Source: an uncultured Erysipelotrichaceae bacterium (GTDB lineage Bacteria; Bacillota_I; Bacilli_A; Erysipelotrichales; Erysipelotrichaceae). From it: DNA of 37,109 nucleotides. A program made the position numbers and the translations under genes. The stretch lies in NCBI GenBank assembly GCA_949289855.1, contig CASEPS010000017.1, positions 1 to 37,109 on the forward strand. The letters run 5' to 3'. Below, in pieces: positions 1-37,109 of this stretch. The notes beneath the pieces were generated by a model. The model was given only the letters and a program-made list of their open reading frames with translations. It searched no databases and was not told the DNA's origin. The number at the start of each line of letters is the position of its first letter. The first letter of the stretch is position 1.

Positions 1-70
1 TCCCGAACACAGAAGTTAAGCACTCCAGCGGCGAAGATAGCCTGACGGCAAAACAAGCACGCTGCCGGGT
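1..70 (+). rRNA. rrf: 5S ribosomal RNA, 3' part
   Basis: The first bases (CCGAACACAGAAGTTAAGC...) are the conserved central block of 5S rRNA, and the sequence ends in GCTGCCGGG, which would pair with a 5' CCCGGCAGC lying outside the window. About the first 45-50 bases are missing. An intrinsic terminator follows at once, so this is the end of an rRNA operon read on the plus strand. The exact 3' end is uncertain by a few bases. Confidence 0.9.
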
Positions 71-99
71 AAAAGGAAGACAATGTCTTCCTTTTTTTT
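71..99 (+). terminator. Intrinsic terminator of the rRNA operon
   Basis: AAAAGGAAGAC and GTCTTCCTTTT pair perfectly around a short AAT centre and run into a T tract (to 99). It lies directly after the 5S rRNA. Confidence 0.9.
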
Positions 100-171
100 G
101 TTTTCCCCCTCAGCAAAATGTCACTTTGTTACAACTCTTTTCTGTTACTATTCTTTTTGAGGTGATTATTG

Positions 172-681
172 ATGAGAAGAAAAGACAGAGAGATTACAGA
201 ATTTGATGAAATGATGAAGATCATTGCCAAATGCGACACTTGCCGCCTTGCAATGAATGATGGTGAATTCCCGTACATTGTACCTTTAAACTTTGGTACA
301 GATGTCGAAGATGGTCAGTTGTACCTGTACTTTCATAGTGCAAATGATGGTACGAAGCTTGACCTTCTTACAAAGAATAACAAGGTGACATTTGAAATGG
401 ATTGTGAACACAACATTATTCTCTATGAAGAGAGAATGTCATGCACGATGGGCTATGCCAGTGTCATTGGGCATGGTATTGTTGAATTCGTGAAAGATGA
501 AGATAAGTTTGATGCATTGATGAAGTTGATGCGCCACTATCATTCTGAGGAGTTCCAGTTCAATACAGATATGATGAAGGTGACGACTGTATTCCGTGTT
601 AAAGTGAATAATATGACAGGGAAAAGAAGAAATAATATTCATCCTGAAGAAAAGTCAAAGAAACATGTCACGATGGAATGA
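172..681 (+). CDS. Pyridoxamine 5'-phosphate oxidase (PPOX)-family flavoprotein, NimA-like
   Basis: The 169-residue protein has the layout of the small PPOX/NimA-like split-barrel flavoproteins: an MRRKDREIT start, a PYIVPLNFG strand (about residues 34-42) and LYLYFHSANDGTKLDLL (about 50-66), followed by a C-terminal MTGKRR. Members bind FMN or related cofactors, and some reduce nitroimidazoles; the substrate here is unknown. A TTG sits at 169, but GAGGTG at 159-164 is 7 bases before the ATG at 172, so I take 172 as the start. The gene stands alone between the rRNA terminator and its own bidirectional terminator. The family is confident, a drug-resistance role is not. Confidence 0.85.
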   Translation: MRRKDREITEFDEMMKIIAKCDTCRLAMNDGEFPYIVPLNFGTDVEDGQLYLYFHSANDGTKLDLLTKNNKVTFEMDCEHNIILYEERMSCTMGYASVIGHGIVEFVKDEDKFDALMKLMRHYHSEEFQFNTDMMKVTTVFRVKVNNMTGKRRNNIHPEEKSKKHVTME

Positions 682-710
682 TGTGCTGAAACGTTTTGAA
701 TCGTAAAAAT

Positions 711-752
711 GGCAGTCGTTGTCACATAGGACAATGACTGCCTTTCTGTTTT
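711..752 (+). terminator. Bidirectional intrinsic terminator
   Basis: GGCAGTCGTTGTC (711-723) pairs with GACAATGACTGCC (730-742) with one G-T wobble. TTTCTGTTTT follows on the plus strand. On the minus strand the hairpin is followed by ATTTTTA. It can end both the PPOX gene and the converging small membrane-protein gene. Confidence 0.85.
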
Positions 753-783
753 CTCACGTTCTTAGTCAGGGATATGTGTACTA

Positions 784-957
784 CTATTTCTTTAGCAGCA
801 GGCTGATGATGATCATATTCTGTATCATTACAAAAATGAAACCGACGGCTACAGATAGACCAAGAGCGTTATATTTTTCTAACTCACTCATGGAAAATGA
901 AAACAGAATAAGAATCATCAGAATTGAGATGCCATAATATTTGATATACTTTGCCAT
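784..957 (-). CDS. Small membrane protein, 57 residues, unknown function
   Basis: Read on the minus strand from ATG at 957-955, the frame is open for 57 codons: MAKYIKYYGISILMILILFS..., ending in ...SLLLKK and then two consecutive stop codons. It has two hydrophobic stretches, about residues 9-22 and 33-55, separated by a short polar turn (SELEKYN) and closed by two lysines, so a two-helix hairpin membrane protein is likely. AAAGGAG lies about 8 bases upstream, a strong ribosome site. It is downstream of maf in the same direction, with 209 bases between, and ends at the bidirectional terminator. I do not recognise a family. A plus-strand frame across the same bases has no ribosome site and looks spurious. 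Confidence 0.7.
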   Translation of the reverse strand: MAKYIKYYGISILMILILFSFSMSELEKYNALGLSVAVGFIFVMIQNMIIISLLLKK

Positions 958-1166
958 ATTCAGATCTCCTTTTGTTTCATAGTTTACGGCTGGTAGTGAA
1001 TTCTCATTTGTCTTGTGTGTATATTGACTCCAAATCTACAACAATAATGAACTTATCTTTACCTTGCCATATATGTACACATATGACTTTCTCCTGTCTA
1101 TGAGGTTATGCATTGTGATTTGTCTTCGTACCTCTGCTTTCAGTATAGGGAGTATGTTTTGAAAGT

Positions 1167-1745
1167 TTATTTTTCTGTGTCAGAAACAGCGTATTCTTTT
1201 TTCAGTTGTCCATAAACTTTGCTTAGTGGCAGTCCCATGATGCTGTAATAGTCACCTTCAATATGGGTGATATATCTTCCCCCATATCCCTGGATGGCAT
1301 AAGCACCTGCTTTGTCATTGCATTCCTTTGTGGCTATATAGGTTTTGATTTCTTCATCGCTCATTGGGGAAAATGTCACTTTGGAAATGGAAACATCTGT
1401 CCATTTTTCTTCATTACTGAAGATGGCAATTCCGGTGATGACTTCATGTGTTCTTCCCTGCAGTTTTCGTAACATCGTAAACGCATGTGCATCATCTTTT
1501 GGTTTGCCGAGCACTTCATCATCGATTGTGACAATCGTGTCGCTGCCAATGACAATGGCATCCGGGTGTTTTTCAAAGATATGCTCTGCTTTCCTTGCCG
1601 CAAGATCTTTGATGGCTCCTTGCAAAGAAAGTGATGGATTGAGTGTTTCATCGATATCAGCCGGCTCTGTAATAAAGGGATAGCCGCACTTTTCAAGCAG
1701 TTCTTTTCTTCTTGGAGACTGGCTTGCAAGAATGATTTGTTTCAT
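1167..1745 (-). CDS. maf: Maf-family nucleotide pyrophosphatase
   Basis: The 192-residue protein hydrolyses non-canonical or excess nucleoside triphosphates (dTTP/UTP type in this family) to monophosphate and pyrophosphate; it is cytoplasmic and linked to septum formation in Bacillus. Visible family motifs are the N-terminal SQSPRR (8-13), GSDT with the catalytic-type Asp69, VLGKP, the GRTHEVITG strand, and a C-terminal AIQGYGG...GDYYSIMGLP. Length is normal. AAGGAGG precedes ATG at 1745. It is divergent from the nucleotidyltransferase gene, so the 95-base gap must hold both promoters. The final GDYY motif suits the dTTP/UTP subgroup, but that is inference. Confidence 0.93.
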   Translation of the reverse strand: MKQIILASQSPRRKELLEKCGYPFITEPADIDETLNPSLSLQGAIKDLAARKAEHIFEKHPDAIVIGSDTIVTIDDEVLGKPKDDAHAFTMLRKLQGRTHEVITGIAIFSNEEKWTDVSISKVTFSPMSDEEIKTYIATKECNDKAGAYAIQGYGGRYITHIEGDYYSIMGLPLSKVYGQLKKEYAVSDTEK

Positions 1746-1805
1746 GGTTGATCCTCCTTGTTGTGCACATATTGTATGACAAATTGGGAAAAACTACAGT
1801 TTGAA

Positions 1806-1814
1806 TGTTACAAT
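1806..1814 (+). promoter_or_regulatory. Extended -10 promoter element
   Basis: TGTTACAAT is an extended -10 (TGnTANAAT) 26 bases before the nucleotidyltransferase start. No clear -35 box is seen. Confidence 0.4.
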
Positions 1815-1840
1815 GAATAAGTATATGGAGGTTTTAGGAG

Positions 1841-2749
1841 ATGAATAAACCAACTCTAGTAATTCTGGCGGCAGGAATGGGCAGCCGCTATGGGGGAATG
1901 AAACAGATTGATGGTGTCGGCAGTCATGGTGAACCGATTATTGAATTCTCTATTTATGATGCTAAAGAAGCAGGTTTTGGGAAGGTTGTTCTGATTATCC
2001 GCAAAGAACATGAAGCTGCTTTCCGCAAGGCACTGACAGATAAGATTGAACCACATATGGAAGTGGAATTTGCCTACCAGGATATGTCTGATATTCCGGC
2101 AGATATTACTGTTCCTGAAGGCCGTGAAAAACCATGGGGTACAACCCATGCACTGCTTGCCTGCCGTAATATTGTCCATGAACCTTTTGCGATCATTAAT
2201 GCGGATGACTTCTATGGCAAAGATGCGTATAAGGTTATTTATGACTTTTTGACAACGGAAGTCAGTGATGGTCACTATGCAATGGTTGGTTATCCCTGCA
2301 TGAACACATTGACGGATCATGGAACTGTCACAAGAGGTATCTGTGAAAAGGATGAAAATGGCAATCTCACCCATATTGTAGAGGTGAAGGAAATTGCCAG
2401 AAAAGATGGTCATGCCATTTATAAAGATGGTGAGGAATGGAAGCCACTTGCGGACGATACACTTGTGTCCATGAATTTCTGGGGTTTCACACCAGCGGTT
2501 TTCAAGGATTGCGAGGCAATTTTTGACAACTTCATTCATACGGAAATCAAAGAGAACCCGATGAAGTGTGAACATGTTATTCCAACCGCAGTTGGTGAAC
2601 TTGTACAGAATAACAAGTGCACGGTAAAGATGCTTTCTTCCAATGACCGCTGGTTTGGTGTGACATATAAGGAAGATAAGCCGCTTGTTGTGGCACGTAT
2701 CCAGGAAATGAAGGACCTCGGTGTTTATCCGGATGTACTTTGGAAATAA
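1841..2749 (+). CDS. Sugar-phosphate-type nucleotidyltransferase
   Basis: The 302-residue protein opens with the nucleotide-binding signature of NTP transferases, LAAGMGSRYGGMKQ (residues 9-22), in which the glycine-rich loop grips the triphosphate. A metal-binding-type NADDFYG follows near residue 125, then a Rossmann-like GT-A core. It should transfer an NMP to a phosphorylated sugar or similar acceptor. The acceptor cannot be read from the sequence and no sugar pathway lies next to it. TGGAGG at 1826-1831 sits 9 bases before the ATG. The gene is single, flanked by an extended -10 element and its own terminator. The closest recognisable grouping is the uncharacterised 'nucleotidyltransferase' family related to glucose-1-phosphate and LicC-type enzymes. 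Confidence 0.82.
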   Translation: MNKPTLVILAAGMGSRYGGMKQIDGVGSHGEPIIEFSIYDAKEAGFGKVVLIIRKEHEAAFRKALTDKIEPHMEVEFAYQDMSDIPADITVPEGREKPWGTTHALLACRNIVHEPFAIINADDFYGKDAYKVIYDFLTTEVSDGHYAMVGYPCMNTLTDHGTVTRGICEKDENGNLTHIVEVKEIARKDGHAIYKDGEEWKPLADDTLVSMNFWGFTPAVFKDCEAIFDNFIHTEIKENPMKCEHVIPTAVGELVQNNKCTVKMLSSNDRWFGVTYKEDKPLVVARIQEMKDLGVYPDVLWK

Positions 2750-2772
2750 GGGTGGTTTTCCACCTTTTTTTT
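2748..2772 (+). terminator. Intrinsic terminator
   Basis: GGTGG-TTTT-CCACC, extended by AAG/TTT pairs, is followed by eight T. It ends the nucleotidyltransferase transcript. Confidence 0.75.
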
Positions 2773-2813
2773 GTTGTATTATAAAAAGCAGTTACGAATA
2801 AGAGGGTGTGAAA

Positions 2814-3662
2814 ATGATAGATGAAATCAAAGCGGTAGTCGCAGATATTGATATGACATTGACTGCCAAAGGCGGAGAACTTCCCAAGGCGACAATTGAA
2901 GCTTTCCGCGTCTTGCATGAACATGATGTTCTGCTTGGACTTGGGACGGGCCGTGAAATCAGCGACAAATTGAGAACACAGGGACGTGACTGGGGACTTG
3001 GCTTTGAATTTGACTTTGTGGTCGGTATGAATGGTGGTATGGTTCTGGACCGCTTCCATAAAGATATGTGGCAGGTTGAACTGTTAACAATACAGGAAAT
3101 GAAAGACATCCTGAACTATATGATGCCACTGATTGACAAGTACCATATTTCTGTCAATGCGGAAGGTGGTGGAAACCACAATGCGATGTATATCCAGGGA
3201 GAACTTCTCGCCTCTTCCAGACGCCATGGCTTTGACTTCGTGGACAAGACAGGGGATGTCGATGGTTTTTGTGAAAAGAGGGCATTCAAGATGCTCTTCA
3301 GAACAGAACCGGAATATGAACAGGAAATCAGGGAAACATTCCTGGCAAAGTTTGGAGACAACTTCCAGATTATCGGTACATTCCCGGGTACAGTAGAAGT
3401 CATGCACAAAGGGATCGATAAAGGTTCTGGTGTCAAGCGCTTTGCGGATGGAGTTGGCATTGATATGAAGAACATCATTGCTTTTGGTGATAATGAAAAT
3501 GACAATACGATGCTTGTGGACTGTGGCTGGGGTGTATGCCTCAAAGATGGTTCCGATGGCACAAAGGCATGTGCAGACGCAATCACCGACTATGATTGTC
3601 AAGAAGGCGGCGTTGGTCACTATCTGATCGATTACTATCTGAAGCCAAAGGGATGGATGTGA
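2814..3662 (+). CDS. HAD-superfamily phosphatase, Cof/IIB type
   Basis: This 282-residue protein belongs to the Cof-type HAD hydrolases, cytoplasmic phosphatases of sugar phosphates, FMN or similar small molecules. Motif I is VVADIDMTL, with nucleophile Asp11 and acid/base Asp13. GLGTGRE supplies motif II, KGSGVKR the motif III lysine region, and FGDNENDNTML the metal-binding acidic motif IV. A cap domain with MNGG lies between. A GTG at 2808 is possible, but AGAGGG (2801-2806) is only 1 base from it and 7 bases from the ATG at 2814, which I prefer. The next small gene starts 1 base after its stop, so the two are cotranscribed. The substrate is unknown. Confidence 0.87.
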   Translation: MIDEIKAVVADIDMTLTAKGGELPKATIEAFRVLHEHDVLLGLGTGREISDKLRTQGRDWGLGFEFDFVVGMNGGMVLDRFHKDMWQVELLTIQEMKDILNYMMPLIDKYHISVNAEGGGNHNAMYIQGELLASSRRHGFDFVDKTGDVDGFCEKRAFKMLFRTEPEYEQEIRETFLAKFGDNFQIIGTFPGTVEVMHKGIDKGSGVKRFADGVGIDMKNIIAFGDNENDNTMLVDCGWGVCLKDGSDGTKACADAITDYDCQEGGVGHYLIDYYLKPKGWM

Positions 3663-3663
3663 G

Positions 3664-3864
3664 ATGATTACGTTTCTCGACAGAGAAATTGTAGAAACAG
3701 ATGACTACGATTTCTTCCATAAGGTGGCAGAATGCCTGAAGAGAAATCATTTCGATTTCCAATATAAAGTGACCGAAGATGGCATCCGCCAGTGGCATGT
3801 TTATGTAAAAAAGAAAGAATTTGAAGAAGCAGAATACGTTTTGCATCTGGATCATGTTTTATGA
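3664..3864 (+). CDS. Small conserved-looking protein, 66 residues
   Basis: The frame begins 1 base after the HAD phosphatase stop, so its translation is probably coupled to that gene. The product is soluble and charged, with a pattern of short strand, amphipathic helix (DFFHKVAECLKRN), strand (FQYKVTED), strand (WHVYVKK) and helix (EFEEAEYVLH). This resembles the small 'putative signal-transducing' DUF2007-like fold, in which a strand is followed by a helix ending in an xxAxxxL motif, but the match is only by shape. No catalytic motif is seen. A strong terminator overlaps its stop codon. I cannot assign a function; a partner role to the phosphatase is possible. Confidence 0.7.
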   Translation: MITFLDREIVETDDYDFFHKVAECLKRNHFDFQYKVTEDGIRQWHVYVKKKEFEEAEYVLHLDHVL

Positions 3865-3889
3865 GTCTGTTCGAGTAACAGACTTTTTT
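3864..3889 (+). terminator. Intrinsic terminator
   Basis: AGTCTGTT pairs with AACAGACT around CGAGT, followed by six T. It closes the HAD and 66-residue protein unit. Confidence 0.85.
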
Positions 3890-3906
3890 GTAAAATAGGA
3901 AACATG

Positions 3907-4596
3907 ATGAAAATGAATAGACAACTTTTACAGAAAGCTTTTCTGAAAACGATACCGGTACTTGCCGGTTATATTGTGCTTGGCATGGGATTTGGCATCA
4001 TGATGAACGATGCAGGTTTTTCACTTGGTTTATCCCTTGCCATGTCTTTGTTTGTCTATGCAGGTTCCATGCAATATGCCGGGGTGTCACTGCTGGCATC
4101 GGGTGCTTCTGTTATCACTACCGCATTAATGACAGTTCTCATCAATGCCAGACACCTGTTCTATGCCCTTGCCATGGTGGTGAAATACCGTGGAGCAAAA
4201 TGGGAAAAGCCATATCTTATCTTTGCTTTGACCGATGAGACATATTCCCTTGTCTGTGATGGGGAATATCCTGAAGGGGAAGACCCCTATGCATACTGGT
4301 TTTTCATTTCCCTGTTTGATCAGTTGTACTGGGTACTTGGCACATTGCTTGGTGGGATTGTTGCAGGCAGTTTTGCCTTTGACAGCAGTGGCATTGACTT
4401 TGCCATGACAGCCCTATTTGTTTCGACATTTACAGAACAATGGCTGACAAATGAAAATCACATTCCGGCAATGACCGGGGTAGTGGTGACGGTACTATGC
4501 CGGCTGTTGTTTGGAACAGATATCTTTCTGATTCCATCGATGATCATCATCACTTCTGTCTTATTGGCTGTAAGGAGGAGGTGTGAACATGTTTGA
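3907..4596 (+). CDS. azlC: AzlC-family branched-chain amino-acid exporter subunit
   Basis: The 229-residue integral membrane protein has the AzlC features: a short cytoplasmic start, GYIVLGMGFGIMM, SLFVYAGSMQYAGVSLL, the conserved TVLINARHLFYAL and LTDETYSL, and further hydrophobic segments at the C-terminus. AzlC works with the small AzlD protein to export branched-chain amino acids or analogues such as azaleucine. ATGs at 3904 and 3907 are in frame; AGGA at 3897-3900 is 3 and 6 bases away, so 3907 is slightly better. The azlD ribosome site and start lie inside its 3' end. Only about 40 bases precede it after a terminator, leaving no room for a T-box or other long leader. Confidence 0.92.
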   Translation: MKMNRQLLQKAFLKTIPVLAGYIVLGMGFGIMMNDAGFSLGLSLAMSLFVYAGSMQYAGVSLLASGASVITTALMTVLINARHLFYALAMVVKYRGAKWEKPYLIFALTDETYSLVCDGEYPEGEDPYAYWFFISLFDQLYWVLGTLLGGIVAGSFAFDSSGIDFAMTALFVSTFTEQWLTNENHIPAMTGVVVTVLCRLLFGTDIFLIPSMIIITSVLLAVRRRCEHV

Positions 4597-4918
4597 AGAA
4601 ACCAGTGCTGTCATCCTGATTGCTGTGATGGCCATTGTGACACTTGTTCTGCGCGCCCTTCCGTTTGTCTTGTTCAACAAAGATGGAAAGATGCCATATG
4701 TGATCGTCTATCTTGGGGATGTATTGCCCATGGCAGTGATGGGCATGCTGGTGGTGTATTGCCTGAGAAATATCACATTGATGGAAAGTCCTTTTGGCAT
4801 ACCGGAAATCATTTCCTGTCTTCTTGTGGTGGTATTACAGAAATGGAAACGCAGTTCTCTGGTCAGTATTCTTGCCGGGACGATATGCTATATGGTATTG
4901 ATCCGGGTTCTCTTTTGA
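4589..4918 (+). CDS. azlD: AzlD-family small exporter subunit
   Basis: The 109-residue hydrophobic protein has about four membrane segments and the AzlD motif VTLVLRALPFVLF with GDVLPMAVMGMLVVYCL. It is the obligate partner of AzlC in amino-acid export. A GTG at 4583 is in frame, but AAGGAGGAGG (4572-4581) is ideally placed 7 bases before the ATG at 4589. It overlaps the azlC stop by 8 bases, the usual arrangement of this pair, and supports coupled translation at a fixed ratio. Confidence 0.9.
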   Translation: MFEETSAVILIAVMAIVTLVLRALPFVLFNKDGKMPYVIVYLGDVLPMAVMGMLVVYCLRNITLMESPFGIPEIISCLLVVVLQKWKRSSLVSILAGTICYMVLIRVLF

Positions 4919-4928
4919 AAAAAGCATA

Positions 4929-4937
4929 TGGTATACT
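4929..4937 (+). promoter_or_regulatory. Extended -10 promoter element for cdaA
   Basis: TGGTATACT fits an extended -10 box 33 bases upstream of the cdaA start, with no good -35. Readthrough from azlCD is also possible, as no terminator lies between. Confidence 0.4.
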
Positions 4938-4970
4938 TTTCATGTATTGACTTGAAGGGGGCGATCCCAT

Positions 4971-6083
4971 TTGACAGGATTTAATTTCACATTGACACTT
5001 GAGAACATTCGCAGCATTTCCATGATGCTGCTGGATATTTTTATTGTCTGGCTCGTATTGTACTATGTGTTGCGCCTTGTCCGGGTCAATTCCAAAACAA
5101 GTCAGATCTTCAAAGGTATATTGTTCGTCATCATCATTGATGCGCTTTCCAAGTTTCTTGGACTGCGCACACTTGCTTATTTTGCGGACATGTTTATCAA
5201 CTGGGGTTTCCTTGCCCTGATTATTATCTTCCAGCCGGAAATACGTACGATTCTGGAAAAACTTGGCAAAACGAACCTCTTTGGCAGCCGCATTTCCATG
5301 AGTAAGGATGAATCGGAAAATCTTGTCGACCAGATTGTGACCGCGATGATGCTTTTGAGCAAAGACAAGACGGGAGCTCTCATTTCCATTGAACGCACGC
5401 CACAATCCATGGATGAATATGTTGCCAGCGGTACCCGCATCAATGCGGATGTGACCGCAGAGTTATTGACGAGTATATTTGTGACAACAACACCATTACA
5501 TGATGGTGCAGTGATTATACAGGATGGAAAGATTGCCTGTGCCAGTGCATACTTTCCGCCAACCAGTATGGACCTGCCAGGCCGTTATGGTGCCCGCCAC
5601 AGAGCAGCGGTTGGCATTTCTGAGGTCACAGATGCAGTGACGATCATCGTTTCGGAAGAAACAGGCAGAATTTCGATTACTGAGGGTGGACAAATCCGTA
5701 CGGTAGATGAAAAACAATTGCGGGAATATCTGCTGCAGGTATTCAGCAGTGAGGCTGAGGAAGAAGAGGAAGAGAGTACCGGAACTTCTTTTCTGGAAAG
5801 GCTTTTTGCGCCGCGTGATACAAATAAGAACAAGGAAAATGTGCTCAGAAGAAGGAAGTGGTTTGCTTCTTCCGATGACGGGGAAAGCGAGAAGATGGAA
5901 GAACTGGAAAAGGAAGCTTCACGCATCAAACTGCCCCAGAACCATAAACATGAGCGGCCAAAGCCAAGTTACCCTGAGCGCAGCAGTCATGTGCGTATTT
6001 CTCCAGTAGAAGTGACAACTGGTAAAACAGATGAGGTGCACGAGGAAGGAGGTGACGGACATGAAAAAGAAGACAAAGCATGA
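4971..6083 (+). CDS. cdaA: Diadenylate cyclase CdaA with a long charged C-terminal tail
   Basis: CdaA makes cyclic di-AMP from two ATP at the membrane; the messenger controls potassium, osmotic balance and cell-wall homeostasis. Three hydrophobic segments (about 18-38, 47-65, 75-88) precede the DAC domain. DGA (178-180) and RHR (209-211) are the catalytic and nucleotide-binding signatures. The start is TTG at 4971 after GAAGGGGG: the next in-frame ATG would cut into the first membrane helix, whereas this start matches the normal family N-terminus. After the domain ends near residue 260 there is an unusual tail of about 110 residues, first acidic (EAEEEEEE), then mixed-charge, and probably disordered. 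The Bacillus protein stops at about 273 residues. The cdaR start lies inside its 3' end. Confidence 0.95.
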   Translation: MTGFNFTLTLENIRSISMMLLDIFIVWLVLYYVLRLVRVNSKTSQIFKGILFVIIIDALSKFLGLRTLAYFADMFINWGFLALIIIFQPEIRTILEKLGKTNLFGSRISMSKDESENLVDQIVTAMMLLSKDKTGALISIERTPQSMDEYVASGTRINADVTAELLTSIFVTTTPLHDGAVIIQDGKIACASAYFPPTSMDLPGRYGARHRAAVGISEVTDAVTIIVSEETGRISITEGGQIRTVDEKQLREYLLQVFSSEAEEEEEESTGTSFLERLFAPRDTNKNKENVLRRRKWFASSDDGESEKMEELEKEASRIKLPQNHKHERPKPSYPERSSHVRISPVEVTTGKTDEVHEEGGDGHEKEDKA

Positions 6084-7431
6084 TCGGGCAGAAATTGCCG
6101 AGAGTATTGTCCGTCAGTCCAAAAAGGTAGCCCGTTCTTATGCCCGCTTTGAAAATGCTTTGTTCAAAGTGGTGATGGTGTTTTCTTCCTTTATTGACAA
6201 GATTCTGTTTAACCGCCACTACAGCAAGGTTGTAGCACTTGTGCTTGCCTTATTGATGTATATGACCGTCAATGCCGGTTCTATGTTACAGTTATCGTCC
6301 GGTATTACTTCAAGCAAATCCGCTTCTGGTGTGCCGGTAACCGTATTGTACAATGATGAAACATTTGAACTCTCCGGTATGCCGGACAGTGTTGATGTGA
6401 CATTCACCGGAGATGCGACAAGTGTGACAAGTGCAGCCAATGCGGATGGCAGAATTGTTGCGGATCTTGAAGGTCTTACCGAAGGTACGCATAATGTGCG
6501 CCTTACCGCAGATGGCTATGGCAACAATGTGGATATCAAGATTGATCCAAGCAATGTGACAGTGACATTGAAGGAAAAGACAACCCGGCAGTTTGATCTT
6601 TCCTATGACCTTGTCAACCAGGATGAAATGGAAGATATTTATTCTGTCGGTATGCCGGAATTTGAATACAGCCGCATCAATGTCCGTGCTTCCAGCGACA
6701 AGCTTGACAGTATTGCCTTTGTCAAGGCACTGATCGATGTGAGTGGTCAGACCTCTGATTTTGAACAGGATGCAGGTCTAGTTGCCTATGACGCCAATGG
6801 ACAGGTGGTCGATGCGACCATCATACCGGATACCGTTCATGTCAAAGTGCCGGTATCTTCACCAAGTAAAATGGTGGCAATTCATGTGGAAGTGACAGGT
6901 GAAATGGCAGAAGACCAGGCAATAGAATCCATCTCCATGGATCAGGAGAGTGCAACACTCTATGGACCAGAAGATATTCTTTCGTCCATTGAATATGTGA
7001 CGGTCACCCTGGATGCGTCCAGTATTACAAAAGATTCTACAATTCTGAGACCAGTCACATTGCCGGCGGGTGTCTCTTCTTCCAGTGTCAGCCAGGTAAC
7101 CCTCAGTGTAAGGCTTGGTGAAAGAACAAGCCGCACGATCAGTGATGTACCGATTACCTATCGTAACAATACGAATAACTACCGGGCAACCCAGGCTGAA
7201 AACAAGACGACGACTTCCGTGACAGTGTATGGAACAGAGAACAATATCAAAGATATAACAGCAGATGATATTACCGTTTATATTGATATGCAGAATGCAC
7301 AACCAGGTTCATCCGTATTTGCACTGCAGGTGGAACAGCCAACAGATGGTCTTGTGCGTTATGAACTGGATGAAACGGAATATCAGTTGAATATTATTGG
7401 TGAAACAACAGGAGGAGAAACCAATGGGTAA
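6061..7431 (+). CDS. cdaR: CdaR, YbbR-repeat regulator of CdaA
   Basis: The 456-residue protein has a basic N-terminal region of about 60 residues, one transmembrane helix (VVALVLALLMYMTVNAG), then an extracellular part built of repeated YbbR-type beta units. It modulates CdaA from outside the membrane. An upstream ATG at 6031 is in frame, but AAGGAGG at 6046-6052 lies 8 bases before the ATG at 6061, which is therefore preferred. It overlaps the end of cdaA by 23 bases and the start of glmM by 8 bases. This order, cdaA-cdaR-glmM, is the standard c-di-AMP and cell-wall operon of Bacillota. The repeats are low in strict sequence identity, so their exact number was not counted. Confidence 0.93.
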   Translation: MKKKTKHDRAEIAESIVRQSKKVARSYARFENALFKVVMVFSSFIDKILFNRHYSKVVALVLALLMYMTVNAGSMLQLSSGITSSKSASGVPVTVLYNDETFELSGMPDSVDVTFTGDATSVTSAANADGRIVADLEGLTEGTHNVRLTADGYGNNVDIKIDPSNVTVTLKEKTTRQFDLSYDLVNQDEMEDIYSVGMPEFEYSRINVRASSDKLDSIAFVKALIDVSGQTSDFEQDAGLVAYDANGQVVDATIIPDTVHVKVPVSSPSKMVAIHVEVTGEMAEDQAIESISMDQESATLYGPEDILSSIEYVTVTLDASSITKDSTILRPVTLPAGVSSSSVSQVTLSVRLGERTSRTISDVPITYRNNTNNYRATQAENKTTTSVTVYGTENNIKDITADDITVYIDMQNAQPGSSVFALQVEQPTDGLVRYELDETEYQLNIIGETTGGETNG

Positions 7432-8761
7432 ATATTTTGGAACAGATGGAATCAGAGGAAAGGCAAATGAAGTGCTCACAGCAGAGCGGGCATTTGTCGT
7501 CGGCAGATATCTTGGATGGTATTACAGCCGGGAAGGAAAGAAGAAGATTATCATCGGAAAGGATACAAGACTTTCCAGTGATATGCTGGAAGCTGCTCTG
7601 GCGGCTGGTATTACAAGTGAAGGCTGTGATGCCTACCTTGCCGGCTATTGTCCAACCCCGATGATCTGCTACCTCACCGTACATGAGGACTTTGCGGTAG
7701 GTGCGATGATCAGCGCTTCCCACAATCCTTTCTATGATAACGGCATCAAGGTGTTTTCCAAGGAAGGCATCAAGCTGCAGGGAGAAGTAGAAGAATTAAT
7801 TGAAAATTATATCGATGGCAAAGAGGAAATCCCATTTGCGACAGAAGCAGCAATCGGCAGGGTTGTTTCCTATCCGGAAGGTATTGACCACTATATGGAT
7901 CATATCTGTAAGGAATTTTCAACGGATCTGACCGGTTTGAAGGTTGCGATGGATTGTGCAAATGGTTCTTCTACATTCACAGCTGAGAAGGTTCTGACAA
8001 GACTTGGGGCACAGTGTACAGTGTTCAATAACACACCAGATGGAACAAACATCAATAACAAGTGTGGTTCCACCCACCCGGAAGCTTTCCAGGAAAAGAT
8101 GAAGGAAGGAAACTTTGATATTGGTCTTACCTTTGATGGTGATGCGGACAGACAGATTCTTGTACGACCGGATGGAGAACTCGTTAATGGTGACTTCATG
8201 TTGTATATCTGTGGCAGATACTACAAAGAAAAGGGGTTACTTGAAGGAAATACAATTGTCACAACGGTCATGGCAAACCTCGGCCTTTGGAAGGCAATGG
8301 AAAGAGAAGGTATCAATGTTGCCAAGACAGATGTTGGTGACAAGTATGTCTATGACTGTATGATCAAAAACGGCTATATTGTCGGTGGTGAACAGTCTGG
8401 TCATATCATCTTCTCCCATCATGAGACAACAGGTGACGGCCTTGTGACAGCGCTTGCTATTCTGCGCATCATGAAGGAAACAGGAAAGTCGATCACGGAA
8501 CTTTGTGAAGGTCTGAAGATCTATCCACAGTTATTGGTCAATGTCAAAGTGAGTGACCGTGATGCGGCTATGCAGGATGAAGAAGTGCTTGCGGCAATTG
8601 TGGAAGTGGATGAAGAACTTTCCGGTAATGGACGCGTACTTGTCCGGGCAAGTGGTACAGAACCGCTTGTGCGTGTCATGGCAGAAGCAGAAACAGATGC
8701 GATCTGTGAAGAGCAGTGTGAGAAAGTAGCTGCTATCGTCAGAAGGAAATACGGCATATAA
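7424..8761 (+). CDS. glmM: Phosphoglucosamine mutase
   Basis: GlmM converts glucosamine-6-phosphate to glucosamine-1-phosphate, the committed step toward UDP-GlcNAc for peptidoglycan. The 445-residue protein starts with MGKYFGTDGIRG, has the phosphoserine loop SASHNP (phosphorylated Ser about 99), the metal loop TFDGDADR, the sugar loop GEQSGH and the phosphate-binding RASGTEPLVRV near the C-terminus. All four signatures are intact. GGAGGAG at 7411-7417 fixes the start at 7424; the in-frame TTG at 7397 is not needed. In other Bacillota GlmM binds and restrains CdaA, which fits its place at the end of this operon. A terminator follows. Confidence 0.97.
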   Translation: MGKYFGTDGIRGKANEVLTAERAFVVGRYLGWYYSREGKKKIIIGKDTRLSSDMLEAALAAGITSEGCDAYLAGYCPTPMICYLTVHEDFAVGAMISASHNPFYDNGIKVFSKEGIKLQGEVEELIENYIDGKEEIPFATEAAIGRVVSYPEGIDHYMDHICKEFSTDLTGLKVAMDCANGSSTFTAEKVLTRLGAQCTVFNNTPDGTNINNKCGSTHPEAFQEKMKEGNFDIGLTFDGDADRQILVRPDGELVNGDFMLYICGRYYKEKGLLEGNTIVTTVMANLGLWKAMEREGINVAKTDVGDKYVYDCMIKNGYIVGGEQSGHIIFSHHETTGDGLVTALAILRIMKETGKSITELCEGLKIYPQLLVNVKVSDRDAAMQDEEVLAAIVEVDEELSGNGRVLVRASGTEPLVRVMAEAETDAICEEQCEKVAAIVRRKYGI

Positions 8762-8769
8762 TCTGAAGA

Positions 8770-8799
8770 AGACCGCTGATGAAAGCGGTTTTTCTTTTT
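8770..8799 (+). terminator. Intrinsic terminator of the cdaA-cdaR-glmM operon
   Basis: ACCGCT (8772-8777), a GATGAA loop and AGCGGT (8784-8789) are followed by TTTTCTTTTTC. It separates glmM from the two-component system. Confidence 0.8.
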
Positions 8800-8839
8800 C
8801 TTTCAAACGGTGTATCATAACTATGAAGGTGTTTTTGTT

Positions 8840-9499
8840 ATGAAAAAAGTCATTTGTATAGTTGAAGATGAAAAAGATCTGAATGAACTGGTCAAGAGAT
8901 ATCTTGAAAAAGAAGGATATGAGGTGCGTTCATATCTGACTTTTGATGAGGCAAGTGCCCATACTGACGATGATGATGTGCATTTGTGGATTCTGGATAT
9001 CATGTTAAAAGACAAGTCGGGATTTGATCTGATTGATGAAGTCCGCGCGCACAATCCTGATGTGCCGGTGATTTTCATGTCCGCAAGAGATAAGGAGTTT
9101 GACCGTATTATTGGTCTAGAAAAGGGAAGTGATGACTATATCACCAAACCATTTTCTCCCAAGGAACTCGTACTCAGGGTGAATAATGTCATCCGGCGCA
9201 CATACCGGGATGAAGGCATGCGTATTGAGGTGGATGGCTATGAGATTGATGAACAGCAGCGCATGGTGTTTGCCAAAGATATGCAGATAGAGCTTTCAAC
9301 AAAGGAATTTGAGCTGTTGATGTTATTTGTCAATAACCGTGGTACGGCTTTTTCCCGTGAGGAAATCCTTTCCAGGGTATGGGAAGAAAACTATTATGGC
9401 TCTGACCGTGTGGTAGATGATACATTGCGCAGATTGCGCCGCAAGATGCCAGAACTCAGTATCCGTACCATTTACGGCTATGGATACAGACTTGGATGA
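8840..9499 (+). CDS. OmpR/PhoB-type response regulator
   Basis: The 219-residue protein has a receiver domain (1-115) with the acidic pair Asp10/Glu11, phospho-acceptor Asp53 (ILDIMLKD), the Ser81 region (FMSARD) and Lys103 (YITKPF). A winged-helix DNA-binding domain follows, with STKEFELLMLFVNNRG, REEILSRVW, RVVDDTLRRLRRK and the terminal IRTIYGYGYRL hairpin. AAGGTG lies 8 bases before the ATG at 8840; an earlier in-frame ATG at 8810 overlaps the upstream terminator region and has no ribosome site. Its stop overlaps the kinase start by 4 bases (ATGA). Given the operon it leads, its targets probably include envelope or lipid genes; this is inference. Confidence 0.93.
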   Translation: MKKVICIVEDEKDLNELVKRYLEKEGYEVRSYLTFDEASAHTDDDDVHLWILDIMLKDKSGFDLIDEVRAHNPDVPVIFMSARDKEFDRIIGLEKGSDDYITKPFSPKELVLRVNNVIRRTYRDEGMRIEVDGYEIDEQQRMVFAKDMQIELSTKEFELLMLFVNNRGTAFSREEILSRVWEENYYGSDRVVDDTLRRLRRKMPELSIRTIYGYGYRLG

Positions 9500-10893
9500 A
9501 ACGGTTGAATTTATGGCTGCGTGAGTTATCCCTTTCGCAGCAGCTGCTGGCCATTATCATATTATTTGTGGCAATCTTTGCCCTGTTTCTTTTCACTTTC
9601 CTTTCGCCTGCGCTGGATTCCTTCAGCGAAGCGGAAATGTATCAATACCTGCATAACATCCAGGATAATACCCTGATGGTAATCGAAGGTTATGAAGACG
9701 ATTATTCTTCGTTTCCAGCGGATAGAGGCTATCCTTTGACACAAGGCATCTATGATGAAGCGGATGAAAGCTTTACCATGATTGGTGATGAAGAATTTCC
9801 CGCCTATCTGCAGGAAGATGTGATTAAAAATGCCGGTGTGCATACTTCTGGCACAAAGGATCTCAAGCTGAATATATCTGCTTCCAAAAGCAATGATAAT
9901 ACGCCGGTGACCATGCTTTACTGCATGACGCTGATGAAGGATGGAAGATATCTTGTTTCTGTCATCGATAATGCATATCGCATGCAGTTCCGCTCTTCCT
10001 TGATCAACGGTGTCATCACGATGAATGTGCTTGTTGTAGCTTTCCTTTTTGTTCTGCTCATGTTGTGGATATCCACATTGATCGTGCCGCTCAACCAGAT
10101 CAAAGCCTACATTAACAAGGTGAAAAACAATGAACCTGCGGAGCTCAATGTGCACCGCAATGATGCGATTGGTGAAGTGGCTGATGCTTTGACGGATATG
10201 CAGGCAGAATTGGAAAGACAAAGCCGGGAAAAGCAGGAAATGATACAGAATATTTCCCATGACCTCAAGACACCAATTGCGACCATCCAGTCATATGGTG
10301 AAGCAATCAAGGATGGTGTATATCCATATGACACATTGGAAAAATCGGTGGATGTTATCATTGAACACGCGGATCGTCTGCAGAAGAAGGTACAATCCCT
10401 CATCATGTTGAACAAGATGGACTATCTGGAAGATGATGGGGATGAGAATGTGCGCACGCATATGAATCCGGTCGTGGAGAAGGTTATGCGCGATCTTTCG
10501 GTGATTCGTCCGGAAATTGAATTGTTGAGTGATGCGGAAAGTGATGTATACTTTCACGGTATGGAAGATCCATGGCGCATTGTTGTTGAAAATCTGATCG
10601 ACAATGGGTTGCGCTATGCCAAAACACATATTCATATCACATTGAAGGAAGATGAGCTGTGTGTGATCAATGATGGTTCTTCCATAGCCGAAGAAGATCT
10701 GGAACGTATCTTTCACCCATATGAGATGGGCACCAATGGCAAATTTGGTCTTGGTCTTTCGATTGTTCACAAGGTGTGTACCACGTATGGCTATCATGTG
10801 GATGCGGAGAATCTGCCGGGAGAAGTATGTTTCAGAATATGGCGCAATGCAAAGAAAGGCCGCCGCAGAACAAAACATGGCAGGCAGGGTTAA
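9496..10893 (+). CDS. Membrane sensor histidine kinase
   Basis: This 465-residue kinase has two transmembrane helices (about 17-38 and 173-197) flanking an extracellular sensor domain of about 135 residues. A HAMP-like linker follows (IVPLNQIKAYINKVKNNE), then HisKA with phospho-acceptor His255 (QNISHDLKTP) and a HATPase domain with the N box ENLIDNGLRYA and the G box FGLGLSIVHKV. The sensor domain is rich in acidic residues and has no motif I recognise. It partners the preceding response regulator (ATGA overlap), and the alpha/beta hydrolase begins 3 bases after its stop. The C-terminal end is short and basic (KKGRRRTKHGRQG). Confidence 0.93.
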   Translation: MKRLNLWLRELSLSQQLLAIIILFVAIFALFLFTFLSPALDSFSEAEMYQYLHNIQDNTLMVIEGYEDDYSSFPADRGYPLTQGIYDEADESFTMIGDEEFPAYLQEDVIKNAGVHTSGTKDLKLNISASKSNDNTPVTMLYCMTLMKDGRYLVSVIDNAYRMQFRSSLINGVITMNVLVVAFLFVLLMLWISTLIVPLNQIKAYINKVKNNEPAELNVHRNDAIGEVADALTDMQAELERQSREKQEMIQNISHDLKTPIATIQSYGEAIKDGVYPYDTLEKSVDVIIEHADRLQKKVQSLIMLNKMDYLEDDGDENVRTHMNPVVEKVMRDLSVIRPEIELLSDAESDVYFHGMEDPWRIVVENLIDNGLRYAKTHIHITLKEDELCVINDGSSIAEEDLERIFHPYEMGTNGKFGLGLSIVHKVCTTYGYHVDAENLPGEVCFRIWRNAKKGRRRTKHGRQG

Positions 10894-10896
10894 TGT

Positions 10897-11664
10897 ATGG
10901 AATATGAAACAAAATGGCTGACATGCTGTGGAGTAAAGACAGCATATATTGAAGATGGACAGGGCGAAGATCTCGTCTTATTGCATGGCTGGGGACAGAA
11001 CAAGGAAATGATGTCCCTGATCCTTGATCATTTTAAGGACCGCTATCATGTATATAGTCTTGACTTCCCGGGACATGGTGAGTCGGGTGTGATGGAAGAA
11101 GCCTGGGGTGTTATAGAATATATGCACTTTCTGGAGGACTTCATCCAACAGCTGGGTATTCAAAATCCAATCTTTGTGGCACATTCTTTTGGATGCCGGG
11201 TGGCTATCCGCTATGCGGCTGTGCACCATGATGTCAAAAAAATGTGTCTGACGGGGGCGGCAGGCATACGCCCAAAACATGGACTTGATTACAAGATACG
11301 CACTTCTGCCTATAAGGCTGGCAAGTGGTTTCTCAAGGTGACCGGCAATGAAGAAAAACTGCGGCAGCTGCAGGAAAATGCGGGCAGTGAGGATTACCGC
11401 AATGCCAAAGGCATCATGCGGCCGACTTTTGTCAAGGTTGTCAATGATGATGTGACACCAGTATTGAAGGATGTGCTCTGTCCGGTATTGCTCGTCTGGG
11501 GAGAATATGATACCGCAGCTCCATTAGAGATGGGCAGAACAATGGAGAAACTGATGCCTGATGCAGGTCTTGCCGTCTTTGAAGGAGATGACCATTGGGC
11601 ATACTGGCACCAGCCACAGCGCTTTAATGCAGTGCTGGATATCTTTTTAGAGGGGGAAAAATGA
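10897..11664 (+). CDS. Alpha/beta-fold hydrolase
   Basis: The 255-residue cytoplasmic-looking protein has the classic alpha/beta hydrolase order: oxyanion-loop LHGWGQN (29-35), DFPGHGES, nucleophile Ser97 in VAHSFGC, acid Asp204 in GEYDTAAP and His232 in GDDHWAY. The triad is complete, so it is likely an active esterase, lipase or peptidase-like enzyme. The substrate is unknown. It has no signal peptide. It lies 3 bases after the kinase gene and its stop overlaps the Mur-ligase start (ATGA). I recall hydrolases of this type placed directly before membrane-bound MurF-like genes in Bacillota, suggesting a shared envelope task, but that is recollection plus context. Confidence 0.88.
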   Translation: MEYETKWLTCCGVKTAYIEDGQGEDLVLLHGWGQNKEMMSLILDHFKDRYHVYSLDFPGHGESGVMEEAWGVIEYMHFLEDFIQQLGIQNPIFVAHSFGCRVAIRYAAVHHDVKKMCLTGAAGIRPKHGLDYKIRTSAYKAGKWFLKVTGNEEKLRQLQENAGSEDYRNAKGIMRPTFVKVVNDDVTPVLKDVLCPVLLVWGEYDTAAPLEMGRTMEKLMPDAGLAVFEGDDHWAYWHQPQRFNAVLDIFLEGEK

Positions 11665-13235
11665 TTCTGAAGTGTATATTTTGTGCAGCTTTGCTTGGCG
11701 CTATGATTATCCCGGCAAAGCATGCCCTGCATATGTTCCAGCAGAACCGCTATGAAACAGGCAGATATAGCAGCTGGATAAAAGAAAACATAAAGGAGAA
11801 CATACCAGATAATGTCATACCGCTTGCGGTTGTCATTTTGTTGTTTATCCTTTCTTTGTTCCATCTTCCTGCCGTTCTTTTTATCATCGGTATGATCATT
11901 CTCATGGTCTATCACTTTGCGATGGAAAAGGCAAAGACATATATCAAACCACTTGTGCTGACAGGACGCGTCAAACGGCAGATTGCCGCTGGTCTTCTTG
12001 TTACCTTTATTGTGATGGTGGTTGTCATGACTTTTGTCGGCGATACGCTCAACTATGGCATTTTGTCACTTATTGCTCTTGTTGGCCCATGGCTTTTCAT
12101 CTATCCGGTTGCCTGGCTGACAACACCGGTAGAAAAAGCAGTGCAGCAGCACTTTATCAATGATGCAAAGCGCATTCTCAAAGATTATAAGGGACTGATC
12201 AAAGTTGGTATTACCGGTTCATATGGTAAGACAACCACAAAGAATATCATGCAGGCCATGTTATCAGAACAGTTCAATTCCCTGATGACACCGGCAAGTT
12301 TTAATACCCCGATGGGTATAACCCGTACCATCCGGGAAATGTTGAAACCAATTCATCAGGTGTTTGTGTGTGAGATGGGGGCAGACCATGTGGGTGACAT
12401 TACAGAACTGATGGAATTTGTACATCCTTCCATCGGTGTGGTGACTTCTATCGGGCCCCAGCACCTCAATACCTTTGGTTCACAGGAAAATATCATCCGT
12501 GAAAAGATGGAAATGATTGAAAGACTGCCATCGGATGGTCTTGGTATTTTGAACTATGACAACGAATTCATCCGTAACTATAAAGTCAATAACAATGTCA
12601 AAACAGTGACATATGGCATTGATCATGAAGGTGTGGATTATCGGGCAGAGGATATTGTCTATACCCAGCATGGTTCTTCTTTTACCATTGTATGTGAAGA
12701 AGGAAAGTTTCCGATGGAAACAAAGCTGCTTGGCAAGCTGAACATTCTCAATATTCTTTCGGCGGTTGCCTGTGCACGCCATCTTGGTGTGCAATGGAAT
12801 GTCATCACACGGGCATGCCGTTCCATGAAACAGGTTGAACACAGACTGGAACTCAAGACAATCAATGGCATCCGTTTCATCGATGATGCCTTTAATGCCA
12901 ATCCATCGGGTTCTGCCATGGCGCTGGATGTGCTTTCCATGATGCCTGGCAAGCGGGTGATCGTCACTCCTGGCATGATTGATCTTGGTAAAGAACAGGA
13001 TGCCATCAACCGTCACTTCGGGGAATTGATGAAGGACAAGGCGGATGTGGTCGTCCTTGTTGGTGCTGTACAGACAAAACCAATTTATGAAGGTCTTGCG
13101 TCAAGTGGATTTGACATGCACAATGTAGTTGTAATGAATACAGAAAAGGAGGCGTTCGCATATCTCTGGCAGAATTGCACAAAGGAAGATACGGTGCTTC
13201 TCGAGAACGATCTGCCGGATGCGTTCAATCATTAG
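11661..13235 (+). CDS. MurF-like Mur ligase with an N-terminal membrane domain
   Basis: The 524-residue protein begins with a hydrophobic domain of several membrane segments (about 3-20, 52-85 and 108-152), which ordinary MurF lacks. The Mur-ligase part follows: P-loop GITGSYGKTTTKN (183-195), the central HLNTFGSQENIIREKMEM, HRLELK and FIDDAFNANPSG at the domain junction, and the C-terminal MurF-like ENDLPDA. Canonical MurF joins D-Ala-D-Ala to UDP-MurNAc-tripeptide in the cytosol. A membrane-anchored version may act on a lipid-linked or related substrate, which is inference. Whether it is the cell's essential MurF or a paralogue cannot be told from this window. It overlaps the preceding hydrolase by 4 bases and the next gene begins 2 bases after its stop. 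Confidence 0.88.
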   Translation: MILKCIFCAALLGAMIIPAKHALHMFQQNRYETGRYSSWIKENIKENIPDNVIPLAVVILLFILSLFHLPAVLFIIGMIILMVYHFAMEKAKTYIKPLVLTGRVKRQIAAGLLVTFIVMVVVMTFVGDTLNYGILSLIALVGPWLFIYPVAWLTTPVEKAVQQHFINDAKRILKDYKGLIKVGITGSYGKTTTKNIMQAMLSEQFNSLMTPASFNTPMGITRTIREMLKPIHQVFVCEMGADHVGDITELMEFVHPSIGVVTSIGPQHLNTFGSQENIIREKMEMIERLPSDGLGILNYDNEFIRNYKVNNNVKTVTYGIDHEGVDYRAEDIVYTQHGSSFTIVCEEGKFPMETKLLGKLNILNILSAVACARHLGVQWNVITRACRSMKQVEHRLELKTINGIRFIDDAFNANPSGSAMALDVLSMMPGKRVIVTPGMIDLGKEQDAINRHFGELMKDKADVVVLVGAVQTKPIYEGLASSGFDMHNVVVMNTEKEAFAYLWQNCTKEDTVLLENDLPDAFNH

Positions 13236-13237
13236 TT

Positions 13238-14131
13238 ATGAAATGGTCAGTTATCGGAACATGGGAAATGGCAGAACAGGGTGTCAGAATCAGTGCTGAC
13301 ATGCTTGAAAATCATAGTTCTGCAAAGGAAGCAACTCTCAAAGGCGTGCAGGATGTTGAAAACAATCCTTCTTTCCATTCTGTTGGTTATGGCGGACTTC
13401 CAAACAAGGAAGGGCATGTCGTCATGGATGCCGGCTATATGGATGGCGACACATTGCACTTTGGGGCGGTAGCCGCAATGGAAGGCTTCTATTCTGCTGC
13501 AGAAGTGGCACAAAGTCTTGCGGAAGGCGATGCCAACAACTTCCGTGCGGGTACAGGTGCTGAAAAGTATGCGGAAGAAAAGGGTTTTGCAAAGCGCGAC
13601 AACCTGACCGAAGAAGCGAAGAAGATTTATGAAGAAAAGCGGATGGAAGAACTCAAGCCATATGATGGACATGATACGGTCTGCTTTGTCGGTCTTGATG
13701 AAAAAGGTACCATCTGCACAACAACTTCTACTTCAGGTCTATTCATGAAGGAACCAGGCAGGGTTGGTGATACGCCGATGCCAGGTGTTGGCTTCTATGC
13801 GGATAGTGAAGTTGGTGGTGCTGCAGCAACTGGTATGGGTGAGGAAATTGCCAAAGGTGCGCTTTCCTATGCGGTTGTGGACAGAATGAAGCGTGGCATG
13901 TCTGCCCAGGAAGCTGCCGAAAGTGCAGTGAAAGAGCTGGATGCGTCTTTGAAGAAGCGCAATGGGTATGCCCAGCCGATGTCTGTCATTGCCCTTGACA
14001 AAGATGGCAGCTGGGGCGCTGGAACAAATATTGAATTTACATTCTGTGTTGCCAATGAAGAGATGGAAACAACTGTCTATGAAATGGTCGAACAGGATGG
14101 TGAATGGGTGACAAAGAAGAAAGAGAACTGA
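13238..14131 (+). CDS. N4-(beta-N-acetylglucosaminyl)-L-asparaginase-like Ntn hydrolase
   Basis: The 297-residue protein belongs to the glycosylasparaginase / isoaspartyl peptidase family, which cleaves itself before a threonine that becomes the nucleophile. HSVGYGGLPN (47-56), MDGDTLHFGAVAA (68-80), the self-cleavage site HDT (Thr147), TTSTSGLFMK, GRVGDTPMPGVGFYAD and GAAATGMGEE are all present, so it should mature into alpha and beta chains. There is no signal peptide, so it is probably cytoplasmic. ATG at 13238 follows the MurF-like stop by 2 bases and has no clear ribosome site, so translation is likely coupled. Candidate substrates are GlcNAc-Asn, isoaspartyl peptides or an amide-linked envelope fragment; context cannot choose between them. 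Confidence 0.87.
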   Translation: MKWSVIGTWEMAEQGVRISADMLENHSSAKEATLKGVQDVENNPSFHSVGYGGLPNKEGHVVMDAGYMDGDTLHFGAVAAMEGFYSAAEVAQSLAEGDANNFRAGTGAEKYAEEKGFAKRDNLTEEAKKIYEEKRMEELKPYDGHDTVCFVGLDEKGTICTTTSTSGLFMKEPGRVGDTPMPGVGFYADSEVGGAAATGMGEEIAKGALSYAVVDRMKRGMSAQEAAESAVKELDASLKKRNGYAQPMSVIALDKDGSWGAGTNIEFTFCVANEEMETTVYEMVEQDGEWVTKKKEN

Positions 14132-14135
14132 GTGC

Positions 14136-14870
14136 ATGAAACATGTGATCTATGGTCATCGTGGGGCAAGTGGTGACAAACCGGAAAATACATTGCTGGC
14201 TTTTGAAGAAGCAGTTTACCAGAAGGCAGATGGTGTGGAGCTGGACATCCAGTATACAAAGGACAGGCAGATTGTTGTTGTCCATGATGAAAACCTTGGC
14301 AGAACTGTACAGGGGGAAGGGTGGATCAAAGACTATACGCTTTCTGAGCTTAAAGCGATGAATTTCAATCTCACTCATCCGGAATGCGGCAGAGCAGAGA
14401 TTCCAACCATGGAAGAAGTATTTGATCTTTTGCAGGATACACCACTGTCTATCAATATTGAACTCAAGACAAGTATCTTTGATTATGAAGGTATTGAGGA
14501 AGATATTGTAAAGATGACCCATGACAAGGGTTTTGAAAACAGGGTGATCTATTCTTCCTTTAACCATTATTCCATCATGCGGCTCAAGGAAATTGATCCG
14601 CATGCAAAAACGGCATTCCTCTATATGGATACACCGATTGACTTTGTTTCGTATGCAGCAAAATATCACATCGATGCCATTCATCCTGCCCTCTATAATG
14701 TGCGTATTCCGGACGTTGTCAAAGAAGCACATGACAAGGGCATGGCTGTCAATGTATGGACAGTCAATACCGAAATGGAAATGGAGATATGCGATGCCTT
14801 TGGCATTGATGGTGTCATCACAAATTATCCAGCAAAAGCAAGAGCTTATTTTGAATCGAGGCAGAGATGA
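14136..14870 (+). CDS. glpQ/ugpQ-like: Glycerophosphodiester phosphodiesterase
   Basis: The 244-residue cytoplasmic enzyme of the UgpQ type hydrolyses glycerophosphodiesters to glycerol-3-phosphate and an alcohol. Its TIM-barrel signature begins at once: YGHRGASGDKPENT (6-19), with His8, Arg9 and Glu17, then DGVELDIQYTKD and VVHDENLGRT, which carry the metal and catalytic His/Glu/Asp residues. The C-terminal VNVWTVNTEMEMEICDAFGIDGVITNYP is also typical. No signal peptide is present. It starts 4 bases after the asparaginase stop and overlaps the lysophospholipase by 4 bases. Together those two can take a lysophospholipid to fatty acid, head group and glycerol-3-phosphate. Confidence 0.93.
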   Translation: MKHVIYGHRGASGDKPENTLLAFEEAVYQKADGVELDIQYTKDRQIVVVHDENLGRTVQGEGWIKDYTLSELKAMNFNLTHPECGRAEIPTMEEVFDLLQDTPLSINIELKTSIFDYEGIEEDIVKMTHDKGFENRVIYSSFNHYSIMRLKEIDPHAKTAFLYMDTPIDFVSYAAKYHIDAIHPALYNVRIPDVVKEAHDKGMAVNVWTVNTEMEMEICDAFGIDGVITNYPAKARAYFESRQR

Positions 14871-15811
14871 AGAATACAGAAGAACTCTCACAATGGATCA
14901 ACACATATGTGGAGAATGAAAAGATAACTTCTTATGATGGGGTTGTTCTCAACACATATCGCTTTACTGCGCCTGGTTTAAGCAGGGCGGTGGTTATGGT
15001 CCATGGATTTTGTGAGTTTTTCGGAAAGTATCATGAATTGTTCTATCGGTTTGCCAAAGCTGGTTATGCGGTTTACTTCATTGAACTGCGGGGACATGGA
15101 CATAGTGGAAATACAAGAAACTATGCGGATCACAGGGTAACCGTTGGCTCTTTTGATGAATATGTGGAAGATGTACATGCATTTATGGAGAATGTAGTCC
15201 ATCGTACAGCATATCAGGATATCTACCTGTATTGTCATTCTATGGGTGGTGCAGTTGGTGCGTTGTATCTGGAGAAATATACGGACGATTTTACATGTGC
15301 CGTACTATCTTCACCGATGATGGAAATCAATTTTGGTGAAGTGCCGGATGGTGTGCTGAATGCGGCAATGGTCTATTCGGATGTCGCAAAGAATGATGAT
15401 GACTTTGCGCCAGGACAATCTCCTTTTGATGGTATCAGTGACTTTGAACATTCATCCAGTACATGCAGGGAACGGTATGATTACCAGTTTGCATTGCGCC
15501 TGCAGGATCCTGCGTATCAGACATGGGGTTCCACATGGGCATGGGCAAAGGCAGCGCGTATTGCCTGCAAGAAGTTGAGAAAACATGCGGATGAAGTCAA
15601 AGTACCTGTACTTGTCTTTCAGGCCGAACAGGACAGTCTTGTATTACCAGAAGGACAAAATCAGTTTGTCAGAAGAGCACAGAATGCAGTACTTGTCAAA
15701 GTGGATACAAAACATGAGATATATTCATCACCAGATGATGTATTTGAAACATATTTTGACAATATTCTTGTTTTCTATAAAGCGCATATCACCCGCGATG
15801 GTAAAAATTAA
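14867..15811 (+). CDS. pldB-like: Lysophospholipase / monoacylglycerol lipase (PldB-like)
   Basis: The 314-residue serine hydrolase has the PldB arrangement: VHGFCEFFGKY oxyanion region (45-55), ELRGHGHSGN, nucleophile Ser125 in CHSMGG, the long lid with PFDGISDFEHSSSTCRERYDY and QTWGSTWAWAKAA, acid Asp in AEQDSLV and His in TKHEIY. It should release fatty acid from lysophospholipids or monoacylglycerols. No signal peptide is visible. It is the last gene of the seven-gene run that begins with the two-component system, overlapping the phosphodiesterase by 4 bases. No terminator hairpin is obvious before the tRNA promoter that follows, so some readthrough into the tRNAs is possible. Confidence 0.9.
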   Translation: MKNTEELSQWINTYVENEKITSYDGVVLNTYRFTAPGLSRAVVMVHGFCEFFGKYHELFYRFAKAGYAVYFIELRGHGHSGNTRNYADHRVTVGSFDEYVEDVHAFMENVVHRTAYQDIYLYCHSMGGAVGALYLEKYTDDFTCAVLSSPMMEINFGEVPDGVLNAAMVYSDVAKNDDDFAPGQSPFDGISDFEHSSSTCRERYDYQFALRLQDPAYQTWGSTWAWAKAARIACKKLRKHADEVKVPVLVFQAEQDSLVLPEGQNQFVRRAQNAVLVKVDTKHEIYSSPDDVFETYFDNILVFYKAHITRDGKN

Positions 15812-15820
15812 AAAAAGGTG

Positions 15821-15849
15821 TTGCAAAACAATTTGCACAATGATAATAT
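15821..15849 (+). promoter_or_regulatory. Promoter of the tRNA cluster
   Basis: TTGCAA (15821-15826), a 17-base spacer and TAATAT (15844-15849) preceded by TG-A form a strong sigma-A-type promoter about 40 bases before tRNA-Ser. Confidence 0.85.
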
Positions 15850-15888
15850 TAACGAGCGCTGATAAGTAAGGTGAGTGCGCTTGGCAGT

Positions 15889-15979
15889 GAGGAAATACTC
15901 AAGAGGCCGAAGAGGTGCCCCTGCTAAGGGCATAGGTCGGGAAACCGGCGCGAGGGTTCAAATCCCTCTTTCCTCGCCA
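15889..15979 (+). tRNA. tRNA-Ser (anticodon GCT)
   Basis: The acceptor arms GAGGAAA and TTTCCTC pair. The anticodon stem TGCCC/GGGCA holds loop CTGCTAA with anticodon GCT at 15923-15925. The long variable arm (GGTCGGGAAACCGGC) is the mark of a class II tRNA-Ser. The T arm is GAGGGTTCAAATCCCTC and CCA is encoded. Confidence 0.97.
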
Positions 15980-15985
15980 TTATCT

Positions 15986-16062
15986 GGTTCTGTGGAGTAG
16001 TGGTTTATCTCGTCTCCCTGTCACGGAGAAGATCGCGAGTTCGAATCTCGTCAGAACCGCCA
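15986..16062 (+). tRNA. tRNA-Asp (anticodon GTC)
   Basis: GGTTCTG pairs with CAGAACC. The anticodon stem TCTCC/GGAGA encloses CTGTCAC with anticodon GTC at 16020-16022, and the T arm is CGAGTTCGAATCTCG. CCA is encoded. It lies 6 bases after tRNA-Ser in the same transcript. Confidence 0.97.
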
Positions 16063-16065
16063 TTT

Positions 16066-16139
16066 GCGAGTGTAGTTCAATGGTAGAACGCCACCTTGCC
16101 AAGGTGGACACGGCAGTTCGATTCTGCTCACTCGCTCCA
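16066..16139 (+). tRNA. tRNA-Gly (anticodon GCC)
   Basis: GCGAGTG pairs with CACTCGC. The anticodon stem CCACC/GGTGG encloses TTGCCAA with anticodon GCC at 16098-16100. CCA is encoded. It is 3 bases after tRNA-Asp. Confidence 0.97.
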
Positions 16140-16144
16140 TATCT

Positions 16145-16173
16145 GACACGCTCATAGTAGTGTGTCTTTTTTT
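16145..16173 (+). terminator. Intrinsic terminator of the tRNA cluster
   Basis: GACACGCT (16145-16152) pairs with AGTGTGTC (16159-16166) with one wobble, then seven T. Confidence 0.88.
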
Positions 16174-16183
16174 CGTTTTGCAC

Positions 16184-16192
16184 TGCTATAAT
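16184..16192 (+). promoter_or_regulatory. Extended -10 promoter element for the FRG-domain gene
   Basis: TGCTATAAT is a consensus extended -10, 24 bases before the ATG at 16216. A good -35 is not seen; that position overlaps the tRNA terminator tail. Confidence 0.5.
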
Positions 16193-16215
16193 GGAAAGAG
16201 AAGGGAAGGAATTGT

Positions 16216-17532
16216 ATGAAAAGCAATCATCCAGAGACTGAATTGATGAAGAAGTCACCGCTGATTATGGATGCGGTTATCATTTATTGTTGTACAAGGC
16301 TTGTGCGCGATGGATATCGTGACATTGGGTCGGTGTTGCATAATGTGTATTCAAAAAGTGAGATCAGTGCCCATCTCAAGAGGGAGAGCGGGGAAACTGC
16401 TGTTTCTGTATTGTATGGCAATGCCTATTGTTCCTCTGTTGAGGATGCAGTACAAGCACTGGATATGCTTGGACAGTATAAAGTGCAGAACAAGTATGAA
16501 GCGTTTGCCATATTGCAATATGCTTTTAATCCTGTAAGACCGCATGCAAAAGCAGGTGAAATACTTATGGAGCTTGTGAATGATATTGTCGGTTCGCGCA
16601 GGCATCCGGAACTTTCTTCCATCGGGCATGTCAGCCTCAAGGGAGATGTGATGTATTGTGATGAAGAATTTGAGGTGGAGATGATCGATACCGTTGCCCA
16701 CTTTACAGATGTGTTGACAAGGGTTCTGGAAAGTGATGCGGGAAGGAATCATATCTTTTACCGCGGACATTCGGAAGCCAGCTTTGAAATGGTGCCTACA
16801 TTGTTTCGTGAAGAACGGTGGAAGCGCAATGAAGCAAATATGTATTGTGAATTGTTAAATACATGTCCGGAAGATTTTGCGGCTTTGCCTTCGCATATCG
16901 ACAGGCTGACGGAAATGCAGCACTATGGTCTTCCGACAAGACTTCTCGATATTACAAGCAATCCTCTGACAGCTCTCTATTTTGCGTCCAATACCAATCC
17001 GAAGCGCAATGGTGAGGTGATCATGTTATCGGTAGAGGGCAGAAAGCTCAAATATGCCCAATCCCGTACCATTGCCATGGTGGCTTCACTGCCGTTAATG
17101 GGATATGACAACCAGATGACGATGTATTCAGAAAATAATGGAGATGATTATGACAATGCCATCCAGGCATTGATGGAAGAGGTCAATACAGAACGTCCTG
17201 GTTTTGTGATCAATAACCAGATGGAAAAGAACATGAAGGAATATTATGTTGTCATGCCAAACCGAATCAATCGCCGTGTTGACAGACAGGAAGGTGCCTT
17301 CATCATCTGCGGTCTCATGGAAGATTTCTATGGTAATGAGAGAAAACCGGTACGCTCTGCTATTTCGGATATGCGCATCAAGGATTCCCGGGGCAAGAAG
17401 GTATTATTGATGATTCAGGCATCAAAGAAGAAGGAGATTATGCTTTCTCTTGATAAGCTAGGCATCAATAAGTCAACGCTGTTTCCGGAAATTGATGATG
17501 TGGCAGATGATATCAAGAACAAGGTCCGTTAG
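16216..17532 (+). CDS. FRG-domain protein
   Basis: The 438-residue protein has an FRG domain at about residues 160-290, named for its F/Y-R-G motif: FYRGHSEASFEMVPTLFR (181-198) and the second signature LTEMQHYGLPTRLLD (231-245) with NPLTALYFA after it. The biochemical role of FRG domains is unsettled; some occur in genes beside phage-defence loci. The first 150 residues are helical and unrecognised, and the C-terminal 150 have no known motif. GGAAGGA is 5 bases before the ATG, with its own extended -10. It is a single gene between the tRNA cluster and a convergent MerR gene, whose stop codon overlaps its own by 3-4 bases. There is no signal peptide or membrane segment. Confidence 0.85.
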   Translation: MKSNHPETELMKKSPLIMDAVIIYCCTRLVRDGYRDIGSVLHNVYSKSEISAHLKRESGETAVSVLYGNAYCSSVEDAVQALDMLGQYKVQNKYEAFAILQYAFNPVRPHAKAGEILMELVNDIVGSRRHPELSSIGHVSLKGDVMYCDEEFEVEMIDTVAHFTDVLTRVLESDAGRNHIFYRGHSEASFEMVPTLFREERWKRNEANMYCELLNTCPEDFAALPSHIDRLTEMQHYGLPTRLLDITSNPLTALYFASNTNPKRNGEVIMLSVEGRKLKYAQSRTIAMVASLPLMGYDNQMTMYSENNGDDYDNAIQALMEEVNTERPGFVINNQMEKNMKEYYVVMPNRINRRVDRQEGAFIICGLMEDFYGNERKPVRSAISDMRIKDSRGKKVLLMIQASKKKEIMLSLDKLGINKSTLFPEIDDVADDIKNKVR

Positions 17533-18332
17533 AGGGCTTCCGGATCGACGATGTCATTGATGGAGATACAGGCTCTGATGCGGAAATCGTAAATGCGGTT
17601 TCCGTTTTCATGATGGATGCGCATCAGGTAACCAGTCGCATCGGAGACAAATGGTCTTTTGAGTTTTCTGGCATGCAGGATCATCGGGGCAAGCAGGTCA
17701 ACAGATATTTCATCAAGATGTGAAAGGGAGACAATTTCCGCAATGCATATGCCATTTGGAATGATGATGGCATTTTCAGGTATGGCAAAATGATGTTTTT
17801 TCATGAGATAGCGGTACGTGCCAATACCTGTTTTCAATGGGATGGTTTTATTGGAAATCTCACCGTTGAGCACATCTTTGGAAATGAACACAGTTGGGGT
17901 TGTGAAAAGGTAAAAAGCGGTATCCGGTATTGGAAATGGTTCGTACATATCTATTTTTTCATCTACTGACTGCATGACCCAGGCCTTGCCTGTTTCATAC
18001 GTATAGGTGTCATGGATATGCCGTTTTTCCAAAGAGAGATAGTGTTTCAATTCGGTAAGTGCATCGATCTTCTTTGTGATTTCCACATCTTTTTCATTGA
18101 GCATTTCAATCAGTTTCTCGTGTGATGTGACGTGTTCAAAGGTGTCGGCTTCTTCCAGGGTCAGGTTGAGTTCTCTCAGCTTGCGCAGATAGATGAGGGA
18201 AACATAGTCATCCGTTGTGTATTCATAGTAACCATTAGCCAGTTTTTCCGGATGTAAAAACTGCATATTCCGATACATGCGTATGGTTTCCGGATTGATG
18301 CCGGTGATATCTGCGAGTTCTTTGATTTTCAT
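17529..18332 (-). CDS. MerR-family transcriptional regulator with a ligand-binding domain
   Basis: The 267-residue protein starts with a MerR winged helix (MKIKELADITGINPETIRMYRNM, then the YEYTTDDYVSLIYLRKLRELNLTLEEA region), a coiled-coil dimerisation helix (about 75-105), and a C-terminal domain of about 150 residues that looks like a small-molecule sensor of the GyrI/BmrR kind. The ligand is unknown. GGAGGG precedes ATG at 18332. It is transcribed away from the flavin reductase gene; the spacer holds a dyad with MerR-operator geometry, so it probably controls that reductase and itself. Its 3' end meets the FRG gene tail to tail with overlapping stop codons. Confidence 0.9.
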   Translation of the reverse strand: MKIKELADITGINPETIRMYRNMQFLHPEKLANGYYEYTTDDYVSLIYLRKLRELNLTLEEADTFEHVTSHEKLIEMLNEKDVEITKKIDALTELKHYLSLEKRHIHDTYTYETGKAWVMQSVDEKIDMYEPFPIPDTAFYLFTTPTVFISKDVLNGEISNKTIPLKTGIGTYRYLMKKHHFAIPENAIIIPNGICIAEIVSLSHLDEISVDLLAPMILHARKLKRPFVSDATGYLMRIHHENGNRIYDFRIRACISINDIVDPEAL

Positions 18333-18376
18333 ATTCCCTCCAAGTAAGAAAAACGTAAAATAGAGCGGGTGACAGA

Positions 18377-18407
18377 TTGACCCTGTACCTGCTACAGGGA
18401 TTATATG
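18377..18407 (+). promoter_or_regulatory. MerR-type promoter and operator of the flavin reductase
   Basis: TTGACC (18377-18382) and TATATG (18402-18407) stand 19 bases apart, the over-long spacer typical of MerR-activated promoters. The spacer holds a perfect inverted repeat, CCCTGTA-CCTGC-TACAGGG (18381-18399). TATGAT at 18404-18409 is an alternative -10. The opposite strand carries TATAAT (18405-18400), a likely -10 for the divergent regulator gene. Confidence 0.72.
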
Positions 18408-18419
18408 ATAAGTAAATGG

Positions 18420-18437
18420 TTCTGTGTATACACAGAA
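18420..18437. repeat. 18-bp perfect palindrome in the reductase leader
   Basis: TTCTGTGTATACACAGAA is its own reverse complement. It lies just after the expected transcription start and just before the ribosome site (GAAAGGGAGG, 18441-18450). It could be a second operator or an mRNA hairpin near the 5' end. Confidence 0.75.
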
Positions 18438-18454
18438 AGTGAAAGGGAGGAAAA

Positions 18455-21061
18455 ATGAATTCTAAGACAGGCTACAGATCTGCCGTTGTGGGACTTTTCG
18501 CATCGGCACTCGTCCTCGGAGCACTGCCTGGATGTGCAACGACATCAGGCGGTGACACGCTGACTGGAACAGCACCTGGCAGAAATGGTGATGTGACAGT
18601 TGAAGTGGTTTATTCCGACAACAAGATCCAGAGCGTCAAAGTGACGGATCATCAGGAAACAGAAGGTGTTGCGGATGGTGCGCTTGAGCAGATTCCAGCA
18701 GCAATCGTTGAGGCTAACACACCAAATGTCGATACGGTTTCCGGTGCGACAATTACATCAGAAGCAATCATCAATGCGGTTATTGCGGCTTTGGAAAGCG
18801 GTGGCGTAGATGTTGCATCTCTTGGCACGGCTGCACCACATGAAAATGTTCCGGTAACATATACTGCCGGCACATATACGGGTACTGGTGAAGGTTATAA
18901 TGGTCCGATCAATCTGGAGGTTACTTTCACAGAAGATGGTATTGAAAGCATTGATTATTCTGACAATGTCGAAACAAACCACATTGGTACACCGGCATTT
19001 GATTATCTTGTAGAAGATGCAATTGCGGCTAACGGTTCTGGTATTGACTCCGTATCCGGTGCTACATTTACATCTGTTGGTTTCAAGGATGCACTGGCTG
19101 ATGCGGCTGAACAGGCAGAGGCATCTGATCTTGATGGCTTCAAGTCCAACACATATGTACATGAAGCAGAAGATCCGATTGAAGAGACATTTGATGTTGT
19201 TGTCGTCGGTGCAGGTGGTGCCGGTATGGGTGCTGCTGTACAGGCTGCACAGAATGGCAACAGTGTTGTCGTCGTAGAAGAAAATGCAGAAATCGGTGGT
19301 AATACCGTTGCGTCTGGTGGTCAGTTCCAGTCTGCCCAGGGCTATCTTGTCTGGGATCCTGAAAATCCTGATGCAACAACAGGTGAATACAAGGGACAGA
19401 CATATGACAAGGTCAAGGAAGCTGCTGGAAACATTACCATTCTCAAGGAAATTCTGAACTGGAATGAAGAAGAATTCGATCCGGATTACTTCGACAACAG
19501 CGATGAAGCACATACATTTGTTGCGGGTGATGTTGTGACATTGTCCAAGGCTGGTGTGCATGGTGAATATCTTGATACACTCAAGGATCTTAAGGAAGAA
19601 ATCCAGGCATATCTCGACTGGGCACAGCCAAAGCTCGATGCTGGTATTGCTGAAACAGAGCTGACACTGTTCTCTACAGTCAACCTCCATATCTTCCAGA
19701 CATACTATGGCGGTCTGCGTCCAAATGCTGACCAGACAGAATGGGTCTATGGCGACTATGAGCTGGTCAAGCAGTTTGTGGAAGGTGGTCAGGAACTCAA
19801 GGGATGGCTCGAAGATCAGGGTTCATTGTTTGACAATTCCGTACAGCCAACAATCGTCGGTGCTCTCTGGAACCGTGAAAACGACTTCCTCGGCAGTGAC
19901 CTTGATGGTGATGGCAAGGCTGATCCGGATGGCGCAAATGCTTCTGGCAAGACTGTATGGTCCACATATTTTGCACCTACAAGAAATACATTGCTGAACA
20001 CTGTTGATAACCATGAAGACAATGAAATCATGCTGAGAACAAAGGCTGAAGAACTCATTGTTGAAGATGGTAAGGTGACAGGTGTAAAGGCTACCCGTTA
20101 TGATGGCACAGAAGTAACACTGCATGCCAATAAGGGTGTCGTTCTTGCGACAGGTGGTTATGCGGCTGATATCGAGCGTGTAATGGAAACAAATACATAC
20201 TGGAAGGATGGCGCAATTTCCGAAACAACACAGACAACTAACAGATCTTCTCTTGTTGGTGATGGTATCGACATGGCTGAAGCAGCTGGTGCTGGTACAA
20301 CCGGCATGGGCTGGACTCAGATGATGCCGATTTCCTGGGTTGATAATGGTGACCTCGCATTCGGTGGTGGTGACTATGCAATCCATATTTCTCCAGAGAC
20401 TGGCAAGCGCTATGTCAATGAGACCGGTGAACGTGACGTATTGTCCCTTGGTGAATTTGACAACGGTATTACCTATGAAGGCACTAACGGTACAATCATT
20501 GAAATTGCCAATTCCGAAGCACCAATCATGGGTGTATATCCATATGGTTCTCCAAAGGATGAAGATCTCACCCTCTGGGAGAGTGATGTACCAAACAGAC
20601 AGTACACAAGAACAGTTGATGAACTGGACGACCTTTTCAAGGAACTCGGTTTCGAATGCACTGGTGATCAGGTCAGAGAAACTATCGAAGAATACGATAT
20701 GGCTTTGATCAACGGCACAGAAGATGAACTCGAACCGACAAAGACTGGCTGGACACGTCTCATCGGTAAGGCTGACAAGGATGAAAATGGTAACTATATT
20801 GCGGATACTTACACACTAGATGGTGTCAAGCTCAAGGTGAGACTCCTTGCGCCTTCAACACACCATACAATGGGTGGTCTGACAGTGGATGTTGATCGTC
20901 ATGTTCTTGATACAGATGGCAATATCATCGAAGGCCTCTATGCGGCTGGTGAAGTTACTGGTGGTATCCACGGTGGTAACAGACTTGGTGGTAATGCGAT
21001 TGTTGAAATCTTCGTTTCCGGTCGTACTGCTGCTAACGCAATTCAGGCTGACGCTGAATAA
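18455..21061 (+). CDS. Lipid-anchored flavin reductase: two FMN-binding domains plus FAD fumarate-reductase-type domain
   Basis: The 868-residue protein has a lipoprotein signal ending LGALPGC (Cys27), so it acts outside the cell. Two FMN-binding domains follow, each with an SGAT site to which ApbE-type enzymes attach FMN covalently (Thr99 in DTVSGATITS, Thr204 in DSVSGATFTS). From about 245 comes an FAD_binding_2 domain with GAGGAG (252-257) and EENAEIGGNT, and a C-terminal HHTMGGL...GGNRLGGNA, the substrate and flavin contacts of fumarate and urocanate reductases. An EF-hand-like loop DLDGDGKADPDG lies at 482-493. Such proteins pass electrons from membrane flavins to an external acceptor; which acceptor is not readable. 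ApbE is not in the window. Expression is probably under the divergent MerR protein. Confidence 0.92.
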   Translation: MNSKTGYRSAVVGLFASALVLGALPGCATTSGGDTLTGTAPGRNGDVTVEVVYSDNKIQSVKVTDHQETEGVADGALEQIPAAIVEANTPNVDTVSGATITSEAIINAVIAALESGGVDVASLGTAAPHENVPVTYTAGTYTGTGEGYNGPINLEVTFTEDGIESIDYSDNVETNHIGTPAFDYLVEDAIAANGSGIDSVSGATFTSVGFKDALADAAEQAEASDLDGFKSNTYVHEAEDPIEETFDVVVVGAGGAGMGAAVQAAQNGNSVVVVEENAEIGGNTVASGGQFQSAQGYLVWDPENPDATTGEYKGQTYDKVKEAAGNITILKEILNWNEEEFDPDYFDNSDEAHTFVAGDVVTLSKAGVHGEYLDTLKDLKEEIQAYLDWAQPKLDAGIAETELTLFSTVNLHIFQTYYGGLRPNADQTEWVYGDYELVKQFVEGGQELKGWLEDQGSLFDNSVQPTIVGALWNRENDFLGSDLDGDGKADPDGANASGKTVWSTYFAPTRNTLLNTVDNHEDNEIMLRTKAEELIVEDGKVTGVKATRYDGTEVTLHANKGVVLATGGYAADIERVMETNTYWKDGAISETTQTTNRSSLVGDGIDMAEAAGAGTTGMGWTQMMPISWVDNGDLAFGGGDYAIHISPETGKRYVNETGERDVLSLGEFDNGITYEGTNGTIIEIANSEAPIMGVYPYGSPKDEDLTLWESDVPNRQYTRTVDELDDLFKELGFECTGDQVRETIEEYDMALINGTEDELEPTKTGWTRLIGKADKDENGNYIADTYTLDGVKLKVRLLAPSTHHTMGGLTVDVDRHVLDTDGNIIEGLYAAGEVTGGIHGGNRLGGNAIVEIFVSGRTAANAIQADAE

Positions 21062-21070
21062 ATCGTGATG

Positions 21071-21105
21071 ACAGGGCTTCCATATGGGAGTCCTGTTTTC
21101 TTTTT
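21071..21105 (+). terminator. Intrinsic terminator of the flavin reductase gene
   Basis: ACAGGGCTTCC pairs with GGGAGTCCTGT (two wobbles) around ATAT, followed by TTTCTTTTT. Confidence 0.82.
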
Positions 21106-21106
21106 G

Positions 21107-21135
21107 TTGCTTTTAAGCATGTAAAAAAATATAAT
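21107..21135 (+). promoter_or_regulatory. Sigma-A promoter of typA
   Basis: TTGCTT (21107-21112), exactly 17 bases, then TATAAT (21130-21135), 32 bases before the typA start. Confidence 0.85.
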
Positions 21136-21167
21136 AGACACGTTTCGAGAACAGGAGAGGTGAGTAT

Positions 21168-23006
21168 ATGGATTATCAGAAGATTATCAATATTGCGGTG
21201 ATTGCTCACGTTGATGCAGGCAAGTCCACCCTGGTCAATGCGTTTCTCAAGCAGAGCCACGTATTCAAGGATAACGAAAAAGTCGTTGACTGCATTATGG
21301 ACTCCAACGACCTCGAGCGTGAAAGAGGAATTACGATTTATTCAAAAAACTGCTCAGTAACATATAAAGACTACAAGATTAACATTGTCGATACACCAGG
21401 CCATGCGGATTTCTCCAGTGAGGTAGAACGTATTATCAAAACAGTTGATACGGTCATCCTTCTTGTTGATAGTGCAGAGGGTCCAATGCCACAGACAAGA
21501 TTTGTATTGCAGAAGTCCCTGGAAATTGGTCTTCGTCCGATTCTTCTCATCAACAAGATGGACAAGCAGGACGCAAGAGCAACAGAAGTTATCGATGAAG
21601 TATATGATTTGTTCCTGGAACTCAATGCGGCAGATGACCAGCTCGACTTCCCGATTCTTTATGGTGTAGCCCGTGATGGTATTGTCCGCTATGACTGGGA
21701 CAATGATACAAATGAGGACATCGTTCCATTGTTTGAAACGATTATCCACCATGTGCAGGCGTATCCAAATCTCATGGATGAGGCAGTGCAGATGCAGATT
21801 TGTGCGCTTGCTTATGATGATTATATTGGAAGACTCGGTATTGGACGCATCTATAAAGGTACCCTCAAGGCTGCTACCCAGTATGAAGTATGCAATGCCA
21901 ATGGTACTGCCCACCAGGGCAAGACAAACCAGATCTTTGTGTACAAAGGTCTCAGCCGTATTCCGGTAGAAGAAGCACAGTGTGGTGAAATTGTCATGAT
22001 TTCCGGTATTCCGGATATCAACATCGGTGACACATTATGCCCGGTTGGTGTTGCTGATCCTATGCCGATGATCAAGATTGAAGAACCAACACTTTCCATG
22101 AATTTCATGGTTAACGATTCTCCATTTGCTGGTCAGACAGGTAAGTTTGTGACTTCCCGTAACATCCGTGAAAGACTGGAAAAGGAACTTGAAGTCAATG
22201 TAGGTCTCAAGGTAGAAGAAACAGACTCTACCGATACATTCAAGGTTTCCGGCCGTGGTGAACTGCATCTGACAATTCTGTTGGAACAGATGAGACGTGA
22301 AGGCTATGAAATAGCTGTTTCAAGACCTGAAGTCATTCTCAAGAAGATTGATGGTGTAACATGTGAACCGGTAGAAGAAGTTGTCATTGATGTGCCAACA
22401 GAATATTCTGGTAATGTCATCAGTTCTTTGAATGTGCGTAAGGGTGTTCTTTCCAACATGGAAGAAATTGGTTCTTATACACGTATTACCTATATGGTAC
22501 CGACCCGTGGTCTGATCGGTTTCCGTTCTGACTTCATCAATATGACACATGGTGAAGGTACACTTGTACAAAGACTTGCGGACTATGAGCCATTCAAGGG
22601 TGAAATTCCACAGCGTGAAAATGGTGCTCTGATTTCTACAGAAACAGGTGGTGCCATGACATATGCACTCTGGAATATCCAGGAAAGAGGTCAGCTCTTC
22701 ATCGGTGCACAGACACCGGTATATGAAGGTATGATCATCGGTGTTTCTGCCAAGAACATGGACATGGGTGTCAATCCGATCAAGAACAAGAAGATGACAG
22801 CTGTGCGTTCCACTGGTAATGATGAAGCGATGAAGCTTGTACCGCCACGTGTACTGACACTGGAAAGTGCTATTGAATTCATCAATGACGATGAGCTCGT
22901 TGAAATCACACCAACGGATATCCGTGTGCGTAAGAAATATCTGACAGAGATCGAAAGAAGAAGACATTACCGTGAGATCGGCAAGATCGAAAAGGAAGCA
23001 GAATAA
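21168..23006 (+). CDS. typA: Translational GTPase TypA/BipA
   Basis: The 612-residue ribosome-associated GTPase helps late assembly of the 50S subunit and growth under stress. G1 is AHVDAGKST, the switch region DSNDLERERGITI, G3 DTPGHADF and G4 NKMD, all intact. EF-G-like domains II, III and V follow, then the BipA-specific C-terminal domain with TPVYEGMIIG and RKKYL near the end. Length is normal. AGAGGTG precedes the ATG, and a textbook sigma-A promoter lies 32 bases upstream. It is a single gene with its own terminator. Confidence 0.97.
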   Translation: MDYQKIINIAVIAHVDAGKSTLVNAFLKQSHVFKDNEKVVDCIMDSNDLERERGITIYSKNCSVTYKDYKINIVDTPGHADFSSEVERIIKTVDTVILLVDSAEGPMPQTRFVLQKSLEIGLRPILLINKMDKQDARATEVIDEVYDLFLELNAADDQLDFPILYGVARDGIVRYDWDNDTNEDIVPLFETIIHHVQAYPNLMDEAVQMQICALAYDDYIGRLGIGRIYKGTLKAATQYEVCNANGTAHQGKTNQIFVYKGLSRIPVEEAQCGEIVMISGIPDINIGDTLCPVGVADPMPMIKIEEPTLSMNFMVNDSPFAGQTGKFVTSRNIRERLEKELEVNVGLKVEETDSTDTFKVSGRGELHLTILLEQMRREGYEIAVSRPEVILKKIDGVTCEPVEEVVIDVPTEYSGNVISSLNVRKGVLSNMEEIGSYTRITYMVPTRGLIGFRSDFINMTHGEGTLVQRLADYEPFKGEIPQRENGALISTETGGAMTYALWNIQERGQLFIGAQTPVYEGMIIGVSAKNMDMGVNPIKNKKMTAVRSTGNDEAMKLVPPRVLTLESAIEFINDDELVEITPTDIRVRKKYLTEIERRRHYREIGKIEKEAE

Positions 23007-23007
23007 G

Positions 23008-23034
23008 GAAGAAGGCACATGCCTTCTTTTCTTT
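23008..23034 (+). terminator. Intrinsic terminator of typA
   Basis: AAGAAGGC-ACAT-GCCTTCTT followed by TTCTTT. The stem is perfect. Confidence 0.82.
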
Positions 23035-23078
23035 GCCTTCCTTTAGTACAATGAACAACATGTATAGGAGGATTCGCT

Positions 23079-23918
23079 ATGCGGGAACTGAGTGACATAC
23101 AGAAGATTGAACAGAATATCACAAAGACATTTCATAAGGAGCTCTGGGCAAAATTCCAGATTGCCATTCACCGCTATAACCTGATTGAAAAGGGTGATCG
23201 GATTGCGGCATGTATTTCTGGTGGCAAAGACAGCATGTTAATGGCATTCATGCTGCGGATGTACCAGAAATATCATATGGAAGAGTTTGATCTTGTCTTC
23301 CTTGTCATGGACCCGGGATATAACCCGCTGAACAGGCAACGAATAGAAGAGAATGCAAAGAAACTGGGCCTTCCCATTACGGTTTTCTCTACCCGCATAT
23401 TCGATATTGCTAATAACACAGGCAAGTCTCCCTGCTATCTTTGTGCAAGGATGAGAAGAGGTGCACTCTATAACAAGGCGAAGGAACTTGGCTGCAACAA
23501 GATTGCCCTTGGTCATCATCTCAACGATGCCATTGAGACACCGCTTATGTCGATGTTCTATTCTTCCAAGATTGAAACAATCATTCCCAAGTCACATAGT
23601 GAAAACTATGAAGGGATGGAACTCATAAGACCGATGTATTGTATCAAAGAGGATGATATCATTCGCTGGAGTGAGATGAATGATCTGCACTTCATCCGCT
23701 GTGCATGCCGGCTTACGGAAGCACTGGAAGAAGAAAACAGCGGTATCAGTTCAAAGCGCAAAGAGGTAAAAGAACTGATAAAAGTGTTGAAAAAAGACAA
23801 TCCAGAAATTGAGGACAATATCTTCAATGCCCTGCATGCTGTGCAGCTTGATACATTCCCTGGTTACAAACTGGATGGAGTGGTACACAATTTTCTGGAT
23901 GATTATGATGAGAAATGA
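23079..23918 (+). CDS. TtcA/TtuA-like tRNA thiolation enzyme (PP-loop ATPase)
   Basis: The 279-residue protein has the PP-loop SGGKDS (47-52) that activates a tRNA base by adenylation, and the cysteines of the TtcA group: CYLC (Cys119 and Cys122) and CAC (208-210). In TtcA such cysteines bind an Fe-S cluster needed for sulfur transfer. GHHLNDAIET (145-154) is also typical. E. coli TtcA makes 2-thiocytidine at position 32 of tRNA, but Gram-positive relatives differ and the position modified here is not certain. TAGGAGG precedes the ATG at 23079. It stands alone between two terminators, with a possible -10 TACAAT at 23047-23052. Confidence 0.87.
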   Translation: MRELSDIQKIEQNITKTFHKELWAKFQIAIHRYNLIEKGDRIAACISGGKDSMLMAFMLRMYQKYHMEEFDLVFLVMDPGYNPLNRQRIEENAKKLGLPITVFSTRIFDIANNTGKSPCYLCARMRRGALYNKAKELGCNKIALGHHLNDAIETPLMSMFYSSKIETIIPKSHSENYEGMELIRPMYCIKEDDIIRWSEMNDLHFIRCACRLTEALEEENSGISSKRKEVKELIKVLKKDNPEIEDNIFNALHAVQLDTFPGYKLDGVVHNFLDDYDEK

Positions 23919-23940
23919 TCAGCGTAATGCTGGTTTTTTC
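23918..23940 (+). terminator. Intrinsic terminator
   Basis: ATCAGC-GTAAT-GCTGGT with one wobble, then five T. It overlaps the stop codon of the thiolation gene. Confidence 0.7.
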
Positions 23941-23948
23941 TTTTGCTA

Positions 23949-23957
23949 TGTTACAAT
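23949..23957 (+). promoter_or_regulatory. Extended -10 promoter element for the ROK gene
   Basis: TGTTACAAT, the same extended -10 form seen before the nucleotidyltransferase gene, 32 bases before the ROK start. Confidence 0.4.
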
Positions 23958-23989
23958 AAAGGTAATTTCAATAAATTAAGGAGCTGATC

Positions 23990-24898
23990 ATGAAACAATA
24001 TTTATGCATAGACATTGACAGCGGCGTCTTTCGCTATGGCATAGTGACGGAAGAGCTCGATGTCCTGGACACAGGACGTGTCACATTCCCGATTACATCC
24101 AAAGATGAATTGTTCGAACCACTGGCTGACATCTGTGAACAATATGAAGATGATGTCGAAGGTGTCAGTATTACCATGCCAGGTGTCATCGATGAGAAAA
24201 AAGGCATGGCATATAGCGGTGGTGTATTCCAATGGGTACGCAATATGGAATATGCAAGAGAAGTATCTGAAATGGTGAACATGCCGGTTGCTATTTATAA
24301 TGATGCCAAGGCAGCAGCCCTTGCGGAAATTGGTTATGGATCATTAAAAGGTATCCGCAATGGTTTTATGGTAATGATTCTTGGTGGTGGTATTGGTGGA
24401 GCACTTGTGACAGATGGTCACCTTCTTGATGGTGCCCACTATGCGGCTGGTGAGTTCTCCTACATCCGTGGTGACTACAAGGAAAGGGATGGTGACCTTG
24501 CCATGTTTGCCCGTTCCAATGGTATTGATGGATTGACCAGATGTGTAGAAGAAGAAACTGGTGTCAAGAACATGAACATCATCCGCATCATGAGCAGAAT
24601 TCAGAGTAAAGATGAAGACGTACTGCGTGGTGTAAATAAATATTGTGACAGACTTGCGACATATATTTACAATATCCAGTGCATTACGGACGCGTCCAGA
24701 GTTGTCATAGGTGGCAACATTACCGATGACCCTACGTTCTTGAAACTGATCAAGGAAGCTGTGCACAGAAGGTTTGTCAATGTGCCATACCTGAATATCT
24801 GGGAACCTGAAATTGTAGAATCAGACTTCCATTCCAATGCCCGTATGTTTGGGGCAGTCTATAATTTCCGCAGACTGATTGAACATGTAGAAGACTGA
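23990..24898 (+). CDS. ROK-family protein (sugar kinase-like) with altered phosphate loop
   Basis: The 302-residue protein has the ROK fold: an N-terminal ATP-binding strand, GVSITMPGVID, the sugar-contact and catalytic-base region NMPVAIYNDAKAAALAE (the ND pair carries the base Asp), GGGIGGALV and GGNITDD. Two points are unusual. The normal phosphate-1 loop DIGGT is here DIDSG (residues 8-12), and the ROK zinc motif CxCGxxGC is absent, as it also is in some beta-glucoside kinases. It may phosphorylate glucose or a beta-glucoside, or bind sugar without efficient catalysis. AAGGAGC is upstream of the ATG. A single gene with its own terminator; no PTS or glycosidase lies next to it. Confidence 0.85.
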   Translation: MKQYLCIDIDSGVFRYGIVTEELDVLDTGRVTFPITSKDELFEPLADICEQYEDDVEGVSITMPGVIDEKKGMAYSGGVFQWVRNMEYAREVSEMVNMPVAIYNDAKAAALAEIGYGSLKGIRNGFMVMILGGGIGGALVTDGHLLDGAHYAAGEFSYIRGDYKERDGDLAMFARSNGIDGLTRCVEEETGVKNMNIIRIMSRIQSKDEDVLRGVNKYCDRLATYIYNIQCITDASRVVIGGNITDDPTFLKLIKEAVHRRFVNVPYLNIWEPEIVESDFHSNARMFGAVYNFRRLIEHVED

Positions 24899-24900
24899 TG

Positions 24901-24931
24901 AACAGTGGCAGATATCTGCCACTGTTTTGTT
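24901..24931 (+). terminator. Intrinsic terminator of the ROK gene
   Basis: AACAGTGGCAG-ATAT-CTGCCACTGTT, a perfect 11-base-pair stem, followed by TTGTT. Being a perfect palindrome it could act both ways. Confidence 0.85.
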
Positions 24932-24953
24932 GTCTGTCGCTTAAATGTGCATT

Positions 24954-24982
24954 TTGTCGGATGCTTTCACCTTATTTACATT
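24954..24982 (+). promoter_or_regulatory. Likely promoter of the WG-lipoprotein pair
   Basis: TTGTCG (24954-24959), 17 bases, TACATT (24977-24982); 41 bases before the first ATG. Confidence 0.55.
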
Positions 24983-25023
24983 GTCATAGTATTCTGAAGG
25001 CAGTAAGAGAGAGGACAAAATAT

Positions 25024-27276
25024 ATGAGCAGGAAAGACAGAATAAATGGACTTATAATCAGTTTTCTCTGTATGACACTTGCAGGATGTACATTATCCGC
25101 ACCAGTGACAGAAGAAACAGAAGCAGTTCCTGTTACACAAGAAGAGATCAAAGAAGTTATCTGGGCAGTTGATCCTGATGAAGGACTCTTTGATAGCTAT
25201 GAAGAGGTAACCATTCTCAATGGCATGATTGATCAGGGGTTTGAAACAATCAATGGAGTAAAAGGTTATCCTTCTCAATGGGCATCAAAGGATTACAGTG
25301 GCAATGTCTTAAAAGTGAAACAGAATAGCAAGTATAATCTCATTGACTACTATGGAGACAAGCTGCTGGATGAATTCAGAACTTATATTGGTAATCCGGC
25401 ATATGTAGCATTTTCAGAAGATAATTACATCTATAGTGGTGATAAAATTCTTGAAACAGTTATTTTGACCTCAGATACAGAACCGCGTCATCAAGAAAAT
25501 TCATCCTATAAAGATACTATAGAGCTGAGCGAATTAGATGCTGGATTTAATGAAGTTTATACTGGTCTTACTTGGCAGAACGGTGAACCGCAGGCAAATG
25601 ATACAACATGGTATGTAGAAGGAGAAACCATCTATGAGGTAAAGGGGGATGGTAGTAAGCTGCCTGTTACACAGATTTCCGCAGCATATAACGCGCAAAG
25701 CGATTATCTCATTCCAAAGAGGGAGGGAGATAAATTATTGGGATATGTTGCAATAGAAAATGGAACTGCTATTAAGCCGCTGATTCCATATCAGCCTACA
25801 GGCATCATGGTGAATGGCATTGTTGCAGTAGAAGAAAATCTTTCGCAAAGTACTACCTATAGTCGCAATATGAGTGATGAACAGGTTAACCAGGGAATTA
25901 TGGCAGAAGGAAATAATCTTGGTGTTTATAATGCCTATGATGGTGAATTACTTTCTGATTTTGTCTATGACGCAATTGGTGCCTGTGAAGAAGGGTATGT
26001 ACCTGTAAGACAAAATGGAAAATGGGGATTATTGGACATAGAAAGCAAAGAGATGGTCATTCCTTGTATTCTGAATGCAATTTCTACGGTTTATGGTGGA
26101 ATGGTTTATGTGGATACAGGAGAAGGAAGAGGTGTTCTTGATCTTGAAGAAACACTTGCGGAAGGAATCAGCATCACAATGGGAAGTCTTACCGGAAAGT
26201 ACTCCGATCACATTGAGACACTGTTCAATAAGATTGAAGGCCTGGAAGGTAAGGGAATATATGAGATTATTGCGCTTCCATATCGTACCTATTGGGGTTC
26301 TGCAATGGAGACAATGGAATTCAAAGGGAATTGTATGACATGGGATGAGAAACCATATAATCCCGATACGGCAATGTTAATTGGACATGACCATAGTTAT
26401 TGGTTATATGGGACAGACGGCAAACGGATCAATAATGTGACATATGAATACTTTAATGTAATTCTCAATTTGCGTGGTGGTCTGAATGACTTGGGTTCCG
26501 ACAGTCCATATCATTATCTGGATCAAAACCTACAACCAACAGGCAATCATACAGATACTAATTTTTCTGTAATAGGCGATACTTTGTCATTGAATATGTA
26601 TCAGGGCATTTTCCCGGAAGGCAGAAAACACCGCTATGTGCATTGTGAATATATAACAGAAGATCCAGTGAAAGAGCCTTGGCCATATCTTTATACAGGG
26701 AACAACTGGCTTATGGATGAAGACAAAAATAGGACGATTGATGTTGGACCACTCGTAGATACAAACCCGCTCAGCTTTGATCCGGATTATCTTTATAAAC
26801 GTCATTTTGGACCAGTATTTGTTAATGGATTCATTACTGTTGGTAATCCTGATGAAATCCATTCAGATAAGCCAAAGGAATATCACCACCTGTACGATCC
26901 AGATATCTCTTCAAAATTTGAGGATGAATATTTTGAAAGCGAAATTCCAGCAGTAGAACATGTAGCCTTCCTCAATGCGGATACCGGGGAACAATCACCA
27001 TATTATGAAAATGCAAAGTGGTTCCAGGAAGGTATAGCACCTGTGAAACTGAATGATAAATGGGGTTACATCAATACCGATTATGAGGTAGTTGTGCCAT
27101 TTGTCTTTGACAGTGCATCGGTATGTGGAAGTGGAAAGGTCATCTTGGAAGTGCAGGGTAAGTATTATTCATTTGATCTTGCTTATGCAATGAATAATGG
27201 GGCAGATCTTTCAGAAGAAGGATTGAATAATTGGATATCAAATCTTGAAAAGGAGAGTGTGGGAAATGAAAAGTAA
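25024..27276 (+). CDS. WG-repeat lipoprotein, 750 residues
   Basis: An upstream in-frame extension exists, but AGAGGA about 8 bases before ATG at 25024 and the lipoprotein signal right after it (membrane stretch, LAGC, Cys22) fix the start. The mature protein is secreted and lipid-anchored. At least two WG (Trp-Gly) repeat units can be read: NGKWGLLDIESKEMVIPC near residue 332 and NDKWGYINTDYEVVVPFVF near 680, each preceded by an EGYVPV or EGIAPV strand. WG repeats form beta-rich scaffolds of unknown binding role. About residues 45-100 (IWAVDPDEGLFD..., GYPSQWAS) and 300-390 are clearly shared with the next gene, so the two arose by duplication. This copy has an extra C-terminal part of about 350 residues. 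The genes look more AT-rich than their neighbours by eye. Function is unknown. Confidence 0.85.
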   Translation: MSRKDRINGLIISFLCMTLAGCTLSAPVTEETEAVPVTQEEIKEVIWAVDPDEGLFDSYEEVTILNGMIDQGFETINGVKGYPSQWASKDYSGNVLKVKQNSKYNLIDYYGDKLLDEFRTYIGNPAYVAFSEDNYIYSGDKILETVILTSDTEPRHQENSSYKDTIELSELDAGFNEVYTGLTWQNGEPQANDTTWYVEGETIYEVKGDGSKLPVTQISAAYNAQSDYLIPKREGDKLLGYVAIENGTAIKPLIPYQPTGIMVNGIVAVEENLSQSTTYSRNMSDEQVNQGIMAEGNNLGVYNAYDGELLSDFVYDAIGACEEGYVPVRQNGKWGLLDIESKEMVIPCILNAISTVYGGMVYVDTGEGRGVLDLEETLAEGISITMGSLTGKYSDHIETLFNKIEGLEGKGIYEIIALPYRTYWGSAMETMEFKGNCMTWDEKPYNPDTAMLIGHDHSYWLYGTDGKRINNVTYEYFNVILNLRGGLNDLGSDSPYHYLDQNLQPTGNHTDTNFSVIGDTLSLNMYQGIFPEGRKHRYVHCEYITEDPVKEPWPYLYTGNNWLMDEDKNRTIDVGPLVDTNPLSFDPDYLYKRHFGPVFVNGFITVGNPDEIHSDKPKEYHHLYDPDISSKFEDEYFESEIPAVEHVAFLNADTGEQSPYYENAKWFQEGIAPVKLNDKWGYINTDYEVVVPFVFDSASVCGSGKVILEVQGKYYSFDLAYAMNNGADLSEEGLNNWISNLEKESVGNEK

Positions 27277-28486
27277 AGGTACGAGAAAATTGTTTGTTGC
27301 ACTGATCAGTGTTGCGACATTGTGTGGATGTAGAAGTGCTGCTCAACCAGCAGAAACACCAAAATCTACGCATGTAATCTGGACAGTCAGTCCGGAAGAA
27401 GGCGTGTTTGATGCGGCAGAAGATGTGCAGATTCTCAATGGTGCAGTGGATTGGTTCTTCATGTCATATAGAGGATTGATTGGTTATCCATCTCAATGGG
27501 CAAGTGAAGCATATAGCCCTGATGTATTAAAAGTGCAGATGAATGGTGAATATACATTGTATACATATGAAGGTGAACGATTGTTTGAAGATACATATAA
27601 GTGCATCGGAAATTATATGGGACCGCAGGGAATCATGGATACGTCCAACAGATATCCATTTGAGCGGATTTCTGTATCAGATGATGTATTGCTCAGATGG
27701 ATAGATAGTGATACAGAGGGAACAGAACCGTATGTAGACTTTAATGTTCTGAGTGAAGATTATCGATCGATTAAAGAAGAGTATCTGCACGCTCCCCAAT
27801 ATGGTGATCTAGGGGTATTGCCGAAAGTTAATTTCATACAGGGGAAAGATCAATTAGAAGATAGCAATGGAAAAACATATTCTGTAGCAGAAGCTGAAGA
27901 TAGCATTTACACTACAAATGGATATGATCTCAGAACTCCACTTGATTATGTATTCCCAGTCGAAAATGAAAATGAGGAAACGGTTGCTTACCGTGTTATC
28001 CGTAATGATGGCACGGTTGGTGAAGAAATTCCTAATGAAGTTGCGGGCGTTATGATCAATGGGGTATTGCCAGTATTTAATAGAACACCAGATGCGAATA
28101 GTGAGGGTTATGGTTCAAGAAATAACAAAGGAGACCTTTATGGTGTTGGTACAGCAGCTGAAGGTTCTGCTATCGGTTTGTACAATGCATACACAGATGA
28201 AATGATCAGTGACTTTGCCTATGAAGCTGTTGGTGTAACTGAAGAAGGTTATGTGCCTGTGAAAGAAGCTGGTAAGTGGGGATTGTATAGTATTGAAAAT
28301 AAGACACTGGTTATTCCCTGTATCCTGGATGATATTACCAGTGTTTATAATGGCATGGTTTATATAGAGATCGATGGCAGAAAAGGTGTGCTGAACCTTG
28401 GTGAAACATTGGCTGCTGGTGTTGAAATCAATGAGGAAACGCTGGCAGAAGTAGTGGTGGAAGAAACTGCTGCACCTGAGGTATAA
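27266..28486 (+). CDS. WG-repeat lipoprotein paralogue, 406 residues
   Basis: The start at ATG 27266 overlaps the end of the previous gene by 11 bases and follows AAAGGAGAG. The lipoprotein signal ends ATLCGC with Cys22, the same position as in the paralogue. Residues 45-100 (IWTVSPEEGVFD..., GYPSQWAS) and about 310-390 (SDFAYEAVGVTEEGYVPV, GKWGLYSIENKTLVIPC, GMVYIEIDGRKGVLNL) match the first protein closely. It stops about where the extra C-terminal half of the larger copy begins. It ends in an acidic ...VVVEETAAPEV tail. No T-rich terminator for this strand follows. The two probably form a surface complex or recognise related ligands; neither is shown. Confidence 0.83.
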   Translation: MKSKGTRKLFVALISVATLCGCRSAAQPAETPKSTHVIWTVSPEEGVFDAAEDVQILNGAVDWFFMSYRGLIGYPSQWASEAYSPDVLKVQMNGEYTLYTYEGERLFEDTYKCIGNYMGPQGIMDTSNRYPFERISVSDDVLLRWIDSDTEGTEPYVDFNVLSEDYRSIKEEYLHAPQYGDLGVLPKVNFIQGKDQLEDSNGKTYSVAEAEDSIYTTNGYDLRTPLDYVFPVENENEETVAYRVIRNDGTVGEEIPNEVAGVMINGVLPVFNRTPDANSEGYGSRNNKGDLYGVGTAAEGSAIGLYNAYTDEMISDFAYEAVGVTEEGYVPVKEAGKWGLYSIENKTLVIPCILDDITSVYNGMVYIEIDGRKGVLNLGETLAAGVEINEETLAEVVVEETAAPEV

Positions 28487-28511
28487 AAAAAGGCAATTCT
28501 TTCTGAATTGC
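28484..28511 (-). terminator. Hairpin with U tract readable on the minus strand
   Basis: GCAATTC (28493-28499) and GAATTGC (28505-28511) pair around TTTCT. On the plus strand no T tract follows. On the minus strand it is followed by CCTTTTTTTAT, the form of an intrinsic terminator. No minus-strand gene is visible to its right. Confidence 0.55.
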
Positions 28512-28584
28512 TCCCAACAAATACATAATAGCTGAAAAAAATTTTGATTACAAGACTGGTAAAACCCCTTGTACAAGCTATTAT

Positions 28585-29370
28585 ATAAGTGCAAAGAGAA
28601 ATACACAGAACCAAAGCAAAAAAGAAAAGGACAAGGGTCGAAGGGGACCGGGAGGTATCCAATGAAACCAGGAATTTACGAAGGCAGGTAACCAAACCTG
28701 CAAAGACAATTGAATTCAATTCTGTAATCCAAAACAGCATTGGGCAAAAGAAAACCTGAACTATGATCTCCATAGATGATGTCGTGAGATATCATTAAAA
28801 GATCAGTAAGGGGAAAGATTACTGATTCAGATGAGAAGAATTCTGGAATGGAAAAGAGAATATTGAATTCTGTGGAATGAATCTGCTGAAGTAGAGATAA
28901 CCAATCATGAATTAAGTAAGCAGAAAAAGTAAGGAAACAGAAAAGAGATAAGATCTTAACAGAAAGAATTTGAAACAAAAGAGATCAGCTGGTGGAAATC
29001 CGGAAAACAACTGAATGATCAGAAATGATCAACAGAAAGAATCATGAACAACATACATTTAAATAATAGAATGTATGGAAAGGAATGATGAAATGAACGG
29101 ATGGAAACAAATGATGACAAAGTAATCAGCCAGAGTAAAGCAGATGAAACGAAATCAGGAAACGAAAAGCTGAAGTAAAAAACAGAAGATCGTAAGGCAG
29201 ATAGATCAGGTAAATCAACCTGTTGAAATAGCAGTGAAAATACGTTGGTGAAAGCAACGGACAACAAGTGTAAATAGCTCGTTAGATGTCGATAGTTCTC
29301 AGTTCAAAGCTGATAAGGATACAGAATGAATAACAGGAAGCTGGCATGGATTGCCGGCTTTCTTTCTGTT
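28585..29370 (+). ncRNA. Candidate large structured noncoding RNA (about 700-790 nt)
   Basis: The region has no credible gene on either strand; the plus strand is strongly purine-rich with some two dozen GAAA stretches. Perfect or near-perfect hairpins can be read one after another: 28684-28701 (GCAGGT/ACCTGC), 28761-28775, 28776-28795 (GTGA loop), 28802-28826 (8 pairs), 28837-28871 (outer AGAATTC/GAATTCT), 28882-28924, 29017-29030 (GATCA-GAAA-TGATC), 29052-29077 (CATACATT/AATGTATG, inside ATCAT 29041/ATGAT 29085), 29207-29222 and 29243-29259. GTATCC (28655-28660) can pair with GGATAC (29317-29322), closing most of the molecule. It ends in tandem terminators. TATTATATAA at 28579-28588 is a possible -10 but no good -35 is seen, so the 5' end is a guess. 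Size and style recall ROOL, GOLLD or OLE RNAs; I cannot assign a family. Confidence 0.65.
29332..29370 (+). terminator. First of two tandem terminators after the candidate RNA
   Basis: AAGCTGGCA (29338-29346) pairs with TGCCGGCTT (29352-29360), one wobble, followed by TCTTTCTGTT. Flanking AACAG and CTGTT can extend the pairing. Confidence 0.82.
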
Positions 29371-29375
29371 AAGGG

Positions 29376-29394
29376 GAGTGAAAACACTCTTTTT
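29376..29394 (+). terminator. Second tandem terminator
   Basis: GAGTG-AAAA-CACTC and five T, starting 6 bases after the first terminator. It insulates the DJ-1 gene from the upstream transcript. Confidence 0.7.
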
Positions 29395-29409
29395 GAGATT
29401 CTGAATGGA

Positions 29410-29418
29410 TGCTATAAT
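29410..29418 (+). promoter_or_regulatory. Extended -10 promoter element for the DJ-1 operon
   Basis: TGCTATAAT, a consensus extended -10, 57 bases before the DJ-1 start and after both terminators. No strong -35. Confidence 0.5.
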
Positions 29419-29474
29419 GCTGAGGTAGAAGAACATCTTTTTATCATGGATGTGTCTTTAGACAGGAGTATACA

Positions 29475-30035
29475 ATGAAGTGTCTGATATATCTTGCGGA
29501 AGGTTTTGAAGAATGTGAAGCATTGATTACAGTGGATCTGTTGAGACGTGGTGGAATGACAATTGATATGGTTTCCATCACGGATGAAAAGCTTGTGAGA
29601 TCTTCTCATCAGGTTGGCATCATGGCGGATTATGTGCTGAAGGAAGTAGATCCATGCGACTATGATGTATTGATTATGCCAGGCGGAAAACTTGGTACAA
29701 GCAATCTTGAGGCATGTTCTGCTGTAACAGAAGCGATGAAGAAACATTTTGAGGCTGGAAAGCTGACATGTGCAATTTGTGCTGCACCATCTATTCTTGG
29801 TCACCTTGGCATTCTCAATGGAAAAAAGTATACATGTTTCCCAGGCTTCGATGATGAGAGCTATGGTGGAGATTATCAGATGAAGCTTGCAGTCAAAGAT
29901 GGAAATGTCATTACTGGCAGGGGGATGGGTGCTACGATTGAGTTTGCCCGTGAAATTCTCAAGACAGCTCTGAATGAAGAGGAGATGAAAGCTGTCGAGA
30001 ATGGTATCCAGTATGAACATACATTTGATAAATGA
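29475..30035 (+). CDS. DJ-1/PfpI-family protein
   Basis: The 186-residue protein is of the DJ-1/ThiJ group. The nucleophile-elbow cysteine is Cys102 in CAICAAPSILG, and Glu15 in EGFEECEA matches the conserved glutamate that lowers its pKa. PGG (69-71) and GATIEFA near the C-terminus complete the family pattern. Members are proposed glyoxalase III, deglycase or redox-protection enzymes; which activity applies here is unclear. AGGAG precedes the ATG. It is the first gene of a run ending at 34929, with 37 bases before the hydrogenase gene, so a role in protecting metabolism or redox balance fits the context. Confidence 0.9.
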   Translation: MKCLIYLAEGFEECEALITVDLLRRGGMTIDMVSITDEKLVRSSHQVGIMADYVLKEVDPCDYDVLIMPGGKLGTSNLEACSAVTEAMKKHFEAGKLTCAICAAPSILGHLGILNGKKYTCFPGFDDESYGGDYQMKLAVKDGNVITGRGMGATIEFAREILKTALNEEEMKAVENGIQYEHTFDK

Positions 30036-30072
30036 TGTGAAAGAGTGAATAGAAGGACAGGAGAAAAACAGT

Positions 30073-31554
30073 ATGATCAGTATTTTCACAAGTGATTCAA
30101 GCCAGTTCAAGTTTGATGTGCTCGTTGAAGTGGCAAGAGAGGCATTGAATAATGACCTCAGTGAAGAAAAAGCCAATGCGATGGCAAGGCAGCTTGTTTC
30201 ACTCGGCGGTGAGAGATTCCGCTGCTGCGTATACAAGGAAAGAGAAGTTCTGAGACAGCGTGTACGCCTTGCTATGGGCAAGATGGCAAATGACAGTGAA
30301 GAATATAAGCCAAAGCAGATTGTGCAGGTTATTGAAGCTGCATGTGATGGCTGTACAATTCAGAAGATTCAGGTAACAGATAACTGCCGTAAGTGCATGA
30401 AGAAGTCCTGTATGGCTGCCTGCAACTTTGGTGCTATTTCCATGGGGCCACACCGTTCCCAGATTGACCACACAAAGTGTAAGGAATGTGGTGCATGTGC
30501 AAGAGCATGTCCATACAATGCGATTGTTGTTACGGAAAGACCATGCTTTGCAAGCTGCCCGGTACAGGCTATTTCCTGGAATGAAGCAAATATCGCACAG
30601 ATTGATGAAGACAGATGTATCAACTGTGGTGCCTGCCTCAAGGCTTGCCCATTCGGTGCAATTTCCGATATGAGTTGGGTTTCCCAGGTTATCAAGATGC
30701 TCAAGACTGGTGTGGAAGCTTATGCGATTGTCGCTCCTTCCATCCAGGGACAGTTTGAAAATGTACCTCTTCCACAGATCATGAAGGCTGTGGAAATGCT
30801 CGGTTTCACAAAGTGTCTTGAAGTTGCCAGTGGTGCGGATGCAGTTGCTTACTATGAAGCAGAGGAGCTTGTCAAGCATAAGGAAACTGGTCTTCCAATG
30901 ACAACATCCTGCTGCCCGGGTTTTGTCAACATGTTGAAGATTCACTTCCCAGAGCAGTATGAGAAGAACAAGAGTACAACCGTTACACCGATGATGGCAA
31001 CAGCAAGAAAGCTCAAGCTGGAACATCCTGGCTGCAAGGTTGTCTTCGTTGGACCATGTGTTGCCAAGAAGCAGGAAGCTATGCAGGAAGTATCTGCGGT
31101 TGACTATGTACTGACATATGAAGAAGTCAGCGCAATGATGATTGCCAAGGGTATTGATGTTGATGAAGTGGAAGCAGTTGAAGATCTCACCGCATCCAAC
31201 TACGGCAGAAACTTTGCATATTCTGGTGGTGTAGCAGCAGCTGTTGCACAGGCACTGAAGGAATCCGGTTATGATAAGCCGGTCACAACAGTACTGGCGA
31301 ATGGTGGCAAGGAATGCAAACAGCAGCTCAACCTCATTAAGTTCGGCAAGTTCAATGCGGACATTCTTGAAGGTATGGCTTGTCCTGGTGGATGTATTGC
31401 TGGTCCTGGTGTCATTTCCCAGCCGCTCATGGTCAAAGGACGTATGGCAAAAGAAAATGTGCCAAATAAAGCACGTACCATTACGGAGTCACTGCAGTCC
31501 ACAGACTATTCCAATGTGGATATGAATGTGAACCACAAGATTGATTTCGAATGA
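30073..31554 (+). CDS. [FeFe] hydrogenase, monomeric group B-like
   Basis: The 493-residue cytoplasmic iron-sulfur protein has an N-terminal domain with several cysteines (CDGC 91-94; Cys105, 108, 113, 117), a two-cluster ferredoxin region (Cys136, 139, 142, 146 and Cys182, 185, 188, 192) and the catalytic H-cluster domain. Its three H-cluster signatures are TSCCPGF (278-284), GPCVAKK (327-333, Cys329) and EGMACPGGC (433-441, Cys437 and Cys441), so all H-cluster cysteines are present. The pattern fits the little-studied group B enzymes rather than the well-known bifurcating ones. It would make or take up H2 using ferredoxin. The maturation genes hydE, hydF and hydG are not in this window. Its stop overlaps the DUF1349 start (ATGA). 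Confidence 0.92.
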   Translation: MISIFTSDSSQFKFDVLVEVAREALNNDLSEEKANAMARQLVSLGGERFRCCVYKEREVLRQRVRLAMGKMANDSEEYKPKQIVQVIEAACDGCTIQKIQVTDNCRKCMKKSCMAACNFGAISMGPHRSQIDHTKCKECGACARACPYNAIVVTERPCFASCPVQAISWNEANIAQIDEDRCINCGACLKACPFGAISDMSWVSQVIKMLKTGVEAYAIVAPSIQGQFENVPLPQIMKAVEMLGFTKCLEVASGADAVAYYEAEELVKHKETGLPMTTSCCPGFVNMLKIHFPEQYEKNKSTTVTPMMATARKLKLEHPGCKVVFVGPCVAKKQEAMQEVSAVDYVLTYEEVSAMMIAKGIDVDEVEAVEDLTASNYGRNFAYSGGVAAAVAQALKESGYDKPVTTVLANGGKECKQQLNLIKFGKFNADILEGMACPGGCIAGPGVISQPLMVKGRMAKENVPNKARTITESLQSTDYSNVDMNVNHKIDFE

Positions 31555-32102
31555 CACTTGTCCGTGCGAAAGATTTTAAATGGCTGTCGAGACCAGAGCG
31601 GTATATCCTGCAGGAGCACAAGGTGATTCTTGAAACGGAACCATTTACCAATCTTGGCAAAAAGAAAGAAGGCAGCAGGGCAGCCGAACTGGTATTGGAT
31701 TCCCGCGACAGTTTCCGTTTTACTGTAAAGGTGGAATTTGATTATCAGAAGCCATTTGACCAGTGTGGTATTCTTCTCTACCAGAAGGATAAAAAAATAG
31801 CTGTATGTGGTGCCAAACTGCATAATGATGCAGTGGATGAGCTGGAGTGTGTGGTCTTCCACAAAGGCCGGGGAGACCGCTCCTGCCGTTCCATTGGCAC
31901 AGCAATACGCTCTTTGTACTACCGTGTATGGTACCGTTCGGGCCATGTGCGGATTCAGTACAGCTTTAATGGAAATGTGTATTCCGATGTCAGAGAGTTC
32001 TGGCTTCCGGATTCGGTGAAGAAACTGAAAGCGGGCATTTATGCCTGCAGTCCAGGTGATTCTTCCTTCAATTGCACATTTTCCCATATGGATATTTCAT
32101 AA
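31551..32102 (+). CDS. DUF1349 (concanavalin-like fold) protein
   Basis: The 183-residue protein matches the DUF1349 pattern: FRFTVKVEFDYQKPFDQCGILLYQ (about 55-78), then a K-LHNDAVDELECVVFHKG strand pair, a YRVWYRSGHVRIQYSFNG hairpin and a C-terminal AGIYACSPGDSSFNCTFSH, in which CSP is a family hallmark. The fold is a lectin/laminarinase-like beta sandwich and some members are thought to bind carbohydrate; no catalytic role is established. There is no signal peptide. It starts inside the hydrogenase stop codon, so the two are translated together, which is an odd pairing. pepT follows after 19 bases. Confidence 0.85.
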   Translation: MTLVRAKDFKWLSRPERYILQEHKVILETEPFTNLGKKKEGSRAAELVLDSRDSFRFTVKVEFDYQKPFDQCGILLYQKDKKIAVCGAKLHNDAVDELECVVFHKGRGDRSCRSIGTAIRSLYYRVWYRSGHVRIQYSFNGNVYSDVREFWLPDSVKKLKAGIYACSPGDSSFNCTFSHMDIS

Positions 32103-32121
32103 CAGAAAGAAGGCTATCGCG

Positions 32122-33339
32122 ATGAATGTTCAGGATAGAATGATCAGCTATTGCAAAATAGATACGCAATCTGATCCATACAGCACAACTTCTCCATCTA
32201 CCATGAAGCAGTTTGATCTTGGCAACCTCCTTGTCAGACAGCTTTTGGAAATGGGTGTAAAGGATGCGGAAATTGATGAATATTGCTATGTATATGGACA
32301 TCTGGAAAGCAATATAGATCATGCATGTCCTACCGTAGGTTTTATTGCCCACATGGATACGGCACCTGATTATTCAGGCACTAATGTCAATCCACGGGTT
32401 ATTGAAAACTATGATGGCAAAGATATTGAACTGTGCCCGGGTGTTGTCACAAAGGTTTCCGATTTCCCATATCTTGAAAAAGTGAAGGGAAAGACTCTGG
32501 TTGTGACCGATGGCAGTACATTGCTTGGCGCAGATGACAAGGCAGGTATTGCGGCCATCATGGAAGCTGTTGATTATCTTCTGCATCACCCAGAAGTAAA
32601 GCATGGCAGAATTGCCATTGCCTTTACACCAGATGAAGAAGTAGGCCGGGGTACGGAACATTTTGATACAGAAAAGTTTGGCGCAGCCTTTGCCTATACG
32701 ATGGATGGTGGACAGATTGATGCCTGGTCTGATGAGACATTCAATGCGGCAAGTGCAGTTGTAGAGTGCACAGGTTTTTCCATTCATCCAGGTTCTGCCA
32801 AAGACAAGATGATCAATGCGCTCAATACAGCCATTGAATTCCATAACATGCTGCCAGAACATTCACGCCCAGAACATACGGAAAACCGTGAACCGTTCTT
32901 CCATCTGAATGGACTGGAAGGCAATGTTGATCATGCAAAGATGGAATACATCATCCGTTCCCATGATGGTGCTGTCTTTGAGAACATGAAGAAGGAAATG
33001 GTTGCGGCGGCAGAGTATCTGAATCTGAAGCACAACAATCATGTGATTGATATTGAAATCAAAGATTCTTACAAGAACATGAAGGAAGTGCTCAAGGATC
33101 ATCCGGAAGCTTCCATTACTGCTGAAAAAGCATTGCGCGATATTGGTGTGGAACCGTTCAATGAAGTGATCCGTGGTGGTACGGATGGCAGTGCATTGAC
33201 ATTCCGTGGCATTCCGTGTCCAAATCTTGGCAATGGTGGTGAAAACTTCCATGGCCGCTATGAATATTGTGTTACAGAAGAACTTGAACTGGCAGTGAAA
33301 CTCATTGTCAGAATATCCGAAATTGTTGCGGAGGAATAA
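32122..33339 (+). CDS. pepT: Peptidase T (aminotripeptidase)
   Basis: The 405-residue M20B zinc peptidase removes the N-terminal residue of tripeptides in the cytoplasm. Metal and catalytic residues are readable at the expected family spacing: His77 and Asp79 (AHMDT), Asp139 (GADDKAG), Glu172/Glu173 (PDEEVGRG), Asp195 (TMDGG) and a C-terminal His in GGENFHGRYE. Length is normal. An in-frame extension upstream overlaps the DUF1349 gene, but GAAGG at 32109-32113 is 8 bases before ATG 32122, where the family normally begins (MNVQDRMISYCKI). The sugar kinase starts 2 bases after its stop. Confidence 0.96.
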   Translation: MNVQDRMISYCKIDTQSDPYSTTSPSTMKQFDLGNLLVRQLLEMGVKDAEIDEYCYVYGHLESNIDHACPTVGFIAHMDTAPDYSGTNVNPRVIENYDGKDIELCPGVVTKVSDFPYLEKVKGKTLVVTDGSTLLGADDKAGIAAIMEAVDYLLHHPEVKHGRIAIAFTPDEEVGRGTEHFDTEKFGAAFAYTMDGGQIDAWSDETFNAASAVVECTGFSIHPGSAKDKMINALNTAIEFHNMLPEHSRPEHTENREPFFHLNGLEGNVDHAKMEYIIRSHDGAVFENMKKEMVAAAEYLNLKHNNHVIDIEIKDSYKNMKEVLKDHPEASITAEKALRDIGVEPFNEVIRGGTDGSALTFRGIPCPNLGNGGENFHGRYEYCVTEELELAVKLIVRISEIVAEE

Positions 33340-33341
33340 TT

Positions 33342-34274
33342 ATGATCTTTACATGTACACTGAACCCATCTTTGGATTATTATCTCGAATCTGACAAAAA
33401 TCTCTCACCGGGAAAGATGAACCGTTCTCAGCTGGAGTATTATGAAGCAGGTGGAAAGGGTATCAATGTTTCCATCGTATTGAACAACCTTGGCATACCG
33501 AGCCGTGCTCTTGGTTTCCTTGGCGGCTTCACAAAAGACTTTTATATCAGTCTTCTGGCGAAGTATGAATATATCCTTCCCCATTTCACCTATATCAATG
33601 GTCCAACCCGTATTAACATCAAGATGAGAACAGCAGATGGTCCAACGGACATCAACGCTGCTGGTCCATATATCACACCGGAGGATATGAACAACCTGGA
33701 AAACAAGGCAGAGCGCCTCAGCAAAGGTGACTATCTTGTTCTTGCCGGCAATACACCGGTATATCTTGCGGAAGATGTTAAAGAGATGTTGAAGAAGGCG
33801 ATTGAACAGGAAGTGAAAATCTGTCTCGATACAGATCCGGAATTGATTCGTGACATGCTCGCGTATGGTTTGTTTCTGGTGAAGACAACACCAGAAGAAC
33901 TCAGTGTCATGGTTGATCAAAAGATTGAAAATGAACAGGACTGCATTGCAGCAGTCAGAGAACTGCATAAGCGCGGTGCTGCCAATGCCATTGTTGTCTA
34001 TGATAACAAGAAAGCATTTATCTCCTGTGATGCCGGCACATTTGAAGCAGTATTGCAGGAAGGCATTGCGGCAGTCAATACGGTTGGTACAGGTGACTCC
34101 CTGGTAGCAGGTTTCTTAATGAACTACCTGCGTTCCAAGGATCCGGTGGACAGTTTCCGCTTTGGGGCATCCTGTGGTTCCGCAACCGCTTATTCCCGGA
34201 CACTTGCTACAAGAGAAAAAATAGACAGTTTCTATGAGGAGAAGGAAGTCACAGAGATACCTGAAGCCGCATAA
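33342..34274 (+). CDS. fruK-like: PfkB-family hexose-phosphate kinase (1-phosphofructokinase type)
   Basis: The 310-residue kinase has the PfkB signatures TLNPSLDYY (6-14), GGKGINVS (37-44) and the C-terminal GTGDSLVAGF with catalytic-base Asp252. The TLNPSLD opening and lack of a lid insert place it with 1-phosphofructokinase and tagatose-6-phosphate kinase, which phosphorylate a sugar-1- or 6-phosphate. No fructose PTS or FruR-type regulator is nearby, so the true substrate is uncertain. GGAGG within the end of pepT is its ribosome site; the genes are 2 bases apart and surely cotranscribed. Confidence 0.9.
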   Translation: MIFTCTLNPSLDYYLESDKNLSPGKMNRSQLEYYEAGGKGINVSIVLNNLGIPSRALGFLGGFTKDFYISLLAKYEYILPHFTYINGPTRINIKMRTADGPTDINAAGPYITPEDMNNLENKAERLSKGDYLVLAGNTPVYLAEDVKEMLKKAIEQEVKICLDTDPELIRDMLAYGLFLVKTTPEELSVMVDQKIENEQDCIAAVRELHKRGAANAIVVYDNKKAFISCDAGTFEAVLQEGIAAVNTVGTGDSLVAGFLMNYLRSKDPVDSFRFGASCGSATAYSRTLATREKIDSFYEEKEVTEIPEAA

Positions 34275-34301
34275 GCTGTTTGTAGAAATAGAGGTTTACA
34301 T

Positions 34302-34895
34302 ATGAAACAACTTATTCTGGCAGGCATACTTCTTGTCTATGCATCGATGTTTGTCAATCCCAATCCGGAACAGGAACCGGAAATTAAAGCAGAGAAGATC
34401 ACGATTACAAGTGATGTTGTTCTGACAACAGAAACAGCAGACATGAGTGCATATGGTCTTGCGGAAGAGACAAACTTTGAAAAGATCAGTATGAAGGAAT
34501 CTTTGCGATTCTTCAATGAGAAAGGTTCAGGCATTCTGTTCTATGCAAAAGCGGATGGTCTGGAAAGCAGACTGGCGGCACCTGTGCTCAATGAAGCAGC
34601 CGGGGACCTTGGTATCAATGTCTATTATATTGACTGTGGTGAGAATTATGATCTTGCGGATTATAATGCCCTGACACCATTCATCAACAGCACATTTGTC
34701 ACATCGCAGGATGGCTCTTCTGCCACCTTCTATCTGCCAGATGTCATTGCTGTAAAAGATGGTGAAGTTACCGGTTACCATGTTTCTCTTGTCAATGGTC
34801 TGATTCTTTCCGGCACTGAAACTGCTCTTTCTGAAGCAGACAGAATTGCTTTGAAGAACGCCTATATTGAAACATTGTCTACCGCAAAGGACTGA
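34302..34895 (+). CDS. Exported thioredoxin-like protein without the CxxC site
   Basis: The 197-residue protein starts with an uncleaved-looking signal or membrane anchor (QLILAGILLVYASMFV). Residues about 62-115 (SMKESLRFFNEKGSGILFYAKADGLESRLAAPVLNEAAGDLGINVYYIDCG) have the shape of a thioredoxin fold: strand, then the loop and helix where a CPWC-type pair would stand, then helix and strand. Here that position reads ADGLES with no cysteine. Relatives in Bacillota with a CxxC act as exported thiol-disulfide or bacteriocin-accessory proteins, so this copy may be a chaperone-like or decayed form. It follows the sugar kinase by 27 bases and ends the operon. Confidence 0.72.
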   Translation: MKQLILAGILLVYASMFVNPNPEQEPEIKAEKITITSDVVLTTETADMSAYGLAEETNFEKISMKESLRFFNEKGSGILFYAKADGLESRLAAPVLNEAAGDLGINVYYIDCGENYDLADYNALTPFINSTFVTSQDGSSATFYLPDVIAVKDGEVTGYHVSLVNGLILSGTETALSEADRIALKNAYIETLSTAKD

Positions 34896-34901
34896 TAGAA
34901 C

Positions 34902-34929
34902 AAAAGGAGAACCGTTTGGTTCTCCTTTT
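34902..34929 (+). terminator. Bidirectional intrinsic terminator
   Basis: AAAAGGAGAACC-GTTT-GGTTCTCCTTTT is a perfect 12-base-pair stem with A and T tracts on the two sides, serving both the plus-strand operon and the convergent glycosidase gene. Confidence 0.9.
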
Positions 34930-34932
34930 CAG

Positions 34933-36970
<2,038 letters not shown>

Positions 36971-36982
36971 ATGAAGTATGTG

Positions 36983-37109
36983 GTGAACTACTCCGACTTA
37001 TAGAAGTCAAAGCTTCCTGCTTCAACCACTACTGCACTGGCTGCGATTTCTCACAACGCAGTGTCTTACACAATGTCCACAGGCGTATTCGTTCGGGCTA
37101 TTCCATCCC
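36983..37109 (-). mobile_element. Right end of an IS200/IS605 (TnpB-type) element, partial
   Basis: Read on the minus strand, this ends GAAGCAGGAAGC...GACTTCTATAAGTC...GGAGTAGTTCAC, which resembles the 3' ends of IS605/IS1341 elements: the tnpB tail, a small subterminal hairpin (GACTT-ATAG-AAGTC, 36995-37008) and a GTTCAC border. Host sequence would begin at about 36982. The rest lies beyond the window. The call rests on remembered sequence, without a search. Confidence 0.5.
37022..37109 (-). CDS. tnpB: TnpB-like RNA-guided nuclease, C-terminal fragment
   Basis: The minus-strand frame ending at TGA (37024-37022) is open to the window edge and reads ...WNSPNEYACGHCVRHCVV..., like the C-terminal tails of TnpB proteins that end in an N-x-ACG motif. 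Only 29 residues are visible, without the catalytic part. Another frame stops later, at 36988, with an EAGSFDFYKSE-like end but contains two stops (37051 and 37066), so a frameshift near the end or a decayed copy is possible. In active elements the RNA reading on from this 3' end would be the guide (omega) RNA. Confidence 0.45.
   Translation of the reverse strand, partial: GWNSPNEYACGHCVRHCVVRNRSQCSSG

Follow-up and report, generated by a model that had tools for sequence, protein, structure and literature searches.

A putative ~780-nt structured RNA with a conserved nine-codon micro-ORF in an uncultured Erysipelotrichaceae bacterium

What is encoded in the nearly 1 kb that separates a WG-repeat protein gene (ending at 28486) from a DJ-1/PfpI gene (starting at 29475) in an uncultured Erysipelotrichaceae bacterium? 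The window, i.e., the whole 37,109-nt stretch of DNA analysed (contig CASEPS010000017.1 of assembly GCA_949289855.1), contained no ORF with a Pfam match between these two genes, and the minus-strand ORFs of 82 to 137 aa in 28487–29474 were likewise without a Pfam match. Two overlapping WG-repeat protein genes (24898–27276 and 27245–28486) were located upstream. The initial annotation had read the interval as a giant structured RNA with no credible reading frame; this held for Pfam-matching ORFs, but a Shine-Dalgarno (SD)-led micro-ORF at 28662–28691 had been overlooked (see below). The plus-strand purine bias it had pointed out was borne out: 28592–29337 was 68.1% purine, exceeding all 728 sliding 746-nt segments of the 37-kb region (mean 54.0%, sd 3.6). 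The predicted plus-strand fold of 28590–29370 reached −178.5 kcal/mol versus −136.1 ± 7.8 in 20 dinucleotide shuffles (z −5.4), and the minus-strand fold gave a z of −2.95 by the same procedure. The RNA was placed within narrower limits than 28487–29474, namely about 28592–29370, because 28492–28591 corresponded to a promoter plus a minus-strand terminator and 29395–29474 to the promoter/leader of DJ-1. The predicted features were as follows:

28493..28511, minus strand: intrinsic terminator of a minus-strand transcript (7-pair stem, T-run), just upstream of the RNA promoter
28513..28601, plus strand: promoter element of ~90 nt with nearly fixed spacing (model R3, 23-copy alignment), composed of CCCAACA, A-tract GAAAAAAATTTT (28534–28545), AGACTG box (in 28552–28559), −10 TATTAT (28579–28584), and start region AAAGAGAAA
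28525..28553, minus strand: sigma-70-like promoter (TTGTAA-17-TATTAT) lying divergently within the element
28592..29370, plus strand: structured RNA with homologues (the −10 and terminator 1 giving its inferred start and end)
28650..28655, plus strand: SD of the micro-ORF, GGGAGG
28662..28691, plus strand: micro-ORF, ATG AAA CCA GGA ATT TAC GAA GGC AGG TAA = MKPGIYEGR*
28684..28701, plus strand: hairpin GCAGGU...ACCUGC, overlapping the micro-ORF end
28717..28836, plus strand: conserved core (covariance model R2), UUCUG ... UCCAUA-P2-UUAAAA-P3-CAGAUG
28776..28795, plus strand: core hairpin P2, AUGAUGUC-GUGA-GAUAUCAU (window arms AUGAU/AUCAU)
28801..28827, plus strand: core hairpin P3, GAUCAGUAA...UUACUGAUU
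29052..29077, plus strand: hairpin in the less conserved body, CAUACAUU...AAUGUAUG
29317..29329, plus strand: 3′ motif GGAUACAGAAUGA, corresponding to GGACACAGAUGA in relatives
29335..29363, plus strand: intrinsic terminator 1 (terminator scan; 12-pair stem, U-run)
29373..29394, plus strand: second terminator-like hairpin, preceding the DJ-1 TATAAT
29475..30035, plus strand: DJ-1/PfpI gene, a frequent right-hand neighbour without being a fixed partner

In the promoter element, TATWWT occupied the plus −10, the AGACTG box lay about 20 nt further upstream, and the A-tract was at the UP-element position upstream of the −35 region. The 23 promoter copies, taken from all classes of the RNA (see below), aligned with hardly any internal gaps, so that this 5′ element points to a DNA element. 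A candidate stem between TAATAGCT and AGCTATTA was rejected because the element aligned almost gapless and the arms did not covary; these two segments were −10 hexamers in opposite orientation. Model R3, a sequence-only promoter model, matched 65 of the 70 genus genomes (39 of the 41 good ones), mostly at one to three loci per genome. The minus −10 columns were invariant in the 23-copy alignment (TATnnT), R3 also matched on the reverse strand, and an inverted repeat after A-runs stood at the position of 28493–28511 in many relatives; the divergent promoter plus terminator (28493–28553) would predict a minus-strand RNA of ~30 nt. This divergent arrangement recurred upstream of many related RNA genes. 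The Dps loci L006 and L016 had only the −10/start region in common with the element and were rejected as family members. TATTATATAAGTGCAAAGAGAAA was common to the RNA promoter and the promoters of two Dps-like genes, L043 (G055:C72:141-164) and L044 (G055:C48:8747-8770), a hint that they may share a regulon or a signal in the start region.

At the opposite end, the terminator scan of the region found three terminators versus 0.5 expected, one of them on the plus strand. The initial annotation had placed two tandem intrinsic terminators here: 29335–29363 was called, and 29373–29394, visible in the sequence, went uncalled by the scan. The DJ-1 gene had its own separate TATAAT at 29413–29418. The claim of a large structured RNA in an ordinary chromosomal position was sustained, with a predicted transcription unit of its own.

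Known RNA families were searched by cmscan with all 4227 Rfam models, at gathering thresholds and at permissive E-values. At gathering thresholds, the whole window matched three tRNAs only; at E ≤ 10, region 28300–29600 gave chance-level small families only; the loci of 20 relatives gave, at E ≤ 1, tRNA and chance-level small families only; and homologous loci from 37 sources gave tRNAs plus chance-level small families and nothing else. The annotators had suggested a divergent ROOL or GOLLD member or a new class, together with a cmscan check against ROOL, GOLLD, and OLE. None of these models matched: ROOL in the window (gathering thresholds and E ≤ 10) or in the 20 relatives' loci (E ≤ 1), GOLLD and OLE in the window and relatives. 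The RNA was accordingly not assigned to ROOL, GOLLD, or OLE, and only the new-class half of the suggestion stood: the predicted RNA is of a class not represented in Rfam. ROOL is encoded in phages and prophages, often near tRNA islands (PMC12286853); the window RNA had ordinary chromosomal neighbours with the tRNAs 12 kb away, and its core pattern was absent from 2.9 million viral contigs. A divergent member of one of these three families, which size, purine bias, and hairpin number would allow, is therefore very improbable given the failed matches at permissive thresholds, the lack of an adjoining tRNA island, and the viral result.

blastn located the conserved 5′ element at a second site in the genome of the window and in about ten other genomes of its genus. 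Relatives were also sought in the DNA upstream of DJ-1 orthologues across the genus, and about half of these orthologues had an upstream gap of 500 to 1000 nt in which a relative of the window RNA could be recognised. Two classes could be distinguished there: class A with a PGI-type micro-ORF (see below) and class C, without one but sharing a strongly conserved body; three A/C hybrids (G025 = L118, G016 = L155, and G040 = L156) indicated that classes A and C were one family. The window was linked to its relatives independently by blastn matches to G033 and G056 and by the A/C hybrids, and a full-length alignment of the body (~28840–29300) with one relative, G056, gave 60% identity. RNA relatives were also present in Erysipelotrichaceae bacterium NK3D112 (JNJQ01000005.1) and in several Erysipelotrichaceae MAGs including RUG11122 and RUG12097. 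NK3D112 had a class C RNA as well as the sister RNA described below; JNJQ01000005.1 designates it as a single strain, and cultured carriers thus appear to exist. Four matches lacking flanking features, L011 (G084) and the R2 matches in G028:C127, G045, and G055:C53, were chance-like and were rejected as members. Core-pattern matches in contigs of Bacteroidia, Spirochaetales, Synergistales, and Planctomycetota were likewise rejected, being at chance level or close to it, with R2 scores no higher than 20.6 bits.

The flanking genes varied by species (DJ-1, DUF1349, sulfatase, HTH, transglutaminase, P-type ATPase, and MarR). Some family members sat away from DJ-1, beside a DUF1349, sulfatase, or HTH/RCC1 protein, and the RNA was thus not tied to DJ-1. 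Since neighbours changed between species, the adjoining surface lipoproteins, initially regarded as meaningful context, were incidental. Conserved predicted promoter and terminator together with varying neighbours are what a free-standing dual-function small RNA (sRNA) gene would display. The homologous gaps carried related RNAs with covarying stems instead of decayed protein genes. That the stretch is a decayed protein gene or chance-rich intergenic DNA would agree with the absence of a long ORF; this reading is hardly credible given that promoter, core, micro-ORF, terminators, and synteny were conserved across many species and that the gap contained no matching protein gene in any relative examined.

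With a cut-off of E ≤ 0.01, the core model R2 matched 18 of the 70 genus genomes, and a few of these matches were chance-like; the model was trained on eight sequences with the window among them, and so the window's own R2 score is not independent evidence. Outside the genus, R2 had two weak matches in the order, and R1, a model of the 3′ domain (see below), had none. With arms picked by hand, the arms of P2 paired at 100% with their own partners and at 49% when swapped between species, and those of P3 at 100% and 69%, respectively. By this measure, P2 and P3 covary across species, window included, the sequence being fully changed and the pairing kept. The structural details named initially were confirmed: (i) the stem at 28802–28826, with nine pairs (28801–28827) instead of eight; (ii) the stem at 29052–29077; (iii) the GNRA-type loops GUGA at 28784–28787 and GAAA at 29022–29025; and (iv) the possible closing pair, present as GUAUCC/GGAUAC at 28655–28660/29317–29322. 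In the last case, the first six bases of GGAUACAGAAUGA can pair with 28655–28660, beside the SD; a corresponding SD-to-3′-end pair was seen by eye in G033 (one G-U) and in G002 and G048 (GUUCC/GGAAC), but it was missing in G056 and G031, and it is only suggestive as a real feature. One locus, L118 (G025:C17), contained an A-rich insertion of ~430 nt between apparent P2 arms (AUGAUG...CAUCAU).

Model R1 described a covarying hairpin found in 12 genomes at E ≤ 0.001, with 94.4% of cells paired, double changes in four of six pairs, and a covariation score of 0.310 versus 0.134 in shuffles (reached by 0 of 500 shuffles). Its loop was a 6-nt palindrome varying by species: GUGCAC, GCGCGC, GCUAGC, or GCAUGC (G031). 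The window counterpart of this loop had no 6-nt palindrome, its best match UAGCUC not being self-complementary over six bases. In OLE L9.3 and GOLLD L21a, loops that switch between palindromes have served as the argument for contacts between RNA molecules (PMC12286853). The same switching makes dimer formation a reasonable inference for the relatives carrying it, and it suggests RNA dimers in those relatives; no such claim is made for the window copy.

The micro-ORF overlooked before encodes MKPGIYEGR (nine codons), which belonged to an M[K/R]xPGI set, and its conservation means that the RNA is not simply non-coding. Among 66 promoter-located loci chosen without a peptide criterion, an SD-ATG-stop arrangement of 5 to 14 codons was found in 89% versus 9.4% in shuffled downstream sequence; 43 loci were of MK-[K/E]-[V/I]-LL type (class B; see below), and 14 including the window were of PGI type. 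The M[K/R]xPGI start pattern occurred in 27 of 311 order genomes from six genera, and the reversed control pattern in none. Outside the genus, 12 of 13 distinct sequences had MKGPGI with codon 3 unconstrained, these being reads of the starts with the stop codons unseen, and the PGI third codon positions varied freely (GGA/GGT, CCA/CCT/CCC/CCG, and GGA/GGT/GGC). PGI modules could also be arranged in tandem, with three in G034. The hairpin after the micro-ORF was present in most class A relatives, its stem being changed in G034 (GUAGCU/AGCUAC) and G025 (GGCGGU/ACCGCC). Class C relatives kept the body and lost the PGI micro-ORF: the peptide is therefore not needed everywhere, and a covarying body kept without it argues that the RNA matters by itself. 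In the RNA body of a sub-class upstream of DJ-1 (L086, L102, L104, and L106), ACCUCCUUAUCACC was invariant; this sequence was the complement of the SD of the micro-ORF itself and resembled the 3′ end of 16S rRNA.

The body might alternatively be all that counts, as in a purely structural RNA of the ornate type with a homo-oligomeric body, in which the micro-ORF would serve only for ribosome loading or stabilisation. The size, the strong fold, the A-rich linkers, and retention of the body in class C agree with this, as does a loop that changes in the relatives yet stays palindromic, as argued for OLE L9.3 and GOLLD (PMC12286853). Such a reading is nevertheless unlikely: the micro-ORF was conserved in its amino acids rather than its bases, Rfam gave no match, and the palindrome was not evident in the window copy.

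Class B was a sister RNA with the same promoter type and an eight-residue peptide MK[K/E]VLL[E/N]Y; one promoter type is thus predicted to drive two sister RNA classes. The genome of the window had one class B copy (G000:C34:540-690; L026, L002), which encoded MKKVLLEY, adjoined a MarR-family gene, and had its SD in a GUACC/GGUAC stem. Across class B, the SD arm had an exact 5-nt upstream complement in 18 of 41 loci versus 0% with upstream parts swapped, and other loci displayed compensated versions of the SD stem, e.g., GAGAC/GUCUC. Close pairs of promoter-located class B loci had 88% synonymous changes versus 38% expected, and a larger set, selected by residue, had 82% versus 37%. MK[K/E][V/I]LL[E/N]Y was found in 64 of 316 order genomes from eight genera of the family, with none for the reversed control; class B loci fetched from other genera had the same promoter, the same stop, and a hairpin directly after the stop, and most of them had the downstream motif CC(A/G)AUGGAC. 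A draw of 277 class genomes gave a single class B match beyond the order, at the start of an ordinary protein; viral and class-level matches to the class B pattern were rejected as N-termini of ordinary longer proteins with no early stop. Tandem MK modules numbered two or three in several genus genomes and four in G254. In class B loci such as L182, L303, and L307, there was a second SD-AUG (GAGG-n-CC[A/G]AUGGAC) opening an ORF of 3 to 10 codons; the start of this second mini-ORF (AUGGAC...) was conserved, and the residues after M-D varied. The codon-level conservation and synonymous excess are consistent with the conserved short ORF expected of a dual-function sRNA.

Micro-ORFs of 7 to 10 codons directly followed by a hairpin also call to mind ribosome stalling on the erm, msr, or cat leader peptides. 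In the main rival to a dual-function RNA, the micro-ORF would be a cis-acting sensor: a ribosome stalled or slowed on 7 to 9 codons would decide which hairpins form and hence whether the body is completed or active, and the released peptide would have no function. In the sister RNA the SD is part of a covarying stem, and in the micro-ORFs residue identity is conserved as far as the final sense codon or to within one or two codons of it; both agree with a sensor. An attenuating leader precedes a constant downstream gene on the same transcript, but here the right-hand neighbours were unrelated and differed, with a terminator and a separate promoter intervening, and up to four tandem copies of the same micro-ORF would be superfluous for a switch. 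We regard the sensor as possible and rather doubtful.

A free-standing gene for a ~780-nt structured dual-function RNA is, on balance, the probable explanation of the locus. By sequence, it combines a common promoter, terminators, micro-ORF conservation, covarying stems, and no fixed neighbour gene; with no conserved downstream gene, it looks like a free-standing dual-function RNA, and the conserved residues and tandem micro-ORFs, with no downstream gene to regulate, speak for a peptide that matters as a product. The RNA would be made from its own promoter, with an A-tract upstream of the −35 region and of a type common to the sister RNA; ribosomes would bind at an SD placed amid RNA structure; and translation would yield a very short conserved peptide, MKPGIYEGR here and MKGPGI in other genera. 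The RNA would fold into a conserved body with a closed P2/P3 core, the 3′ motif, and the terminator, which in many relatives would bear a palindromic loop suited to RNA-RNA dimers, and a promoter of this type would also yield the sister RNA, with MKKVLLEY as its peptide. The RNA would presumably be abundant, the peptide would be made and would matter as a product, the body would dimerise, and micro-ORF translation would be coupled to body folding. A type I toxin-antitoxin RNA, which pairs a hydrophobic membrane peptide with an overlapping antisense RNA, was rejected, as MKPGIYEGR and MKKVLLEY were too short and too polar for a transmembrane segment and the minus-strand promoter read away from the RNA.

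A wider proposal, tentative and short of an even chance, is a two-RNA system of Erysipelotrichaceae, in which co-regulated large structured RNAs would deliver MKGPGI- and MKKVLLEY-type peptides ready-sized from tandem micro-ORF modules, without precursor processing, and the body would homodimerise via the palindromic loop. If true, it would be a dual-function RNA class without known precedent. The promoter element was found in nearly every genome of a large rumen/gut genus, and the micro-ORFs in at least six (PGI) and at least eight (MK) genera of the family. ORFs of 7 to 9 codons fall below the limit of gene finders, and conserved micro-peptides in structured RNAs may therefore be a general blind spot. 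In the openly licensed papers searched, neither peptide sequences of MKPGIYEGR or MKKVLLEY type nor a description matching this RNA was found; an earlier report elsewhere is possible.

Compared to ROOL, GOLLD, and OLE, the window RNA had a similarly large size, many hairpins, and A-rich linkers, and the covariation of a self-complementary loop reported for OLE L9.3 (PMC12286853) resembles that in its relatives, but it differed in its unmatched covariance models, in the phage or tRNA-island context not found here, in its conserved micro-ORF, and in a taxonomic range that did not, as far as tested, extend beyond one bacterial family. Like leader-peptide attenuators and uORFs, it had a hairpin placed after a short SD-led ORF whose residues were conserved; it differed from them in having no regulated downstream gene, a terminator plus a new promoter intervening. 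The HIV-1 dimerisation initiation site has a hairpin loop with a GCGCGC or GUGCAC palindrome; it shares with the relatives of the window RNA a loop principle only, with no homology, and such a loop was found in those relatives and was not evident in the window copy. The dual-function sRNAs SgrS/SgrT, RNAIII/delta-haemolysin, and SR1/SR1P have their own promoter and terminator, a structured RNA, and a short ORF, with peptides of 26 to 43 residues. The window RNA family is like them in own promoter/terminator and in structured RNA plus short ORF; no sequence relationship to them was found, and it differs in having (i) peptides of 7 to 10 residues instead of 26 to 43, (ii) tandem micro-ORF arrays, and (iii) one promoter type for two sister RNAs with different peptides.
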